Source of the DNA: an uncultured Gemmatimonadota bacterium
GTDB lineage: Bacteria; Gemmatimonadota; Gemmatimonadetes; Gemmatimonadales; Gemmatimonadaceae
Direction: 5' to 3'
Length of the DNA stretch: 64,000 nucleotides
NCBI GenBank assembly: GCA_902826615.1
Contig: CADEFN010000013.1
Coordinates: 1-64,000, forward strand
The translations under genes and the position numbers were made by a program. Position 1 is the first letter of the stretch. Each line of letters starts with the position of its first letter. Below are positions 1 through 64,000 of this stretch, in pieces. Under the pieces are notes generated by a model that worked only from the letters and a program-made list of their open reading frames with translations, was not told the origin of the DNA and ran no database searches.

Positions 1-1
1 G

Positions 2-1957
2 CGCGGGGTCTTTGCCTCCGAATGGCAGCTTTCACTTCCAGAACCTCGGGAGCTGCACGCGGTGGCCTGGACGGTGCAGGAAACCCGCACCCTTGATCTG
101 CCACGCACGCGCTGGGAGGGGGCACTGGCCTTCACGCGGCGTGTGTCGGACAGACGAGAAGTCACCATGCCGTTGCGTTGTGAGCTGGCTGCCCTCGGTG
201 AGGCGACGAGCTGGTCGGCGTCCCTGAGCGAGCGCAGCGCGCTGCAGCCCCACTGGCGCTTTGCTCCGTTTGCCGAGCAGTGGGTGGGTGACCAGCTGCC
301 ACGTACCGTTCGGCTCGAGGGATTGCCGGGCGATGGATTTCTCTACGCGGCCGTGCACAGGGCACTCAAGCAGCGCCGGCGTGAGGTGTCCGCCGGATTT
401 GTCATGCGGGTACTCCCGGCTGATCCCACCTTGCGGGTGCACCCGGCCGTCACACCGCTCAACACGCCGGTGGTCGACGACAGCTCGCGACGTGCGTCCG
501 CTGGCGGTGCACCCAACCTTGCACGTGCATCGCGCCGCCGGTGGAGTGAACTCTTCGCGGATGTGCCGCACTTCATCTGCTCCGATCCCTACCTCGAGCG
601 CTACTACTGGTACCGCTGGTACGGGCTCTTTCTCAACTCGATCCATGGTGGAGCGGGGCACTATGCCTGGCCCACCACCTGTGAAGGGATCGGGTTCTTC
701 CATGAGCCCATCACCTACTCGGCGCAGTGTCATGCGCGTGAGCTGCGCTGGCGTTCGGCTCCGGAGCATGCACGAGGCGTTTTGCGCACCATCTTCGATC
801 ATCAGAAGCCTGATGGTGCGCTGCATGGCCGTATTTATGTGAACCATCTGCAGGGGACGGACTTCTATCACGCCAACTGGGGTGATGCGTTCGAAGCGCT
901 CGACACCTTGCGCCCCGACGATGTCTTTGCGTCAGCGCTGTACCCCAAACTCTCGGCACATGCCGAGTGGCTGGTGTCCACCCGCGATCCTGACGCGACC
1001 GGGATGTTTGATGTGGTCGATCAGTATGAGACAGGGCAGGAGTACATGTCGCGGTACCAGGCGGTGGATGACCGTGCTGATGCCTATGGCTGGGAAAACC
1101 GGATACGGCTCAAGGGTATCGACGTCACGGTGTATGCGTACGCACTCTTTCGGGCGCTCGAGCGGCTGGCCCCCCGGCTGGGGCACACGGGCGAGGAGCG
1201 TCACTGGGCGGGGTATGCCGCACGCACGGCTCGCGCGGTGCGAGAGCAGATGTGGGACCCCGAGACGCTGATGTTCTCCGACGTTGACCCGCGTTCGATG
1301 ACCCGCACAAAGGTCGCGGCGGCAGTTTGCTTCTATCCGTACTTCACGGACCTGGCGGGTGAGGACCACCTCCCGGGGCTGACGAAGAATCTTCTGGATG
1401 CAGAGCGCTTCTGGACGCACTGGCCCGTGCCGTCGTCCGCGCTCGACGACCCGCTCTTTTCGGCGACCGCCGAGTGGAAGGGAAAGCGGCACGTTTGCCC
1501 ATGGAATGGGCGGGTGTGGCCGATGACCAACTCCCATCTGGTCGAGGCCCTTGCTCGCTGGGGGACCACCGAGCGTCCCGAGTTGCGGGCCGCCGCGGCG
1601 CAGTTGCTGCAACGCTTTGTACACATGATGTTCCATGATGGCGATCTGCACCGGCCAAACTGTTTCGAGCATTACAACCCGCTCACTGGGGCCGCCTCGG
1701 TGTATCGCGGGATCGACGATTATCAGCACTCCTGGGTGGTCGATCTCATCATCAAGTACGTGGCCGGGCTTCAGGTGTCGGCGAGTGACATTCGCATCGA
1801 TCCTCTGCCCCTCGAGTTGGAGTCGTTTGCGCTGACACGCCTGCAGGTTGATGGTCGCGACATGACCATCACGCTGAACAACGGGATGGTGACGGTGAAC
1901 GCGGGGGATGTGACGCGTGTGGCGCCGCGTGGAGAGCCCATCAGCATACCGCGGTGA
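2..1957 (+). CDS. Six-hairpin glycoside hydrolase, MGH1-like (5' end cut by window)
   Basis: The reading frame is open from the first full codon of the window, so the true start lies upstream and about 651 residues are visible. The C-terminal two thirds carry aromatic-rich blocks typical of alpha/alpha-six-hairpin glycosidases of the mannosylglycerate hydrolase/GH63-like type, for example YWYRWYGLF and HVCPWNGRVWPMTNSH. The preceding part looks like a beta-rich N-terminal domain. It probably releases sugars from an oligosaccharide, since it overlaps a second hydrolase and heads an operon with a complete ABC sugar importer. No export signal can be judged because the N-terminus is missing. The substrate cannot be named from sequence alone. 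Confidence 0.75.
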   Translation, partial: RGVFASEWQLSLPEPRELHAVAWTVQETRTLDLPRTRWEGALAFTRRVSDRREVTMPLRCELAALGEATSWSASLSERSALQPHWRFAPFAEQWVGDQLPRTVRLEGLPGDGFLYAAVHRALKQRRREVSAGFVMRVLPADPTLRVHPAVTPLNTPVVDDSSRRASAGGAPNLARASRRRWSELFADVPHFICSDPYLERYYWYRWYGLFLNSIHGGAGHYAWPTTCEGIGFFHEPITYSAQCHARELRWRSAPEHARGVLRTIFDHQKPDGALHGRIYVNHLQGTDFYHANWGDAFEALDTLRPDDVFASALYPKLSAHAEWLVSTRDPDATGMFDVVDQYETGQEYMSRYQAVDDRADAYGWENRIRLKGIDVTVYAYALFRALERLAPRLGHTGEERHWAGYAARTARAVREQMWDPETLMFSDVDPRSMTRTKVAAAVCFYPYFTDLAGEDHLPGLTKNLLDAERFWTHWPVPSSALDDPLFSATAEWKGKRHVCPWNGRVWPMTNSHLVEALARWGTTERPELRAAAAQLLQRFVHMMFHDGDLHRPNCFEHYNPLTGAASVYRGIDDYQHSWVVDLIIKYVAGLQVSASDIRIDPLPLELESFALTRLQVDGRDMTITLNNGMVTVNAGDVTRVAPRGEPISIPR

Positions 1958-4758
1958 CTGAGCGCGTGGTGTTGCTGGCGGTGCCTGACGACGCCGAGTC
2001 GAGGGGTGCCGCGCGCTGGGTAGAGGGGCAGGTCGTGGGAGCAGAGGTGGTGGGCGATGCCGCCAGGCTCCGTGGAGCACGCGTGATCTGGTGTCACGCC
2101 GGCGAGCGTGTTCCGGTGTTCAGCGCCGACGTGATGCAGGCGTTACGGGAGGCGCTTGAAAGTGGAGCGCACCTGGTGCTTTCGCTGCTGGCAACGCCAC
2201 TGGCCGAAGCGTTAGGCGCGGCGGGTGTGCCACGGGTGGAACTGCCCCGGGTGTGGCGTCACGAAGACGATCCGCAGTGGCCCGCGGCCTTTCGTGATTG
2301 GCCCGGTTACCCGCACATCCGGGGCTTCCAGGGGTGGGGGCGGCATCCGCTTCTTGACGGCTTCGAGCGTGGCACCTTTACCTGGATGGCACGCGAGGGC
2401 GATTCCTGCACAGGCGCAACACTTCCCCGCGCCGAGTGGGGAGATGGCGTCGGGGTGATTGCGGTGGATCGATCATACGTGCACCTCGACGCGACCACGG
2501 CTGTGGCGTGGGAGTCGGAGGTGGGACTGGGGCGCGTGCTGTGCCTTGGCGCGCACATCAGCTTCACCGGTGGGGATGAGTTGCTCCACGCCCAGCGCGA
2601 TCATCTCCTGCGCAACGCCCTGCGCCGGTACGCTCCACCCGCGGGTGTGTACTGGCCGGGTGGTGTCGTGCGCCACGCGAGGGTGTCGCCACTGCCGCGA
2701 CCACGAGCGCTGGGCAGCATTGGCGAATGGACACCGCCGGAGCCGCGCGCCAGCAACACCAACCCCGCTGCCACACCGTGGACGTTAGGCGCACCGCTCG
2801 GTCTTGCCGTGGGGAACGAAGGTGCCGGTGTGCAGGAGTTGTGGCTCCATCCGCTGCTGGTTGTTGGTGGCGGAGTGCAGGTGGTGGGCACTGGAGAAGT
2901 GCAGGCCACCAGGGTGAGCACCAGTGGCTTTGGCGTTGAGCGATGGCTGCGTTGTGGGGATGGCGAGTGGCGGGAGGTCGTCGTGCCGTCGCGCTCCGCG
3001 CCGGAATGGGTGTATGAGTTGCAGCCGGTGACAGGCAGCGAACCCATCGCCGTCGAGGTGCTGTGCCCGTTGCGCCTTCAATGGCCGATGCCGGCAGAGC
3101 TGCTGCGTCCGCTGAGGACGGAGCAACGCACCGATGGACGTCAGTCCGTGGTGGTCATCACGGGATGCGACGGACGGCATGCCCTCGCCATCTACATCGA
3201 TGGTGCGCAACAGCTCGACGTCATGGCGGACGATGCCGCGCCTCGCGTGCGCGTGACAGGTGCGCCAGGTGAGGGGATCCGTATGCTCTTTCGCGCATCG
3301 GTAAATGGCGTGTCGGCGCTCACCATTCGTGAGAGTCCCGTTGCGACCATCATCCAGGAGCACCACGACGAACATCGACGGCGCACGGCGTGCCATACAA
3401 CACTTGAAACAGGGAGCCCGCAGCTGGACACGGCGTGGGTCTGGGCCACCACGCGCCTCGCAGGCTTTCTCTCGGGGGCGACAGGCGAACCAGCGGGGCT
3501 CATGGCGGGATATGCGGCCACCCGTCCGGGATGGGGGGAGTCGCGGCCGGGATACGCGTGGCACTTCGGGCGCGACACCTCCTGGTGCGTCGACGCCATG
3601 CTGGCCAGCGGGATGTTCGAGGAAGCCATGGTTGCTATCGACAGGTTGGCCAGCACGGCCGACGTCACCGGAAAGATTGCGCACGAGATCACGACCAGCG
3701 GTGTGGTACACTATGACGCCGCCGATGCCACGCCACTTTTCATTCGCGCGGTCGCTGCCTGGGGGGAGTGGACCGGTGATCGTGAGGCACTTGAGCGCTG
3801 GTGGCCGGCCGCCCGGGCAGCCTACGACTTTGTGCGCACCTGCGACCGCGATGACGATGGGCTCCCGGAAAATGATGGAGTAGGGCATGGCTGGATCGAG
3901 ATGGGGCCACTGGGTGGCGGGAGTGTCACGAGTTACGTGGCCGCCATCTGGATTGATGCTTTGCGTCGCTTGGCGCCTCTCGCGCGTGTGGTGGGTGACC
4001 ACACCCTCGCTCACGACGCTGCAGCGCAACTCGACCGTGCACTAGGGGCGTTCGACGCACTCCGGCTCCCCAATGGTCACCTGGCTCTGCATCGTACGGT
4101 CGACGGGCGGCTGGAGGGTACCACCACTGCGCTCTCCGCAGTTCCGAGTGCCTTGGGGCTCGATGCATCGTCAACCGGGCATGCTGTCCTGGACCAACTG
4201 GCCACCGAAGCCTTCACGACACCCTGGGGTGTGCGTATGCTCTCACGTCATGACGCACGCTACCAACCGCGGGGGTACCACACGGGAGCGGTCTGGCCCC
4301 TCTTTACGGGCTGGGCGGCCCTCGCCAACGCTCGGCTCGGGCACCTCGACAGGGCCCTCGACCTCGTGCGCTCGATTGCCGATTGCTCGGCGCAGCGCAC
4401 ACTCGGGGCCTTTGACGAAGTGCTCGATGGCGACACGGGCGATGCAGCCGGTGTGTGTCCGGACCAGGCCTGGTCAGCGGCGGCGCTCATCTCGCCCATG
4501 GTGCACGGCATCCTTTGTCTCCGTCCCGACGCCATGAACGGCGAGTGCACAATCGACCTCCGTCTTCCTGACGCGCTGGATACGCTGCAGCTGCACGGGA
4601 TACGTGTGGGCACCACGCGCTTCCGCGGCCACTGGGTGCGCGAGGACGGGGCGGTGCGCGCGCAGCTGACACATCTCAGTGGTCCCGCGCTTCGTGTTCG
4701 AGCCATGAGCACGTACGTCACCATCGGCGCGGCCAACCCGACGGCGAGGTTGGGCTGA
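1954..4758 (+). CDS. Large two-part glycoside hydrolase (ThuA-like N-terminus, six-hairpin C-terminus)
   Basis: 934 residues. The GTG start overlaps the previous stop as GTGA, implying translational coupling. Residues 1 to about 230 resemble a Rossmann-like ThuA/glutamine-amidotransferase fold (inference from the pattern of strands and the VIWCHAGE stretch). A central beta-rich part follows, and residues from about 490 to 860 look like a six-hairpin glycosidase of the amylo-1,6-glucosidase/GH15 type, with WHFGRDTSWCVDAML, DDDGLPENDG and WIEMGPLGGGSVTSY. It contains two CGTTAGGC octamers. No signal peptide is evident, so it probably acts in the cytoplasm on imported oligosaccharide. The order of domains is unusual and the substrate is unknown. 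Confidence 0.7.
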   Translation: MTERVVLLAVPDDAESRGAARWVEGQVVGAEVVGDAARLRGARVIWCHAGERVPVFSADVMQALREALESGAHLVLSLLATPLAEALGAAGVPRVELPRVWRHEDDPQWPAAFRDWPGYPHIRGFQGWGRHPLLDGFERGTFTWMAREGDSCTGATLPRAEWGDGVGVIAVDRSYVHLDATTAVAWESEVGLGRVLCLGAHISFTGGDELLHAQRDHLLRNALRRYAPPAGVYWPGGVVRHARVSPLPRPRALGSIGEWTPPEPRASNTNPAATPWTLGAPLGLAVGNEGAGVQELWLHPLLVVGGGVQVVGTGEVQATRVSTSGFGVERWLRCGDGEWREVVVPSRSAPEWVYELQPVTGSEPIAVEVLCPLRLQWPMPAELLRPLRTEQRTDGRQSVVVITGCDGRHALAIYIDGAQQLDVMADDAAPRVRVTGAPGEGIRMLFRASVNGVSALTIRESPVATIIQEHHDEHRRRTACHTTLETGSPQLDTAWVWATTRLAGFLSGATGEPAGLMAGYAATRPGWGESRPGYAWHFGRDTSWCVDAMLASGMFEEAMVAIDRLASTADVTGKIAHEITTSGVVHYDAADATPLFIRAVAAWGEWTGDREALERWWPAARAAYDFVRTCDRDDDGLPENDGVGHGWIEMGPLGGGSVTSYVAAIWIDALRRLAPLARVVGDHTLAHDAAAQLDRALGAFDALRLPNGHLALHRTVDGRLEGTTTALSAVPSALGLDASSTGHAVLDQLATEAFTTPWGVRMLSRHDARYQPRGYHTGAVWPLFTGWAALANARLGHLDRALDLVRSIADCSAQRTLGAFDEVLDGDTGDAAGVCPDQAWSAAALISPMVHGILCLRPDAMNGECTIDLRLPDALDTLQLHGIRVGTTRFRGHWVREDGAVRAQLTHLSGPALRVRAMSTYVTIGAANPTARLG

Positions 4759-5831
4759 TGGCTACCGTCCGATTGCAGCAGCTCACCCGCAAGTTCCCCG
4801 ACGGGAGTGTGGCCCTTGCAGGCCTCACCCTCGACATTAAACATGGAGAGTTCCTGGTCCTGGTCGGGCCTTCGGGGTGCGGCAAGACCACCGCGCTGCG
4901 CCTGATCGCCGGGCTCGATGCACCGACCAGTGGCCGTATTGTCGTGGGCGAAGAGGATGTGACCGACCTGCCACCGGGTTCACGTGACGTGGCGATGGTG
5001 TTCCAGAACTATGCCCTCTATCCGCACTTCACGGTCGCCGAGAACATTGCCTTTCCGCTCAAGATGCGCCGGGTGCCCGCGGGTGAGCAGCAGCGGCAGG
5101 TTCGCGAGGTGGCAGAAACGTTAGGCATCGGAGAGTTGCTGGCGCGCAAGCCGGCGCAGCTGTCCGGCGGGCAGCGGCAGCGGGTGGCCCTGGCGCGGGC
5201 CCTGGTGCGGCAGCCGGCCGTCTTTCTCTTTGACGAACCTCTCTCCAATCTCGATGCCCAGGTGCGGGCGTCGACACGGGCGGAACTGGTGCGGCTGCAT
5301 CGCCAGCTTGGGGCCACGATGATCTTCGTGACCCACGATCAGGTCGAAGCGATGTCGATGGCGCAACGCATGGCGGTGCTGAACAAGGGACGGCTGGAGC
5401 AGTGCGCGGCTCCCCTCGAGGTGTACCGCACCCCGGCCACACGCTTCACCGCGCAGTTTGTCGGGTCACCGTCCATCAACACCTTTGATGGTACCATTGA
5501 AGGAAAGGGGAGCCGACAGCTGTTTGTGGGGGCCGTGCAGGTGCCGGTGACGGCGCCCCCGGGGAGCGGCACGCTGGCGGTCCGGCCTGAACATCTCCAT
5601 ATCGTGCCCCCCGGTGATGGCACGTTCCCCGTGCGTGTCGCCCTGGTCGAACCGCTAGGCGCCGAGTGTATCGTGCACGCGTTGCTGGGCGACAACACCG
5701 AAGTGCGAGTGCGGGTGCCGGGCCTTCCGACGGTGGCCACGGGCGACACGGTCCATCTCAGGATCGACCATGAGGCTGCCCTGGTCTTTGACGCCGAAGG
5801 ACGGCTGGAGGGGCGCGGTCGCCGGCCATGA
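4758..5831 (+). CDS. ABC sugar importer ATPase, MalK/UgpC/MsmK type
   Basis: 357 residues, the usual length for the carbohydrate-uptake ATPase family. Walker A is GPSGCGKTT at 37-45, the signature LSGGQ at 135-139 and Walker B VFLFDE at 155-160, followed by the D-loop and the switch histidine in VTHDQVEAMSM. A C-terminal regulatory region of about 120 residues (OB-fold/TOBE type) is present. The ATG overlaps the preceding stop (TGATG). It energises the two permeases encoded downstream, so this operon carries its own ATPase instead of sharing a housekeeping one. Confidence 0.93.
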   Translation: MATVRLQQLTRKFPDGSVALAGLTLDIKHGEFLVLVGPSGCGKTTALRLIAGLDAPTSGRIVVGEEDVTDLPPGSRDVAMVFQNYALYPHFTVAENIAFPLKMRRVPAGEQQRQVREVAETLGIGELLARKPAQLSGGQRQRVALARALVRQPAVFLFDEPLSNLDAQVRASTRAELVRLHRQLGATMIFVTHDQVEAMSMAQRMAVLNKGRLEQCAAPLEVYRTPATRFTAQFVGSPSINTFDGTIEGKGSRQLFVGAVQVPVTAPPGSGTLAVRPEHLHIVPPGDGTFPVRVALVEPLGAECIVHALLGDNTEVRVRVPGLPTVATGDTVHLRIDHEAALVFDAEGRLEGRGRRP

Positions 5832-7093
5832 GGTGCGCTTTCTGGTTGTGTGCAGTGCTGACAGGCTGCGGCGCTGATGCGCCGGAGACTGTGCTGCGCC
5901 TTACTTCGTGGCAAACGCCCGCCGAGAACGCACTCGATCTGCCGGCCATTCGAGCCTTCGAGGCTGCCCATCCCGGCGTGCGTGTGGAGAACGAGCCCGT
6001 CAGCAATCAGGCGGAGTACCGCGAGAAGGTGATCACGTCGATTGTGTCGGGCGCACCGCCGGATGTCTTTCTTCTCGACAATATCGACGTTCCCGCCTTT
6101 GTCGAATCGCGGGTGCTCCTCGATTTGCGTCCCTTTGCCTCACGAGTGGGGATCGATCTGGCAACGATCTACCCGAATGTGCTCGCGATCTTTTCGCGGG
6201 GCGACGCGGTGTTTGCCTTTCCCAAGGGCTTCTCGCCCATGGTGTACTACTACAACCGGGCGCTCTTTGATGCCGCCGGTTTGCCGTATCCCACCGATGG
6301 TTGGACATGGGAGCAGTTTGTCGCAACAGCGCAGGCGCTCACACGCGACCTCGATGGCGATGGGACGCCGGATCAGTGGGGTACGGCGGTCATGCGCCCG
6401 TTTTATGCCTGGCAGGCGATACTCTGGAGTGGGGGTGGAGACATCCTCGATCGCACCGGCACGCGAGCATCAGGTGCCCTCGACTCACCAGAGACGGTGG
6501 CGGCGATCACCTTCCTCACCGACCTCGTCACACGGCACAAGGTCGCACCGCGGCCTAACGCATTCCGCGCCGTGACCGGCAACGAGAACCGTCTGTTCTA
6601 CAGTGGCAAACTTGCGTTGCTGCCGAGCGGGCATTGGCTCATTCCCAACATCCGGCCACAGCTGGCAAGTGGACGCCTGCAGCTTGGCGTTGTCTCGATC
6701 CCGCGGGCGAAGACCGCGCAGGTGAGCACGCCATTGTTTGCCTCCGCGTGGGCGGTGCCACGCAACACTCTGCATCGCAAACTGGCGGTGTCGCTGGCGG
6801 CGGCCCTGGCGGGTGAAGAGGCACAACGGGGACGGTTGGAGGCGGGTCTCGAACTGTCGGTGATGCCGTCGGTGCAGCAGGCGTGGCTCCCCCTCGATTC
6901 CCTGGGACTCGATGCCGCCTTCGGCCGGCAGGTCGTCTTTGGAATTCCGCCGTGGGGTGCCCGGATTGCGAAGTTCCGGGAAGTGGAGGCACAACTTCCC
7001 GATATCCTCGACGCCGTGCTCATCCAGGGTCGTACTCCGCTGGCGGCTGCGCGTGCGGCCGCCCAGCGCATCGACGGAATCCTCGTACGATGA
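5828..7093 (+). CDS. ABC sugar-binding lipoprotein (extracytoplasmic solute-binding protein)
   Basis: 421 residues. A short N-terminal hydrophobic segment ends in the lipobox LTGC (Cys14), so the mature protein should be lipid-anchored. The body matches family 1 solute-binding proteins: SGAPPDVFLLDN, YYYNRALFDAAGLPYP, and a stretch DLDGDGTPDQWG seen in many members. It captures the oligosaccharide for the downstream permeases. The start overlaps the ATPase stop by 4 nt (ATGA), and the stop overlaps the next ATG in the same way. Confidence 0.92.
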   Translation: MRCAFWLCAVLTGCGADAPETVLRLTSWQTPAENALDLPAIRAFEAAHPGVRVENEPVSNQAEYREKVITSIVSGAPPDVFLLDNIDVPAFVESRVLLDLRPFASRVGIDLATIYPNVLAIFSRGDAVFAFPKGFSPMVYYYNRALFDAAGLPYPTDGWTWEQFVATAQALTRDLDGDGTPDQWGTAVMRPFYAWQAILWSGGGDILDRTGTRASGALDSPETVAAITFLTDLVTRHKVAPRPNAFRAVTGNENRLFYSGKLALLPSGHWLIPNIRPQLASGRLQLGVVSIPRAKTAQVSTPLFASAWAVPRNTLHRKLAVSLAAALAGEEAQRGRLEAGLELSVMPSVQQAWLPLDSLGLDAAFGRQVVFGIPPWGARIAKFREVEAQLPDILDAVLIQGRTPLAAARAAAQRIDGILVR

Positions 7094-8706
7094 CGACAGA
7101 CTTCGTGACCCCGGCTCGGCGGGTGGCGGTGGCAGTCTGCCTGGTGTGGGGACTGGTGGTCGGTGCGCTCGTGGTGCGCACCTGGATCAGGGCCGAGGAC
7201 GCACTGGCCGCGCAGGAAGGGCGCTCGGTGGCAGCGTCCTTTGGTCCTGATTTTCAGCCGACCAGACTTCCTGTGCGCACACCGGTCGCCGCCGGCCGCG
7301 TCGCGAACGTGGTGCGCACCATGGAGCGCCAGATCGGTCCGGCCGCGAATCGCATCGCCGAGTCCGAACGGACGCTGTCGTTAGGCCGATTGTGGTCGCG
7401 GTACGTCAGTGTGCCGGTGAAGGACGCCGATGAGTGGGATGTGGTGGGAGCCGTGGTGTTGCGCGCCGATTGGTGGCGTGGTGTGGCGATACCGCTCGCG
7501 GTGGTGCTTGCGACGCTTCTGGTGGCGGCCACGTTAGGCCGCCGCGGTGTCGTGCGGGCGTCGGAAGACGTCTCCACTCCGCCGTATTTTCTGGTGGCCG
7601 ATGCCATCGCGACGCTGACCGTTGGTACGACAGGGGCCCTCGTCCTTGCCAGTCGGCGACTCACCGAGGCCGCGGCGATTCTTCCACCGCCGTCCGCTCA
7701 GGTGCGGTTCGACCCATTGTCGCTGCCGATGCCGGGGACCCGCACGTTAGGTGTGCTGTTGCTCGGGTGGTGTTTCGCAGCGGCATGCGCCCTGTTTCTG
7801 TGTGCCTGGATGGCGTCACCAAGGCGGTCTGTCGCTGAGCGACGGGAGAGTGCAACGGCCTGGAGCTTTCTGGCGCCCAGCGGCGTGCACTTGCTGGTCT
7901 TTACCCTGGGGCCGCTGCTGTTCACCGCCTGGCTCTCGCTGCATCCGTGGGACCTGCTGGAGACGTCGCGTCCCTTCATCGGACTGACCAACTACCGGGA
8001 GCTGCTGTCTGACCCGCAGTTCTGGAACGCGCTGCGCAATACTGCGCTCTATACGCTGTATGTGCCGGTGACGATGGTGCTCGCGCTTGGTGCTGCCATG
8101 TTGCTCAACCAGCCGCTGCGTGGCATGCGTGTGCTTCGGGCCATGGTGTTCCTGCCGACCGTGGTGTCGTATGTCGCCATTGCCATGGTGTGGCAGTGGA
8201 TCTACCACGCCGACTATGGATTGCTCAACTACCTCATCCGTCTGGTGGGGGGAACCGGGGTCGACTGGTTAGGCAATCCGGCGACTGCGCTGGTGGCGCT
8301 GATGATCGTATCGGCCTGGGTGCAGCTGGGATATCAGATGATTGTGTATCTGGCGGGGCTGCAGGGGATTCCGGAAACATTGCTCGAGGCGGCGCGCCTG
8401 GATGGTGCGAATGCGTGGCATCGCTTCACCCAGGTCACCTGGCCGTTGCTGCGTCCGGTGTCGCTGTACCTCCTGGTTACGGGCATCATCTGGTCGTTTC
8501 AGGTGTTTGCGCTGGTGTACGTGATGACCGAGGGTGGGCCGGCACGCTCCACCGATGTCCTCGTCTTCCAGATTTACCAGCAGGCGTGGGAGTTTCGGCG
8601 CTTGGGGTATGCCTCGGCGCTGAGCTGGGTGCTGTTTGCGATTCTGCTGGGCCTCACCCTGCTGCAGTGGCGACTGCTCAATCGCAAGGTCGAGTATGCC
8701 GGCTAG
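7090..8706 (+). CDS. ABC sugar permease (MalF/UgpA type) with long N-terminal membrane extension
   Basis: 538 residues from the ATG that overlaps the previous stop (ATGA); a longer reading frame starting at 6883 is rejected because it would run deep into the upstream gene. The last 290 or so residues are a normal permease with the EAA loop at about 433-456 (EAARLDGANAWHRF). Before it sit about 245 extra residues: a first membrane segment near 10-30, a soluble loop of about 100 residues (presumed periplasmic), a second segment near 135-155, and further hydrophobic stretches near 180-200 and 225-245. MalF has a periplasmic insertion but at a different place, so this N-terminal extension is noteworthy. 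It pairs with the following permease. Confidence 0.88.
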   Translation: MTTDFVTPARRVAVAVCLVWGLVVGALVVRTWIRAEDALAAQEGRSVAASFGPDFQPTRLPVRTPVAAGRVANVVRTMERQIGPAANRIAESERTLSLGRLWSRYVSVPVKDADEWDVVGAVVLRADWWRGVAIPLAVVLATLLVAATLGRRGVVRASEDVSTPPYFLVADAIATLTVGTTGALVLASRRLTEAAAILPPPSAQVRFDPLSLPMPGTRTLGVLLLGWCFAAACALFLCAWMASPRRSVAERRESATAWSFLAPSGVHLLVFTLGPLLFTAWLSLHPWDLLETSRPFIGLTNYRELLSDPQFWNALRNTALYTLYVPVTMVLALGAAMLLNQPLRGMRVLRAMVFLPTVVSYVAIAMVWQWIYHADYGLLNYLIRLVGGTGVDWLGNPATALVALMIVSAWVQLGYQMIVYLAGLQGIPETLLEAARLDGANAWHRFTQVTWPLLRPVSLYLLVTGIIWSFQVFALVYVMTEGGPARSTDVLVFQIYQQAWEFRRLGYASALSWVLFAILLGLTLLQWRLLNRKVEYAG

Positions 8707-9514
8707 GGGGCGACGCGTGGGTGGCGCGGTGGCGGCAGTTGCCGTCGCGACCGTAATGGTGGTGCCGTTTCTGTGGATGGTGTCGACCGCCCTTATGGGG
8801 GAGTTCGAGGTGCTGCAGTATCCACCGCCCATGCTCCCGGCAACACCACGTTGGGCGAACTTCAGGGACGCACTCACCACGTTGCCGTTTGCGCGATTCT
8901 TTGCCAACTCGCTGATCGTCGCGGCGTTCACCGTCACCGCGCAGGTGATGGCGGGGGCGTTGGGTGGTTATGCGCTCGCGCGATTTCGGTTTGCCGGGCA
9001 GCGTGCCGTGTTTGCGCTCTATCTCGGCGCGCTCATGATTCCGGGGGTCGTGCTGCTCATTCCGCGATTTCTGATTGTCGATGCCCTTGGTGCGGTCGAC
9101 ACCATGGCGGGGCTGGTGTCGGCTGAGCTGGTGTCGTTCTGGGGCATCTTCATGATGCGGCAGTTTTTCGTGTCGTTGCCACGCGAGCTGGAAGACGCTG
9201 CCCGCCTCGACGGAGCAGGGGAATGGGCGGTGTTCTGGCGCATCGTGCTCCCCTCTGCGGTGCCGGGCCTGGCGACCTTCGCACTCTTCGCCTTCATCGA
9301 CTCCTGGAAGTCATTGCTGTGGCCCCTGGTGGTGACGCGGTCGATGAGCCTGCGCACGGTCGAGGTGGGCATCGCCTCGTTTCACGGGCTGTACTACGCC
9401 AATTGGCCGTACCAGATGGCGGCGGCTGTGACCGCGCTGGTGCCGGTGCTCGTGGTCTTTCTCCTGACCCAGCGGCATTTCACACGCGGCGTGCAACTGA
9501 CTGGACTGCGGTAA
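8696..9514 (+). CDS. ABC sugar permease (MalG/UgpE type)
   Basis: 272 residues, six predicted membrane segments and the EAA loop EDAARLDGAGEWAVFWRI near residue 165. I take the ATG at 8696, which overlaps the upstream permease by 11 nt; a start at 8636 would sit well inside the neighbour and add a non-homologous stretch. It is the second half of the translocation channel. It is the last gene of the operon; the 127 nt that follow hold no gene and no clear terminator. Confidence 0.92.
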   Translation: MPARGRRVGGAVAAVAVATVMVVPFLWMVSTALMGEFEVLQYPPPMLPATPRWANFRDALTTLPFARFFANSLIVAAFTVTAQVMAGALGGYALARFRFAGQRAVFALYLGALMIPGVVLLIPRFLIVDALGAVDTMAGLVSAELVSFWGIFMMRQFFVSLPRELEDAARLDGAGEWAVFWRIVLPSAVPGLATFALFAFIDSWKSLLWPLVVTRSMSLRTVEVGIASFHGLYYANWPYQMAAAVTALVPVLVVFLLTQRHFTRGVQLTGLR

Positions 9515-9641
9515 TTCTGTCCGGTCCATAGCGGGCCCATCCGAGTTTGTTACCTCCAGCCTACCTCATCGGTCATTCCGTCCGGCGGGGCGACTCTGCG
9601 CGAAATCCAGCGGAGCCGCACGCTTTCCAGTGAGGACGCAC

Positions 9642-11189
9642 ATGGGAACGACTGAAATGGAGACGGCGGCGTCTCCCCTGAGCCTGGTCGCGGACGTCGC
9701 GACGTGTCTCGGCGGTGAAGCCGACATCGTGAAGCGCACCACACAGGTGCTTGGGCTGCTGACACGCGCGTTAGGCGCGTCGGAGGCGAGCCTCTGGCTG
9801 TCGACGCCACAAGGGCTGGTGCTGGCGGCGCGTGCCGGTGTGCACACAACACCCGCAGAGCTGCTGGCCGCGCATCTCGAGACCGGCGCGATGGACTCCG
9901 GACCGATGGTGATGCGACCGCTGAGCGCCGGCACCCGGCATCTGGGCGCGCTCGTTGTTCGCATTGAACGCGGCTTCTGGCCCGACGCCAGCATGGCAGT
10001 CACCGCCATTGCCAGCATGCTCGCTCCCGCGCTGGCGCACGCCGAGCAGACACGAGCCTTCAAGGCGGACGTCGAGAAGCGCACACGGCAGGTGGAGGAG
10101 GAACGGCGCTTCATCCATTCCGTGGTCGACTCGCTGCCGGTGAGCCTGTATGTGGTGGACCGCGATTTCCGGATCAGTGTCTGGAACCGCACCCGCGAAG
10201 GCGGGTCGCAAGGCGTTCGTCGCGAGCAGGCGTTAGGCAAGACGATTTTCGAGATCCTGCACCGTGCGCCGGCGGAGAAGCTGCGCACCGAGCTCGACGA
10301 AGTGTTCCGGACCGGACGGATGCAGCAGTTCAATATGGAGAGCCGGGCGACCGGCGAACCCCGGACCTATCGCATCACCAAGATTCCGATGCAGCTGGTG
10401 GAAGGGGAGCCCATTTCGCATGTCATCACCATTGGTGAGGATGTGAGCGATATGGCGGTCACCCAGCAGCGGATTGCGCAGGCCGAACGTCTCGCCGCCA
10501 TGGGCCAGATGGCGGCCGGGGTGATGCATGAGGTGAACAACCCGCTGGCGACGATCGCCGCCTGCACCGAGAACCTGGGCGGTCAGTTGAGCGATCTCGA
10601 TCGCGGCGGGGCGTCGCTGCCGCCGGTGATGCACGAGATGCTGCGCACCATCGGGACAGAAGTCGAGCGCTGCAAGGGTATTGTAGGAAGTCTGCTCGAG
10701 TTCTCGCGCCCCGGGTCGCGCGAAAAAAGCGCGGTCAGCATGAACACGATCATCGAGCAGGCGCTATCGCTGCTCAAACATCAGGCGCAATTCAAGCGGC
10801 TCTCGCTGCCGACCTTCCTCGATCCCGAACTGCCCACCGTTGACGGGAACGCGGAGCAGCTGCTGCAGGTGGTGATAGCCCTGCTGCAGAACGCTGCGGA
10901 CGCGATGACCCACGACGGCGCGGTGACGGTGCGGACGCGTCGCGGCGCTGCTGCCGGTGATCCGCTCGTAGTGGAGGTGATCGACGAAGGGCAGGGGATC
11001 GCCCGATCCGATCTGCCCCACATCTTCGAGCCCTTTTTCTCGACCAAGGGTCCCGGCCGCGGCAGCGGCCTCGGGCTCTCGATTTGTTATGCCATTGTCT
11101 CGGACCACGGGGGGCGCCTGGAAGTGGATAGCGCGGTTGGGGCCGGGAGCACCTTCCGAATCCTCCTTCCTGGAGCCACGCCTCAATGA
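9642..11189 (+). CDS. Soluble sensor histidine kinase, GAF-PAS-HisKA-HATPase
   Basis: 515 residues from ATG 9642, chosen because GAGG lies about 5 nt upstream; a GTG at 9630 is the alternative. Order: a GAF-like region (about 10-135), a short coiled linker, a PAS domain (about 155-275), the HisKA phosphoacceptor His296 in GVMHEVNNPLATI, then the ATPase domain with DEGQGIA and GSGLGLSICYAIV. No membrane segment is seen, so it senses a cytoplasmic signal. The H-E-x-N-N/P-L form of the H-box resembles NtrB-type kinases, which normally pair with NtrC-type regulators. The next gene supplies only a Fis-type DNA-binding piece. Confidence 0.9.
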   Translation: MGTTEMETAASPLSLVADVATCLGGEADIVKRTTQVLGLLTRALGASEASLWLSTPQGLVLAARAGVHTTPAELLAAHLETGAMDSGPMVMRPLSAGTRHLGALVVRIERGFWPDASMAVTAIASMLAPALAHAEQTRAFKADVEKRTRQVEEERRFIHSVVDSLPVSLYVVDRDFRISVWNRTREGGSQGVRREQALGKTIFEILHRAPAEKLRTELDEVFRTGRMQQFNMESRATGEPRTYRITKIPMQLVEGEPISHVITIGEDVSDMAVTQQRIAQAERLAAMGQMAAGVMHEVNNPLATIAACTENLGGQLSDLDRGGASLPPVMHEMLRTIGTEVERCKGIVGSLLEFSRPGSREKSAVSMNTIIEQALSLLKHQAQFKRLSLPTFLDPELPTVDGNAEQLLQVVIALLQNAADAMTHDGAVTVRTRRGAAAGDPLVVEVIDEGQGIARSDLPHIFEPFFSTKGPGRGSGLGLSICYAIVSDHGGRLEVDSAVGAGSTFRILLPGATPQ

Positions 11190-11446
11190 CCGACCTTCGT
11201 ATGCCCGAAACCACATCGCCCTTCCTCGGATCCTCCGCCCTGCCAGTGGGGCAGGACCCCCAGGTAACCGCCAACGTACCCACGCTCGAAGAGCTCGAGC
11301 GGGTGCACATCCGCTACGTGCTGGAGCGCGTGCGATGGCATCAGGGTCGCGCTGCGGCCGTTCTTGGGATATCGTCCAAGACGCTGTACAGGAAAATCCG
11401 CCAGTACGGCTTTAAGCGACCCCACGGAATCCCAAGCGATAAATGA
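11186..11446 (+). CDS. Free-standing Fis-type helix-turn-helix protein (NtrC C-terminal domain only)
   Basis: 86 residues. The last 50 form an HTH_8 (Fis/NtrC C-terminal) domain with VLERVRWHQGRAAAVLGIS and SSKTLYRKIRQYG. There is no receiver and no AAA+ domain, so it is either a remnant of an NtrC-type regulator or a functional small DNA-binding protein. It overlaps the kinase upstream (ATGA) and the response regulator downstream (ATGA), so all three should be made together in fixed ratio. The N-terminal 30 residues are low in structure and proline-rich. Confidence 0.85.
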   Translation: MTDLRMPETTSPFLGSSALPVGQDPQVTANVPTLEELERVHIRYVLERVRWHQGRAAAVLGISSKTLYRKIRQYGFKRPHGIPSDK

Positions 11447-12108
11447 AGGTTCTGGTCATCGAAGACGACCCCACTGTAGGATCCTTTGTCAAACGAGGTT
11501 TGGAGGAACAGCGGTGGGGAGTGTCTCTGGTGACCGACGGCGAGGAGGGTGAGCGCGCCGCGCTCCAGGAGCCCTTCGATGTCGTGATTCTCGATATGCG
11601 CCTCCCCGGGAAGTCCGGGTTGGAGGTGCTCTCGTCCCTGCGGGCAGGGGGCTATGAAAAGCCCGTGCTGATTCTGACGGCGCAGGACGCGGTGGACGCC
11701 AAGGTGTCGACGCTCAGGGCCGGAGCGGACGACTACGTGACCAAGCCCTTCGCCTTCGAGGAACTGCTCGCCCGGGTTGAGGCTCTTGCCCGCCGCCCCC
11801 GAGCGCTGGTCAGCCCGGTCCTCAGGGTTGCCGACCTCGAAGTGAACCGCGACACGCGAGAAGTTACGCGAGCTGGTGAGCCTATCGAGTTGACACCAAA
11901 GGAGTTCGCCGTCCTCGAGTATCTCATCCGTCATGCGGGTCGGGTGATGAGCCGAACGCTGATCACCGAGTACGCCTGGGGCTACCACTTCGACCCCGGA
12001 ACGAACATCGTGGATGTGGTCATCAACCATCTGCGCAAAAAGATCGACGCCAAGCACGCACGAAAGCTGATCACAACGGTTCGCGGGGTTGGTTACGTCG
12101 TGAAGTAA
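11443..12108 (+). CDS. OmpR/PhoB-family response regulator
   Basis: 221 residues, standard length. The receiver has the acidic pair Asp8/Asp9, the phosphorylation site Asp51 in VVILDMRLPG, Thr79 and Lys101 (VTKPF). The winged-helix domain covers about 125-221 with LTPKEFAVLEYL and the C-terminal TTVRGVGYVVK. It follows a NtrB-like kinase and precedes a membrane kinase. By family logic the membrane kinase at 12173 is the better partner, while sharing with the upstream kinase is possible. Confidence 0.95.
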   Translation: MKVLVIEDDPTVGSFVKRGLEEQRWGVSLVTDGEEGERAALQEPFDVVILDMRLPGKSGLEVLSSLRAGGYEKPVLILTAQDAVDAKVSTLRAGADDYVTKPFAFEELLARVEALARRPRALVSPVLRVADLEVNRDTREVTRAGEPIELTPKEFAVLEYLIRHAGRVMSRTLITEYAWGYHFDPGTNIVDVVINHLRKKIDAKHARKLITTVRGVGYVVK

Positions 12109-12132
12109 GCGGGGTAGAGCCTTAGGCTTTGG

Positions 12133-12168
12133 TCGTGCTTCACGTGCCTCTCGTACTTCCCGTGCTTC
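12133..12168 (-). repeat. Four tandem copies of a 9-bp unit (GAAGCACGN), copy A
   Basis: Read on the minus strand the four units are gaagcacgg, gaagtacga, gaggcacgt and gaagcacga, exactly 36 bp. They fill most of the 64-nt gap between the response regulator and the histidine kinase and end 4 nt before the kinase start codon. A second 36-bp array with identical first and last units is at 58842-58877. Confidence 0.85.
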
Positions 12169-12172
12169 CCCC

Positions 12173-13693
12173 ATGTCCTCCATCCGCACCCGCATTGCCA
12201 ACCGATTCGCCCTCCTGGTCCTGACGGCGGTCGCGATTTTTGCGGGCACTGTGTATGCGGCCAGGAGATCGGGGGCATACGCGGAGCTCGAGCGGCATGG
12301 GCGAACGCGTGCGACAACGGCTCTTCAGCTCATGGGGCAGGCCGGCGCGTCGCAGTTCACGGTAGGCGAGGGAGTGTCCAAGACCGGCTTTCTGCGTCCG
12401 GCGCTCGATGCCATCCCCGGGTATGTGGCCGTCTATACCAGTGGCGGGGACCTCGAGTACAGCTCCCCTTCCGTGCGTGCCCTCTCGTCGTTTCTGCCGG
12501 AAGGGGCAGTCGTTGAATCGGCTCGCGGCGAATACGAGGCCTTTGATGCGTTCATGCGGGAAGCGCGCAGGACCGGCAAATCGGTGCGTTTTGCCCTGCG
12601 CAGTGATGCAGGGGTGATGGTCGCCCTCCGCGACCCCTCGGGGCGTGAGGTAGTGGTCGGCGTCTCGCAGAAAGAGGTCAACACGTCCGGGCGCGAGATA
12701 CTGGGCAGTGCCCTCGTGGCGCTCCCATTCATTGTGCTTCTCGCCGTCATGGGCGCCTACCTCCTCGCGGGGAACGTCCTCGCGCCCGTCGACCGCATTC
12801 GTGAGGAGGTCGAGGCCATCACCGACGGCAAGAGTCTGCATCGACGCGTGAACGTCCAGGGGGACGACGAGATGTCGCGCCTGACGACCACGCTCAATGC
12901 GATGATCGGGCGGCTGGAGACCTCCTTTGCCGGGCTGCGACGCTTTACCGCCGACGCCAGTCACGAGCTCAAGACACCGCTCACGGTGCTGCGCGCCGAC
13001 GTCGAGCGAGCGATGCATGCACAAACAAACTCAACGGAGCAGTTGGTGGCACTGGAGGAGGCGCTGCAGGAAACCGCGCGTATGTCGGCACTGGTGGACG
13101 CCTTGCTCACGCTGGCGCGTGCCGACGAAGGGCGATTCGATCTCTTTCGCGAGCCCGTGGACCTGCAGGCGATTGCCCGGGAGGTGTACGAAACCGGGCT
13201 CATTCTGGGAGAGCCCCGGGCGCACAAGGTGACCATGCCTCACGCGGAGCCCGCGATGGTCCTGGGGGATCCCATGCGCCTCCGTCAGCTGTTCATGAAC
13301 CTCGTGGAGAACGCCATCAAGTACACGCCCAAGGGTGGGCCGGTGCAGCTGAGCCTGACCGTGACGGGCGAGAGCGCGGTGTTCGCGGTCAAGGACGGAG
13401 GGATCGGGATTTCCGCCGCCGACCTTCCTCACATTTTCGAGAGGTTCTGGCGCGCGGACCGGGCACGCAGTCGTGTGGCGGAACGTTCGGGCAACGGTCT
13501 GGGGTTGGCCATTTGCCAGTGGATTGCACAGGCCCACGGTGGCAGCCTCACCGTGACATCGCGACTGCATCGCGGGAGTACGTTTTCCGCAGAGTTCCCC
13601 TTGGCGCATGTCGAGCCCGTTGTCGAGAAGGTTCCCTCTGGTGATGGGGAGATTTCGCGGGACGTCGCTTCGGCCCAAGGCCGGCTGGCCTGA
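12173..13693 (+). CDS. Membrane sensor histidine kinase (HAMP-HisKA-HATPase)
   Basis: 506 residues. Membrane segments near 12-31 and 180-200 bracket a periplasmic sensor of about 145 residues. HAMP follows (about 200-255), then the phosphoacceptor His264 in DASHELKTPL, and the ATPase domain with VENAIKYTP, DGGIGISAADLPHIFERFWR and NGLGLAICQWIA. The start ATG has no Shine-Dalgarno sequence; the 36-bp repeat array sits directly in front of it. It probably phosphorylates the OmpR-type regulator encoded 64 nt upstream. Confidence 0.93.
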   Translation: MSSIRTRIANRFALLVLTAVAIFAGTVYAARRSGAYAELERHGRTRATTALQLMGQAGASQFTVGEGVSKTGFLRPALDAIPGYVAVYTSGGDLEYSSPSVRALSSFLPEGAVVESARGEYEAFDAFMREARRTGKSVRFALRSDAGVMVALRDPSGREVVVGVSQKEVNTSGREILGSALVALPFIVLLAVMGAYLLAGNVLAPVDRIREEVEAITDGKSLHRRVNVQGDDEMSRLTTTLNAMIGRLETSFAGLRRFTADASHELKTPLTVLRADVERAMHAQTNSTEQLVALEEALQETARMSALVDALLTLARADEGRFDLFREPVDLQAIAREVYETGLILGEPRAHKVTMPHAEPAMVLGDPMRLRQLFMNLVENAIKYTPKGGPVQLSLTVTGESAVFAVKDGGIGISAADLPHIFERFWRADRARSRVAERSGNGLGLAICQWIAQAHGGSLTVTSRLHRGSTFSAEFPLAHVEPVVEKVPSGDGEISRDVASAQGRLA

Positions 13694-13721
13694 CGTTTCT
13701 ATTACTGAGGCGTCACAACTC

Positions 13722-13761
13722 CTTAATCGAGAATTAATGCACTCGATATTCCGCGATTAAG
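13722..13761. promoter_or_regulatory. Inverted repeat in AT-rich gap upstream of tonB
   Basis: CTTAATCG (13722-13729) and CGATTAAG (13754-13761) form a perfect 8-nt inverted repeat separated by 24 nt. The gap is markedly AT-richer than its surroundings, a common property of promoters. The arms may be an operator for the tonB-exb operon (inference). It could equally be a chance repeat in an AT-rich stretch. Confidence 0.4.
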
Positions 13762-13826
13762 TCGTGGAGGTAGTATCCCTCGCGCACCAGAGTCCCCTGT
13801 CCCCCTAGACGAGGTCTTGCCCGACA

Positions 13827-14552
13827 ATGCCATTGTTCGCGAACCTGGTCGAGTCGAAGCGCAAGCGGCAGCGGAGTGCAGGTGGCACCATGGCTTCATT
13901 CGTGCTTCATGCTGCTCTTATCTCGTTTGCGGTGTACGCTACGGCGAACGCCGCGGTCGAGTTCGAGAAGCCGAAGCAGGAGAAGGTGGACTTCGTCGAG
14001 GTCAAGAAAGACGAACCGCCTCCTCCCAAGGACGAGCCACCGCCACCCCCACCCGATGTCGTGGCCGCTCCGCCCCCGCCAAAAGGCTTTCAGATCCTGA
14101 CCGCCCCGGTCGAGATCCCCGACGTGCTCCCCGATATCGACTTGTCCAAGAAGATGACGGACGAGGCCGACTTCTCCGGTAGGGGCGCGGCCGGTGGTCG
14201 TGCGACTGGTGTGGAGGGTGGAAAGGCCGCTCCGATCGTGAAGGATGATCAGCCCCTCTTCGAGTTCCAGGTGGAGAAGCCGGTGACGGCGCTCCCCGGT
14301 GGCTCGCAGCCCAGGTATCCGGACATTCTCCGGCAGGCCGGTGTGGAAGGCGAAGTCCTGGCGCAGTTCGTGGTCGACACCACGGGGCGCGCCGAGATGG
14401 GCTCCTTCAAGGTGCTCAAGACATCGCACGATCTGTTCGGAACGGCCGTGAAAAATGCGCTGCCCGGTATGCGCTTCATTCCCGCCGAAGTGGGCGGTCG
14501 CAAGGTGCGTCAGCTCGTGCAGCAGCCGTTTGGATTCGCCATCGCCAAGTGA
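13827..14552 (+). CDS. tonB: Energy transducer TonB
   Basis: 241 residues. One N-terminal membrane segment (about 22-42) follows a basic cytoplasmic tail. The Lys/Pro-rich periplasmic spanner lies at about 48-95 (KDEPPPPKDEPPPPPPDVV), and the C-terminal TonB domain from about 155 has PRYPDILRQAGVEGEVLAQF. It transmits proton-motive force from ExbB/ExbD to outer-membrane receptors. It is first of a four-gene set with exbB, exbD and a second exbD. No receptor gene is in the window. Confidence 0.93.
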   Translation: MPLFANLVESKRKRQRSAGGTMASFVLHAALISFAVYATANAAVEFEKPKQEKVDFVEVKKDEPPPPKDEPPPPPPDVVAAPPPPKGFQILTAPVEIPDVLPDIDLSKKMTDEADFSGRGAAGGRATGVEGGKAAPIVKDDQPLFEFQVEKPVTALPGGSQPRYPDILRQAGVEGEVLAQFVVDTTGRAEMGSFKVLKTSHDLFGTAVKNALPGMRFIPAEVGGRKVRQLVQQPFGFAIAK

Positions 14553-14568
14553 CGTCTCGCGACGTCAC
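14549..14568. other. Hairpin spanning the tonB stop codon
   Basis: GTGACGTC and GACGTCAC form a perfect 8-bp stem with a TCGC loop, and the TGA stop of tonB lies inside the left arm. There is no T-run behind it, so termination is unlikely. It may tune the ratio of TonB to ExbB or stabilise a processed end of the message (inference). Confidence 0.5.
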
Positions 14569-14631
14569 CACGGCGAAGTCCGCGGTATACGTCGACCGTA
14601 ACCCTTTCTCAACCCTTGGAGCTTTCGTCGT

Positions 14632-15369
14632 ATGAATACCAATCTGCAGGACATCTGGCTGCACACGCCGTTCTTCGGGAAGTTCCTCTGGGCCGTGCTG
14701 GCCTTGATGTCGGTCTGGTCGATGTCGACCGCCATCGGAAAGCTGTGGAGCCTTCGCAAGGCCCAGGCTGAAACGATCAAGTTCGCCCCGGAATTCTCGC
14801 AGTTCCTCGAGGAAGACAACCTCGGCGAAGCCATCAAGCTGGCCGAAGGCTACAAGAAGTCGCACGTCGCCCGCGTACTCGGCGGCGCATTGGCCGAAGT
14901 CAAGCCGCTCATCATGGACGGGTCGGTCACGGTGGCGGACATCAACACCGCTGAGCGTGCGGTCGAGCGCGAAATGCTGATGGAAATGGTTTCGCTCAAG
15001 CGCGGTCTTGCCATTCTCGCCACGGTGGGTTCCACCGCTCCGTTCGTCGGACTGCTTGGTACGGTGTTCGGCATCGTGAACGCCTTCCAGGGCATGGCCT
15101 CCTCGGGCGGCGCCGGCATCACCGCCATCGCGGCTGGTATCTCCGAGGCCCTGATCGCCACCGGATTCGGACTCGTCGTCGCCATCCCGGCCGTGTGGTT
15201 CTACAACTACTTCACGACCAAGATCGACAACCTCTCGGCGGAAATGACCTATACGTCGAAGGAAATGATCGACTACCTCATCAAGGGCGTCTCTGGTGAG
15301 TTTGGCCGGTCGCGTTTCACCCGCGAGTTCAATACGCAGGCTCAGGGCGCAGCCCCGATCTCGCAGTAA
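14632..15369 (+). CDS. exbB: ExbB/TolQ-family proton channel subunit
   Basis: 245 residues with three membrane segments (near 20-40, 125-150 and 170-195) and the conserved block STAPFVGLLGTVFGIVNAF followed by GISEALIATGFGLVVAIPAV. It forms the inner-membrane proton channel with ExbD that drives TonB. The neighbours tonB upstream and two exbD genes downstream favour ExbB over TolQ or MotA. A weak GGAG lies about 14 nt before the ATG. Confidence 0.93.
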   Translation: MNTNLQDIWLHTPFFGKFLWAVLALMSVWSMSTAIGKLWSLRKAQAETIKFAPEFSQFLEEDNLGEAIKLAEGYKKSHVARVLGGALAEVKPLIMDGSVTVADINTAERAVEREMLMEMVSLKRGLAILATVGSTAPFVGLLGTVFGIVNAFQGMASSGGAGITAIAAGISEALIATGFGLVVAIPAVWFYNYFTTKIDNLSAEMTYTSKEMIDYLIKGVSGEFGRSRFTREFNTQAQGAAPISQ

Positions 15370-15402
15370 GCGCACCGCGTCACTCTCTTACAGGAGACTC
15401 AC

Positions 15403-15888
15403 ATGGGGATGTCAGTAGGCGGCGGGGGCGGCGTAAAGGCCGAACCTAACGTCGTGCCCATGATCGACGTCATGCTGGTGCTCCTCATCATTTTCATGGT
15501 GGTGACACCAGCAATCACGGCGGGCTTCACAGCGGTTGCCCCGGATGGGATCAACCTGAAAGCCCACCCGGAAGAAGACCTCGATCAGGTGTTAGGCATC
15601 GATGCCACCGGGAAGTACTACATGAACAAAAAGCCGCTGGACCTGTTCACGGAGCAGGGCAGCGACGAAAACGAGAAACTGGGCAACATTCTCAAGGCGA
15701 TTTACGACAAACGCACCGTCGACAAGATTCTGTACATCAAGGCGCACAAGGACCTCGAATACGGCAAGGTCCTCGACGCCATGGATGTCGCCTCTCGCGC
15801 CGGTGTCCGTGTCGTGGGCGCCGTCTCCGACCAGCGACCGGGTACCGTGTCGTCGGTCGAGGGCGATGATCCCACGCAAAACAAGTAA
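15403..15888 (+). CDS. exbD: ExbD-family protein, longer copy
   Basis: 161 residues. The single membrane helix carries the proton-carrying Asp in VPMIDVMLVLLIIFMVV, and a periplasmic domain follows. Start supported by AGGAG 6-8 nt before the ATG. Compared with the next gene it has a longer periplasmic part and an acidic insert (LFTEQGSDENEK). Two different ExbD proteins may form a mixed dimer in the channel, as proposed for other duplicated exbD operons (inference). Confidence 0.93.
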   Translation: MGMSVGGGGGVKAEPNVVPMIDVMLVLLIIFMVVTPAITAGFTAVAPDGINLKAHPEEDLDQVLGIDATGKYYMNKKPLDLFTEQGSDENEKLGNILKAIYDKRTVDKILYIKAHKDLEYGKVLDAMDVASRAGVRVVGAVSDQRPGTVSSVEGDDPTQNK

Positions 15889-15902
15889 GGAGACCATCGA
15901 CA

Positions 15903-16325
15903 ATGGGAATGAGTGTAGGTGGTTCCAGCGGAGGGCTGAACAACGAGCCGAACGTGGTGCCGATGATCGACGTCATGCTCGTGCTGCTGATCATTTTCAT
16001 GATCATGCAGCCCCGCGTGCGCCGAGCGGTCGACCTTCAGCTACCTGACCCGAACCCGCAGGTCGCTCCGGCGAATGCGGTCTCGGACCAGATTGTGCTT
16101 GAGATCCTCCCGAACGATCAGTACGCGATCAACAAGGAAAACGTACCGAAGGACAACCTCGCCGCGCGCATCAAGTCCATCTACGATCCACGTCCCGAGA
16201 AGATCATGTTCTTCAAGGGCGACCCGACGGTGAAATACCAGTCGGTGATCTGGGCGATGGACCAGGCACGTGGCAATGGCGTCAAGGTGCTGGGCGTGAC
16301 GCCCAAGGAACAGGCCGCGAAGTAA
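15903..16325 (+). CDS. exbD: ExbD-family protein, shorter copy
   Basis: 140 residues with the same membrane motif VPMIDVMLVLLIIFMIM and a compact periplasmic domain. The AGGAG box upstream of the ATG overlaps the end of the previous gene region. Both copies start with the same short Met-Gly-Met/Ser-rich lead, which supports tandem duplication. Last gene of the operon, followed by a hairpin terminator. Confidence 0.93.
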   Translation: MGMSVGGSSGGLNNEPNVVPMIDVMLVLLIIFMIMQPRVRRAVDLQLPDPNPQVAPANAVSDQIVLEILPNDQYAINKENVPKDNLAARIKSIYDPRPEKIMFFKGDPTVKYQSVIWAMDQARGNGVKVLGVTPKEQAAK

Positions 16326-16352
16326 TTCGCGATCAGGCCGGCGTCAGGCAAC

Positions 16353-16388
16353 AACGGCGGGATCCCAACCGGGATCTCGCCGTTCTGC
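16353..16388. terminator. Rho-independent terminator between convergent exbD and lipid-kinase genes
   Basis: A 14-bp stem with one G-U pair (left arm 16353-16366, right arm 16371-16384) closes on an AACC loop and is followed by ctgctttt. It sits in the 69-nt gap between converging genes and may serve both strands. Confidence 0.8.
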
Positions 16389-16394
16389 TTTTGG

Positions 16395-17348
16395 TCACCA
16401 GGCCAGGCGCAGCGACTGAGGCACGATCTCCACGCGGGCTGATTGCACCGCGCCTAACGGTTCGCCGTCACATTCCATGGTGATCGGTGGCGCACTGGGC
16501 GAGACGTCGATCGTGACTGACGCACCGCTCGCCGCATGGGTTGCCTTGAGGCGCAGATGACGCCCGCGATACACCAGCGGCATCGCCGTCAGGAGGCGCC
16601 ACCGCGGCATGGCGTCGATCCAGATGACCTCGAGACGGCCATCGTCAACGCGCGCCCCGGGGGCCACGCGCATTCCGCCCCCGAAGTGGGCGCCGTTACA
16701 CACCGCGCCTAACGTGAGTGCCGTGTCGGCGACCAGCTGGCCGTCCACGGTGATCCGCACATGCCGGCGCTGTGATCGCAACGCACCCAGGGCACCACCC
16801 AGCAGATAGGCTCCTGTTCCGAGCCAGCGCTTGCTCCACCCACTCTGACTCATGCGCGAGCCGACCTCGGCGCTCAACCCGGCACTGGCAATGTTGACGA
16901 AGTACCGCGCATGTGGGGTGCCGTCCCGGGGTGTGACGGTCAGTCGTGCTGTGTCGATCAGACGAATGCGCGGCGCGGCGAGTCGCACGAGGTTGTCCTG
17001 CCATCGGCCTTCGAGGCCGAGATTACGGCGAAAGTCACTGCCCGTGCCGAGATCCAATGCCGACAGCGTGAGGCGATCGGAGACGGAGGTCTGCATCATC
17101 CCGTTCACGACTTCGTGCAATGTGCCGTCTCCACCGACGGAGAGCAGCCATCGTGCGCCATCGGCGACTCCCTCACGCACCAGCGCCTCGGCGTGGCCGC
17201 GTTCTCGCGACAACACCAGGCGCGCCGAGGGAAGGGAACGAGTCAGCGCCTGCTCGACCTCGGACCGACGAGCGCCCGCTGCGCCGCCTCCGGCCCCGGG
17301 ATTGAGTATCGCGAGGAGTGGTCCCTGGGCGTCGTGGGAGTCGGGCAC
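16395..17348 (-). CDS. Diacylglycerol/sphingosine kinase-like lipid kinase (YegS family)
   Basis: 317 residues from GTG. The catalytic nucleotide-binding block is SVGGDGTLHEVVNGM with GGDGT at 72-76, preceded by NPGAGGG. The C-terminal half is the usual beta-rich lipid-binding domain (TMECDGEPLG near the end). It phosphorylates a lipid alcohol at the inner face of the membrane; the exact substrate is not deducible. The VOC-protein stop lies 3 nt upstream, suggesting a shared minus-strand transcript. It contains two CGTTAGGC octamers. Confidence 0.9.
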   Translation of the reverse strand: MPDSHDAQGPLLAILNPGAGGGAAGARRSEVEQALTRSLPSARLVLSRERGHAEALVREGVADGARWLLSVGGDGTLHEVVNGMMQTSVSDRLTLSALDLGTGSDFRRNLGLEGRWQDNLVRLAAPRIRLIDTARLTVTPRDGTPHARYFVNIASAGLSAEVGSRMSQSGWSKRWLGTGAYLLGGALGALRSQRRHVRITVDGQLVADTALTLGAVCNGAHFGGGMRVAPGARVDDGRLEVIWIDAMPRWRLLTAMPLVYRGRHLRLKATHAASGASVTIDVSPSAPPITMECDGEPLGAVQSARVEIVPQSLRLAW

Positions 17349-17351
17349 TCG

Positions 17352-17750
17352 TCAGCCGGGCGGGCTGGAGACGAGATCCCAGCGGTTGCCGTACAAATCC
17401 TCGAACACCGCCACGGTGCCGTAGTCTTCGGTCTTTGGCTCACGCACAAACCGAATGCCGTCGCTGACCATGCGATGATAGTCGCGCCAGAAGTCGTCGG
17501 TGCGCAGGAAGAGAAAGACACGTCCCCCTGCCTGATTCCCGATGAAAGTGGCCTGCTCGGGAGTGGAGGCGCGGGCGAGGAGCAGGGATACTCCGGTTGA
17601 ACCCGGCGGCGCAACGGTGACCCAACGTTTGTCCTGCGCTGGTTGATACGTGTCTTCGGTGAGTGTGAACCGCAGCTTGTCGACAAAGAAGCGGATGGCC
17701 TCGTCGTAGTCACGCACGACGAGCGCGATGTGTGCGATGCTCTGGTTCAT
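17352..17750 (-). CDS. VOC-family (glyoxalase/bleomycin-resistance fold) protein
   Basis: 132 residues from ATG 17750; a frame extending to 17897 would add 49 residues with no similarity to the family, so I reject it. The pattern IAHIALVVRDYDEAIRFFVDKL at the N-terminus and VAVFEDLYGNRWDLV near the end is typical of extradiol-dioxygenase-like VOC proteins, with the metal-site His and Glu positions present. Substrate unknown. It lies between a DinB-like gene and the lipid kinase on the same strand. Confidence 0.88.
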   Translation of the reverse strand: MNQSIAHIALVVRDYDEAIRFFVDKLRFTLTEDTYQPAQDKRWVTVAPPGSTGVSLLLARASTPEQATFIGNQAGGRVFLFLRTDDFWRDYHRMVSDGIRFVREPKTEDYGTVAVFEDLYGNRWDLVSSPPG

Positions 17751-17797
17751 CGGCCGGGTGTCAGGGGAGTCACTCGCAGCGGCTTCATGCGCAGTGG

Positions 17798-18247
17798 TCA
17801 AACACTGAACTGCCGCAAATGGTGGTCGAGGTGTTTGGCCATCAGGCGGCTCCAGTCGCGTCCTGTCATGGCGCCGAAAAGGGGGTGTCGTGGCCACGAG
17901 GCGTCGAGCGGTTGCGCACCGAGGCTTCGCGCGAGTGTGATGGCCTCGCTCTTTTCACTCTCGAAGTTGTAGGTGCTCCGGGCAATGAGATCCGGCCCGG
18001 TCGGCACGCCTTTGGGCCAGGGCATGCTGAGCACGAAGAACTTCACCAGAAAGAGCGGGACCGGGGGCGCCTTCAGGGGCGCGGACTGCTGGCGGCCAAG
18101 CGCAATTCGCATGGCGCTGTTGACATGCCACAGCATCTGGTCGACGGACATTTTGCCCCAGGCTCGCGTCGCCCCAGGCGTGAGAGCCTCGAGTCGTCGT
18201 ACGAGTCTCTCGGTTGTGTCAGTCTGGTGCAAAAGTGTAACGGGCAT
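17798..18247 (-). CDS. DinB-like / DUF1569-type four-helix protein
   Basis: 149 residues. The stretch KMSVDQMLWHVNSAM and the C-terminal HLDHHLRQF provide the spaced histidines expected of DinB-superfamily metal sites. Function in such proteins is mostly unknown (thiol transfer in some members). It heads the minus-strand group and is divergent from the diguanylate cyclase gene. Confidence 0.75.
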   Translation of the reverse strand: MPVTLLHQTDTTERLVRRLEALTPGATRAWGKMSVDQMLWHVNSAMRIALGRQQSAPLKAPPVPLFLVKFFVLSMPWPKGVPTGPDLIARSTYNFESEKSEAITLARSLGAQPLDASWPRHPLFGAMTGRDWSRLMAKHLDHHLRQFSV

Positions 18248-18285
18248 CGCGCGCGAGCAGGGAGGTAGTGGCGGTCAGTTTACTG

Positions 18286-18402
18286 CCGGAAAGTTTTTCC
18301 GGTGAGGCCGTCTCGACGCAAAGAAGTTTCGTGGCGGCTGGCCCGGGCCGATCGTCTCCGGAAGGTAACGAAAGCCTTTCGTTGTCCTCGCCCGGATGTG
18401 AC
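18286..18402 (+). other. Structured leader before the diguanylate cyclase gene
   Basis: Two perfect hairpins flank the motif GACGCAAAG (18315-18323): CCGGAAA/TTTCCGG with a 3-nt loop (18286-18302) and AACGAAA/TTTCGTT with a 3-nt loop (18367-18383). GACGCAAAG also occurs in class-I cyclic-di-GMP riboswitches, but the rest of that consensus is not seen, so I call only a structured leader. Confidence 0.4.
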
Positions 18403-19560
18403 ATGGAACTGATGTTATGGCGGTGGAGCACCGCCGTTCAGGTGGCGTCGTGCCTGATGGTCACGCTCTTTTTCGTTGTCTTTGCCACGCGTGCGCGCTC
18501 GGCCGAGGTGCTCGCATGGCGACGGGCGTGGCTGATGAATGCTGTGGCCCTGCTTGTTACTGTCGCATTCTGGATGTCGGAGCCGACAGGCGCGCCGCCG
18601 CGCCTGGTGTCGGCTGTGTATCTCTCCGCAAAACTCGCATTTCTCGCGTCACTCGCGGGTGGCATCTGGATGGTCGCTCGCCCGGCGGCGTCGTTTCCTG
18701 GTGGTCGCCGCTCGGCGTACTTCATTGCGGCGTACTCCGTGGTTGGAGCGCTGCTGAGTACGTCGTTGCCAGCGCTTGGTGTGGTAGGCAGCATCGCCAT
18801 CGCGGGATTCCTCCTTCCGATGGGCGTGTGGTCGGCGAGGCAGGGCATTCCCGGTTTCCGGTGGCTTGGTCTGGGCCTCCTGGTCCGCGGCGCTGTGGCT
18901 GCGGCGGAGGGTGTTGCCTATGCCACGCAGCTCTCCGTCTTCACGATACTCTCGGATCAGCTGCGCGACGCGGCTTCGCTCTTCATGGCTGCGTCGTCGT
19001 CATTCGACAGCGGTGCGGAATGGTTGCTGGCGCTCGGTTGTGTACTGGTGACCATGCAGCGCCAGCGACACGAAGTGGAGCTGGTCAATCGAGACCTTCT
19101 CGCCGCGCAGGAGAATCTTCGCTCCCTTGCTGACCTCGATCCGCTCACCGGGTTGCTCAACCGCCGCGTGATGGGTGAAGTGCTGCGCCAGGCGCAGACC
19201 ACGGGAGGGTCGATTGCGTTCATCGATCTCGATGACTTCAAGCGTGTGAACGACCTGCACGGTCACGAAGCTGGAGACGCGTTGCTGCGCATCTTCGCCC
19301 AGGCACTGCGCGACAGCTTCAGGCCCGGCGATGCCGTGGTTCGTTATGCAGGAGATGAGTTTGTGGTGGTGGCTCGCGAACTCGACGCCGTCGCGCTCGG
19401 CGAGCGCATTGCGGTGCTGCGGGAAACCGCGCGAGATATTCCGTTCTCGTTTGGCGTCAGCGAACTGAATGCAGGAATGAACCCGGACGTGGCGCTCCGC
19501 TCTGCCGACGCCCGCATGTATGCGGCGAAGGCACTGACACAGGGCGCACAGGCAGCCTGA
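18403..19560 (+). CDS. Membrane diguanylate cyclase (GGDEF domain)
   Basis: 385 residues from ATG 18403; an upstream in-frame GTG (18268) has its GGAGG box only 2 nt away and would add 45 residues without features. About seven hydrophobic segments fill residues 10-225 (a seven-helix sensory module, unnamed), then a GGDEF domain with DPLTGLLNRR and IDLDDFKRVND. The signature is AGDEF in YAGDEFVVV, a variant that is usually still active. No RxxD inhibitory site is obvious. It should make cyclic di-GMP in response to a membrane signal. Confidence 0.88.
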   Translation: MELMLWRWSTAVQVASCLMVTLFFVVFATRARSAEVLAWRRAWLMNAVALLVTVAFWMSEPTGAPPRLVSAVYLSAKLAFLASLAGGIWMVARPAASFPGGRRSAYFIAAYSVVGALLSTSLPALGVVGSIAIAGFLLPMGVWSARQGIPGFRWLGLGLLVRGAVAAAEGVAYATQLSVFTILSDQLRDAASLFMAASSSFDSGAEWLLALGCVLVTMQRQRHEVELVNRDLLAAQENLRSLADLDPLTGLLNRRVMGEVLRQAQTTGGSIAFIDLDDFKRVNDLHGHEAGDALLRIFAQALRDSFRPGDAVVRYAGDEFVVVARELDAVALGERIAVLRETARDIPFSFGVSELNAGMNPDVALRSADARMYAAKALTQGAQAA

Positions 19561-19622
19561 CGGGACATCGTCGAACGCCAATTTCGGCAGACGACGGAAC
19601 CGACATGACGTTGTGGCCGTAT

Positions 19623-19630
19623 TAGCTTCA
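19623..19630 (+). promoter_or_regulatory. Possible -10 element TAGCTTCA close to the tonB-like start
   Basis: TAGCTT lies 9 nt before the ATG at 19638, so a transcript would start at or next to the start codon. The same hexamer precedes smpB (46131) and rpmJ (49508). No convincing -35 is seen here. Confidence 0.3.
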
Positions 19631-19637
19631 GGCCCAC

Positions 19638-20537
19638 ATGACCCTTCGCCGCTCTGCCGACTTCTCAACCGGAGACCTGCCTGATTCATCCGATCAGGCG
19701 TCGCGGCGTCCGGCCTACCGCCCTCCGCTCGGGATTCCGGAGCGGGACCGGCACCGCCGCGAAGCGACTTTGGCGTCCTTCTTTCTGCACGCGCTGCTGA
19801 TTTTCCTCATCGTGGCACCGCCACTCTGGATTTCGCGCGAGATCAACGCGCTCAACCAGCAGGGTCCCCGGGGCGACGGCCGGGCAGGGGGAGGAGGTGG
19901 TGGCAGTGGAGGCACCGGTGGGCAGTACAACAAGGAAAGTCTTCGATACTTCGCCATACCAGAGCCGGTTTCGGCAACGCCGACGGTACCAGAGCCGATC
20001 GAGACGCCCAAGCCCGAAGAGGTGAAGCCACCCGATCCGCCGAAACCGGAACCGGAGCCACCCAAGCCTCCGCCTGCTCCTGCTTCAGCGGACACCGGAA
20101 GCAAGTCTGCGACGCCACAGACCAGTGCAGAGGAGGGGAAGGGCGGCGGCTCAGGGAAGGACGGCACAGCTGGTAGTGGTCCCGGCACTGGGGGCGGAGT
20201 TGGCTCCGGTGTGGGAACGGGGCGCGGGTCGGGGACCGGCTCTGGGACCGGGGCGGGTAACGACGACTCGGACGTGTATCCCCCGACGGTTGTGGCCCTG
20301 CCGATCCTCCCCCTTCCAGTGCCCAACAAGGTGCGGCCGTACAAAATGGTCGCGTACTTCGAAGTCGACACCCTGGGGAACGCCAAATTGCTGGCCTTCA
20401 ACCCGTCGAATGACGGGGGCTACAACCGGCGGGTGCGCGACATGTTGTCGGAGATCCGCTTTCGTCCCGCGGTGCGCGGCAATGGTCGCCCCGTGCTGGA
20501 CACGGCCATCGTTACCGCTGAGGCTCCGCGGTCGTAA
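19638..20537 (+). CDS. TonB-like protein with Gly/Ser-rich linker
   Basis: 299 residues. A basic N-terminus precedes one membrane helix (about 45-65); then comes a glycine-rich block, a Pro/Glu/Lys-rich spanner (about 115-150), a second low-complexity Gly/Ser/Thr block (about 165-215) and a TonB-type C-terminal domain (YFEVDTLGNAKLLAF, IRFRPAVRGNGRPVLDT). The architecture fits an energy transducer working with a shared ExbB/ExbD, because no exb genes adjoin it. The low-complexity linkers are longer than in the tonB at 13827. Confidence 0.8.
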   Translation: MTLRRSADFSTGDLPDSSDQASRRPAYRPPLGIPERDRHRREATLASFFLHALLIFLIVAPPLWISREINALNQQGPRGDGRAGGGGGGSGGTGGQYNKESLRYFAIPEPVSATPTVPEPIETPKPEEVKPPDPPKPEPEPPKPPPAPASADTGSKSATPQTSAEEGKGGGSGKDGTAGSGPGTGGGVGSGVGTGRGSGTGSGTGAGNDDSDVYPPTVVALPILPLPVPNKVRPYKMVAYFEVDTLGNAKLLAFNPSNDGGYNRRVRDMLSEIRFRPAVRGNGRPVLDTAIVTAEAPRS

Positions 20538-20833
20538 GTCCAAATCCCACATAACTCTGGCCATTCGGTCGGAGCGGGAATATCTTCAGCCGGCTCTACC
20601 GCCGGGCTTGCACGCATCCCTCCCGTTCGGCGGTTGATCCGGTAAGCCGAGGTCGTGTGCGTGCGCCGTATTCGCGCCGTGACCGCAGCCGGGTCGAGAA
20701 TGCGCTACGGATGTCGAAGAGTGGGCGGGCGGATTGCTCGCTGGGGATGCGTGTGTGTCAGCTTCACGGGCGCGTCAGGGCGCGCGTCTCGTCCCTCGAT
20801 GGGAGCCCCCCAACTCTGCATGGAGATCGCGTA
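20538..20833 (+). other. 296-nt gap before the pyrophosphatase gene
   Basis: No protein gene is supported. A weak -10-like TATCTTCAG is at 20581. A 7-bp inverted repeat, ACCGCCG (20598-20604) with CGGCGGT (20628-20634), encloses 23 nt. A long untranslated leader is likely, since the pyrophosphatase start has its own ribosome-binding site at 20822. Confidence 0.4.
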
Positions 20834-23401
<2,568 letters not shown>

Positions 23402-23407
23402 CCCCAC

Positions 23408-23426
23408 CAGGGGCCAGGCGCCCCTG
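23408..23426 (+). other. GC-rich hairpin just after the pyrophosphatase stop
   Basis: CAGGGGC and GCCCCTG form a perfect 7-bp stem around a CAGGC loop, beginning 7 nt after the stop codon. No T-run follows, so it is more likely a 3'-end stabiliser than a terminator. Confidence 0.45.
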
Positions 23427-23452
23427 CGGTTGGAACAAGAGAATCAGGAAGT

Positions 23453-23495
23453 CGGGTAGCAGGGGCCAGCAGGCTCTTGCTACCCGAACTCGTTT
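23453..23495 (+). terminator. Hairpin with short T-run, likely terminator of hppA
   Basis: CGGGTAGCA (23453-23461) and TGCTACCCG (23478-23486) make a perfect 9-bp stem with a 16-nt loop, followed by aactcgtttt. The loop is longer than usual and the T-run short, so termination may be partial. Confidence 0.5.
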
Positions 23496-23574
23496 TGGGA
23501 CTTGCGGCTTGCCGCTTTCCAGGACATTCCACCTGTTATCTGTTTTCGCCGGATCTCGCCCCCAACCCGTCCCA

Positions 23575-25134
23575 ATGTCGACGTCGATCTTCGCCCGCAA
23601 ATCCGTCGCAGACTGTGAAGCCGAGGTGTCGCATGGCACCGGGCTCCGGCGCACACTTACCAAATGGCACCTCACGGCCCTGGGTGTTGGCGCCACCATC
23701 GGTGCCGGCATCTTTGCCACCACGGGAACGGCCATTGTGGGCGATGCCGCGCGGCCCGGGGCAGGGCCGGCGATTGTCTTTTCGTTCTTGCTCACCGCCG
23801 TGGCCTGCGGCTTTGCCGCCCTCTGTTACGCCGAGTTCGCGGCGATGGTGCCGATTTCGGGCTCCGCCTACACGTATTCGTATGCCGCGTTAGGCGAATT
23901 TGTCGCCTGGATCATCGGCTGGGACCTGATTGTCGAATATGCTGTGGGCAACATTGGTGTGGCGATCGGATGGTCAGGCCACTTTCGTGAGCTCCTCTCA
24001 CACGTCGGGCTGAGTATGCCCGCCTGGTTGTCCACCGACTACCGCAGCGCGCACGATGCCTTCAATGCGGTGGCGGCCGGCGCGACCGACGCCCCGACGG
24101 CCTTTCTGGCCTCGGCATGGAGTGCCGCGCCACGACCCATCGGATTTCCCGTCATCGTCAACCTGCCCGCTGCCTGCGTGGTTTTTCTCATGACGATCAT
24201 CCTGGTGCGGGGGATCAAGGAGTCGGCGTCGTTCAACAACTGGATGGTGATACTGAAGATCGCGATCATCCTGTTCTTCATTGCAGTCGGGGCGTTCCTC
24301 ATTCAGCCGTCCAACTGGAACGACGCCTCGCTGGGAGGATTTGCGCCTAACGGTTTCGCGGGTGTCTCGGCGGCGGCGGCCATCATCTTCTTTGCGTACA
24401 TCGGCTTCGATGCCGTTTCCACCGCCGCCGAAGAGGCTGAGAACCCGGCGCGCGACATGCCCTTTGGCATCATTGCCTCGCTGATCATCTGTACCGTGCT
24501 GTATGTGCTGCTCTCGTTGGTCCTCACGGGAATGGCCCCGTGGAAACAACTCGGCACCCCCGAACCGATGATCACGGCCCTGCAGCTCGCCAACGGTCCC
24601 CCGGTGTTGCTCAATGCCTCGCGGTTCATCATTGCCCTGGGCGCTGTTATCGCGATGGGGAGCGTGCTCCTCGTGTTCCAGATGGGGCAGCCCCGAATCT
24701 TCTTCTCGATGGCCCGTGACGGACTCCTTCCGCCCTTCCTGGCCAAGGTGCATCCGCGCTTTCGGACACCATGGGTCGGCACCATCATCACCGGCACCTT
24801 TGTCGCGACTTTCGCGGCCTTTGCCAACATCGCCGAAGTGGTGGACCTCACCAACATCGGGACCTTGTTTGCGTTTGTGCTGGTGTCCATCGGCGTCATC
24901 GTTTTGCGTCGCACCGATCCCGATCGCCCGCGACCGTTCCGCGTGCCGGGTGCCCCATTCACGCCACTCATTTCTGTTGCCGCCTGCCTGTATCTCATGC
25001 TGCAGCTGCCGCGCGTGACCTGGATCCGATTCGGGCTCTGGCTTGCGGCGGGTTTGGTGATCTATTTCCTGTACGGGTATCGGCACTCGGTGCTGCGCAC
25101 CGGCAAACGGGTCGTGGTGGACGAGCTCAAGTAG
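23575..25134 (+). CDS. APC-superfamily amino-acid permease (cationic amino-acid transporter type)
   Basis: 519 residues, about 12-14 membrane segments. I take ATG 23575 over 23509 because the family N-terminus (LTKWHLTALGVGATIGAGIF) follows at the expected distance. The motifs IGAGIFATTG, VPISGSAYTYSYAALGEF and FFAYIGFDAVSTAAEEAENP are typical of CAT/YfnA-like transporters. The substrate is probably an amino acid; which one cannot be read from sequence. The double GNAT gene begins 3 nt after its stop, so the two may share a transcript. It contains two CGTTAGGC octamers. Confidence 0.9.
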   Translation: MSTSIFARKSVADCEAEVSHGTGLRRTLTKWHLTALGVGATIGAGIFATTGTAIVGDAARPGAGPAIVFSFLLTAVACGFAALCYAEFAAMVPISGSAYTYSYAALGEFVAWIIGWDLIVEYAVGNIGVAIGWSGHFRELLSHVGLSMPAWLSTDYRSAHDAFNAVAAGATDAPTAFLASAWSAAPRPIGFPVIVNLPAACVVFLMTIILVRGIKESASFNNWMVILKIAIILFFIAVGAFLIQPSNWNDASLGGFAPNGFAGVSAAAAIIFFAYIGFDAVSTAAEEAENPARDMPFGIIASLIICTVLYVLLSLVLTGMAPWKQLGTPEPMITALQLANGPPVLLNASRFIIALGAVIAMGSVLLVFQMGQPRIFFSMARDGLLPPFLAKVHPRFRTPWVGTIITGTFVATFAAFANIAEVVDLTNIGTLFAFVLVSIGVIVLRRTDPDRPRPFRVPGAPFTPLISVAACLYLMLQLPRVTWIRFGLWLAAGLVIYFLYGYRHSVLRTGKRVVVDELK

Positions 25135-25137
25135 CGC

Positions 25138-26124
25138 ATGACTTCTCAGGCGGACGAGGTTGAGCTGGTATCGGTACGCGACGGCGCCTTTCTCGACGAG
25201 GCGCGGTCACTGCTGTCGGCCTACATCCGCTGGCTCGATGATCAGCTGGAGTCCCGGGACCATGCGCTCACGCAGCAGCACCTGGCCGAGGTGCGCGGGT
25301 TGCCGGGGGAATACGCGCCGCCGTTCGGCGATCTCGTTGCGATTCTGGTCAATGGACTGATGGCCGGGTGTGTGGGCATGCGCCGGCACTCGGCCGACGC
25401 GGCGGAGATCAAACGGCTTTTTGTGTCGCCCGGGTATCGGGGGCAATCGTTAGGGCTCCGCCTGTTGCAGGAGATGACCGACCGGGCTCAGCGACTTGGC
25501 TATCGGCGCTTGCTGCTGGACACGCTCCCTTTCATGGGGAGTGCGCAACGGCTCTACCGTCAGCTGGGGTTCACCGAGGTTGAGGCCTACCGATCTGGAG
25601 CAATTCCCGGCTCCCGCTTCTTTGAACTGGCGCTGGACACACCGCCCGACGCGCCACGCCTGGTCACTTGGGAGCCGTCCTTCCAAAACGACTTCGAACG
25701 GCTCAACCGTCAGTGGCTGGAGGAGTATTTTCGCGTCGAAGAAAAGGATCTCGAGGCCTTTCGCGACCCGCAGGCCACATTCCGGGACGGCGGTGGCGAA
25801 ATATTCTTCATCGAGGAAGGGGGACGCCTGGTCGGGACCTGTGCCGTGATTCGGGAGACGGATGGAAGTATGGAGCTCGCGAAGATGGCGGTGGCGCCGG
25901 AGTCGCGGGGCAAGGGATACGGCGACTGGCTGGTGCGCGCAGTGATCCAGTATGCCAGGGCACATGGGGCCGCCCGGCTCTTCCTGCTCTCGGACGAGAA
26001 GCTCGCGGATGCGCTGCGTCTATACGAGCGCGCCGGTTTCGAGCGGAAGCCTTTTCCCGGTCACACCGGGTATGAGCGCGGCGACGTGTTCATGGAGTAC
26101 GCCGCACTCTCGCAGACGCGGTAG
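25138..26124 (+). CDS. Protein with two GNAT acetyltransferase domains
   Basis: 328 residues. Two GNAT folds lie in tandem: the first at about 10-165 with acetyl-CoA loop SPGYRGQSLGLRLL, the second at about 175-325 with APESRGKGYGDWLV. Both keep the Arg/Gly-x-Gly-x-Gly/Ala type pyrophosphate loop, so both may bind acetyl-CoA. Substrate unknown. Its stop codon directly abuts the stop codon of the DedA gene on the other strand, leaving no intergenic base and no room for a terminator. Confidence 0.88.
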   Translation: MTSQADEVELVSVRDGAFLDEARSLLSAYIRWLDDQLESRDHALTQQHLAEVRGLPGEYAPPFGDLVAILVNGLMAGCVGMRRHSADAAEIKRLFVSPGYRGQSLGLRLLQEMTDRAQRLGYRRLLLDTLPFMGSAQRLYRQLGFTEVEAYRSGAIPGSRFFELALDTPPDAPRLVTWEPSFQNDFERLNRQWLEEYFRVEEKDLEAFRDPQATFRDGGGEIFFIEEGGRLVGTCAVIRETDGSMELAKMAVAPESRGKGYGDWLVRAVIQYARAHGAARLFLLSDEKLADALRLYERAGFERKPFPGHTGYERGDVFMEYAALSQTR

Positions 26125-26778
26125 CTACGCCGCCAGGCGCTTGACCCGCGCGCGCTCCTGCAACACGGCTACAATGCCGGGGATCACGGAGAGGATGATG
26201 ATCGCGAGAATCACCAGTCCGAAGTTCTCCTTGACTACCGGAAGGTTGCCAAAGAAGTACCCGGCGAGCAGCATGCTCGATACCCACACAATCCCGCCCG
26301 TCACATTCCAGCCCGCAAACTTCGCGTAGGGCATGGTGCCCGCACCGGCCACAAAAGGCGCGAAGGTGCGAATGATGGGGATAAAACGCGCCAGAAAGAT
26401 GGTTTTCCCGCCATGCCGGGTGAAGAACTCATGTGTCTGGTCGATATGCGCCTTCTTGACCAGTGGCAGCTTGCCGGCAGCCGCCCGCTCGCCAAAAATG
26501 CTGCCTAACCAGTAGTTGACGGCATCACCGGCAATGGCACACACAATGAGCAGGACGAGGAGCAGCCAGACATTGAGCGTGGACGCCGCCGCCGCCAGCG
26601 CTCCGGTTGCAAAGAGCAGGGAATCCCCCGGCAGAAACGGGGTGATGACAAACCCGGTTTCTGCGAAGATGATCAGTGCGAGAATGACATAGGTCCAGGG
26701 ACCGGCCCACGTCACCATCTCGACCAGGTGTGCGTCGAGGTGGAGGATCCAGTCGATGGCCAGCTGCAGGTATTCCAT
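26125..26778 (-). CDS. DedA/SNARE-associated family membrane protein
   Basis: 217 residues from ATG 26778; a frame to 26955 would overlap the next gene and is rejected. Hydrophobic segments and the family marks FAETGFVITPFLPGDSLLFA, GDAVNYWLGSIFGE and FLARFIPIIRTFAPFVAG are all present. DedA proteins act in the inner membrane and are linked to lipid-carrier flipping and proton-motive force. It follows the kinase gene with a 22-nt gap and is probably the last gene of the minus-strand operon that starts with the ErpA-like gene. Confidence 0.92.
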   Translation of the reverse strand: MEYLQLAIDWILHLDAHLVEMVTWAGPWTYVILALIIFAETGFVITPFLPGDSLLFATGALAAAASTLNVWLLLVLLIVCAIAGDAVNYWLGSIFGERAAAGKLPLVKKAHIDQTHEFFTRHGGKTIFLARFIPIIRTFAPFVAGAGTMPYAKFAGWNVTGGIVWVSSMLLAGYFFGNLPVVKENFGLVILAIIILSVIPGIVAVLQERARVKRLAA

Positions 26779-26800
26779 GGAGACTTCGGATGGGTGAGGA

Positions 26801-27733
26801 TCAGGCGGCCGGTGTGCCGAGCAGCCGCACCGCGCTCCGGACGGCTCCACGAACAGGGACCACGTCATCTTCGCGCAACGTGGCGCCAGGGACGGCCGTC
26901 TTGAGGCGGGAGAAGAGCCGTTTGCGGAGCAGTGAGCCCTTGCGCAGCAGGCCACCGCCTAACGCCATGGGAATCGCCGCCCGTTCGTCGACAAACAACT
27001 GACGCGCCAGCGTGCGGGCGTGCAACACCAGCTCTTCCACGGCCAGGCTCACCAGCGAATTGGCGCGCAGATCGCCGGCCTGGGCCGTCGCCAGTACCAC
27101 AGGAGCGAGGGAGGCCAGCTGTGCGGCTTTGGCGCTGGCCGACCAGCCGATGAGCGACGCGACGTCGTTCACTTCAGCGGCGGTGAGTATGGCGCCGGTC
27201 AGCTGGGTTTCCATCTCGCGGCCGTCGTAGGCGGCGGTGACCACACTCAGCGCTCGGCGGCCGAGCCACTGGCCACTGCCTTCGTCGCCGCAGACCGGGC
27301 CCCAGCCCCCGCAGCGTGCAAACGCGCCCGTCGGGCCGCGTCCATAGCCTACCGAACCCGTGCCAGAAATGACCAGGATGCCGGGTCCGTCGCCAAAGGC
27401 GTCGTCCAGTCCGATGCTTGCGTCAGTATGTACCAGGACGTCTTCGGCACATTCACGCGCCATGAGCGCCTGCCACAGCCCTTCACGCTCCGGCTCCCGC
27501 CCCGCGCCCGAGACACCCACGCAGAGCACCTTTGGGGTGACATGGGTCATCTCGCATGCCGCCAAGGCGTCCTTCACCGTGGCGGCAATGACGTCGGCCG
27601 AGTGTTCGATGCCCGCAATACTGATGGCACCGCCGGGCCCTTCGACGGTCACGATGGACTGGCCTGCCTCGTCGGCGACCATGGCGCGGGTCCGTGAGCC
27701 CCCGCTGTCAACACCTACGACGATGGCACTCAT
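26801..27733 (-). CDS. N-acetylglucosamine kinase-like (BadF/BadG/BcrA ATPase family)
   Basis: 310 residues from ATG 27733. ASKHA-fold phosphate loops are visible: VGVDSGGSRTRAMV at the N-terminus, ISGTGSVGYGR, and CGDEGSGQWLGRRAL. This is the BadF/BadG family that includes eukaryotic-type GlcNAc kinase. Coupling with a symporter (4-nt overlap) and NagB supports phosphorylation of an imported amino sugar (inference from context). It contains one CGTTAGGC octamer (Leu-Gly). Confidence 0.88.
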   Translation of the reverse strand: MSAIVVGVDSGGSRTRAMVADEAGQSIVTVEGPGGAISIAGIEHSADVIAATVKDALAACEMTHVTPKVLCVGVSGAGREPEREGLWQALMARECAEDVLVHTDASIGLDDAFGDGPGILVISGTGSVGYGRGPTGAFARCGGWGPVCGDEGSGQWLGRRALSVVTAAYDGREMETQLTGAILTAAEVNDVASLIGWSASAKAAQLASLAPVVLATAQAGDLRANSLVSLAVEELVLHARTLARQLFVDERAAIPMALGGGLLRKGSLLRKRLFSRLKTAVPGATLREDDVVPVRGAVRSAVRLLGTPAA

Positions 27734-29247
27734 GCGCGAGTCCGCGCGGACGGGGCAGGGTGGGTGAGCGACGACAACATGCCAGTAAGCAAAGTGATGG
27801 AGGTTCCGATGAGCACATACCAAGGCCACGCGATGCGGCCAAAGGGCCCCAGTGCCGAAGCGAGCGAAGGATAAGCAGCCGAGATCTGTTTTGCGAAGAC
27901 AACAAACGCCATCACGCCAATTCCCACAGCCATCCCGGTAATGGCGTCACGCTGCTGAGCCCGTGACCAGAGCAGCCCCAGAAAAAATCCGCCCAGCAGG
28001 CCGCCGTACGTAAATGACGCGATCGAGAGCGCAACGACGACCACCGGCGTGCCCTGCGCCTTGTACAGGAGGGCGCCCCCGATGAGGATGACCGCCCAGA
28101 AGAGGGTCAGCAGCTTGCCGACACGCAGGGCAGCGGGATCGTCCACGGAGCGGCCGGTGAACGGCAAGTAGATGTCGTGCGCCGTTGCCGCGGCCAGCGA
28201 ATTGATGCTCCCCGAGACCGTGCTCATCGCGGCGGCGAGAATGGCGGCCACCACGAGTCCCGTCATTCCGGGCGGCATCACCTCGATGATGAAGGTCGGA
28301 AAGATCTCGTCAGGCTTGGGGAAGGTGCGTGCCTCGTAATAGGCCCAAAGCCCGATGCCGATGAAGAGGAACATCGCGAACTGGATGATCACCGCGATGC
28401 CGGAGCCAATGAGTGAACGGCGGGCGTCGCGCAACGAGGCGGCCGCCAGAAGACGCTGGACAATGAGCTGGTCGGCACCATGCGAAGCCATGGCGAGGAA
28501 CCCACCCCCGAGGAGACCTGCCCAGATGGTGTGCGGTTTGTCGATCGCGAGGGTGGAGTCGAACCAGCGCAGTTTGCCAGCCTCACTCGCTCGCGACAGG
28601 ATCGCACTCCATCCACCATCGACACCGTCGCCAAGGAGCCACAACGCCGCTACACCGCCCATGAGATACACGCCGGTCTGCAGCACGTCTGTCCACACCA
28701 CCGCGCGCATCCCGCCATGGTAGGTGTAGAACAGGGTGAAAATGCCAAGCCCGATGATCGAGACCGGTGCCACCAGATGTGGCGGAAGTGCCGGGCCGAT
28801 GATGAGCCCGATGGGAATGGCGGTTGCAAAGACCCGCACCGAGTCGCCTAACGCACGTGTCACCATGAAGGTGATCGAGGCGAGCCGGCGTGTGGCTACG
28901 CCAAAGCGACGTTCGAGCAGCGCATACGCGGTCACCAGCTCGCCCTGGAAATAGCGCGGGAGCAGCACGGCCGAGACCACGATCCGTCCGAGCAGGTAGC
29001 CCGTGGCAACCTGCAGGAAAGTGAAGTCCCCGAGATAGGCGAGCCCCGGGATCGAGATGAAGGTGAGTGCGCTCGTTTCCGTGGCAACCACGGAGAAGAG
29101 AATGGCCCACCACGGAATGGCCTTGTCGGCCACGAAGTAGTCGCGGGCACTTTTCTGGCCGCGGCCAAGCCACACACCTAACGCGGTGGAAAGACCCATG
29201 TACACCACCAGCACCACGAGATCGAGCCACGTGAACTGGGCGCTCAT
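27730..29247 (-). CDS. Sodium:solute symporter (SSS family)
   Basis: 505 residues with about 13 membrane segments. Family marks include SVVATETSALTFISIPG in the second and third helices and AAAMSTVSGSINSLAAATAHD in the helix with the sodium-site serines. The stop overlaps the kinase start by 4 nt, and NagB lies 6 nt upstream. The context predicts uptake of an amino sugar, sialic acid or muropeptide-derived sugar driven by sodium (inference). Confidence 0.9.
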   Translation of the reverse strand: MSAQFTWLDLVVLVVYMGLSTALGVWLGRGQKSARDYFVADKAIPWWAILFSVVATETSALTFISIPGLAYLGDFTFLQVATGYLLGRIVVSAVLLPRYFQGELVTAYALLERRFGVATRRLASITFMVTRALGDSVRVFATAIPIGLIIGPALPPHLVAPVSIIGLGIFTLFYTYHGGMRAVVWTDVLQTGVYLMGGVAALWLLGDGVDGGWSAILSRASEAGKLRWFDSTLAIDKPHTIWAGLLGGGFLAMASHGADQLIVQRLLAAASLRDARRSLIGSGIAVIIQFAMFLFIGIGLWAYYEARTFPKPDEIFPTFIIEVMPPGMTGLVVAAILAAAMSTVSGSINSLAAATAHDIYLPFTGRSVDDPAALRVGKLLTLFWAVILIGGALLYKAQGTPVVVVALSIASFTYGGLLGGFFLGLLWSRAQQRDAITGMAVGIGVMAFVVFAKQISAAYPSLASALGPFGRIAWPWYVLIGTSITLLTGMLSSLTHPAPSARTRA

Positions 29248-29253
29248 TGCGAC

Positions 29254-31203
29254 TCAGGCGACGACATACGCTTCCATGGCGAAGTACTCGGCAAGGCCGA
29301 GCTGGTTGAGAATGCGGGCAGTGTCCTTGTTGCGGCTCTCGACTCGCTGCCAGAACTCCCGGTTGTCCTGGCCGGGGAAGGGAGCCGAGTCCTTCTGGGA
29401 CTGGTGCTTGAAAATGGCTTGAATCTTCCGGTGCAGTTCATCTTGTGAGAGCGGCACCAGCCAGGTGGCATCGGTCACCGGCCACTCCTGCCATGCGCCG
29501 CGATACAGCCACACCTGGGGCATGGGATTGACCGTGCCGGCCGCCTTGATCTCGCCTAACGCCTTTTCGATGGCGTCCTTGCACAGGCGATGGGTGCCAT
29601 GCGGGTCCGAGAGATCACCGGCGACAAAGACGTAGGCCGGGCGCAGCTCTTCGATCAGGTGACGCACGATCGCCACATCGCGAGGACCAATGGGATCCTT
29701 CCGCACCTTGCCCGTCTGGTAAAACGGGAGGTTGAGAAAGCGTGCGTTCTGCTCGGAAAGGCCCATCGTCTGAATGCCGCTCACCGCCTCCGACTCCCGG
29801 ATGACCCGCTTGATGTCGAGGATCTCCTGCGTGTCGACGTCGTCGGCCTGTTTGGCGTCGAGAAAGGCGGTCACTCGTGCCTGCATCGCGCGCACACCCT
29901 CGGTGTCGTGAGAGCGGGCCTCGGCGAGGCGGGCGAGGAAGTCGACGTACCGGCGCACATCGTGGTCGAAGACGGCGATGTTTCCACTCGTCATGTAGGC
30001 CACGGTGATGTCGTTGCCGTTTTCGGCGAGTTTGCCAAGGATGCCACCCATCGAGATGACGTCGTCGTCAGGATGAGGTGAGAAGCAGAGGATTCGCTCC
30101 TTTGTGGGAAGTTTGGAGCGGCCGCGAATTTTGGCGCCGAGCCGCTGAAAGACTTCCCCATTCACCGCACCGGCAGAGCCATGTTTGGCCACCAGCGATG
30201 ACAGATGATGCTCGGTGTAGTCCGCCTGCGTGAGTTTGAGAATGGCGCGCTGGCAGGTGAGCGAGAGCCACACCACGGCACGTTCAGTCAGTTCGGCGGT
30301 CCACTCCACGGCGTCGAGCAGCCACGGGGTGGCGACACGCGTGAGATTGGCACCGGCCGCGCTGTCGACGAAGAAGGTGCAATTCGGGTGGCCTTGCAGA
30401 AAGGTGGCGGCCACCTGCAGATCCACTTCGCCTTCAACGGCGCGGCGCACAATGGCCGCCTTGTGTTCGCCGGTAGCGATGATGGCGATCTCTCGAGCGG
30501 CGCGAATAGTAGCGATTCCCATCGTGACAGCCTGACGCGGCACATTCGCCTCGCCATAGAAGTCCGCGGCCGCATCCCGCCGAGTGACGAGATCGAGGGT
30601 GATCCGGCGCGTGCGGCTCTGGGCGCTGGACCCCGGTTCGTTGAAGCCGATGTGGCCCGTCTTGCCGATGCCAAGTATCTGGAAGTCGATGCCACCGGCC
30701 GCCGCGATCGCGGCTTCGTAGGCTTCACACTCGCTGGCGAGCGCGCTCTCCGACACGTCGCCGCGCGGGATGTGCACGCTGGCGCGATCGATGTCCACGT
30801 GGTCGAAGAAGTTCTCCCACATGTAGCGGTGGTACGAATGCAGGCTCGACGGATGCATCGGGTAGTACTCGTCGAGGTTGAACGTCACCACGTTGCGGAA
30901 GGACAGCCCGGTCTCACGGTGCAGGCGAATGAGTTCGCGGTACACGCCGATCGGTGTCGAGCCTGTCGCAAGTCCGAGGACGCAGCCTCTCCCTTCAGAC
31001 TGGCGAGTGGTGATCAGGGCCGCGATACGGGTGGCGACTTCCCGGGCGATCTCTTCGTGATCCGGGAGCACCACGGTAGTGATGTGCTCATGGGGCCACG
31101 TTCGCGCCGGTGCCAAATGCGACGGCCCGCGATGTACAGACACATCGCGGGCCGCTGGCTCACGGGCGCCGGGGCTCGTGGCGCCCGGTGCCGTTTGGCT
31201 CAT
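29254..31203 (-). CDS. nagB: Glucosamine-6-phosphate deaminase fused to PIG-L/LmbE-type deacetylase domain
   Basis: 649 residues. Residues 40-330 match NagB: GLATGSTPIGVY (77-88), the catalytic Asp in FNLDEYYP (Asp111) and GHIGFNEP (183-190). The residue equivalent to E. coli Asp141 appears to be Thr182. Residues 368-649 are LmbE-like with the metal motif HPDDD (377-381) and SDPHGTH. Two-domain proteins of this kind are known in Bacteroidota. It should convert glucosamine-6-phosphate to fructose-6-phosphate plus ammonia, and may also deacetylate an N-acetyl sugar. The first 40 residues are poorly conserved and contain a 13-bp inverted repeat, so the start could lie further in. Confidence 0.88.
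   Translation of the reverse strand: MSQTAPGATSPGAREPAARDVSVHRGPSHLAPARTWPHEHITTVVLPDHEEIAREVATRIAALITTRQSEGRGCVLGLATGSTPIGVYRELIRLHRETGLSFRNVVTFNLDEYYPMHPSSLHSYHRYMWENFFDHVDIDRASVHIPRGDVSESALASECEAYEAAIAAAGGIDFQILGIGKTGHIGFNEPGSSAQSRTRRITLDLVTRRDAAADFYGEANVPRQAVTMGIATIRAAREIAIIATGEHKAAIVRRAVEGEVDLQVAATFLQGHPNCTFFVDSAAGANLTRVATPWLLDAVEWTAELTERAVVWLSLTCQRAILKLTQADYTEHHLSSLVAKHGSAGAVNGEVFQRLGAKIRGRSKLPTKERILCFSPHPDDDVISMGGILGKLAENGNDITVAYMTSGNIAVFDHDVRRYVDFLARLAEARSHDTEGVRAMQARVTAFLDAKQADDVDTQEILDIKRVIRESEAVSGIQTMGLSEQNARFLNLPFYQTGKVRKDPIGPRDVAIVRHLIEELRPAYVFVAGDLSDPHGTHRLCKDAIEKALGEIKAAGTVNPMPQVWLYRGAWQEWPVTDATWLVPLSQDELHRKIQAIFKHQSQKDSAPFPGQDNREFWQRVESRNKDTARILNQLGLAEYFAMEAYVVA
31123..31154. 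repeat. 13-bp perfect inverted repeat in the 5' part of nagB
   Basis: CGGCCCGCGATGT (31123-31135) and its exact complement (31142-31154) flank a 6-nt spacer. It lies in codons about 17-27 of the nagB frame as I start it. It is a strong hairpin on either strand, without a T-run. Confidence 0.8.
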
Positions 31204-31209
31204 GTGGTC

Positions 31210-31566
31210 TCAGGCCGAGAAGGACGACCCGCAGCCGCAGCCGCCGGTCGCGTTCGGATTCTTGAAAGTGAAACCCGAACCCTGCATCGACGAGGTGTAG
31301 TCGATGACAACCTGGTTGATGTACTGCGCCGAAAATGGGTCGACAAACATCTTGAAGCCTTCCTGGGCAATGATGTAGTCGTCTTCGGCCGGCTGGTCTT
31401 CGATGAGGAGACCGTACTTGAAGCCGCTGCAACCACCGGGTTGCACGCTCACGCGCAATCCACCGACATCGGGGGAAACGTTTTCGGCCTCCATGAAGCG
31501 CTTGACTTCAACGGCTGCGACCGGCGTGACAACGACGGAAACTTCGGGCTGTACATGAGTGCTCAC
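31210..31566 (-). CDS. erpA: Iron-sulfur cluster carrier, HesB/IscA/ErpA family
   Basis: 118 residues from GTG 31566, chosen because AGGAGG stands 4 nt before it; an upstream ATG at 31605 has no such box. The three ligand cysteines are Cys46 in QPGGCSGFKYG and Cys110/Cys112 in GGCGCGSS. It is A-type [Fe-S] carrier by sequence; ErpA versus IscA is not separable here. It is the first gene of the minus-strand group and nagB begins 6 nt after it. Confidence 0.9.
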   Translation of the reverse strand: MSTHVQPEVSVVVTPVAAVEVKRFMEAENVSPDVGGLRVSVQPGGCSGFKYGLLIEDQPAEDDYIIAQEGFKMFVDPFSAQYINQVVIDYTSSMQGSGFTFKNPNATGGCGCGSSFSA

Positions 31567-31704
31567 AGGTCCTCCTGCCCCAGGGGGCGATTCGACTGGT
31601 CTCAACTTAGTGGTCGGCTGAGGGGGCTACAAGCGGACTCCCCTTCACGGTCAGGCTGAAAAAACGGTGCGGTGCGGTTTACGCTTTCACGGGAACGCCG
31701 GAGT

Positions 31705-32919
31705 CTATTGGCCCTCGATGGCCGCGATCACCGCGTTGGCCAGCGTGGGACGTACATCGCCAATTCGACGATTCTCCCGAGTGGGGTTAACCCGGTTGGT
31801 CAGGAGGATGACAAAGACCCCCTTTCCTGGATCGATCCAGATGGACGTGCCGGTGAAGCCAGTGTGACCGAACGCCGACGGAGATAGCCGTCGGCCCCCG
31901 GAGTTGTTCCCGGTGGCGGTCTCCCAGCCCAGGCCCCGCATCGAGATCGCCCGGTCCTGGACCGTGGTGAATCGGCGGATCACGGCCGAATCGAGCACTC
32001 GGACGCCGTCGAGTTCGCCGCCACGCAGCATCATGCGGGCAAAACGTGAGAGATCAGCCCCGGAGGCGAACAACCCGGCGTGCGATGAGACCCCGCCAAG
32101 CCGCGCCGCGTTTTCATCGTGCACTTCGCCGCGGAGGTGACGCCCACGCCACGGATCCACCTCCGTTGGGGCGATGTGTTCGTGCATCGACTTGGGAGGG
32201 AGGAACATGGTGTGTCGCATGCCTAACGGTTGCCAGAGCCGACGCATGGTGTACTGCTCGAACGCCTCGCCGGACACTTTCTCCACCACCTGGCCGAGAA
32301 CGATGGCGCCGATGTCGCTGTAGACCATCCGCGTTCCGGGAGCGGCCTCGAGCGGGGTCGCGAGGGCCAGCCGGATCGCTGCGTCCCGGGTTTCGGTTTC
32401 CTTGTAGAACGGTCGCCAGGATGGGAGTCCCGAGGAATGCGTCAGGAGGTCTCGAACTCGAACCTTCTCCTTGTTGGCCCCGGTGAAGGCCGGCAGGTAC
32501 CGCTGAACCGGGGCGTCGATATCAACCTTGCCCTCAGCGTTGAGTTGCATGAGGGCGCTGGTCAGCGCGATCACTTTTGTCAGTGAGGCCAGGTCGTACA
32601 TCGTGGCGTCCGTAACTGGCGGGGAGCCGCCCGCCCAATCGAGTGTCCCGACGCCGACGTTCGCCACAACCCCGTCTCGGGTTCCCACAATGGCCACGGC
32701 TCCCGGGAAAGCGCTGTCTCGGCGCGCCTTGGTGAGGACGTCGAGGAGTGCCGAGCGTACCCGGTCAGCGCTGATCCCGCGGGCGCTCAGCGCCTCGGTC
32801 GGCGCAAGTGTGAGCTCGGTCGCCGGGATCTGGGCCGTAGCGCGGCAGGCGGATGCGAGAACCCAGGCCGCGGCGAGGGCGGTCGAGCGGAGTGGGAATA
32901 TTGGATTCATGATCTTCAT
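31705..32919 (-). CDS. Exported serine hydrolase, class C beta-lactamase/DD-peptidase family
   Basis: 404 residues from ATG 32919 (ATG 32910 is nearly equivalent; neither has a Shine-Dalgarno sequence). A signal peptide ends near residue 29. The nucleophile motif is SLTK (Ser112, Lys115), then YSD (Tyr200) and FGHTGFTG for the third motif. Close relatives are esterases, D-aminopeptidases or beta-lactamases; in Bacteroidota similar domains are fused to GH3 hexosaminidases. Its position beside amino-sugar genes suggests cell-wall turnover (inference). It contains one CGTTAGGC octamer. Confidence 0.85.
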   Translation of the reverse strand: MKIMNPIFPLRSTALAAAWVLASACRATAQIPATELTLAPTEALSARGISADRVRSALLDVLTKARRDSAFPGAVAIVGTRDGVVANVGVGTLDWAGGSPPVTDATMYDLASLTKVIALTSALMQLNAEGKVDIDAPVQRYLPAFTGANKEKVRVRDLLTHSSGLPSWRPFYKETETRDAAIRLALATPLEAAPGTRMVYSDIGAIVLGQVVEKVSGEAFEQYTMRRLWQPLGMRHTMFLPPKSMHEHIAPTEVDPWRGRHLRGEVHDENAARLGGVSSHAGLFASGADLSRFARMMLRGGELDGVRVLDSAVIRRFTTVQDRAISMRGLGWETATGNNSGGRRLSPSAFGHTGFTGTSIWIDPGKGVFVILLTNRVNPTRENRRIGDVRPTLANAVIAAIEGQ

Positions 32920-33037
32920 GATCTGGGACTGACGTCGATTGGCGGGCTCTTCGGACGCCGAGCGCGGGTACGAATTGCGGACGGGCCGAATGGGCTCACG
33001 AAGGGTATACTTGGTGTCGCACTTACCAATACCCCAC

Positions 33038-33379
33038 ATGCGATCCATGCGCCTCTCGCTCGCCTTGCTCCTGATGATTTCGGCCGTCGCCTGCTCCAGG
33101 AAGGTGGTGGTCACCACGCCAGGAAATCCTGCTGCAAATGCGCCAACCCTCAAGGTGACGAATAACGCCGCCCAGTCGGTTACGGTGTACTACACGGTCG
33201 CTGGGGGGAGCGAGGTGCTCATTGGTCAGGTGCCCGCCAACTCGACTCAGGTGCTCAGTGTAAATGGCGTGGTGAAGGGGACCATGGTGCGGTTGCGCGC
33301 TGGTTTGGCTGACGGTTCTCGCTCGTACACCCGCGACAGTGTCACGCTGGAGGGAGTGTTCGAGTGGCAGGTGCCCTGA
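33038..33379 (+). CDS. Small lipoprotein of unknown function
   Basis: 113 residues from ATG 33038 (ATG 33047 also possible). A basic start, a hydrophobic core and the lipobox SAVAC give a lipoprotein signal ending at the cysteine near residue 19. The mature part is beta-rich with two similar halves around VTVYYTVAGGSEVLIGQVP. Not recognised as a family member. It stands alone between a divergent hydrolase gene and a phospholipid gene. A TATACT box lies 27 nt before the start. Confidence 0.7.
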   Translation: MRSMRLSLALLLMISAVACSRKVVVTTPGNPAANAPTLKVTNNAAQSVTVYYTVAGGSEVLIGQVPANSTQVLSVNGVVKGTMVRLRAGLADGSRSYTRDSVTLEGVFEWQVP

Positions 33380-33495
33380 CGGGGATGAGGGTTGTTCAGG
33401 GGCACTAACCCACGTAATTTCACGGACTTCCTCCATTTCGCCGTTGCCGGGAAAGGGCCGCCTTCAGGTCCTGCCGGTCCTCCCACCGCCAGTCC

Positions 33496-34209
33496 ATGGT
33501 CACACTCTGGGAAGCCATAAAGCGCGGCTACTTGCGTGTGATTGCCCCGGTCGCCGACTGGATGGTTGCCCACCGCATCAGTCCCAACAAGATCACAACC
33601 GTTGGGACCCTGTGCTCCATGGTGGCTGGCGTGATCTACGCCTGGGGCCATATCTCGATTGCCGGGTGGGTGCTGGGTCTGACGGCTCTCTTCGATGTGC
33701 TGGACGGGACGGTAGCGCGAAGGACGGGCCGGTCGACGGTGTTCGGCGCTTTCTACGACTCCACGCTCGACCGCGTAGCCGACGGTGCAGTACTGGGCGG
33801 CCTGATTGTTTTTTTCGCGCGTAATGACGTGCACCACAGTGTGCCGAGCTGGACATCGACGCCGATGGTCGGTGTGTTGCTGATGGGAGTCATCGGGACA
33901 TTCCTCACATCGTACACTCGTGCCCGTGCCGAAAGCCTGGGCATTGATGCGAAAGTCGGAATGCTCCAGCGTCCCGAGCGCGTGACGCTCCTTTCGGCGC
34001 CCCAGGCCTTTTTCGGGCTCGCCCTCAATGGCTGGGTCCTGATTTTCATCTGTGTGTTGTTGTCAGTCACGGCCTGGATCACGGCCATCCAGCGCATTGC
34101 CTTCGTGTATCGTGTGACGAAAACACTTCCGGACGGTGTGGCGCCGGCCGATACGGTCGCCGTGGCCGACGCCGCCGCGCCGTCAGTGACGCCAACTTTC
34201 TCTCGTTAG
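33496..34209 (+). CDS. CDP-alcohol phosphatidyltransferase, probable inositol-lipid synthase
   Basis: 237 residues with about six membrane helices. The full family motif is present: Asp70-Gly71, Ala74-Arg75, Gly84, Asp88 and Asp92 (DGTVARRTGRS, then GAFYDSTLD). The enzyme joins a CDP-diacylglycerol to an alcohol. The next gene makes inositol-1-phosphate, so phosphatidylinositol-phosphate synthase is the most economical call (inference from context); a PgsA-type glycerol-phosphate enzyme is the main alternative. The last 30 residues are an Ala/Val/Pro-rich tail. Confidence 0.82.
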   Translation: MVTLWEAIKRGYLRVIAPVADWMVAHRISPNKITTVGTLCSMVAGVIYAWGHISIAGWVLGLTALFDVLDGTVARRTGRSTVFGAFYDSTLDRVADGAVLGGLIVFFARNDVHHSVPSWTSTPMVGVLLMGVIGTFLTSYTRARAESLGIDAKVGMLQRPERVTLLSAPQAFFGLALNGWVLIFICVLLSVTAWITAIQRIAFVYRVTKTLPDGVAPADTVAVADAAAPSVTPTFSR

Positions 34210-34235
34210 TCACCCCTCCTCCAGCTCTCAACATC

Positions 34236-35573
34236 GTGCAGGGTTCGACGTCCTCGACACCTCGTGTCGCCATTACGCCCGCGACGGGCAAGCTCGGCAT
34301 TCTCACTCCCGGCCTCGGTGCCGTGGCGACCACGTTCATGGCTGGCGTCGAAAGTGTGCGACGTGGACTGACCAAGCCGGTTGGTTCGCTCACGCAGCTC
34401 TCGACCATTCGCCTCGGCAAGCGTACCGAAGGGCGGTCCCCGCTCATCAAGGACTTCGTTCCGCTCTACGACCTCAAGAACATCGTGTTCGGCGCGTGGG
34501 ACCCGATTGCCGACGACGCGTACACCGCCGCCAAGAAGGCCGGTGTGCTGGAAGACAGGGACCTCGAGCCTCTCAAGGATTTCCTCTCGTCGATCGTGCC
34601 GATGAAGGCGGTCTTCGAGTCGCGGTATGTCACGCGCCTCACCAACACCACCAACGTCAAGACAGGCACCTCAAAGCGCGATCTCGGTGAACAGCTGCGC
34701 CAGGACATTCGTGACTTCAAGGCGAAGAACGGATGCGATCGTGTGGTGGCGGTCTGGTGTGCGTCCACCGAAGCCTTCATCAAGCCCGGTGCGGTGCATG
34801 CCACGGTCGAAGCCTTCGAAAAGGCGATGGCCGAGAGCCACGACGAAATCACTCCGTCCATGCTGTACGCCTGGGCATGCATCATGGAGGGCGTGCCGTA
34901 TTGCAATGGTGCCCCCAACCTCGCGGTCGACACGCCGGCGCTCATTCAGCTGGCCAACGAGAAGGGTGTGCCGATCTCGGGCAAGGACTTCAAGACCGGT
35001 CAGACGTGGATGAAGACCGTCATCGCCCCGGGGCTCAAGGCGCGCATGCTCGGTCTGGCGGGCTGGTACTCGACGAACATTCTGGGGAACCGCGATGGCG
35101 AGGTGCTCGACGATCCGGCCTCGTTCAAGACGAAGGAAGAGTCCAAACTCTCCGTGCTGCACACCATCCTGCAGCCCGAAGTTTACCCGGACCTGTACAA
35201 GGACTTCTCGCACGTGGTGCGGATCAACTACTACCCGCCGCGTGGCGACAACAAGGAAGGATGGGACAACATCGACATCGTGGGGTGGATGGGCTACCCT
35301 ATGCAGATCAAGGTCAACTTCCTCTGCCGCGACTCGATTCTGGCCGCGCCAATTGTCCTCGATCTTGCGTTGTTCTCTGACTTTGCCATGCGCGCCGGCA
35401 TGAAGGGGATCCAGGAATGGCTATCGTTCTACTACAAGAGCCCGATGGCGGCTCCCGGGCTGCAGCCCGAGCACGATCTCTTCATTCAGCAGACCAAGCT
35501 GAAGAACACACTCCGTCACCTGATGGGCGAAGACCAGATCACGCATCTGGGGCTGGAGTACTACGCCTCGTGA
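34236..35573 (+). CDS. ino1: myo-Inositol-1-phosphate synthase
   Basis: 445 residues from GTG 34236. The sequence matches the family throughout: GILTPGLGAVATTFMAGVE (NAD-binding), NTTNVKTGTSKRDL, ISGKDFKTGQTWMKT, GWYSTNILGNRDGEVL and DNIDIVGWMGYPMQIKV, which holds substrate-site residues. It converts glucose-6-phosphate to inositol-1-phosphate using NAD+. It lies 26 nt after the phosphatidyltransferase. Inositol lipids are uncommon in bacteria outside actinobacteria, so this pair is informative. Confidence 0.95.
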   Translation: MQGSTSSTPRVAITPATGKLGILTPGLGAVATTFMAGVESVRRGLTKPVGSLTQLSTIRLGKRTEGRSPLIKDFVPLYDLKNIVFGAWDPIADDAYTAAKKAGVLEDRDLEPLKDFLSSIVPMKAVFESRYVTRLTNTTNVKTGTSKRDLGEQLRQDIRDFKAKNGCDRVVAVWCASTEAFIKPGAVHATVEAFEKAMAESHDEITPSMLYAWACIMEGVPYCNGAPNLAVDTPALIQLANEKGVPISGKDFKTGQTWMKTVIAPGLKARMLGLAGWYSTNILGNRDGEVLDDPASFKTKEESKLSVLHTILQPEVYPDLYKDFSHVVRINYYPPRGDNKEGWDNIDIVGWMGYPMQIKVNFLCRDSILAAPIVLDLALFSDFAMRAGMKGIQEWLSFYYKSPMAAPGLQPEHDLFIQQTKLKNTLRHLMGEDQITHLGLEYYAS

Positions 35574-36001
35574 GACGCGTCGTCGCGGTGATGCTCGCGG
35601 GGGCACTGCTGTCCTGTGCCCCCAAGGGAGACCAGCCGCACCAGCGGCTGCTCACGGACAACTACGCCATGCAGGTGTGGATGGAGCCCTCGCCGCCGCG
35701 CGCACTGGAGGAGATCACCTTTCGCATTGTCATCCGGGACAAGGCGTCTGGTGAGCCGATCGAAGGGGGCGAAGGGCAGATTTTCGCGACCAACGAAGAT
35801 CGCAAGAATGTCGACAACGGCTTTACCAAGGCGGCCGAGCTGGGGACGTACACCACCAAGCTGATGTTCGTCACTGCTGGCACATGGGCGGTGGGTCTGC
35901 GCTTTCGCAAGGACTCGACCACTGCCCTCGAGCGCGTGAATGACTGGATGCAGGAAGTGTATCCCGAGGTTGCCCCGGGCGAAGAAGGCAAGAAACCCTA
36001 A
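35570..36001 (+). CDS. Lipoprotein with YtkA/FixH-like beta-sandwich domain
   Basis: 143 residues from GTG 35570, overlapping the preceding stop as GTGA. The signal peptide ends in the lipobox LLSC. The remainder (ITFRIVIRDKASGEPIEGG, LGTYTTKLMFVTAGTWAVGL) resembles YtkA-like domains, which have an Ig-type fold and occur in copper or respiratory contexts. No metal-binding Met/His cluster is evident. Role unknown; co-expression with inositol-phosphate synthase is suggested by the overlap. Confidence 0.72.
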   Translation: MRRVVAVMLAGALLSCAPKGDQPHQRLLTDNYAMQVWMEPSPPRALEEITFRIVIRDKASGEPIEGGEGQIFATNEDRKNVDNGFTKAAELGTYTTKLMFVTAGTWAVGLRFRKDSTTALERVNDWMQEVYPEVAPGEEGKKP

Positions 36002-36008
36002 TCGTTCC

Positions 36009-36320
36009 ATGCGACACTTCTTTCGTACGCACATCACACCGGCCGAGGTCATGGCCTCGGCCGACGCATTCTTTGCGGGACTGGGGCTGACGACGGTGTC
36101 CTCCGCTGCACGCGAGCGGGTCTTCCGCGGCGTGGTGGGGTCCCCCGAGGTGGTGAGCCACGTGAAGCTCACGGCAAAGCCCGAGGGTGGTCACTACACC
36201 TTCGTCGAGGTGCACACCGATCAGATGGGCGAAAGCCGCATTGATCGGAACGTGAAACGCTTCTTTGTCGGGCTGCATCGCGCCGACGATTCCCGACACC
36301 AGCTCGAGGCCGCGTACTGA
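36009..36320 (+). CDS. Conserved-looking small cytoplasmic protein, function unknown
   Basis: 103 residues from ATG 36009. Alternating strand and helix pattern (VSHVKLTAKPEGGHYTFVEVHTDQMGES) without membrane segments or cysteines. It abuts the E1 alpha gene directly (stop at 36320, ATG at 36321), so it is likely the first gene of that group. I do not recognise the family. Confidence 0.65.
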   Translation: MRHFFRTHITPAEVMASADAFFAGLGLTTVSSAARERVFRGVVGSPEVVSHVKLTAKPEGGHYTFVEVHTDQMGESRIDRNVKRFFVGLHRADDSRHQLEAAY

Positions 36321-37463
36321 ATGGCGGCACGACGGAAGATGGCCGACGGCACACGGCAGGAGCGCACGGCCGCCCCTTCGCCCCGCCCGTCGGATGGGCT
36401 CTCGCGGGACCAGAAGCTCGAGCTGTACTACTGGATGCGGCTGACACGCACGCTCGAGGAGCGTCTGGTGGCCCTGTATCGCCAGACCCGGGTGGTGGGT
36501 GGGCTGTTTCGCTCGTTAGGCCAGGAGGCGGATGCCGTCGGTAGCTGCTTCGCCCTGGAACGGCGCGACATCATGTCACCGCTCATCCGCAACATGGGGG
36601 CAATGCTGGTGAAGGGCGCCACCCCCCTCGAGATCCTGCGTCAGTACATGGCGAAAGGGGATTCCCCCACCCGTGGTCGCGAGCTCAACATCCACTTCGG
36701 CGATCTGGAGCGGGGGTTCATCGGGCAGATATCGCCGTTAGGCGACATGGTCCCCGTGATGGCCGGTGTGACCCTGTCGTTCCGGATGCGCGGTGAGGAC
36801 CGGGTGGGACTCGTGTACGTCGGCGATGGTGCCACCTCGACCGGGGCGTTCCACGAGGGCATCAACCTGGCCGCTGTCCAGAAATGTCCCCTGGTCGTGA
36901 TTGTCGAAAGCAATCAGTACGCGTACAGCACTCCCACCTGGAAACAGACCGCCGCAAAGCAGATGATCGACAAGGCGGTGGGGTATGGTGTGCCCGGGCT
37001 GCAAGCCGATGGTAACGACGTGCTCGCGGTGTACGACGTGACAAAGCAGGCGGTGGATCACGCCCGCGCCGGTGGTGGCGTCACCCTGGTCGAGCTGATT
37101 ACCTACCGAAGGAAAGGTCACGCCGAACACGACAACCAGTCGTATGTACCTGCGGGCGAAATCGAGCACTGGGAAAAAACGAACGACCCGATTGATCGCT
37201 ACCATGCGGTGCTGCTGAACGAACTCGGCTTCTCGCGGAACGAGGTTGACGCGGTGGACGATCGCGTGCGTGCGGAAGTGGACGCCGCCACCGAGCTGGC
37301 CGAGCAGTCGCCGCCGCCCGAACCGCTCGATGCACTTCTGGGTGTGTACGCCGACCCGCCGCAGGAAACGCCCCTCTGGTTCCGTGACGGGACTCGCGCC
37401 GCCGTCGAGAGAAACGAACGCGCCGAGGGGTGGGGCACGTGGAACAAGGGGACGGCCGAATGA
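36321..37463 (+). CDS. 2-Oxoacid dehydrogenase E1, alpha subunit
   Basis: 380 residues. The thiamine-diphosphate motif begins at GDGATSTGAFHEGINLAAVQ and ends at VESNQYA; YRRKGHAEHDN is the phosphorylation-loop region. The sequence resembles both pyruvate and branched-chain 2-oxoacid dehydrogenase E1 alpha and I cannot separate them. It overlaps the beta subunit by 4 nt. The E2 gene follows after a small membrane protein; no E3 is in the window. It contains two CGTTAGGC octamers. Confidence 0.92.
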   Translation: MAARRKMADGTRQERTAAPSPRPSDGLSRDQKLELYYWMRLTRTLEERLVALYRQTRVVGGLFRSLGQEADAVGSCFALERRDIMSPLIRNMGAMLVKGATPLEILRQYMAKGDSPTRGRELNIHFGDLERGFIGQISPLGDMVPVMAGVTLSFRMRGEDRVGLVYVGDGATSTGAFHEGINLAAVQKCPLVVIVESNQYAYSTPTWKQTAAKQMIDKAVGYGVPGLQADGNDVLAVYDVTKQAVDHARAGGGVTLVELITYRRKGHAEHDNQSYVPAGEIEHWEKTNDPIDRYHAVLLNELGFSRNEVDAVDDRVRAEVDAATELAEQSPPPEPLDALLGVYADPPQETPLWFRDGTRAAVERNERAEGWGTWNKGTAE

Positions 37464-38437
37464 GTGAGGTCACATATCTCGAAGCCATTCGGCAGGCGCT
37501 CTTTGACGAAATGGAGCGCGACCCGAGTGTGTTCTGCATCGGCGAAGACATTGGAGTTTTCGGGGGCGCGTTCAAGGTGACCGAAGGACTCGCGGCGAAG
37601 TTCGGCGACGCCCGCGTCATCGACTCGCCCATTTCGGAGATCGGCATCGTGGGCGCTGCCGCCGGCGCTGCACACATGGGGATGCGCCCCGTGGTGGAGA
37701 TGCAGTTCATCGACTTCATCGCCAACGCCTACGACATCCTCACCAACTACGTCGCCACCGCACGATACCGTGCCTTCCTCCCGTGTCCCATGGTAGTGCG
37801 GGGACCGAGTGGCGGTTATGTGCGCGGCGGTCCGTTCCATTCGCAGAACCCCGAGGCAGGCTTCATCCACACACCAGGGCTCAAGGTGGTCTACCCATCG
37901 ACAGCCGAAGATGCCTATGGCCTGATGAAGTCGGCCATTCGCGACGAGGATTGTGTGCTCTTTTTCGAGCACAAGTACCTCTATCGCCGCATCAAGGGCG
38001 TGTTGCCATCCGGCGACGGCGCGGTCCCCATCGGCAAGGCCCGAGTGGCGAGGGAAGGGAAGGACCTGTCGATCATCACCTATGCAGCGGCCACCTGGAA
38101 GGCGCTCGAGGCGGCGGAGCAGCTGGAGAAGGAAGACGGTCTGTCCGTGGAAGTCATCGACCTGCGTTCCCTGGCCCCCCTCGACGACGAAGCGATTGTG
38201 GCCACGGTGCGAAAAACCAACCGGGTGCTGGTGGTGCACGAGGACACCCGAACCGGTGGGATTGCCGGCGAGATTACCTCCCGCATCAATGAATCGTGTT
38301 TTGCGTGGCTGGACGCGCCCGTCATGCGGGTCACGGCGCACGACATTCCCTTGCCGTACGCTCCGCAGCTCGAAGACTATGTATTGCCGCAGGCGAGTGA
38401 TGTCGTCCGCGCCGCCCGCTGGGTCGCGGCATACTGA
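37460..38437 (+). CDS. 2-Oxoacid dehydrogenase E1, beta subunit
   Basis: 325 residues from ATG 37460 (ATGA overlap; a GTG at 37430 inside the neighbour is rejected). Characteristic blocks are CIGEDIGVFGGAFKVTEGL, DSPISEIGIVGAAAGAA, GPSGGYVRGGPFHSQNPEA and VHEDTRTGGIAGEI. With the alpha subunit it decarboxylates a 2-oxoacid and passes the acyl group to the lipoyl arm of E2. Confidence 0.93.
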   Translation: MSEVTYLEAIRQALFDEMERDPSVFCIGEDIGVFGGAFKVTEGLAAKFGDARVIDSPISEIGIVGAAAGAAHMGMRPVVEMQFIDFIANAYDILTNYVATARYRAFLPCPMVVRGPSGGYVRGGPFHSQNPEAGFIHTPGLKVVYPSTAEDAYGLMKSAIRDEDCVLFFEHKYLYRRIKGVLPSGDGAVPIGKARVAREGKDLSIITYAAATWKALEAAEQLEKEDGLSVEVIDLRSLAPLDDEAIVATVRKTNRVLVVHEDTRTGGIAGEITSRINESCFAWLDAPVMRVTAHDIPLPYAPQLEDYVLPQASDVVRAARWVAAY

Positions 38438-38733
38438 TGGGGGAAGGGCAGTCGGGGCAGGGGGCCAACCTGTCCAACGAGGACGCCGTCGCCTTTGGGC
38501 GGCGTTTTGGTGTCGGGTGCTTTACGTTTTTCGTGGGGGCCTGGAGTGGCGCCATGGTCGGCGTCCTGATCGGAAAGGCCATCGAGGGGGCTCGGCGGGC
38601 ACCGTCCTGCGACGGGCTCCCGACGTGTAACTGGTACGTATATGCCGGAGTGGGCGCCGCCGTCGGGGCGCTGTCACTTCCGCTGCTGGTGTTCTGGCGA
38701 TTGCGGCGTGGCAAGAAGCCGTCATCCACCTAA
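38437..38733 (+). CDS. Small two-helix membrane protein inserted between E1 beta and E2
   Basis: 98 residues; the ATG overlaps the E1 beta stop (TGATG). Two hydrophobic stretches (about 27-47 and 65-87) contain Gly-rich segments (GAMVGVLIGKAIEGA, YAGVGAAVGALSLPL) and bracket a short loop with two cysteines (SCDGLPTC). The C-terminus is basic. Not recognised. The tight overlap suggests it is made with the dehydrogenase complex. Confidence 0.7.
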   Translation: MGEGQSGQGANLSNEDAVAFGRRFGVGCFTFFVGAWSGAMVGVLIGKAIEGARRAPSCDGLPTCNWYVYAGVGAAVGALSLPLLVFWRLRRGKKPSST

Positions 38734-38746
38734 CGAGGACTGAATT

Positions 38747-40072
38747 GTGGCACGCATAGATGTCGTCATGCCCCAGATGGGGGAATCGATCGCCGAGGGC
38801 ACCATGTCCCGGTGGCTCAAGAAGGTGGGCGATACCGTCAAACGCGACGAGCCCCTCTTCGAGATTTCGACCGACAAGGTGGACGCAGAGATTCCGGCGC
38901 CTGGCGCTGGCATTCTGGCCGAAATCCTGGTCACCGAAGGGCAGACGGTTCCGGTGCAGACCGTGGTGGCTCGCCTCGAAACCGACGCCTCGGTGGCGGT
39001 GAGTGCATCAGCTCCGGCCCCGGCTCCTTCGGCCGCAGCGCCCGCTCCGTCGGCACCGGTGAGTGCCGCACCCGCGGCGCCTGTCGCTCCGGCAAAACCG
39101 GCACTCGACGCGCAGCCAGGATCCTTCGAAGAGCGGGTCCGCACTCGCTCGTCACCATTGGTGCGGAAGATTGCGGCCGAACACGGTATCCAGCTCGCCG
39201 GGCTTTCGGGTTCGGGGGTCGCGGGGCGCGTGACCCGCAAGGACATCATGGGGATCATCGAGTCTGGCAGCGCCACCCCGTCGCCCGCCGCGACGCCGGC
39301 GCCGATGGCCTCGATGTACATGCCTAACGGGTATGGCTTCGAGGCCCCGCGTCCCGAGCCATGGCCCGGCGATGTGGTCGAGCCCATGTCAAAGATCCGG
39401 CGTCTGACCGCCGGCCACATGGTCTACTCCAAGCAGACATCGGCGCACGTCACCACGGTGTTTGAGGTCGACCTCACCAAGGTGGCCCGCCTGCGCGCCC
39501 GCATGAAGCCGGAGTTCGAAAAGCAGTACGGCGAGAAGCTGACGTATCTCCCGTTCATCGCCCAGGCGGTGGTGCAGGGACTCCGCAAACACCCGGTGAT
39601 CAATGCCGCAGTGCGCGGCAACGACATCATCTTCCGCAAGCAGTACAACCTTGGCATTGCTGTCGCGCTCGACTGGGGTCTCATTGTCCCCGTGGTCAAG
39701 CGTGCCGACACACTCAACCTGGTCGGCCTCACCAAGGGCATCAACGACCTGGCCAACCGGGCGCGTAGCAAGAAGCTCAAGCCCGACGAAGTGGCGGACG
39801 GGACCTTCACCATCACCAATCCCGGTGTCTTCGGTTCGATGATCGGGACGCCCGTCATTCCGCAGCCTAACGTGGCGATTCTCTGTCTGGGGTCGATCGA
39901 GAAGCGCCCGAAGGTGATGACCGGACCCGACGGCGAAGACACGATCGCCATCCGGACCTGTGCGTTCTTCGCGATGTCGTTTGATCATCGCATCGTCGAT
40001 GGCTCCGACGCCGACCAGTTCATGGCCTTTGTGAAGTCGCAGCTGGAGAACATCCCCGAAACCGGATTCTGA
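38747..40072 (+). CDS. 2-Oxoacid dehydrogenase E2, dihydrolipoamide acyltransferase
   Basis: 441 residues from GTG 38747. One lipoyl domain (1-77) with the modified Lys44 in ISTDKVDAEI, an Ala/Pro linker (about 80-120), a peripheral-subunit-binding domain (about 130-165, SSPLVRKIAAEHGIQL), a second linker, and the catalytic domain with His414 in SFDHRIVDGSDA. It transfers the acyl group from E1 to coenzyme A. Length and single lipoyl domain are normal for branched-chain-type or Gram-positive-type E2. It contains two octamers read as Pro-Asn. Confidence 0.94.
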   Translation: MARIDVVMPQMGESIAEGTMSRWLKKVGDTVKRDEPLFEISTDKVDAEIPAPGAGILAEILVTEGQTVPVQTVVARLETDASVAVSASAPAPAPSAAAPAPSAPVSAAPAAPVAPAKPALDAQPGSFEERVRTRSSPLVRKIAAEHGIQLAGLSGSGVAGRVTRKDIMGIIESGSATPSPAATPAPMASMYMPNGYGFEAPRPEPWPGDVVEPMSKIRRLTAGHMVYSKQTSAHVTTVFEVDLTKVARLRARMKPEFEKQYGEKLTYLPFIAQAVVQGLRKHPVINAAVRGNDIIFRKQYNLGIAVALDWGLIVPVVKRADTLNLVGLTKGINDLANRARSKKLKPDEVADGTFTITNPGVFGSMIGTPVIPQPNVAILCLGSIEKRPKVMTGPDGEDTIAIRTCAFFAMSFDHRIVDGSDADQFMAFVKSQLENIPETGF

Positions 40073-40073
40073 C

Positions 40074-40328
40074 ATGGCGCGTGCGCTCTGCACCCATGCC
40101 TTCCACTTTCCCGTTGCCGAACGGGATCAGGTGCTGGCCGGGTTGCAGGCGCGTCGCGAAGGGCTCAAGGCCCATGGCGTGAAGTACTGGGTGTTCGAGA
40201 ATCCGTCGACACCTGGTATCATGATCGAGTTCTTCGAAGCGTCTGGTCGTGAGGAACTGACGGAGGCGCGTCGTGCCGTCGGTGACACCCGTGCGTCCGA
40301 CGCCATTCTCTCTGAAGTGGAGTTTTGA
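40074..40328 (+). CDS. Small protein of unknown function, ABM-like pattern
   Basis: 84 residues, ATG 1 nt after the E2 stop. The pattern FHFPVAERDQVLAGLQARREGLKAHG followed in a later block by EFFEAS is reminiscent of dimeric alpha/beta-barrel (ABM/NIPSNAP-like) proteins, but this is only a fold-level guess. No metal or cofactor motif. Its place suggests co-expression with the dehydrogenase genes. Confidence 0.62.
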   Translation: MARALCTHAFHFPVAERDQVLAGLQARREGLKAHGVKYWVFENPSTPGIMIEFFEASGREELTEARRAVGDTRASDAILSEVEF

Positions 40329-40331
40329 GCG

Positions 40332-40598
40332 ATGCCCACCCGTAGCGTGACCATCGAAGGGAAGACCTGGCGAGTGTTTCCGTCGGGTTATGTGACGCAG
40401 TACGATCGCGACGAATTCGGCGTGATGTTTGTCGCCGGGGTTGGCGACGCGCGTGAAGTGCGAGTGACACGGTACTCACCCGTGGGGGCGCGCTCGCGAG
40501 AGGCGTCGCTGGGCGAGATGGCCGACACCGACCTGCAGCAGCTCTTTGCACAGTCGCAGCCGAGTCACACTTCGCCCGAAGCAGGGTACGCGCGGTGA
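40332..40598 (+). CDS. Small beta-rich protein of unknown function
   Basis: 88 residues. The N-terminal 60 residues are an alternating strand pattern (VTIEGKTWRVFPSGYVTQYD, EVRVTRYSPVG) and the C-terminus is polar and Gln/Ser-rich. No signal peptide. Its stop overlaps the GTG of the PHP gene by 4 nt. Not recognised. Confidence 0.62.
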   Translation: MPTRSVTIEGKTWRVFPSGYVTQYDRDEFGVMFVAGVGDAREVRVTRYSPVGARSREASLGEMADTDLQQLFAQSQPSHTSPEAGYAR

Positions 40599-41470
40599 CG
40601 GGTGGATCGGCACCCCATGAGGTGCCGGGCGCTCCCCACATCGACCTGCACCTCCATTCCACTGCCTCGGACGGCGCCACCGTGCCCGAAGAGGTGGTGC
40701 GGTCGGCCGTGGCCGCAGGCGTCCACACCATCGCCCTGACCGACCACGACACCGTCGCAGGGGTCGCGGCGGCACGTGCCGAGGCGGCAAAGGGTCCGTT
40801 GCATGTGATCGCGGGGGTGGAGCTCAGCGCGTATCAGGGCGAGCAGGAGGTGCACCTGCTCGGCTTGCACATCGCCGACCTTGAACGCATGGACCAGGGA
40901 CTCGACGCCTTTCGTCATGCCCGCCATCAGCGCGGGGTCGATATGGTCGCGCGTCTCAATACCATCGGCGTGAAGATCACCTTTGACGATGTGCTCTCGG
41001 AGGCGAAAGGTGGGGCGATTGGCCGGCCACATGTCGCCAAGGCGATGGTGGAGAACGGCTGGGCCCGCGATCTCCGCGATGCCTTCGACCGATATCTGGG
41101 CGCGGGGCGTCCGGCCTTTCTTCCGAAAAAACGCCTGACCATGATCGATGCCATCGCCATGGTCCATGACTGTGGCGGTCTCGCAGTGCTCGCGCATCCT
41201 GGCGCGGAATGCAACAAAGCGCGTCTGGCTGCCCTCAAGCTGCACGGGCTGGATGGCGCCGAGGTCATTCATCCCAGCCACTCCATCGAGGATCGGCGCC
41301 GCATTCTGGAAGGCCTCGACTCGTTAGGTATGGTGCCAAGTGGCGGGTCCGACTCACATGGCGCAACCGAAGGCGCTCGGGTGGTCGGTGCGATGCGGGT
41401 ACCTCTGGAGTGGCTCGAGCGGCAGCTGGAGCGGGTGCATGCCCAGCGTCGCGCGGCGGGACAAGCGTGA
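40595..41470 (+). CDS. PHP-domain phosphoesterase (RNase AM / nucleoside-bisphosphatase type)
   Basis: 291 residues from GTG 40595. Metal ligands are seen in DLHLHSTASDG (near 17-27), LTDHDT, GVELSAY, a later HPG motif (VLAHPGAE) and the C-terminal GSDSHG. This layout fits the trpH/YciV-type PHP subfamily that hydrolyses 3',5'-nucleoside bisphosphates or trims 5' ends of RNA. The assignment within the subfamily is by overall length and motif order. Confidence 0.87.
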   Translation: MTGGSAPHEVPGAPHIDLHLHSTASDGATVPEEVVRSAVAAGVHTIALTDHDTVAGVAAARAEAAKGPLHVIAGVELSAYQGEQEVHLLGLHIADLERMDQGLDAFRHARHQRGVDMVARLNTIGVKITFDDVLSEAKGGAIGRPHVAKAMVENGWARDLRDAFDRYLGAGRPAFLPKKRLTMIDAIAMVHDCGGLAVLAHPGAECNKARLAALKLHGLDGAEVIHPSHSIEDRRRILEGLDSLGMVPSGGSDSHGATEGARVVGAMRVPLEWLERQLERVHAQRRAAGQA

Positions 41471-41471
41471 C

Positions 41472-42188
41472 GTGACACGCCCTCCAGTCGCGCTGGTGAC
41501 CGGTGGTGCCAAGCGGCTGGGTGCGGCCATCGCCCGGCTCCTGGCGGCGCGCGGCTGTCAGGTGGCCATCCACTGCAACACGTCACGGGCGGAGGCTGAC
41601 GGGCTTGCCGCTGAAATCGGAGATCAGGCGCGGGTCTTTCAGGCCGATCTCGCGGTCGCGGGGAGTCCTCGCCTTCTGGTCGAGCAGGTGATGCAGTCGT
41701 TTGGAGCCCTCGACGTCCTCATCAACTCGGCCGCTTCGTTTCACCGCACACCGCTCACGAGTGTCACCGAGGCGCAGTGGGATGAGGTGTTCGCCGTGAA
41801 CCTTCGGGCGCCCTTTTTCCTTGCCCTGGAAGCCTCGCGAGTGATGACCGCCGGAGGGTGCATCGTGAACATGTCTGATCTGGCTGCCTTCGAGACATGG
41901 CCCGGTTACATCCCGCATGGCATTGCCAAGGCGGGGGTGGCCACCATGACGCGAAACCTCGCGGGGCAGCTGGCGCCGAATATTCGCGTGAACGCCATCG
42001 CGCCAGGTGTGGTGCTGCTTCCCGACGACATGCCAGAAGCCGAAGTCGCGCGACTGGCGGAAACAACGCCGCTCCGGCGTCACGGCAGCCCCGACGACAT
42101 CACACGTGCCGTCGAATACCTCCTCGATGCCAGGTTTGTCACCGGGGAAGTACTTTTCGTCGACGGCGGCCGTCACGTGCGTCGCTGA
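41472..42188 (+). CDS. SDR-family oxidoreductase with an altered catalytic motif
   Basis: 238 residues from GTG 41472, two bases after the PHP stop; the frame extends upstream to 41340 but that part lies inside the PHP gene. Cofactor loop VTGGAKRLGAAIA has the TGGxxRxG form common in pteridine-reductase/FolM-like SDRs. The structural NSAAS is present. At the usual YxxxK site the sequence is HGIAK, so His replaces the catalytic Tyr (a Tyr sits three residues earlier). It may be inactive, or use a shifted residue. Confidence 0.83.
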   Translation: MTRPPVALVTGGAKRLGAAIARLLAARGCQVAIHCNTSRAEADGLAAEIGDQARVFQADLAVAGSPRLLVEQVMQSFGALDVLINSAASFHRTPLTSVTEAQWDEVFAVNLRAPFFLALEASRVMTAGGCIVNMSDLAAFETWPGYIPHGIAKAGVATMTRNLAGQLAPNIRVNAIAPGVVLLPDDMPEAEVARLAETTPLRRHGSPDDITRAVEYLLDARFVTGEVLFVDGGRHVRR

Positions 42189-42255
42189 CCGGGAACGCGG
42201 GCCTTTGGCGTCGGCTTCGTGAGCTGAAATCTGTTCACCTCTCACTTTTCGTTCT

Positions 42256-43206
42256 GTGGCGCAACACGAATTCGACGTAGTGGTCATCGGCGCGGGACCG
42301 TCGGGAATGACTGCCGGACTGTATGCCGGGCGCGCGATGCTCAAAACAGTTGTCCTCGAGCGCGGCGCCCCTGGTGGCGAGCTGCTCAACACTGAGATGA
42401 TCGAGGACTATCCCGGTTTCGAACGTGTTGAAGGGTGGGACCTCGCGCAGAAGTTCGCTGAGCATGCCAACAAGTTCGGCGCGAACATCCAGAACGCGAA
42501 CGTGGAAACGGTGCGCCGTCTTCCCGACGGCACATTCGAGACCCGCACCGACAACGGCGATCTCTATCACTCACCGACCGTGATCGTCACGGCGGGCGGA
42601 ACACCGATAAAGCTCAATGTCCCCGGAGAGGCCGAATACGCGGGGAAGGGCGTGTCGTATTGTGCGGTGTGTGATGGCGCCTTCTTCAAGGGGCATGTGC
42701 TGGCGGTCGTTGGCGGGGGCGACGCCGCGTGCGAAGAGGCAGACTACCTCACCCGTTACGGCACGAAGGTCTATCTCATTCACCGTCGCGATGAGTTCCG
42801 CGCGTCGAAGATTGTGCAGAAGCGGGTGTTCGAGAACCCGAAGATCGAAGTCATCTGGAACACCGTGGTCGACGAAATCCATGCCGACGAGCAGGGCCTC
42901 GTTGACCGGCTCGCCTTGCGAAACGTGGTCACCGGTGTGGAGTCGACGCTCGCGGCCACCGGCATCTTTGTGTTTGTCGGCTTCAAGCCCAACACCGGGA
43001 TCATCACCGACCATGTCGAGCACGACGCCACGGGATACCTGAATACCGACTGGAACATGCAGACCTCGATTCCCGGGCTTTTTGCGGCCGGGGACGTACG
43101 GGTGCAGCTCACGCGTCAGGTGACCACGGCTGTCGGCGACGCGACCACTGCTGCCGTTGCGGCAGAGAAGTACCTGACGGCGCTGCGAAAGGACAAAACC
43201 CGGTGA
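42256..43206 (+). CDS. trxB: Thioredoxin reductase
   Basis: 316 residues from GTG 42256, without a Shine-Dalgarno sequence. FAD-binding GAGPSGMTAGLYAGRA at the start, the redox pair Cys136/Cys139 in SYCAVCDGAFF, NADPH-binding VVGGGDAACEEADYL and the C-terminal FAD motif FAAGDVRVQ. It reduces thioredoxin with NADPH. The active-site pair reads CAVC, where CATC or CAVC are both common. The next gene overlaps its stop (GTGA). Confidence 0.93.
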   Translation: MAQHEFDVVVIGAGPSGMTAGLYAGRAMLKTVVLERGAPGGELLNTEMIEDYPGFERVEGWDLAQKFAEHANKFGANIQNANVETVRRLPDGTFETRTDNGDLYHSPTVIVTAGGTPIKLNVPGEAEYAGKGVSYCAVCDGAFFKGHVLAVVGGGDAACEEADYLTRYGTKVYLIHRRDEFRASKIVQKRVFENPKIEVIWNTVVDEIHADEQGLVDRLALRNVVTGVESTLAATGIFVFVGFKPNTGIITDHVEHDATGYLNTDWNMQTSIPGLFAAGDVRVQLTRQVTTAVGDATTAAVAAEKYLTALRKDKTR

Positions 43207-43847
43207 AGATCGCGTCGGTTGTGGTCGGTCCGTTCCAGGAGAACACCTGGCTCCTGCTCGACGACACGGTGGGGAAGGCGGTGCTCATTGATCCGGGTGA
43301 CGAGCCGGACAACGTCCTGAATCTCCTCGAGCAATCGGGGGCCGATCTCGAGGCGATCTGGATTACCCACGGACACCTCGATCACATCGGGGCCATCGCC
43401 GGCGTCAAACGGCAATTCGACGTCCCTGTCTATCTGCACGAGGCCGATCTGGCGCTGTACACCACACTGGCCGTGCAAGCCGCAAAGATGTACGGCGTCC
43501 CCTTTGAGCCGCCGCCCCCACCTGACCGGACACTCGCCGAGGGGGATAAGGTGTCGGTCGGGTCACTGACGTTCGATGTCTGGCACCTCCCCGGGCACGC
43601 ACCGGGGCACGTGGCCTTCATCGGCAATGGGGTGATGTTCGGCGGTGACACACTGTTTGCCGGCAGCATCGGCCGCACCGACCTTCCACTCTCGGACGGG
43701 GCCGCCATGCGGCGCTCCCTCGAGCGTATCGCAACATTGCCACCCGGTCTGACGGTCTTGCCGGGGCACGGCCCTGAAACAACGATCGGAGACGAACTGG
43801 AATCGAATCCCTTTCTGACGGGTATCGCACGTCCGCTGTCGCGTTAA
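43203..43847 (+). CDS. Metallo-beta-lactamase-fold hydrolase (glyoxalase II-like)
   Basis: 214 residues from GTG 43203, overlapping trxB by 4 nt. The metal motif is THGHLDHIG with His56, His58, Asp60 and His61, then LPGHAPGH, GGDTLFAGSIGRTDLP and VLPGHGPETT. This matches the YcbL-type small glyoxalase II group. Coupling to trxB suggests a thiol-related substrate (inference). Confidence 0.9.
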   Translation: MKIASVVVGPFQENTWLLLDDTVGKAVLIDPGDEPDNVLNLLEQSGADLEAIWITHGHLDHIGAIAGVKRQFDVPVYLHEADLALYTTLAVQAAKMYGVPFEPPPPPDRTLAEGDKVSVGSLTFDVWHLPGHAPGHVAFIGNGVMFGGDTLFAGSIGRTDLPLSDGAAMRRSLERIATLPPGLTVLPGHGPETTIGDELESNPFLTGIARPLSR

Positions 43848-43924
43848 GCCGGTTTGGTTGCTGGTCTCCGGGCCGCCCGACCAGATTTCGGATCGGCTCC
43901 GGTTCACCTCTCGCCCCGTTTCAC

Positions 43925-44743
43925 ATGCGTCTGCCTCGTTCGCGTTTTCGTCGGTCGGGCTTTATCGGCGTCCTCGGCGCCACGCTGTTGGTCGTCGCGT
44001 GCGACACCACGGTGTCGTTCCGGCCTAACGAGCTGCTCTGGGGCTTTGTCTCCGTCTCGGCGCAGTCCGACGGGTCGGCTCAGCTTCGCACCGCGCCCAA
44101 CGCCATTTTCTTCCGTGGGGAGGTCTCCACGCTGCCGAGCGCTGCGCTCCGCCCTGACTCCTGCTTTGCGGCGCAGACCTACACCCCGCCGTCAAACTCA
44201 TTCAGCGGCGTGACCTATCTCGACGCAGGTCCTACCGTTTCGCTGTCCCTGAGTGGTCGCGCTGACGACCTCGTGCGTCAGTCGATCAGCAGCGTGACCG
44301 CCTACAACCTGGCGAGCGGAACCATCCCCTACCGACCGGGGGATTCGGCGGTGGTTCGGGTCCCAGGTGCCGAGGGCGGGTATCCCGCCACCGAAATTCG
44401 CGCCAAGACGGCCGAAGCCTTCACGCTCCAGAATCCAGTGCCACCGGCGACCGGGGCCATGCCGCTCCGATGGACACCGGCGACCGACACGAACAGCGCC
44501 ATCATCATGCAGATGATCTGGGCGCCGGCAGGCAGCAACCCGGCCAACGCGCGCGAGGTGCGCTGCGCCTTCCGTGATGACGGAGTGGACTCCATCCCAA
44601 GGTCCGCGTTCACAGCCTGGGCCGATTCGACAAATGTGCGACGCGAGTTTATCGCCATTCGACTCCGCACCTTCCTCCGCAACATCAACGGCGGCGCCAT
44701 CCAGTTCACGTCGACGTACCAGGTGCCAACCCCGAGGCCCTGA
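43925..44743 (+). CDS. Lipoprotein of unknown function
   Basis: 272 residues. Twin basic start, hydrophobic core and the lipobox VVAC give a lipoprotein signal ending near Cys26. The mature part is beta-rich with many Thr/Ser/Pro residues and one further Cys pair (SCFAAQ, RCAFRDD) that could form a disulfide. I do not recognise the family. It stands alone, followed by two hairpins. Confidence 0.72.
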   Translation: MRLPRSRFRRSGFIGVLGATLLVVACDTTVSFRPNELLWGFVSVSAQSDGSAQLRTAPNAIFFRGEVSTLPSAALRPDSCFAAQTYTPPSNSFSGVTYLDAGPTVSLSLSGRADDLVRQSISSVTAYNLASGTIPYRPGDSAVVRVPGAEGGYPATEIRAKTAEAFTLQNPVPPATGAMPLRWTPATDTNSAIIMQMIWAPAGSNPANAREVRCAFRDDGVDSIPRSAFTAWADSTNVRREFIAIRLRTFLRNINGGAIQFTSTYQVPTPRP

Positions 44744-44762
44744 AGTCCTCGGCGTGCCCGAC

Positions 44763-44816
44763 CGGCGCCGGGCTCCGGCGCCGCGAGCCCCAGGCTCACA
44801 CAACCCCGCGGTTGTG
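44763..44816 (+). other. Two successive hairpins after the lipoprotein gene
   Basis: CGGCGCCGG/CCGGCGCCG with a 3-nt loop (44763-44783) and CACAAC/GTTGTG with a 6-nt loop (44799-44816). Both are perfect, but no T-run follows, so a terminator role is possible, not shown. Confidence 0.45.
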
Positions 44817-44904
44817 CCGCGACCGACTGCTGGAGGTGGGGTGCGCGCGCCCCACTTGTGTCACGCCTATCGCCGTGATCGCGATTCCCGACTAACGTAC
44901 TCGC

Positions 44905-45360
44905 ATGCGCATCACCACCTGGGCCGAGTACGGCGTTATCTGCGCGCTGCATCTAGCCAAACGTCAGGGCACTGGCCCCGTGACCGGTCGGGACCTCGCC
45001 GCGCGTGAGGGACTCTCGGCCGACTATGTCGAGCAGATTCTCATTCGTCTGCGCCGGGCCGGCTTGATCAACTCCACGCGGGGAGCCAAGGGAGGGTACG
45101 CCCTCTCGCGGGAAGCGCAGGAGATCTCGGTGCGCGAGATCATCGCGGCCTCCGAGCTGGCGACCTTCGATCTCCACTGCGTCTCGCACCCGATAACCGA
45201 GGAGCGGTGCAGCGATGCGCAGAACTGCTCCATTCGTCCGGTGTGGCTCATGCTGCAGCGCCGCATTGACGACGCCCTCGAGAGTGTGTGCCTTGCCGAC
45301 TTGCTGCAGGACGAGCCTAGTGTTCGGCAGCGTGTCGGGTTGCCCGTGCTGCAGGCGTAA
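44905..45360 (+). CDS. Rrf2-family regulator, IscR-like, with iron-sulfur cysteines
   Basis: 151 residues. Winged-helix domain at the N-terminus with YVEQILIRLRRAGLINSTRG and the wing AKGGYALSRE. Three cysteines, Cys92, Cys102 and Cys108 (CSDAQNCSIRPVW), are placed like the [2Fe-2S] ligands of IscR, although the first spacing is 9 instead of 5 residues. It probably senses iron-sulfur status or redox stress. No isc/suf genes are in the window; the ErpA-like gene is 13 kb away. Confidence 0.88.
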   Translation: MRITTWAEYGVICALHLAKRQGTGPVTGRDLAAREGLSADYVEQILIRLRRAGLINSTRGAKGGYALSREAQEISVREIIAASELATFDLHCVSHPITEERCSDAQNCSIRPVWLMLQRRIDDALESVCLADLLQDEPSVRQRVGLPVLQA

Positions 45361-45366
45361 CGCATT

Positions 45367-45876
45367 GTGAGTGTCCTCGACTCCCTCCTCGGGCGCTCGG
45401 CAACGGCTTCGCAGCGGTATGTGCATGCCCTGATGGCCGACCCGGCCGCCAGCGATGTGGAGTGGTTGGGCTCGATCGTGAGCGAGGGGCAGGAGGACCG
45501 CGCCATGTGGGAGCTGCGGTACGCACGCCGCGCCATCGGGCTCATCGTGGCGCAACGCGACGCCCTCGACGACCGCACGGCCTCCGTGGTGGCAAAGGAC
45601 CTCGCAGAAGCGATGCGGGTGGACCGCGCGGTTGCCGCGCCCATGCTCAAGCTCGCCGAGCGCCAGTTCAATGAGCGATTGGGCGCCTACCGTGAGATGG
45701 CGGCCATGCGTGGCCGCGATGACGTGGTCTCAGACCGACTCGGCCGTACCCTGCTGCTCCTGGCGGGTGCTGGACGGGTGAGCGCCGAGGACTCGCAGCG
45801 TGCCGCCACGGTGATGGGCGGGTACTTCACCCAGGCGGCCGAGGCCCTTCGCGTGGCTTTCGGGGGGCGCGCGTAA
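45367..45876 (+). CDS. Helical protein of unknown function
   Basis: 169 residues from GTG 45367, 6 nt after the Rrf2 stop. Entirely helical in appearance with many Arg/Glu/Ala residues, and no cysteine or membrane segment. A segment such as ALMADPAASDVEWLGSIVSEG starts a series of helices. Likely in one transcript with the iron-sulfur regulator. Not recognised. Confidence 0.65.
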   Translation: MSVLDSLLGRSATASQRYVHALMADPAASDVEWLGSIVSEGQEDRAMWELRYARRAIGLIVAQRDALDDRTASVVAKDLAEAMRVDRAVAAPMLKLAERQFNERLGAYREMAAMRGRDDVVSDRLGRTLLLLAGAGRVSAEDSQRAATVMGGYFTQAAEALRVAFGGRA

Positions 45877-45984
45877 CGCCGGTACGAGGGCAAGGTCTCC
45901 CGAAGCTCGTTGCCCAGTTGGCGGGATCTGATCCATCCCCGCGCCCGCGACCAGGGAAGCACACCGGTCTACGGGGTCCTGCAG

Positions 45985-46068
45985 TGCCGAAGGGGGGACT
46001 CGAACCCCCACGGGCTGTCGCCCACTGCACCCTGAATGCAGCGCGTCTACCAGTTCCACCACTTCGGC
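45985..46068 (-). tRNA. tRNA-Leu (anticodon CAG)
   Basis: Read on the minus strand: acceptor GCCGAAG pairs with CUUCGGC and is followed by discriminator A. The anticodon stem CUGCA/UGCAG encloses UUCAGGG with anticodon CAG, a long variable arm follows as in class II tRNAs, and the T-loop GUUCGAG is present. CCA is not encoded. 84 nt. Confidence 0.95.
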
Positions 46069-46130
46069 GAAGTCGGTCAACCTAATCCGGCCGTGGGAGC
46101 GAAGTCAACGCGACTGCACTCTGGCCCGAT

Positions 46131-46138
46131 TAGCTTTG
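46131..46138 (+). promoter_or_regulatory. Possible -10 element TAGCTTTG just before smpB
   Basis: TAGCTTTG ends 8 nt before the smpB ATG, which predicts a leaderless or nearly leaderless message; no ribosome-binding site is seen. The octamer fits the TAnnTTTG consensus known for Bacteroidota promoters. No matching upstream element is evident. Confidence 0.35.
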
Positions 46139-46146
46139 CAGTCATC

Positions 46147-46614
46147 ATGGCTGAGGCACAGGAACCCGGCGTTGAATCCATAGCCCGCAACCGGCAGGCC
46201 AGGCACGAGTACCAGGTGCTCGAAACCTGGGAGGCGGGCATTGTGCTGACCGGCACCGAGGTGAAGTCGCTGCGGGAGGGGAAGGCCAACATCACGGACG
46301 CGTTCGGCATCGTGCGCGACGGCGAGGTCTATCTCCTGAACATGAATGTGTCGCCCTACGATCGCGGGGGGTACGTGAACCATGAGCCCACGCGTCTGCG
46401 CAAGCTGCTGCTGCACAAACGCGAGATCCGCAAGCTGATCGGCGGGGTGGAACGTCAGGGCCTCACGCTTGTGCCACTCGAGTTGTACTTCAAGGGTGGG
46501 CGTGCCAAGGTCCGCATGGCGCTGGCGAAAGGAAAGAAGTTGCACGACAAACGCGACGACTCGCGCAAGAAGGATGCTGAGCGCGAGATGGCGCGCGCGC
46601 TGCGCCGGCGGTGA
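46147..46614 (+). CDS. smpB: SsrA-binding protein SmpB
   Basis: 155 residues from ATG 46147; an in-frame upstream start at 46036 lies inside the tRNA on the opposite strand and is rejected. Family marks: YQVLETWEAGIVLTGTEVKS, HEPTRLRKLLLHKREI and the basic C-terminal tail (GKKLHDKRDDSRKKDAERE). It binds tmRNA and brings it to stalled ribosomes. The tmRNA gene itself is not in the window. The amidase GTG overlaps its stop. Confidence 0.95.
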   Translation: MAEAQEPGVESIARNRQARHEYQVLETWEAGIVLTGTEVKSLREGKANITDAFGIVRDGEVYLLNMNVSPYDRGGYVNHEPTRLRKLLLHKREIRKLIGGVERQGLTLVPLELYFKGGRAKVRMALAKGKKLHDKRDDSRKKDAEREMARALRRR

Positions 46615-47810
46615 AGATGCTGGCCTCGCTCCTCGCCCTCACCCTGGTGCTGGCGCAGCCCTCCAGCCTTGTCATTCGCAGCGGCGATCTGTCGACTCCG
46701 CTACCGGTGCTGCAGACCCAGCGGGGCCCCATGGTGCGCCTCGAGGATGCCCTCACGGCACTCGGCGCGGCGCTGGTCCGGAACACACCGGACACCTACA
46801 AGCTGTTTGCGGGCGGGGCCGAGCTGGAGCTGACCACGGGCGTGTCGGTGGTGAAGCTGAAGAGCCGCACCGAGCCACTGCCGGCGCCACCGAGTCTGTT
46901 CGAGGGCCGGTTGCTGGTGCCGCTCGCACTCCTGACCGATGTGCTTCCCCGCGCCGCCGTGGGCTACGCCTACAACAGCGCCAGTGGCGAATTGCGCCAC
47001 ACCAGGACTTTGGTCAAGTCGCTCCCGCCGCCGGAGCGTCCGGCACGACGCGCGGAGCCGGTGACGCCAAGGCGCACGCCCCTCGAACGCATCGTCGTGG
47101 TCGACGCCGGACATGGCGGGCCTGACCGCGGAATGACCGGGTCGTTGGGCGGCGGTGGGCGTGTCTTCGAAAAGGACATCACACTCGGCGTGGCGCGGCA
47201 GGTGCGTGACGCGCTGGTGGCCCGCGGGATTCGTGTCGTCATGACGCGTGAGCGTGATACACTCATCGCCCTGGCCGACCGGGGCCGCATCGCCAATCAG
47301 TCAGGGGCGCGTGTCTTCATCTCGGTGCATGTCAATGCGGCCAATCCGCGATGGAAAAACCCGTCCGAGGCCCGCGGCTTCGAGACGTACTTCCTCTCCG
47401 AAGCCAAGACCGAGGATGAACGTCGCGTGGAGGCCATGGAAAACGAAGCGGTGAAGTATGAAGGTGAGGAGGAGGTGAGCGACAACGATCCCCTCAAGTT
47501 CATCCTCAACGACATGAAGCAAAACGAGTTCCTGCGTGAGTCGAGTGATCTCGCGGCCGCCATGCAGCGCGGATTGCGCGGGATTCCGCACCCGGGGCCG
47601 AGCCGGGGGGTCAAGCAGGCCGGCTTTGTCGTGCTCAACAAGGCCTTCATGCCCGCGGTTCTGGTGGAAGTCGGCTTTGGCAGCAATCCGGCCGAGGCAC
47701 GGTGGATGGCGTCTACCGATGGACAGCGCTCGCTGGGCCAGAACATTGCGCAGGCGGTCGCCGACTATCTCGATGTGCTCGACCGGAAGGCCGGAGGTGG
47801 GAACCGATGA
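46611..47810 (+). CDS. N-acetylmuramoyl-L-alanine amidase (Amidase_3)
   Basis: 399 residues from GTG 46611. A short signal peptide is followed by a copper-amine-oxidase-N-like or AMIN-like substrate-binding region (about 25-130). The catalytic domain starts at VVVDAGHGGPDRG (His168), then the zinc Glu in FEKDIT, His in ISVHVNA and the catalytic Glu in AVLVEVGFGSN. An acidic insert of about 40 residues (KTEDERRVEAMENEAVKYEG) resembles the regulatory helix of AmiC/AmiB. It cleaves peptide stems from peptidoglycan in the periplasm during cell separation. Confidence 0.9.
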   Translation: MKMLASLLALTLVLAQPSSLVIRSGDLSTPLPVLQTQRGPMVRLEDALTALGAALVRNTPDTYKLFAGGAELELTTGVSVVKLKSRTEPLPAPPSLFEGRLLVPLALLTDVLPRAAVGYAYNSASGELRHTRTLVKSLPPPERPARRAEPVTPRRTPLERIVVVDAGHGGPDRGMTGSLGGGGRVFEKDITLGVARQVRDALVARGIRVVMTRERDTLIALADRGRIANQSGARVFISVHVNAANPRWKNPSEARGFETYFLSEAKTEDERRVEAMENEAVKYEGEEEVSDNDPLKFILNDMKQNEFLRESSDLAAAMQRGLRGIPHPGPSRGVKQAGFVVLNKAFMPAVLVEVGFGSNPAEARWMASTDGQRSLGQNIAQAVADYLDVLDRKAGGGNR

Positions 47811-48733
47811 CCCATCCACGACTCCGCAGTGACCTGGCCGGCATCACCTTGCAGAACCCGGTCTGGCTGGCGGCCGGCACAGCCGCTTATGGCGATGAGC
47901 TGGACGGAGTGATGCATCTCGAAGCGTTAGGCGGGCTGGTGACCAAGGCCGTAAGTCTCGAACCGAGGGCAGGGGCCCCGGCGCCACGGGTCGCCGAGTT
48001 TCCCGGCGGGATGATCAACGCCATCGGTCTCGCCAATCCCGGCGTCGAGGAAGTGCGGGCCGCGCATCTCCCCTGGCTGCACCAGCATCTCAAGCAGGCG
48101 CGTGTGCTGGTGAATGTCGTCGGCCGTGCAGTGGATGACTTTGCGAAAGTGGTGGCGCGTCTGAATGATGCGGACGGCAAGCAGGGCTTCGAACTGAATG
48201 TGAGTTGCCCCAACGTGAAGGCGGGGGGACTGGAGTTCGGCGCCGATCCCGTGGCACTCGCAGAAGTGGTGCGTCTGGCGCGCGCAGAAACTGCCCTTCC
48301 GATTTTCGTGAAGCTCTCGCCCACACTCAGCAACATCGCCGGCGCCGCAGAGACTGCCCTCGCTGCGGGGGCAAATGGGATCACCGTGGTGAACACCTGG
48401 CCAGGGCTCGTGATTGATGTCGAACGGAAGAAGCCGGCGCTGGGCTTTGGGACGGGCGGCGTCAGTGGGCCCGGGCTCCTCCCCATCGGCGTGCTTGCCA
48501 CGTGGAAAGTCTGGAAGGCGACCGGCGCGCCCGTCATTGGCGTTGGAGGCGTCTCCTCTGCGAACGACGTGCTGCAATACATCATCGCCGGGGCGGCGGC
48601 CGTGGGCATTGGAACAGCGGCATTACGCAACCCGCGCCTGCCCGCCCGCATTGTGAAGGATCTGGGCACCTGGTGCGACCATCACCGGGTGGACTTGTTG
48701 ACCCTCCGTGGGAGTCTGGAATGGCCGAGCTGA
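47807..48733 (+). CDS. pyrD: Dihydroorotate dehydrogenase, class 1B catalytic subunit
   Basis: 308 residues from ATG 47807 (ATGA overlap with the amidase). FMN-binding barrel with the active-site Cys in LNVSCPNVK, KLSPTLSNI, VVNTWPGLVIDVE and GVGGVSSANDVLQYIIAGA. Class 1B enzymes use a PyrK partner and NAD+; no pyrK is in the window. It oxidises dihydroorotate in pyrimidine synthesis. It is followed by pyrF with a 13-nt overlap, and carB lies 5 kb away. Confidence 0.92.
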   Translation: MTHPRLRSDLAGITLQNPVWLAAGTAAYGDELDGVMHLEALGGLVTKAVSLEPRAGAPAPRVAEFPGGMINAIGLANPGVEEVRAAHLPWLHQHLKQARVLVNVVGRAVDDFAKVVARLNDADGKQGFELNVSCPNVKAGGLEFGADPVALAEVVRLARAETALPIFVKLSPTLSNIAGAAETALAAGANGITVVNTWPGLVIDVERKKPALGFGTGGVSGPGLLPIGVLATWKVWKATGAPVIGVGGVSSANDVLQYIIAGAAAVGIGTAALRNPRLPARIVKDLGTWCDHHRVDLLTLRGSLEWPS

Positions 48734-49422
48734 AGGCAACGCCCATCGTGGCATTGGACGTACCCGACGCGACCTCGGCGCTGGCCCTGGTTCGGCGACT
48801 GGGAGGGGAGTGCGGCTTTTACAAGGTTGGGAGCGAGCTGTTCACCGCCGCCGGTCCCTCTGTGGTGAGGGCCATTCGCGAATTGGGGCACGAGGTTTTT
48901 CTCGATCTCAAGTTCCACGACATTCCCAACACGGTGGCCGGGGCCATCAAGTCGGCGGTGTCGACCGGGGCCTCTATGCTCACCATTCATGCGTCGGGTG
49001 GGGCGGAGATGATTCGGGCCGCGGTCGACGCCGCTGGCCCCGAGTGCCGTGTGATGGGAGTGACGGTGCTGACCTCCTTTACGGCCGAGGGCCTCGGGGC
49101 CGCCTGGGGGCGGGTGGGCGTTTCGGTAGACGATGAGGTCACCCGACTGGCTGGGTTGTGCTCGGCGGCGGGTGCCCATGGGATTGTGTGCAGCGGCCAC
49201 GAGGCGTCGATGGTGCGGCAGCGATATCCTGCGCTCAGCCCGCTTGTACCGGGGATCCGGTTTGCTGATGGGGCTGCTCACGACCAGGCTCGGGTGATGA
49301 CGCCGGGGGCGGCGGTGGCTGCCGGGGCACGATATCTGGTCATCGGACGGGCGGTGACCGGGGATTCGGATCCGGCGGCGGCCATGGCGCGAGTGAACCA
49401 GGAGATCGGGCGGGTCGGGTAG
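48721..49422 (+). CDS. pyrF: Orotidine 5'-phosphate decarboxylase
   Basis: 233 residues from ATG 48721, overlapping pyrD by 13 nt. The catalytic array is DLKFHDIPNT, with the Lys/Asp pairs of the family, and GIRFADGAAHDQARVMTPG and YLVIGRAVTG form the phosphate site. It performs the last step of UMP synthesis. Its position directly before the ribosomal operon is unusual but the gene itself is standard. Confidence 0.94.
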   Translation: MAELKATPIVALDVPDATSALALVRRLGGECGFYKVGSELFTAAGPSVVRAIRELGHEVFLDLKFHDIPNTVAGAIKSAVSTGASMLTIHASGGAEMIRAAVDAAGPECRVMGVTVLTSFTAEGLGAAWGRVGVSVDDEVTRLAGLCSAAGAHGIVCSGHEASMVRQRYPALSPLVPGIRFADGAAHDQARVMTPGAAVAAGARYLVIGRAVTGDSDPAAAMARVNQEIGRVG

Positions 49423-49484
49423 GTTGGGCGGTTCGTGGGCGGCGGCGGCACTGCAAAAGGTACGCGAGATGGCCATGGTCCCCA

Positions 49485-49513
49485 TTGCATGTCGCCCGTA
49501 ACCCGCGTAGCTT
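49485..49513 (+). promoter_or_regulatory. Likely promoter of the ribosomal alpha operon
   Basis: TTGCAT (49485-49490) and TAGCTT (49508-49513) are separated by 17 nt, a good sigma-70-like spacing, and they also fit an FCB-type TTG-N20-TAnnTT layout. The rpmJ GTG lies 57 nt downstream. Confidence 0.5.
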
Positions 49514-49570
49514 CAGTGTCTTGCCCCTTTTCCGGGCGGAAATACACGACCGCACGACGGAGCTCTGACG

Positions 49571-49687
49571 GTGAAAGTTCGGACCAGCGTGAAGCCGATT
49601 TGCGAACACTGCAAAGTGGTCAAGCGATCGGGTGTCACCCGCATCATTTGCAAACGCAACCCTAAGCATAAGCAGCGGCAGGGCTGA
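49571..49687 (+). CDS. rpmJ: Ribosomal protein bL36
   Basis: 38 residues from GTG 49571. Complete zinc-ribbon ligands Cys11, Cys14, Cys27 and His33 ([17 protein letters not shown]), so this is the zinc-containing form. It opens the alpha operon. infA and secY, which often stand before rpmJ, are absent; pyrF lies upstream instead. rpsM begins 2 nt after the stop. Confidence 0.95.
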
Positions 49688-49689
49688 TC

Positions 49690-50067
49690 ATGGCACGCAT
49701 CTCGGGAGTGGATCTGCCGCGCGAGAAGCGCGTTGAGATCGGGTTGACGTACATCTACGGTATCGGTCGGGCGACCGCGTCGCGCATTTGCGAGAAGTCG
49801 GGTGTGAGCCCTGACATTCGCGTGCGCGATCTCACGGAAGCGGATGTGAACAAGCTCCGCCAGGCCATCGAAAAGGATCATCGCGTCGAGGGTGCGCTGC
49901 GCACCGAGATCGCGATGAACATCAAGCGACTGATGGATATCGGATCCTACCGCGGGATTCGTCATCGTCGTGGGCTGCCGGTTCGCGGGCAGCGTACTCA
50001 CACCAACGCGCGCACCAAGAAGGGACCGCGTCGCGCCATCGCCGGCAAGAAGAAGGTGACCAAGTAG
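49690..50067 (+). CDS. rpsM: Ribosomal protein uS13
   Basis: 125 residues. Canonical sequence from [20 protein letters not shown] to [18 protein letters not shown], including YGIGRATA and the basic C-terminal tail that contacts the P-site. Second gene of the alpha operon. Confidence 0.97.
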
Positions 50068-50068
50068 T

Positions 50069-50446
50069 ATGGCAACCGGAAAGAAGACCAAGCGCGTCGT
50101 GGAGGCGGAAGGCATCGCCCACGTCAACGCCACGTTCAACAACACGTTGGTGACCATCACCGACATGCATGGCAATACGGTTTCGTGGGGCACCTCCGGC
50201 AAGGCGGGCTTCAAGGGATCCAAGAAGTCCACGCCATTCGCCGCGACGGTTGCTGCCGAGCAGTGTGCTCGGGAAGCGTTATCGGCTGGTGTGCGTCGCG
50301 TGCACGTGCGTGTGCAGGGACCGGGCAGTGGCCGCGAGTCAGCGGTACAGGCCCTGGCTGCCGCGGGATTGCAGGTGCGTTCGATCAAGGACGTGACCCC
50401 GATCCCGCACAATGGCTGCCGTCCCCCCAAGCGTCGGAGGGTCTGA
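50069..50446 (+). CDS. rpsK: Ribosomal protein uS11
   Basis: 125 residues. Canonical features: [40 protein letters not shown] and the C-terminal [15 protein letters not shown]. Part of the 30S platform. One base separates it from rpsM. Confidence 0.97.
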
Positions 50447-50449
50447 TCC

Positions 50450-51082
50450 ATGCGTTACACCGGACCCAGCTGCCGTCAGTGCCGCCGCGAAGGCACCAAG
50501 CTTTTCCTGAAGGGCACCAAGTGCTTCACCGAGAAGTGCCCGGTCGAGCGTCGCCCGTATGCCCCCGGCCAGCACGGCCAGGCGCAGGCGCGTCGTCGCA
50601 AGGCCTCTGAGTACTCCAAGCAGTTGCGCGAAAAGCAGAAGATCAAACGCATCTACGGCGTGAGCGAGCAGCAGTTCCGCAACACGTTCGAGAAGGTGGC
50701 CAAGCTTCCGGGCATCACGGGCCACAATCTTCTCGCGGCGCTCGAGAGCCGTTTGGACAACATGGTGTACCGGATGGGATTTGCGTCCAGCCGAAAGGCC
50801 GCGCGTCAGCTCATTCGTCACGGTCATATCGAAGTCGACCAGAAGTCGGTCGACATCCCCAGCTACGCGGTGACACCGGGCGAAGAAGTGCGCGTCCGCG
50901 GAAAGTCGCGAGAGAATGTCTGGGTGAAGGAGTCCATGGAGCAGTCGGCGCGCGGTGTATCGCCGTCGTGGCTAGCCGTGGATCGGGATTCGTTCAGTGG
51001 TCGTATGCTCGAGCGCCCCTCGCGCCCGAACATCGCCATCGCCGCCCAGGAGCAGCTGGTCGTCGAGTTGTACTCGAAGTAA
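50450..51082 (+). CDS. rpsD: Ribosomal protein uS4, zinc-binding form
   Basis: 210 residues. The N-terminal zinc site is complete: Cys8, Cys11, Cys25 and Cys30. The S4 RNA-binding domain covers about 97-160 (SRLDNMVYRMGFASSRKAARQ trimmed at both ends to DNMVYRMGFASSRKAARQ). S4 starts 30S assembly and, in E. coli, represses its own operon. A structured 167-nt spacer separates it from rpoA. Confidence 0.97.
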   Translation: MRYTGPSCRQCRREGTKLFLKGTKCFTEKCPVERRPYAPGQHGQAQARRRKASEYSKQLREKQKIKRIYGVSEQQFRNTFEKVAKLPGITGHNLLAALESRLDNMVYRMGFASSRKAARQLIRHGHIEVDQKSVDIPSYAVTPGEEVRVRGKSRENVWVKESMEQSARGVSPSWLAVDRDSFSGRMLERPSRPNIAIAAQEQLVVELYSK

Positions 51083-51249
51083 GGCAGGAATACTCGCCGG
51101 CCTGCGGATCTGGAGTCGCCACGCGCGATTCCGCCGATCACCAGGCCGGCAGGTCGGGACCCTGACTCCCGTACGAACTCACCGCGCGTCGGGGCGAGGT
51201 GAGGCGTCGCCGGGCACTGTGCCGGCGGGACCCCAAGCACACGCAACTC
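51083..51249 (+). other. Structured spacer between rpsD and rpoA
   Basis: 167 nt without a gene. GCCGGCCTG (51096-51104) pairs perfectly with CAGGCCGGC (51142-51150). A second stem, CGCCGG (51208-51213) with CCGGCG (51222-51227), ends 22 nt before the rpoA ATG. No ribosome-binding site is clear before rpoA. It could be a regulatory element for rpoA or rplQ. Confidence 0.45.
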
Positions 51250-52323
51250 ATGGCCACAGCGATCGATATCAAGGGGCTGGTTCGTCCTCACCTCGTCGAG
51301 GTGAACCGGCGCGACGACCACAGCAACATTGCCGAGTTTGTCCTGCAGCCGCTGGAACGCGGTTACGGGCACACGTTAGGCAATGCGATGCGCCGCATGC
51401 TCCTCTCCTCCCTCCGCGGCGCCGCCGTGTGGGGTTTCCGGATTGACGGCGTGGTGCACGAGCACCAGACCATCTCCGGTGTCACTGAAGACGTCCACCA
51501 GATCATCGCCAACCTCAAGTCGCTCGTGCTCTCCATGGCCGAGGATGTCGAGGAAGGGGTGCTGCGGATCAGCAAGTCCGAAGCGGGCGCCGTCACCGCG
51601 GGTGATGCCCACGAAACCGGTGGCATCCGCGTCGTGAACGCCTCGCACCACATCCTCACGCTGCAGGACCGGCGCGAGATCAATATCGAGCTCTACATCC
51701 GCAAGGGTCGCGGCTATGTCGAGTCCGAGCAGCACCCGGTCGACCGTGGACTCCCCGTCGACCTGGTTCGCATCGACTCGATCTACAATCCCGTGCGTCG
51801 CGCCAACTTCACCGTGGCCGAAACACGCGTCGGTCAGCGCACCGACTACGATCGCCTCACGCTCACGGTAGAAACCAACGGCACGATCACGCCGGAAGAA
51901 GCGGTGAGTTATGCCGCCGCACTCGCGCAGTCGCACTTCCAGTACTTCGCATCGTTTGGGTCGCACACGTCGGCCGCGATGTCGTTTGGTGGTGACGCCA
52001 GCGGTGGCGACGGTGTCCGTCTTGCGAGTCTCTTCAAGACGCCCATCGACGACCTCGAGCTCTCCGTTCGTTCGGTCAACTCGCTCAAGAACTCCAGCAT
52101 CCGTTCGCTGGGCGATCTGGTCCGCCAGACCGAAAACCAGATTCTGCAGGTCAAGAATTTCGGCAAGAAGTCGCTGCAGGAGATTGCCGATCTCCTGGAG
52201 CGCGAAGGACTGAACTTCGGCATGCGCTACGAAGAAGGCGGCGATGGCGTTCGCATTATCGACTGGGGCACCGCTCCCAGCCGTGCGGCGGCCAATGCCC
52301 CTGATGACGAAGAGGAGCAATAA
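51250..52323 (+). CDS. rpoA: RNA polymerase alpha subunit
   Basis: 357 residues from ATG 51250; the frame continues upstream to 51199 but only the later start gives the family N-terminus. The N-terminal dimer domain has LERGYGHTLGNAMRRMLLSS, the C-terminal domain DLELSVRSVNSLKNSSI and VKNFGKKSLQEI, followed by an acidic tail of about 15 residues. The linker between domains (AAMSFGGDASGGDGVRLASL region) is Gly-rich. It assembles core RNA polymerase. It contains one CGTTAGGC octamer. Confidence 0.97.
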   Translation: MATAIDIKGLVRPHLVEVNRRDDHSNIAEFVLQPLERGYGHTLGNAMRRMLLSSLRGAAVWGFRIDGVVHEHQTISGVTEDVHQIIANLKSLVLSMAEDVEEGVLRISKSEAGAVTAGDAHETGGIRVVNASHHILTLQDRREINIELYIRKGRGYVESEQHPVDRGLPVDLVRIDSIYNPVRRANFTVAETRVGQRTDYDRLTLTVETNGTITPEEAVSYAAALAQSHFQYFASFGSHTSAAMSFGGDASGGDGVRLASLFKTPIDDLELSVRSVNSLKNSSIRSLGDLVRQTENQILQVKNFGKKSLQEIADLLEREGLNFGMRYEEGGDGVRIIDWGTAPSRAAANAPDDEEEQ

Positions 52324-52326
52324 CCC

Positions 52327-52683
52327 ATGCGCCACCGCAAAGCCGGACGGCAGCTTCGCCGCACCACCGAACAGAAGATCGCGCTCATGCGTGGTCTGGC
52401 CTCGTCGCTGATTGATCATGGCGCCATCGAGACCACGGAAGCAAAGGCGAAGGAGCTGCGTCCCTTCATCGAAAAGCTGATCACCAAGGCCAAGTCGGGC
52501 ACCCTGCACGACCGCCGCCAGGCGATCCGTCATATCCACAAGCGCGAGACCGCGGACAAGCTCTTCCAGGAGATTGGCCCGCGGTTCCTCAAGCGCGCTG
52601 GTGGCTACACCCGAATTCTCAAGACCGGTCATCGCAAGGGTGACGGTGCCGAGATGGCGCGTATCGAGCTCGTGGAGGGCTGA
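52327..52683 (+). CDS. rplQ: Ribosomal protein bL17
   Basis: 118 residues. Canonical [32 protein letters not shown] and [19 protein letters not shown]. Located at the polypeptide exit side of the 50S subunit. Three bases after rpoA. Confidence 0.97.
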
Positions 52684-52688
52684 CACAC

Positions 52689-52907
52689 ATGCAGATCAAT
52701 CGCAGTCGCTGCTACACCTGCGGCAAAGGCGTGACCTACGGCAACAACGTCTCGCACGCCAACAACAAGGTGCGTCGCACGTGGAAGCCCAACCTCCAGG
52801 TCGTGCGTATCGAGCTGGAAGGGAAGATCGTGAAGGTGAAGGTTTGCACGCGCTGTCTGGCCGCGGGCAAGGTGAAGCGGGCCCCGCGCGCTGCACGCGT
52901 GGCGTGA
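52689..52907 (+). CDS. rpmB: Ribosomal protein bL28, zinc-binding form
   Basis: 72 residues. The N-terminal part [20 protein letters not shown] and the C-terminal part keep two CxxC pairs (Cys8/Cys11, Cys53/Cys56). rpmB usually stands with rpmG elsewhere in the genome, so its place as the last gene of the alpha operon is unusual. A strong terminator follows. Confidence 0.95.
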
Positions 52908-52933
52908 GCGCTCCGTTCCGGGGTTCAACAAAG

Positions 52934-52960
52934 GGGAGCGCTTCTGGCGCTCCCTTTTTA
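52934..52960 (+). terminator. Rho-independent terminator of the alpha operon
   Basis: GGGAGCGC and GCGCTCCC form a perfect 8-bp stem with a TTCTG loop, followed at once by five T residues. The next gene starts only 12 nt beyond. Confidence 0.93.
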
Positions 52961-52971
52961 TTTGCCCGCTG

Positions 52972-53913
52972 ATGCCGACCGCACTCGTCACCGGAATCAC
53001 AGGCCAGGACGGCTGGTACCTGGGCGACTTGCTCGTGGCGCGCGGTTACGCCGTGGTCGGCGTGGCGCGGCGTGAGAGCGAGGTGCCGCGCGAAGTGACA
53101 CTGCAACTGGTCGATGCACGCGATGGGGATGCCATGCTCGGCGTGCTCCGCGCTCATCAACCAGATGAGGTCTATCACCTGGCGGCCGACAGTTCGGTGG
53201 TGAAGTCGTGGGAGAATGCCGAGGCGGCGACCCAAGCGGTGGTAGAGGGAACGCGCGTGGTGCTCGATGCGTGCGCGAAGGCCGCGCCCAGCGCGCGTCT
53301 GGTGGTTGCAAGTTCCTGCGAAGTGTTTGGTGGCCAGGTGACCTCGCCGCAGCATGAGGACCTCGAGCTCCGCCCGGTGTCGCCATACGGCAAAGGGAAG
53401 GCGCTGTCGCTCGAGCTCATCCGGGAGCGGCGCCGGCAGGGTGCGCACGTGTCGGCGGCCATTCTCTACAACCACGAGAGCCCTCGTCGCCCTCCCGAGT
53501 TTCTGAGCCGAAAGGTGACACGCGGTGCCGCCCTGATAGCTGCCGGTCGGGAGACGTCGCTGCGACTGGGCTCACTCGAGGCTCGGCGCGACTGGGGTTT
53601 TGCCGGCGACTACGCCCAAGCGATGTGGCGAATGGCCCAGCAACCGGGCGGGGACGACTTTGTGATTGGCACCGGAGTGGCGCACAGCGTCGCGGAGCTG
53701 TGTGCGTTGGCCTTTGCGGCGGTAGGGCTCGATTACCGGCATCACGTGGAGAGCGATCCGGCCTTCGTGCGAGCCGTCGATCCGGTGTCACTCGTGGCCA
53801 ACCGGGAGAAGGCGCGTCGCGTGCTGGATTGGACGCCGGTCACGTCGTTCGAGACAATGATCACGGCGATGGTGCAGGCCGATGTGGCCCGCCTGTCGTC
53901 GAGCGAAGGATGA
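52972..53913 (+). CDS. GDP-mannose 4,6-dehydratase-like NAD-dependent sugar dehydratase
   Basis: 313 residues. Extended SDR with cofactor loop TGITGQDGWYLGDLL, VYHLAADSSV, the catalytic SSCEVFGG and YGKGK (YxxxK), and YNHESPRRPPEF, which is specific to GDP-mannose 4,6-dehydratase-type enzymes. It probably makes a GDP-4-keto-6-deoxymannose precursor for a surface glycan. The start is 12 nt after a terminator and has no ribosome-binding site, so a leaderless transcript is likely. Confidence 0.85.
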   Translation: MPTALVTGITGQDGWYLGDLLVARGYAVVGVARRESEVPREVTLQLVDARDGDAMLGVLRAHQPDEVYHLAADSSVVKSWENAEAATQAVVEGTRVVLDACAKAAPSARLVVASSCEVFGGQVTSPQHEDLELRPVSPYGKGKALSLELIRERRRQGAHVSAAILYNHESPRRPPEFLSRKVTRGAALIAAGRETSLRLGSLEARRDWGFAGDYAQAMWRMAQQPGGDDFVIGTGVAHSVAELCALAFAAVGLDYRHHVESDPAFVRAVDPVSLVANREKARRVLDWTPVTSFETMITAMVQADVARLSSSEG

Positions 53914-53970
53914 TAGGTTTATGGCGGTTCGGATTCCCCATTTTGCGCGTCGTTCGTCAGCCTGAGGCTC

Positions 53971-56900
53971 ATGCCACGTCGTACTGATATTCATCGCATT
54001 CTCGTGATCGGTTCCGGGCCCATCGTCATCGGGCAGGCCGCAGAGTTCGACTATTCGGGGACCCAGGCAGCGCGGGCGCTGCGGGAGGAGGGGTACGAGG
54101 TGATCCTCGTGAACTCCAACCCGGCCACGATCATGACCGATCCCGAAGTGGCGGATCGGACCTACATCGAGCCGGTGACACCGGAGTTTGTCGAGCTGGT
54201 GATCGAGAAGGAGAAACCCGATGCGCTCCTCCCGACGATGGGTGGCCAGACGGCGCTCAACGTGGCGATGAAGCTGTCGGAGCGTGGCGTGCTGGCCAAG
54301 CACGGGGTGGAGCTGATCGGGGCCAAGGCGCGCGCGATCAAGATGGCCGAAGACCGCAAGGAGTTCGGCGATGCCATGCTGCGCATCGGGCTCAAGTGTC
54401 CCGAGGGCCGAATCGCGACCACGTGGGATGAGGCGCTCGAGATCGCGGAGTTCACGGGGTATCCGGCGATCATCCGGCCGGCCTTCACGTTAGGCGGGAG
54501 TGGTGGTGGCATTGCCTACAACCGCGAGGAGTACGAAAGCATCGTCCGGGGCGGATTGGCGGCGTCCCCGGTGTCGCAGGTGCTCATCGAGCGCTCGCTC
54601 CTGGGGTGGAAGGAGTTCGAGCTCGAAGTGATGCGGGATTTTGCCGACAACGTGGTCATCGTCTGCTCGATCGAGAACATCGATCCGATGGGCGTCCACA
54701 CCGGCGACTCGATCACCGTGGCGCCGGCGATGACCCTCACCGACCGCGAATACCAGGTGATGCGTGACGCCGCCTGCGCCGTGATTCGCGAGATCGGCGT
54801 GGAAGCTGGCGGCTGCAACATCCAGTTTGCCGTCAACCCGGCCAACGGCGAGATGGTGGTGATCGAGATGAACCCGCGAGTCTCGCGGTCCTCGGCGCTG
54901 GCGTCCAAGGCGACGGGTTTCCCGATTGCCAAGATCGGTACCAAACTCGCCGTAGGATACCGGCTGGACGAGATTACCAACGACATCACAAAGACCACGC
55001 CGGCCTCGTTCGAGCCCGTGCTCGACTACGTGGTGGTGAAGTGCCCGCGTTTTGCGTTCGAGAAGTTTCCCAATGTGCCGCCGACCCTCACTACACAGAT
55101 GAAGTCGGTGGGGGAGTCGATGGCGATCGGGCGGACGTTCAAGGAGGCCTTCCAGAAAGGGCTGCGCGCGCTCGAGACCGGGCGCGACGGATGGACCCTT
55201 GGTGCGAGACCGATTGACGATCGTTTGCCAGACGAAACGATCGAGTCGCTGCGTGGCGCCCTTCGCCAGCCGACCCCCGAGCGGATCTTCCAGATCAAAC
55301 GGGCGATGCTCGCCGGGCTCACGGTGGAGCAGATCTTCGAACTCACGTGGGTCGACCCCTGGTTCCTCCATCAGATGAAGGAGCTGATCGAGGCGGAACG
55401 CTGGTTCCAGTCGCTCCACGATATGGGGGCCGAAGAGCTGCGTGAGATGAAACGCATGGGCTTTTCGGACAAGCAGCTGGCGCGGCTTCGTGGCAACCAT
55501 GAGTCGGACATCCGCCGCCAACGCTGGGCGCAGGGTGTGCGCCCTGCGTACAAGATGGTCGACACCTGCGCCGGCGAGTTTCCCTCGGAGACCCCGTACC
55601 TCTACTCCAACTACGACGAGGAGAGCGAGGCCCCACGCAGCGGGAAGAAGTCGGTGGTCATCCTCGGCAGCGGCCCAAACCGCATCGGGCAGGGGGTGGA
55701 GTTCGACTACATGTGCGTGCGCGCGGTGATGGCGCTGCGTGACCGCGGGATCGAGACGATCATGATCAACTCGAATCCCGAGACCGTCTCCACGGACTAT
55801 GACACGGCGGACAAGCTTTACTTCGAGCCGCTGACGCTGGAGGATGTGCTCGAAGTCGTGGATCGTGAGCAGCCGTTAGGCGTGATCGTGCAGCTCGGGG
55901 GACAAACGCCCCTCAAGCTGACGCGCGGGCTCGAGGCCGCCGGCGTGAAGATCCTGGGCACGTCTCCCGATGCCATCGACATTGCCGAGGATCGTGAACG
56001 CTTTGATCAGATCGCGCGATCGCTCAATATCAGGCAGCCTGAGAACGGTACCGCCACCAGTGTGGACGCGGCGGTGCAGGTGGCGAGCACGATCGGCTAT
56101 CCCGTTCTCGTGCGCCCGTCGTACGTGCTGGGTGGACGGGCGATGCAGATTGTGTATGACGAACCCTCGATGCGGGACTATTTCGAGACGGCGGCGCGGG
56201 TGAGTGAAGATCGCCCGGTGCTCATTGACCGGTTTCTCGAGGATGCATTCGAGGCGGATGTCGACGCCATCAGCGACGGGAAAATTGTGGTGATCGGCGG
56301 GGTGATGCAGCACATCGAGAATGCAGGCATTCACTCCGGCGACTCGGCCTGCGTGCTGCCACCGTTTCTCATTCGCGAAGAGCAGATCGCCGTCATGAAG
56401 CAGCATGCCATTGCCCTCGCCAAGGCACTCGGGGTGGTGGGGCTGATGAACGTGCAGTTCGCGGTCAAGGACAACGTGGTGTATGTGCTGGAGGTCAACC
56501 CGCGCGGGAGTCGCACCATTCCGTTTGTCTCCAAGGCGATCGGTGTGCCGCTCGCGTCGGTGGCGGCGCGGTGCATGATTGGCGACACGCTCGAGGAGAT
56601 CGGATTCACCGAAGAGATCGTGCCCCCCTTTGTGTCGGTGAAGGAAGCGGTCTTTCCGTTCACCAAGTTCCCCGGCTTCGACCCCGTGCTGGGCCCCGAA
56701 ATGCGCTCGACGGGCGAGGTGATGGGCATCGCCGACACCTTCGGGACGGCGTATGCACGCGCCCAGCTTGCTGCGGACAACGCGCTGCCGCTGGAAGGGG
56801 CAATCTTCGTCACCGTGAACGATGCTGACAAACCGAACGTCACATCGATCGCGCGGCGGTATCACGAGATGGGCTTTGTGTTGTACGCCACGGAGGGGAC

Positions 56901-57222
56901 GGCGAAGTTCCTGCGCGGGCACGGCGTGCCGACGCGGACGGTGAACAAGTTGCACGAGGGGCGTCCGCATGGTGTGGATCTGATGGTGAATGGCGAGGTC
57001 CGCCTCCTGATCAACACCCCGTTAGGCAAGCACGCCAAGTACGACGACTATCGGCTCCGGCAGACGGCCGTCGCACACCGGGTGTCGTACACCACCACGT
57101 TGTCCGCGGCAGAGGCGGCGTGTGACGCCATCCTCGCGCTCAAGTCACGCCGGCCCACGGTGCGGTCGCTCCAGGAGTGGCACCAGATGCTTGCGGAGGA
57201 GATGGGAGTCGGCGGCGGATGA
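53971..57222 (+). CDS. carB: Carbamoyl-phosphate synthase, large subunit
   Basis: 1083 residues, normal length. Two ATP-grasp halves (about 1-550 and 555-940), each with GSGP-type loops ([36 protein letters not shown]) and metal-binding [10 protein letters not shown] and [10 protein letters not shown]. The C-terminal MGS-like regulatory domain covers about 945-1075. It makes carbamoyl phosphate for pyrimidines and arginine. carA is not in the window. It carries three CGTTAGGC octamers, the most of any gene here. Its stop overlaps the acetyltransferase start. Confidence 0.97.
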
Positions 57223-57803
57223 GTGCCATCGTGCATGCCTCGGCTTTTGTGGATGAAGGAGCCGTGATCGGGGAGGGCACCAGGATCTGGCACTTCTGTC
57301 ACGTGATGCCCGGCGCCGTCATCGGTGCCGGGTGCAGCCTGGGACAGAACGTGGTGGTCATGCCGGGCACGCGGATCGGCAACAATGTGAAGATCCAGAA
57401 CAATGTCTCGGTGTACGAAGGCGTCGAACTCGAAGACGACGTCTTTTGTGGACCGTCCATGGTCTTCACCAACGTGATCAATCCGCGTAGTCATGTGTCG
57501 CGGAAGCATGAGTACCAGCGCACACTCGTCAGGCGCGGCGCCACGATTGGCGCCAACGCGACAGTTGTGTGCGGCGTGGAACTCGGCGCCTACTGTTTTG
57601 TGGGAGCAGGTGCCGTCGTGGCCAAGGACGTCAAGGCATACGCGCTCATGGTCGGCGTTCCGGCTCGGCAGTTGGGCTGGGTGTGCCAGTGCGGTGAGCG
57701 GCTGCCGGAGACGGCAGAGGCGGTGGCGCGACTGACATGTGGAAGCTGTGGGTCCGTGTATCAGCTGGACGGTGGGGTGCTCACACCCAATGGTGAACGA
57801 TGA
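57219..57803 (+). CDS. Hexapeptide-repeat sugar N-acetyltransferase (WbpD/WlbB type) with C-terminal zinc ribbon
   Basis: 194 residues from ATG 57219 (ATGA overlap with carB). Left-handed beta-helix repeats run from about 10 to 150 ([36 protein letters not shown]). The C-terminal 40 residues hold two Cys pairs (CQCGERL, CGSCGS) that may bind zinc. In the WbpABDE pathway this enzyme N-acetylates a UDP-3-amino sugar acid. The gene overlaps the following oxidoreductase by 4 nt. Confidence 0.88.
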
Positions 57804-58837
57804 GCCGTTTCCGGATTGCCCTGGCTGGCTGTGGTCGGATCAGCAAGAATCATTTCGATGCCATCGCCAAGATCGAAGATCTCGAGCTCGTGGGTGTCTG
57901 TGACACCGTGGAAGCGCGGGCGAAGGAGGCGGCCGAACGATACGATGTGCCGTGGTTCACCTCGTGGCACAAACTGCTCGAAACGGTTCCGTGTGAGCTG
58001 GCGGCAATCTGCACGCCGTCGGGGCTGCATCCCCAGCATGGGGTGATGGCCGCTCGTGCGGTCAAACATGTCATCTGCGAAAAGCCGATGGCGATCTCGC
58101 TGACCACGGCCGATGAGCTGGTGCAGGCGGCCGACGACGCTGGCGTACACCTGTTTGTCGTCAAGCAGAATCGGCTCAACCCTCCCATTCAGCTCCTGAA
58201 ACGTGCGCTGGACAAGGGGCGGTTCGGGCGGCTGTACATGGCCAACACCACCGTGCGGTGGACACGCCCGCAGGAGTACTACGATCAGGCGCCCTGGCGC
58301 GGCACCTGGGAGTTTGACGGTGGCGCCTTCATGAACCAGGCCTCCCACTATGTCGACCTGATTCAGTGGCTGGTGGGTCCGGTCGAGTCGGTGATGGCCC
58401 GCACGGCCACACTGGCGCGCCGCATCGAAACCGAAGATTCGGGCATCGCGATCCTCAAGTTCCGCAACGGTGCGCTCGGCGCGATCGAAGTGACCATGCT
58501 CACCTATCCACGGAACCTCGAGGGCTCGATCACCATTCTCGGGGAGACGGGGAGCGTGAAGATCGGTGGCACGGCCGTGAACCGCGTGGAGACGTGGCAG
58601 TTCGCCGACTACGATGACGACGACAAGGTGATCGAGCAGGTGAACTACACGCCGCCTAACGTGTACGGCAACGGGCACGAACAGTACTATCGCAATGTGC
58701 TGGCCGTGCTGCGCGGCGAAGCGCAACCGGACACCGACGGGAGGGCGGGGCGGAAGTCGCTCGAGCTGATCCTCGGGATTTACGAGTCGGCCAAGACCGG
58801 TCGTGAAGTGCCGCTGCCGTTGCGGGCGAAGGTTTAG
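57800..58837 (+). CDS. Gfo/Idh/MocA sugar oxidoreductase (WbpB/WlbA type)
   Basis: 345 residues. Rossmann fold start [18 protein letters not shown], the EKP motif in [10 protein letters not shown], and HxxD-type catalytic residues in [15 protein letters not shown]. By context it oxidises C3 of UDP-GlcNAc-uronic acid to a 3-keto sugar for the aminotransferase that follows. A 36-bp repeat array lies between these two genes. It contains one octamer read as Pro-Asn. Confidence 0.88.
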
Positions 58838-58841
58838 GGCA

Positions 58842-58877
58842 GAAGCACGGGAAGTACGCGAAGCATGAGAAGCACGA
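58842..58877 (+). repeat. Four tandem copies of a 9-bp unit (GAAGCACGN), copy B
   Basis: Units: gaagcacgg, gaagtacgc, gaagcatga, gaagcacga. The array begins 4 nt after the stop of the oxidoreductase gene and ends 22 nt before the aminotransferase start. First and last units equal those of the array at 12133-12168, which is in reverse orientation. Confidence 0.85.
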
Positions 58878-58899
58878 CCTGAATCTCCCTCACACATAT

Positions 58900-60012
58900 A
58901 TGCCGGTACCTCTTCTCGATCTCAGGGCGCAACACGCGACCATCCGCGATGACGTCGTCAAAGCCATGCTGCAGGTGGTCGACGATCAGGCGTTCATTCT
59001 CGGTGAGCCAGTTGAACGGCTCGAACGGATGGTGGCAGAGCTGTGCGAAACACGGCACGCGATCGGGTGCGCCAACGGGACCGATGCCATTCTGCTGGCC
59101 ATGCGGGCCCTCGACATCGGGCGCGGTGATGAGGTGATTTGCCCGCCGTTCACGTTCTTTGCCACAGCAGGCACCATCCACAACGTTGGTGCGACACCGG
59201 TCTTCGTCGACATCGAACCCGACACCTTCAACATTTCCCCGACGGCGGCCGCGGCGGCGCGCACCAGCCGTACCAAGGCGGTGATTCCTGTCGATCTCTT
59301 TGGTCAGATGGCTGCCATCGAGCGCGTGGCCGAGGCGCTGCCCGGTCTGCCCGTGATCGAGGATGCTGCCCAGTCGATTGGGGCCAGTCGAACCATCGGA
59401 GGGAAGAAGGTCATGGCCGGGGCCGGGGTGACCATCGGTACCTTCTCGTTTTTCCCGTCGAAGAACCTCGGCGCCTACGGGGACGGTGGAATGATGGTGA
59501 CGCAGGACGAGGCCATTGCCACAAGGCTCAAGCGGCTGCGGGTCCATGGCGGGGCCAAGACCTACTACCACGATGAGGTCGGTTTCAACTCCCGGCTGGA
59601 TGCCCTGCAGGCGGCGGTGCTCGCGGCCAAACTGCCGCACCTGTCGCATTGGAGCGCCGGACGCAGGGCCAATGCCGCGTACTATTCGTCCAACCTGGCT
59701 GATGTTCCGGAGGTGCGGACTCCGGTCGTGGACCCGGCCAACGAGTCGATCTTCAACCAATACACCCTTCGCGTCGAGCGCCGGGACGACCTCCAGGCCT
59801 TTTTGAAGGCCAAGGGGATCGGTTCTTCTGTCTATTATCCCTTACCGCTGCACTTGCAGCCCTGTTTTGCCTACCTCGGCTACCAGGCGGGGCAGTTCCC
59901 GGAGAGCGAAAAGGCTTCGGGGGAGGTCATCTCCCTCCCCATCTACCCCGAACTCACCTCGGCCCAGCTCGACGAAGTAATAGGCACGGTTCGTGCCTTC
60001 TACGGCCGTTGA
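58900..60012 (+). CDS. DegT/DnrJ/EryC1 aminotransferase (WbpE/WlbC type)
   Basis: 370 residues. PLP lysine Lys188 in FFPSKNLGAYGDGG; other marks are CANGTDAILLAMRAL, VIEDAAQSIGA and QYTLRVERRDDLQAFLKAKG. It transfers an amino group to the 3-keto group of a UDP-sugar acid in the WbpABDE scheme. Spacing of 62 nt from the previous gene contrasts with the tight junctions around it. No strong ribosome-binding site is seen. Confidence 0.9.
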   Translation: MPVPLLDLRAQHATIRDDVVKAMLQVVDDQAFILGEPVERLERMVAELCETRHAIGCANGTDAILLAMRALDIGRGDEVICPPFTFFATAGTIHNVGATPVFVDIEPDTFNISPTAAAAARTSRTKAVIPVDLFGQMAAIERVAEALPGLPVIEDAAQSIGASRTIGGKKVMAGAGVTIGTFSFFPSKNLGAYGDGGMMVTQDEAIATRLKRLRVHGGAKTYYHDEVGFNSRLDALQAAVLAAKLPHLSHWSAGRRANAAYYSSNLADVPEVRTPVVDPANESIFNQYTLRVERRDDLQAFLKAKGIGSSVYYPLPLHLQPCFAYLGYQAGQFPESEKASGEVISLPIYPELTSAQLDEVIGTVRAFYGR

Positions 60013-60049
60013 TGCGTCTTGAACCATCCAGTACCAACAGCCTCAGGAC

Positions 60050-61381
60050 ATGAAAGAAAAGCTACTTGCCAGTATACAGGACCGGTCCGCGGTTATCGGC
60101 GTCGTGGGACTCGGGTACGTCGGCCTCCCGTTGGCGATGGAGTTTGCCAAGGCGGGCTTTACCGTCATCGGGTACGACGTGTCGACGCGCACCGTCGCGC
60201 GACTGATGGAGGGCGTTTCCCACATCCAGGACGTCCCCTCGGCCGAGGTGGCCGAGATGGTGAAAGCAGGCCGTTTTGTCGCGACCGATCAGGAGGCGCG
60301 GCTCAAGGAGTGTGACGCCATATCGATTGCCGTGCCGACCCCGCTGTCCAAAACACGGGATCCCGACATGAGCTATGTCGAGAAGGCGACGGAGGCTATC
60401 GCCCGGAACTGCCGCCCCGGGATGCTTATCGTGCTGGAGAGCACGACGTATCCCGGCACCACGCGTGAGGTGCTCCAGCCGCGCATCGAGGCGATGGGAT
60501 TCAATGTCGGACAGGATGTTTTCCTGGCGTTCTCTCCCGAGCGGGTGGACCCGGGCAATCCAACCTGGCACACGAAGAACACGCCGAAGGTGGTTGGTGG
60601 GATTACCGCGGCCTGCACGGAAGTGGCGTCGGCGCTCTACTCGTCGTGCATCGACACCGTGGTTCCGGTCGCGAGCGCAGAAGCCGCCGAGCTGGTCAAG
60701 CTGCTGGAGAACACGTTCCGGGCCGTGAACATCGGTCTCGTGAACGAGATGGCGATCATGTGCGAGAAGCTGGGCGTCGACGTGTGGGAAGTGATTCAGG
60801 CGGCGGCCACCAAGCCCTTCGGCTTCATGAAATTCACGCCGGGGCCGGGGATTGGCGGGCACTGCATCCCGCTCGATCCGCACTACCTCGCCTGGAAGAT
60901 GCGCACGCTGAATTACAAGACGCGCTTCATCGATCTGGCCAGTGAGATCAACTCCGAAATGCCGGAGTTTGTGGTGCGGAAGGTTTCGCGCTCGCTGAAT
61001 GACGATCGTAAGTCCGTGCGTGGGTCGCGCATCCTCATTCTGGGTGTGGCCTACAAGAAGGACATCGACGACATGCGCGAGAGTCCGGCGCTCGATGTGA
61101 TGCGTCTGCTTGAGGAACGCGGCGCCGAGGTGACGTTCCATGATCCCTGGGTGCCTTCGTTCCGTGAAGGTGGCCACGAATCACATGGGGTTGACCTGAG
61201 TGCAGAGCGGCTGAAAGCCGCTGATGCCGTGGTCATCGTCACCGATCACTCGAACATCGACTACCAGTTCATCGCGGATCATGCGGCGCTGGTCATCGAC
61301 ACACGCGACGCCCTGCGCAAGACGAAGCCCTCACGCGCTCGCGTGGTGGCGCTGTCGTCGGCGCTCGGAGCGGCTCACTAA
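60050..61381 (+). CDS. UDP-N-acetylglucosamine 6-dehydrogenase (WbpA type)
   Basis: 443 residues. NAD loop VVGLGYVGLPLAMEFAKAGF, the catalytic Cys272 in GIGGHCIPLDPHYL, and the C-terminal VAYKKDIDDMRESPALDV block. The GHCIPLDP form and the sequence STTYPGTT favour the UDP-HexNAc dehydrogenase group over UDP-glucose enzymes. It starts the path from UDP-GlcNAc to UDP-2,3-diacetamido-2,3-dideoxy-glucuronate together with the three genes upstream. Confidence 0.9.
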   Translation: MKEKLLASIQDRSAVIGVVGLGYVGLPLAMEFAKAGFTVIGYDVSTRTVARLMEGVSHIQDVPSAEVAEMVKAGRFVATDQEARLKECDAISIAVPTPLSKTRDPDMSYVEKATEAIARNCRPGMLIVLESTTYPGTTREVLQPRIEAMGFNVGQDVFLAFSPERVDPGNPTWHTKNTPKVVGGITAACTEVASALYSSCIDTVVPVASAEAAELVKLLENTFRAVNIGLVNEMAIMCEKLGVDVWEVIQAAATKPFGFMKFTPGPGIGGHCIPLDPHYLAWKMRTLNYKTRFIDLASEINSEMPEFVVRKVSRSLNDDRKSVRGSRILILGVAYKKDIDDMRESPALDVMRLLEERGAEVTFHDPWVPSFREGGHESHGVDLSAERLKAADAVVIVTDHSNIDYQFIADHAALVIDTRDALRKTKPSRARVVALSSALGAAH

Positions 61382-61408
61382 TACTCGAAAGACTCAACCG
61401 CTGAATCG

Positions 61409-62716
61409 ATGAATATCACTGTTGTGGGGACGGGGTACGTCGGGCTGGTCGTGGGTGCCTGCCTGGCCGAAACGGGGAACGATGTGGTCTGCGCCGATGT
61501 GGACGCCCGGAAGATCGGGATGCTGCACAAGAACGAGATCCCCATCTACGAACCGGGGCTCGAGGCGCTGGTGGAGCGCAACCAGAAGCAGGGAAGGCTC
61601 ACCTTCACCACCGACGTGGCCGCCTCGATCGGTACGGCGGAGGTGATCTTTATCGCCGTTGGCACACCGCCTGACGAGGATGGCTCGGCCGATCTGCGCC
61701 ACGTGCTGAACGTGGCCGAAAACATCGGCAAGCACATGAAGCGCGAGCTGGTAGTGGTGACAAAGTCCACCGTGCCTGTGGGAACGGCGGGCAAGGTGCA
61801 GGCCGCAGTCGCGAAACACGCGAAGCTGCCCTTCCACATGTGCTCCAATCCCGAATTCCTCAAGGAAGGGGCAGCCGTCGACGACTTCCTCAAGCCCGAT
61901 CGCGTGGTGCTTGGGGTGGAGTCGGACCACGCCCGCAGCGTGATGGCCGAGCTCTATGCGCCTTTCGTGCGCACGGGAAAGCCGATCATCTTCATGGACA
62001 TCGCGTCGGCCGAGATGACCAAGTACGCCGCCAACGCCATGCTGGCAACGCGCATTTCGTTCATGAACGAAATCGCCAATCTCTGTGAACGTGTAGGGGC
62101 CGACGTGGATCTCGTCCGGAAGGGGATTGGCTCCGACAACCGCATTGGTCCCTCGTTTCTCTTTCCCGGGCCCGGCTACGGCGGCTCCTGCTTTCCCAAG
62201 GATGTGAAAGCGCTGGTGCGGACGGCGACCGAATACGGCGCGCGGCTCTCGGTGCTCGACGCCGTGGAAGATGCGAACGACCGCCAGAAGCAGCGCTTGC
62301 ACGAGAAACTGGTGAAGGCGCTTGGCGCTGGCGTGCAGGGGACACGTATTGCCATCTGGGGGCTGGCCTTCAAGCCGAACACCGATGACATGCGCGAGGC
62401 TCCCGCCCTGGTGCTGATCGAGCAGCTGCTCGCCGAAGGGGCAACGGTCGCGGTCCATGACCCCGCCGCCATGCACGAGGCGAAGCACAAACTCGGTGAC
62501 CGCGTTACCTACTGCGAGACCAACTACGAGGCGCTCGATGGCGCCGATGCGCTGGTGATCGTCACGGACTGGAACGAGTACCGCCACCCCGACTTTGCGC
62601 GGATCAAGGCGACCCTCAATCGTCCGGTGGTGATTGATGGACGCAATCTCTACAGCGCCCCCAAGATGAAGTCGCTCGGGTTTGTCTATGACTCGATGGG
62701 CCGGGGTCGCACATGA
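61409..62716 (+). CDS. ugd: UDP-glucose 6-dehydrogenase
   Basis: 435 residues. NAD loop [51 protein letters not shown], the catalytic Cys261 in [14 protein letters not shown], and [15 protein letters not shown]. It oxidises UDP-glucose to UDP-glucuronate, the substrate of the decarboxylase that overlaps its stop by 4 nt. It is paralogous to the preceding gene but belongs to the UDP-glucose branch. Confidence 0.94.
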
Positions 62717-63642
62717 GGATCCTGATCACGGGTGCTGCCGGATTTCTCGGGTCGCATCTCTGTGACCGTTTTCTCGCCGAGGGGCATACGGTCATCGGGT
62801 TGGACAACTTCATCACCGGCAATCCCGAGAACATCGCCCATCTGACCGGGCATGAACGGTTCTCCTTCGTCCGGCACAACATCTCGAACTACACGTACAT
62901 TGCCGGGGAATTGCACGGCATCCTGCACTTCGCGTCGCCCGCGTCGCCGATCGACTATCTCGAGCATCCGATCGCCACGCTGAAGGTGGGGTCGCTGGGA
63001 ACGCACAACGCCCTGGGGCTCGCCAAGGCCAAGGGCGCGCGCTTCTTCCTTGCCTCGACGTCGGAGGTGTACGGGGATCCCCTGGTGCATCCGCAGACGG
63101 AATCGTACTGGGGCAACGTGAACCCCATCGGGCCGCGCGGGGTGTACGACGAGGCCAAGCGCTTCGCCGAAGCGATGACGATGGCGTATCACCGGGCACA
63201 TGGTGTCGATACGCGCATCATCCGCATCTTCAACACGTACGGACCACGGATGCGCCCTAACGATGGGCGAGTGGTGTCGAACTTCATTGTGCAGGCGCTC
63301 AAGGGCGAGCCCCTCACGATGTATGGAGATGGGCGTCAGACCCGCTCCTTCTGCTTTGTGGAAGATGAGGTCGACGGGATTTATCGGCTGTTCATGCACG
63401 GCGACTCGCAGCCAACGAACATCGGGAATCCCAACGAGTTCACGGTGCGGCAGCTGGCGGAGATTGTGATCGAGCTGACCGGTTCTGCCAGCAAGATCGA
63501 GTCGCGGCCCCTCCCCGAGGACGACCCCAAGGTCCGCAAGCCAGACATCACCCGTGCGCGCACCATGCTGGGCTGGGAGCCAAAGGTCGAGCTCCGCGAG
63601 GGCGTTCGGCGCACCATTGAGTACTTCAGGACCGTTTTGTAG
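62713..63642 (+). CDS. UDP-glucuronate decarboxylase (UDP-xylose synthase)
   Basis: 309 residues. Extended SDR with [31 protein letters not shown], catalytic Ser/Thr in ASTSEVYGD and YDEAK (YxxxK), and [20 protein letters not shown]. The PASP-x-Y and [13 protein letters not shown] stretches are typical of UXS-type enzymes. It converts UDP-glucuronate to UDP-xylose. The 71 nt after its stop contain the ribosome-binding site of the next gene. Confidence 0.92.
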
Positions 63643-63713
63643 CGCTGCGGTTGACAGGGTGCGTAGCTCGGACCACCGTTGAGGCGTCCGACACTCGTCC
63701 TCCGGGAGGTCCT

Positions 63714-64000
63714 CTGATCAGGTTCCTGTTTCTGAGTGCAGCCGCCACGACATTTTCGGTCGTGGCCGCGGGTGCGCAGCAACCTCTCTCTCCGGCACGT
63801 GAACGCGGCCAGAGTGTGACGCCTGCGTTCGAAGGCTGGTACAAGAATGCTGACGGCACCTTCAGCCTCTCGTTCGGTTATCACAACCGGAACAGCGAGG
63901 AACGAGTCGAGATTCCGCTCGGCGCCGCCAACTTCATTCGTCCGGCGCCCTTTGATGGTGGGCAGCCGACGAGCTTTTCACCCCGGCGTCATTGGGGCGT
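63714..64000 (+). CDS. Exported protein of unknown function, probable CTG start (3' end cut)
   Basis: The frame is open to the window edge, 95 codons visible. A signal peptide (LIRFLFLSAAATTFSVVAAG, then AQQ) begins exactly at a CTG codon 5 nt after a GGGAGG box; no ATG, GTG or TTG stands at a usable place (a TTG at 63651 would put 21 polar residues before the signal). The mature part has FEGWYKNADGTFSLSFGYHN, a pattern I have seen in exported proteins of unknown role. A CTG start is rare but is favoured by the spacing here. Confidence 0.6.
   Translation, partial: MIRFLFLSAAATTFSVVAAGAQQPLSPARERGQSVTPAFEGWYKNADGTFSLSFGYHNRNSEERVEIPLGAANFIRPAPFDGGQPTSFSPRRHWG

Follow-up and report, generated by a model that had tools for sequence, protein, structure and literature searches.

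Gene-edge arrays of a 9-bp repeat and their facing pairs in Gemmatimonadaceae genomes

The array of four 9-bp units that precedes a histidine kinase gene in a Gemmatimonadaceae genome is real, lies far above chance and is part of a dispersed intergenic family. It was found in a stretch of 64,000 nucleotides (the window) from contig 13 of a 5.9 Mb assembly (G000). We tentatively read the family as a spreading repeat, the paired form of which would act as a bidirectional transcript-end hairpin, a function predicted from sequence.

Two arrays in the window and the family they belong to

The window holds two arrays, copies A and B, with the following features (the basis of each assignment is given in brackets).

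11443–12108, plus strand: response regulator gene (Response_reg and Trans_reg_C domains)
12109–12172, strand not applicable: 64-bp gap with copy A, from the response regulator stop to the histidine kinase start (sequence, folding)
12134–12168, minus strand: array copy A, four 9-bp units (sequence, pattern search, TRF)
12169–12172, minus strand: G-rich leader of copy A (GGGG on this strand), between the histidine kinase start codon and the outer unit (sequence, leader across arrays)
12173–13693, plus strand: histidine kinase gene (HAMP, HisKA and HATPase_c domains)
57800–58837, plus strand: Gfo/Idh/MocA oxidoreductase gene, upstream of copy B (annotation)
58835–58841, plus strand: TAG stop (58835–58837) and leader GGCA, directly ahead of copy B (sequence, leader consensus)
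58838–58899, strand not applicable: 62-bp gap with copy B (folding, ortholog comparison)
58842–58876, plus strand: array copy B, four 9-bp units (sequence, pattern search, TRF)
58900–60012, plus strand: DegT/DnrJ/EryC1/StrS aminotransferase gene, downstream of copy B (annotation)

Read from the histidine kinase side, copy A consists of GAAGCACG-G-GAAGTACG-A-GAGGCACG-T-GAAGCACG, followed by CCCC and the ATG at 12173; position 12133 is a spacer base, and the array is antisense to the kinase gene, whose ATG is 4 nt away. Copy B, GAAGCACG-G-GAAGTACG-C-GAAGCATG-A-GAAGCACG, begins 4 nt past the TAG of the oxidoreductase gene. The preliminary description had placed four 9-bp units ahead of the kinase start and a second array in the opposite orientation at 58842, with identical outer units, and both arrays are present as described, the outer units (GAAGCACG) being the same in the two copies and the inner units different. 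Its shorthand of four GAAGCACGN units is exact for two of the four units in each copy, while the inner units vary. As it had also stated, no Shine-Dalgarno sequence is visible at the kinase start; this absence is not due to the array, because the orthologous start in an array-free species (L172) has no obvious one either. Both copies were detected by TRF, and matches to two adjacent units (≤2 mismatches) numbered 6 in the window versus 0.07 expected, with at most one in each of 100 shuffles. No curated Rfam family matched the arrays in a search of the window, in which a tRNA gene at 45985–46068 on the minus strand was the sole match.

Across the G000 genome, adjacent pairs of GARGCACG units occur ~330 times, versus 2 in reversed-pattern controls (125, 124 and 81 matches for three disjoint two-unit patterns; 2, 0 and 0 for their reversals), and well over a hundred array copies are present. 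This bears out the dispersed intergenic element family that had been suggested from the two window copies. The proposed check for further copies and for their frequency in coding sequence found the copies, and only 2 of 26 arrays lay wholly within predicted coding sequence on an unbiased contig with 89% of its bases coding. The consensus is GARGCACG followed by a spacer base, which was G or A at 336 of 351 junctions (A at 140, 40%), so that the unit is 9 bp long (GARGCACGN) and is not the GGGAATC heptamer. Among 118 arrays read in context, which were gathered by patterns except for those from C4 and the window, 71 had four units, within a range of 2–9; the suggested fixed copy number therefore stands as a clear mode, with a spread around it. 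One array (C1:1053512) consists of nine GAAGTACG-type units, an instance of local homogenisation.

Other arrangements were also seen. At C1:719943–720031 (L128), GCTGGCACG-type and GAGGCACG units alternate in a higher-order array, giving an 18-bp period. A second G000 family has a 7-bp unit, GGCAGAY, and occurs at C4 positions 58771, 171778, 199228, 204729, 259779, 263094 and 380946 (stretches L083, L089, L090, L091, L093, L094 and L100); the same heptamer adjoins a 9-bp array in G004 (L259).

Placement at gene edges and facing pairs

The preliminary description overlooked the orientation of the arrays to genes, their anchoring to stop codons, the facing pairs, the unit families of sister species and a parallel in Xanthomonas. 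Gene calls came from a codon-usage script; their stops are reliable, some of their starts are not. The GARGCACG strand points from the gene edge inward to the gap, and in 624 kb sampled regardless of arrays none of 24 array-bearing gap edges was reversed. At stop codons, the outer unit starts exactly 5 nt past the stop in 33 arrays, with a leader, GGGGCR, between the two and C at position −2 in 33/33; GGGG or GGGC immediately past the stop was found in only 2 of 193 background gaps. On the start-codon side, the antisense array lies mostly 4–10 nt upstream (about 7 nt). Arrays were commoner at gene ends than at gene starts (16/219 versus 8/289, p = 0.02). Gaps with arrays comprised 46 tandem, 21 convergent and 2 divergent cases, versus 175, 22 and 57, respectively, among background gaps of at least 40 bp. 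Judged by eye, arrays also lie directly past the apparent 3′ ends of tRNAs (C1:204655 and C3:373603). An exception to the orientation rule was seen in G003 (L182, 5990–6101), where the GAAGCACG arm follows the C-rich arm. In G001 and G004, arrays that do not adjoin a stop codon have the same kind of leader (CAGGGC, AAGGGC).

Seven gaps had an array at each edge, versus 0.53 expected (13 times chance, p = 1.8 × 10^−8). The commonest joint form is a leader of the YAGGG(G)CR type with (GARGCACGN)4 facing its reverse complement, together filling the gap. Modelled as RNA, paired arrays folded much more stably than shuffled sequence (z −8 to −13), and inverted-repeat scores of at least 40 were reached by 6 gaps in G000, none in G002 and 8 in G003, with none in shuffles. 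This inverted-pair hairpin feature is absent for both window copies (z −0.99 to 0.61). The copy A gap has no partner array and its single strands were not clearly above shuffles on folding (z −0.99 and 0.28); the copy B gap likewise has no partner and folded no better than shuffles (z 0.61 and 0.21). Unpaired arrays, both window copies included, look like half elements. Pairs possess a GC-rich stem, and no U-tract of the kind found at intrinsic terminators follows the stems in the array flanks. Covariation between arms was sought in two versions of a test and found in neither: arms within a pair were no more alike than arms across pairs (mean rank 0.49, p = 0.43). Selection for pairing is therefore not supported by covariation.

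Under the hairpin reading, transcription of a pair from either side would yield a stem of ~36 bp a few nt past the stop codon, and this stem could serve as a bidirectional terminator or as a 3′-end shield between neighbouring genes. Single copies would have lost the transcript-end role or would act weakly. Whole arrays would be copied, and the unit sequence would be homogenised within each species.

The four-unit mode and the inward-facing G-rich strand would also be expected if the arrays were G-quadruplex elements, as proposed for the Xanthomonas GGGAATC repeats, with four units supplying four G-tracts. Of 105 arrays taken with their leader, 21 had four G3 tracts separated by loops of at most 9. 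The other 84 arrays are incapable of forming such a quadruplex, since A occupies 40% of the junctions, yet the family keeps its four-unit mode and its placement. As a general cause, quadruplex formation is therefore very improbable and was rejected.

Orthologous gaps in sister species

Relatives were compared as draft genomes (74–100% complete). Across 179 Gemmatimonadaceae genomes, the strict three-unit pattern occurred 133 times in G000, 30 times in G003, and once and twice in two others; a general scan of genome contigs gave mostly single matches, in Streptomyces and other unrelated genomes, and many in one Gemmatimonadaceae MAG. A GCRGCACG-type middle unit was found 19 times in G004, 7 times in G001 and 5 times in G003, but not in G000 or G002. 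Of the five species examined in the genus, four have the family, and the unit variants differ from species to species; 400 kb of G002 contained no intergenic arrays of this sort with units of 7–9 bp. Further intergenic families with 7-, 8- and 9-bp units (CTAGTCCG, GTGATTC, GGGTGAGC, GATGGACGG and GGGCGGGCAGGC types), frequently arranged in inverted pairs, were seen in G003 (L188, L192, L198, L187, L186 and L182). The rule that the G-rich strand faces inward was kept in 29 of 37 cases among these further G003 families.

An ordered block starting GAATYACG-GAATCACG-GCRGYACG recurs 46 times in G003 (≤1 mismatch) and is absent from the other four species; copying involves blocks, not single units. 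This bears on the idea that chance 9-mers expanded independently by slippage at each site, which was already disfavoured. Local homogenisation in some arrays, such as the nine-unit array above, and a single CGTGCTTC contained in one array-free ortholog would fit it, but one unit and leader at more than 100 sites and the 46-fold G003 block demand dispersal. We regard such slippage as scarcely credible, and as the origin of the family it is ruled out, because a single unit and leader, and entire blocks, are dispersed.

Array presence and content vary between species at orthologous gaps; most G003 contigs were chosen for carrying arrays, which biases any comparison of gap sharing between species. 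For copy B, the orthologous gap has no array in G002 or G004, and G003 has two five-unit arrays there as a pair. For copy A, the corresponding response regulator–histidine kinase gap has no array in G002; its G003 counterpart (L171, 1358–1497, minus strand) contains a facing pair made of another 9-bp unit, TRGGGCGTN, and the stop codon is overlapped by the first of these units. That this gap has an array in two species, with different units, could point to a local operon regulator, an operator or attenuator that, for example, uncouples kinase translation from that of the response regulator, and unpaired copies could still be bound by a protein. However, the genes flanking copies A and B are functionally unrelated, arrays also follow tRNA-like 3′ ends, and the G002 gap has none. 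We consider local regulation quite unlikely.

At seven array-bearing gene ends in G000, copy B included, none of the seven G002 orthologs has an array. The protein ends are identical and C-terminal length is kept at all seven, while the stop codon differs at six; where G002 has TGA, G000 has TAG in 4/4 cases, versus 7/49 among genes without arrays. At C4:344694, a gap of ~96 bp with a pair in G000 corresponds to 14 bp in G002. The kept lengths, the differing stops and the TGA-to-TAG changes, together with the CAGGGC and AAGGGC leaders ahead of stop-distant arrays in G001 and G004, hint that the element carries its own stop, its leader TAGGGGC landing in frame at a gene end so that the stop is rewritten and protein length unchanged. 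This is an unlikely reading on present numbers; a copying mechanism would then target gene termini in the genus, which is improbable to the same degree.

Stem-loops were also found at array-free orthologs. An ordinary stem-loop occupies the same place in the G002 ortholog of C4:359354 (z −4.4), and the orthologs of C4:352765 have stem-loops in G004 (z −2.5) and G002 (z −1.8), a comparison that comprises three sequences, the last of them weak, within small ortholog numbers.

Family size, intergenic bias, orientation, pairs, stop anchoring, gap classes, the excess of arrays at gene ends over starts, pair folding, ortholog stem-loops and block copying all support the hairpin reading. The absence of arm covariation, the many unpaired arrays, the shuffle-like folding of both window copies, the missing U-tract, the array-free G002 gaps and the small size of the stem-loop comparison count against it. 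Almost as probable is that the arrays are a dispersed repeat of a neutral or selfish sort (MITE-, REPIN- or MIRU-like) without host function, for which insertion at gene edges is tolerated or targeted; the hairpins and the stop anchoring would then be by-products. Differences in array presence at the same gaps in sister species, species-specific unit sequences, arms without covariation and C-terminal lengths kept at 7/7 gene ends, as with harmless insertion, are all consistent with such a repeat. Against it, no Y1/RAYT transposase was found in G000 or G001–G004 and no other mobilising gene was identified, the strict orientation and 5-nt spacing exceed what tolerance alone would give, and different unit families mostly obey one orientation rule.

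Comparison with known repeat systems

A search of one collection of papers returned no publication on intergenic tandem repeats of Gemmatimonas or on the unit sequence, and the arrays were compared with repeats described elsewhere. Heterocystous cyanobacteria possess STRR heptamers, several families of short intergenic tandem repeats per genome, and in this respect they resemble the genomes studied here; we know of no report of gene-edge anchoring or paired orientation for STRR repeats. The MIRU repeats of mycobacteria are intergenic and lie at stop/start junctions, one of them in a two-component operon, but their units are tens of bp long, unlike the 9-bp units in facing arms described here.

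REP/BIME elements are often found at gene 3′ ends. With REPINs and RAYT transposases, they form a system of dispersed extragenic repeats in which inverted pairs form hairpins (PMC3116915). The Gemmatimonadaceae arrays are likewise dispersed, extragenic and hairpin-forming as inverted pairs, but each arm is a tandem array and not a palindrome. The Y1/RAYT transposase domain (PF01797) is absent from G000–G004 and present in other members of the family, so that a RAYT/REP origin was rejected and the REPIN route in its known form is unavailable to G000.

The TAACTGA repeats of Beggiatoaceae and cyanobacteria comprise 169 intergenic sets of 2–6 tandem heptamers, the largest class of which ends 1 nt from a codon; they lie mainly before start codons in one orientation, are almost never inverted and have no predicted folding (PMC4679880). 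Gene-edge anchoring is thus common to both systems, but pairing is not.

The GGGAATC heptamers of Xanthomonas form ~180 arrays per genome, mostly intergenic and with a four-unit mode, for which the function is unknown; 70–75 facing (convergent) pairs occur per genome, the coding strand carries the repeat near stops and the non-coding strand near starts, and few lie in divergent gaps (Rehm et al. 2015, PMC4692102). About half of these arrays are quadruplex-capable, a capacity central to the reading given there, and most sites are common to both species compared; Nostoc has GGGGA(C/T)T repeats (PMC4692102). The Gemmatimonadaceae arrays share the dispersal, the mostly intergenic location, the four-unit mode, the stop-side coding and start-side non-coding strands, the facing pairs and the rarity of divergent gaps. 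They differ in unit length (9 bp), unit sequence and phylum, in that most are quadruplex-incapable (21/105 capable versus about half), in a G-rich leader that often coincides with the stop codon, in the several unit families found together in one sister species, and in array presence per gap, which differs between sister species where the Xanthomonas sites are mostly shared.

The gene-edge, four-unit, facing-pair layout is thereby now seen in another phylum, where the unit differs in length and sequence and most arrays cannot form a quadruplex, which makes the layout separable from the G-quadruplex idea put forward for Xanthomonas. This separation makes the cause testable, as transcript-end hairpins or as targeted spread at gene ends, and sister species that lack arrays, have them or combine several unit families amount to a natural experiment. 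Taken together, the arrays are a variant of the already described Xanthomonas-type layout, with a new unit.
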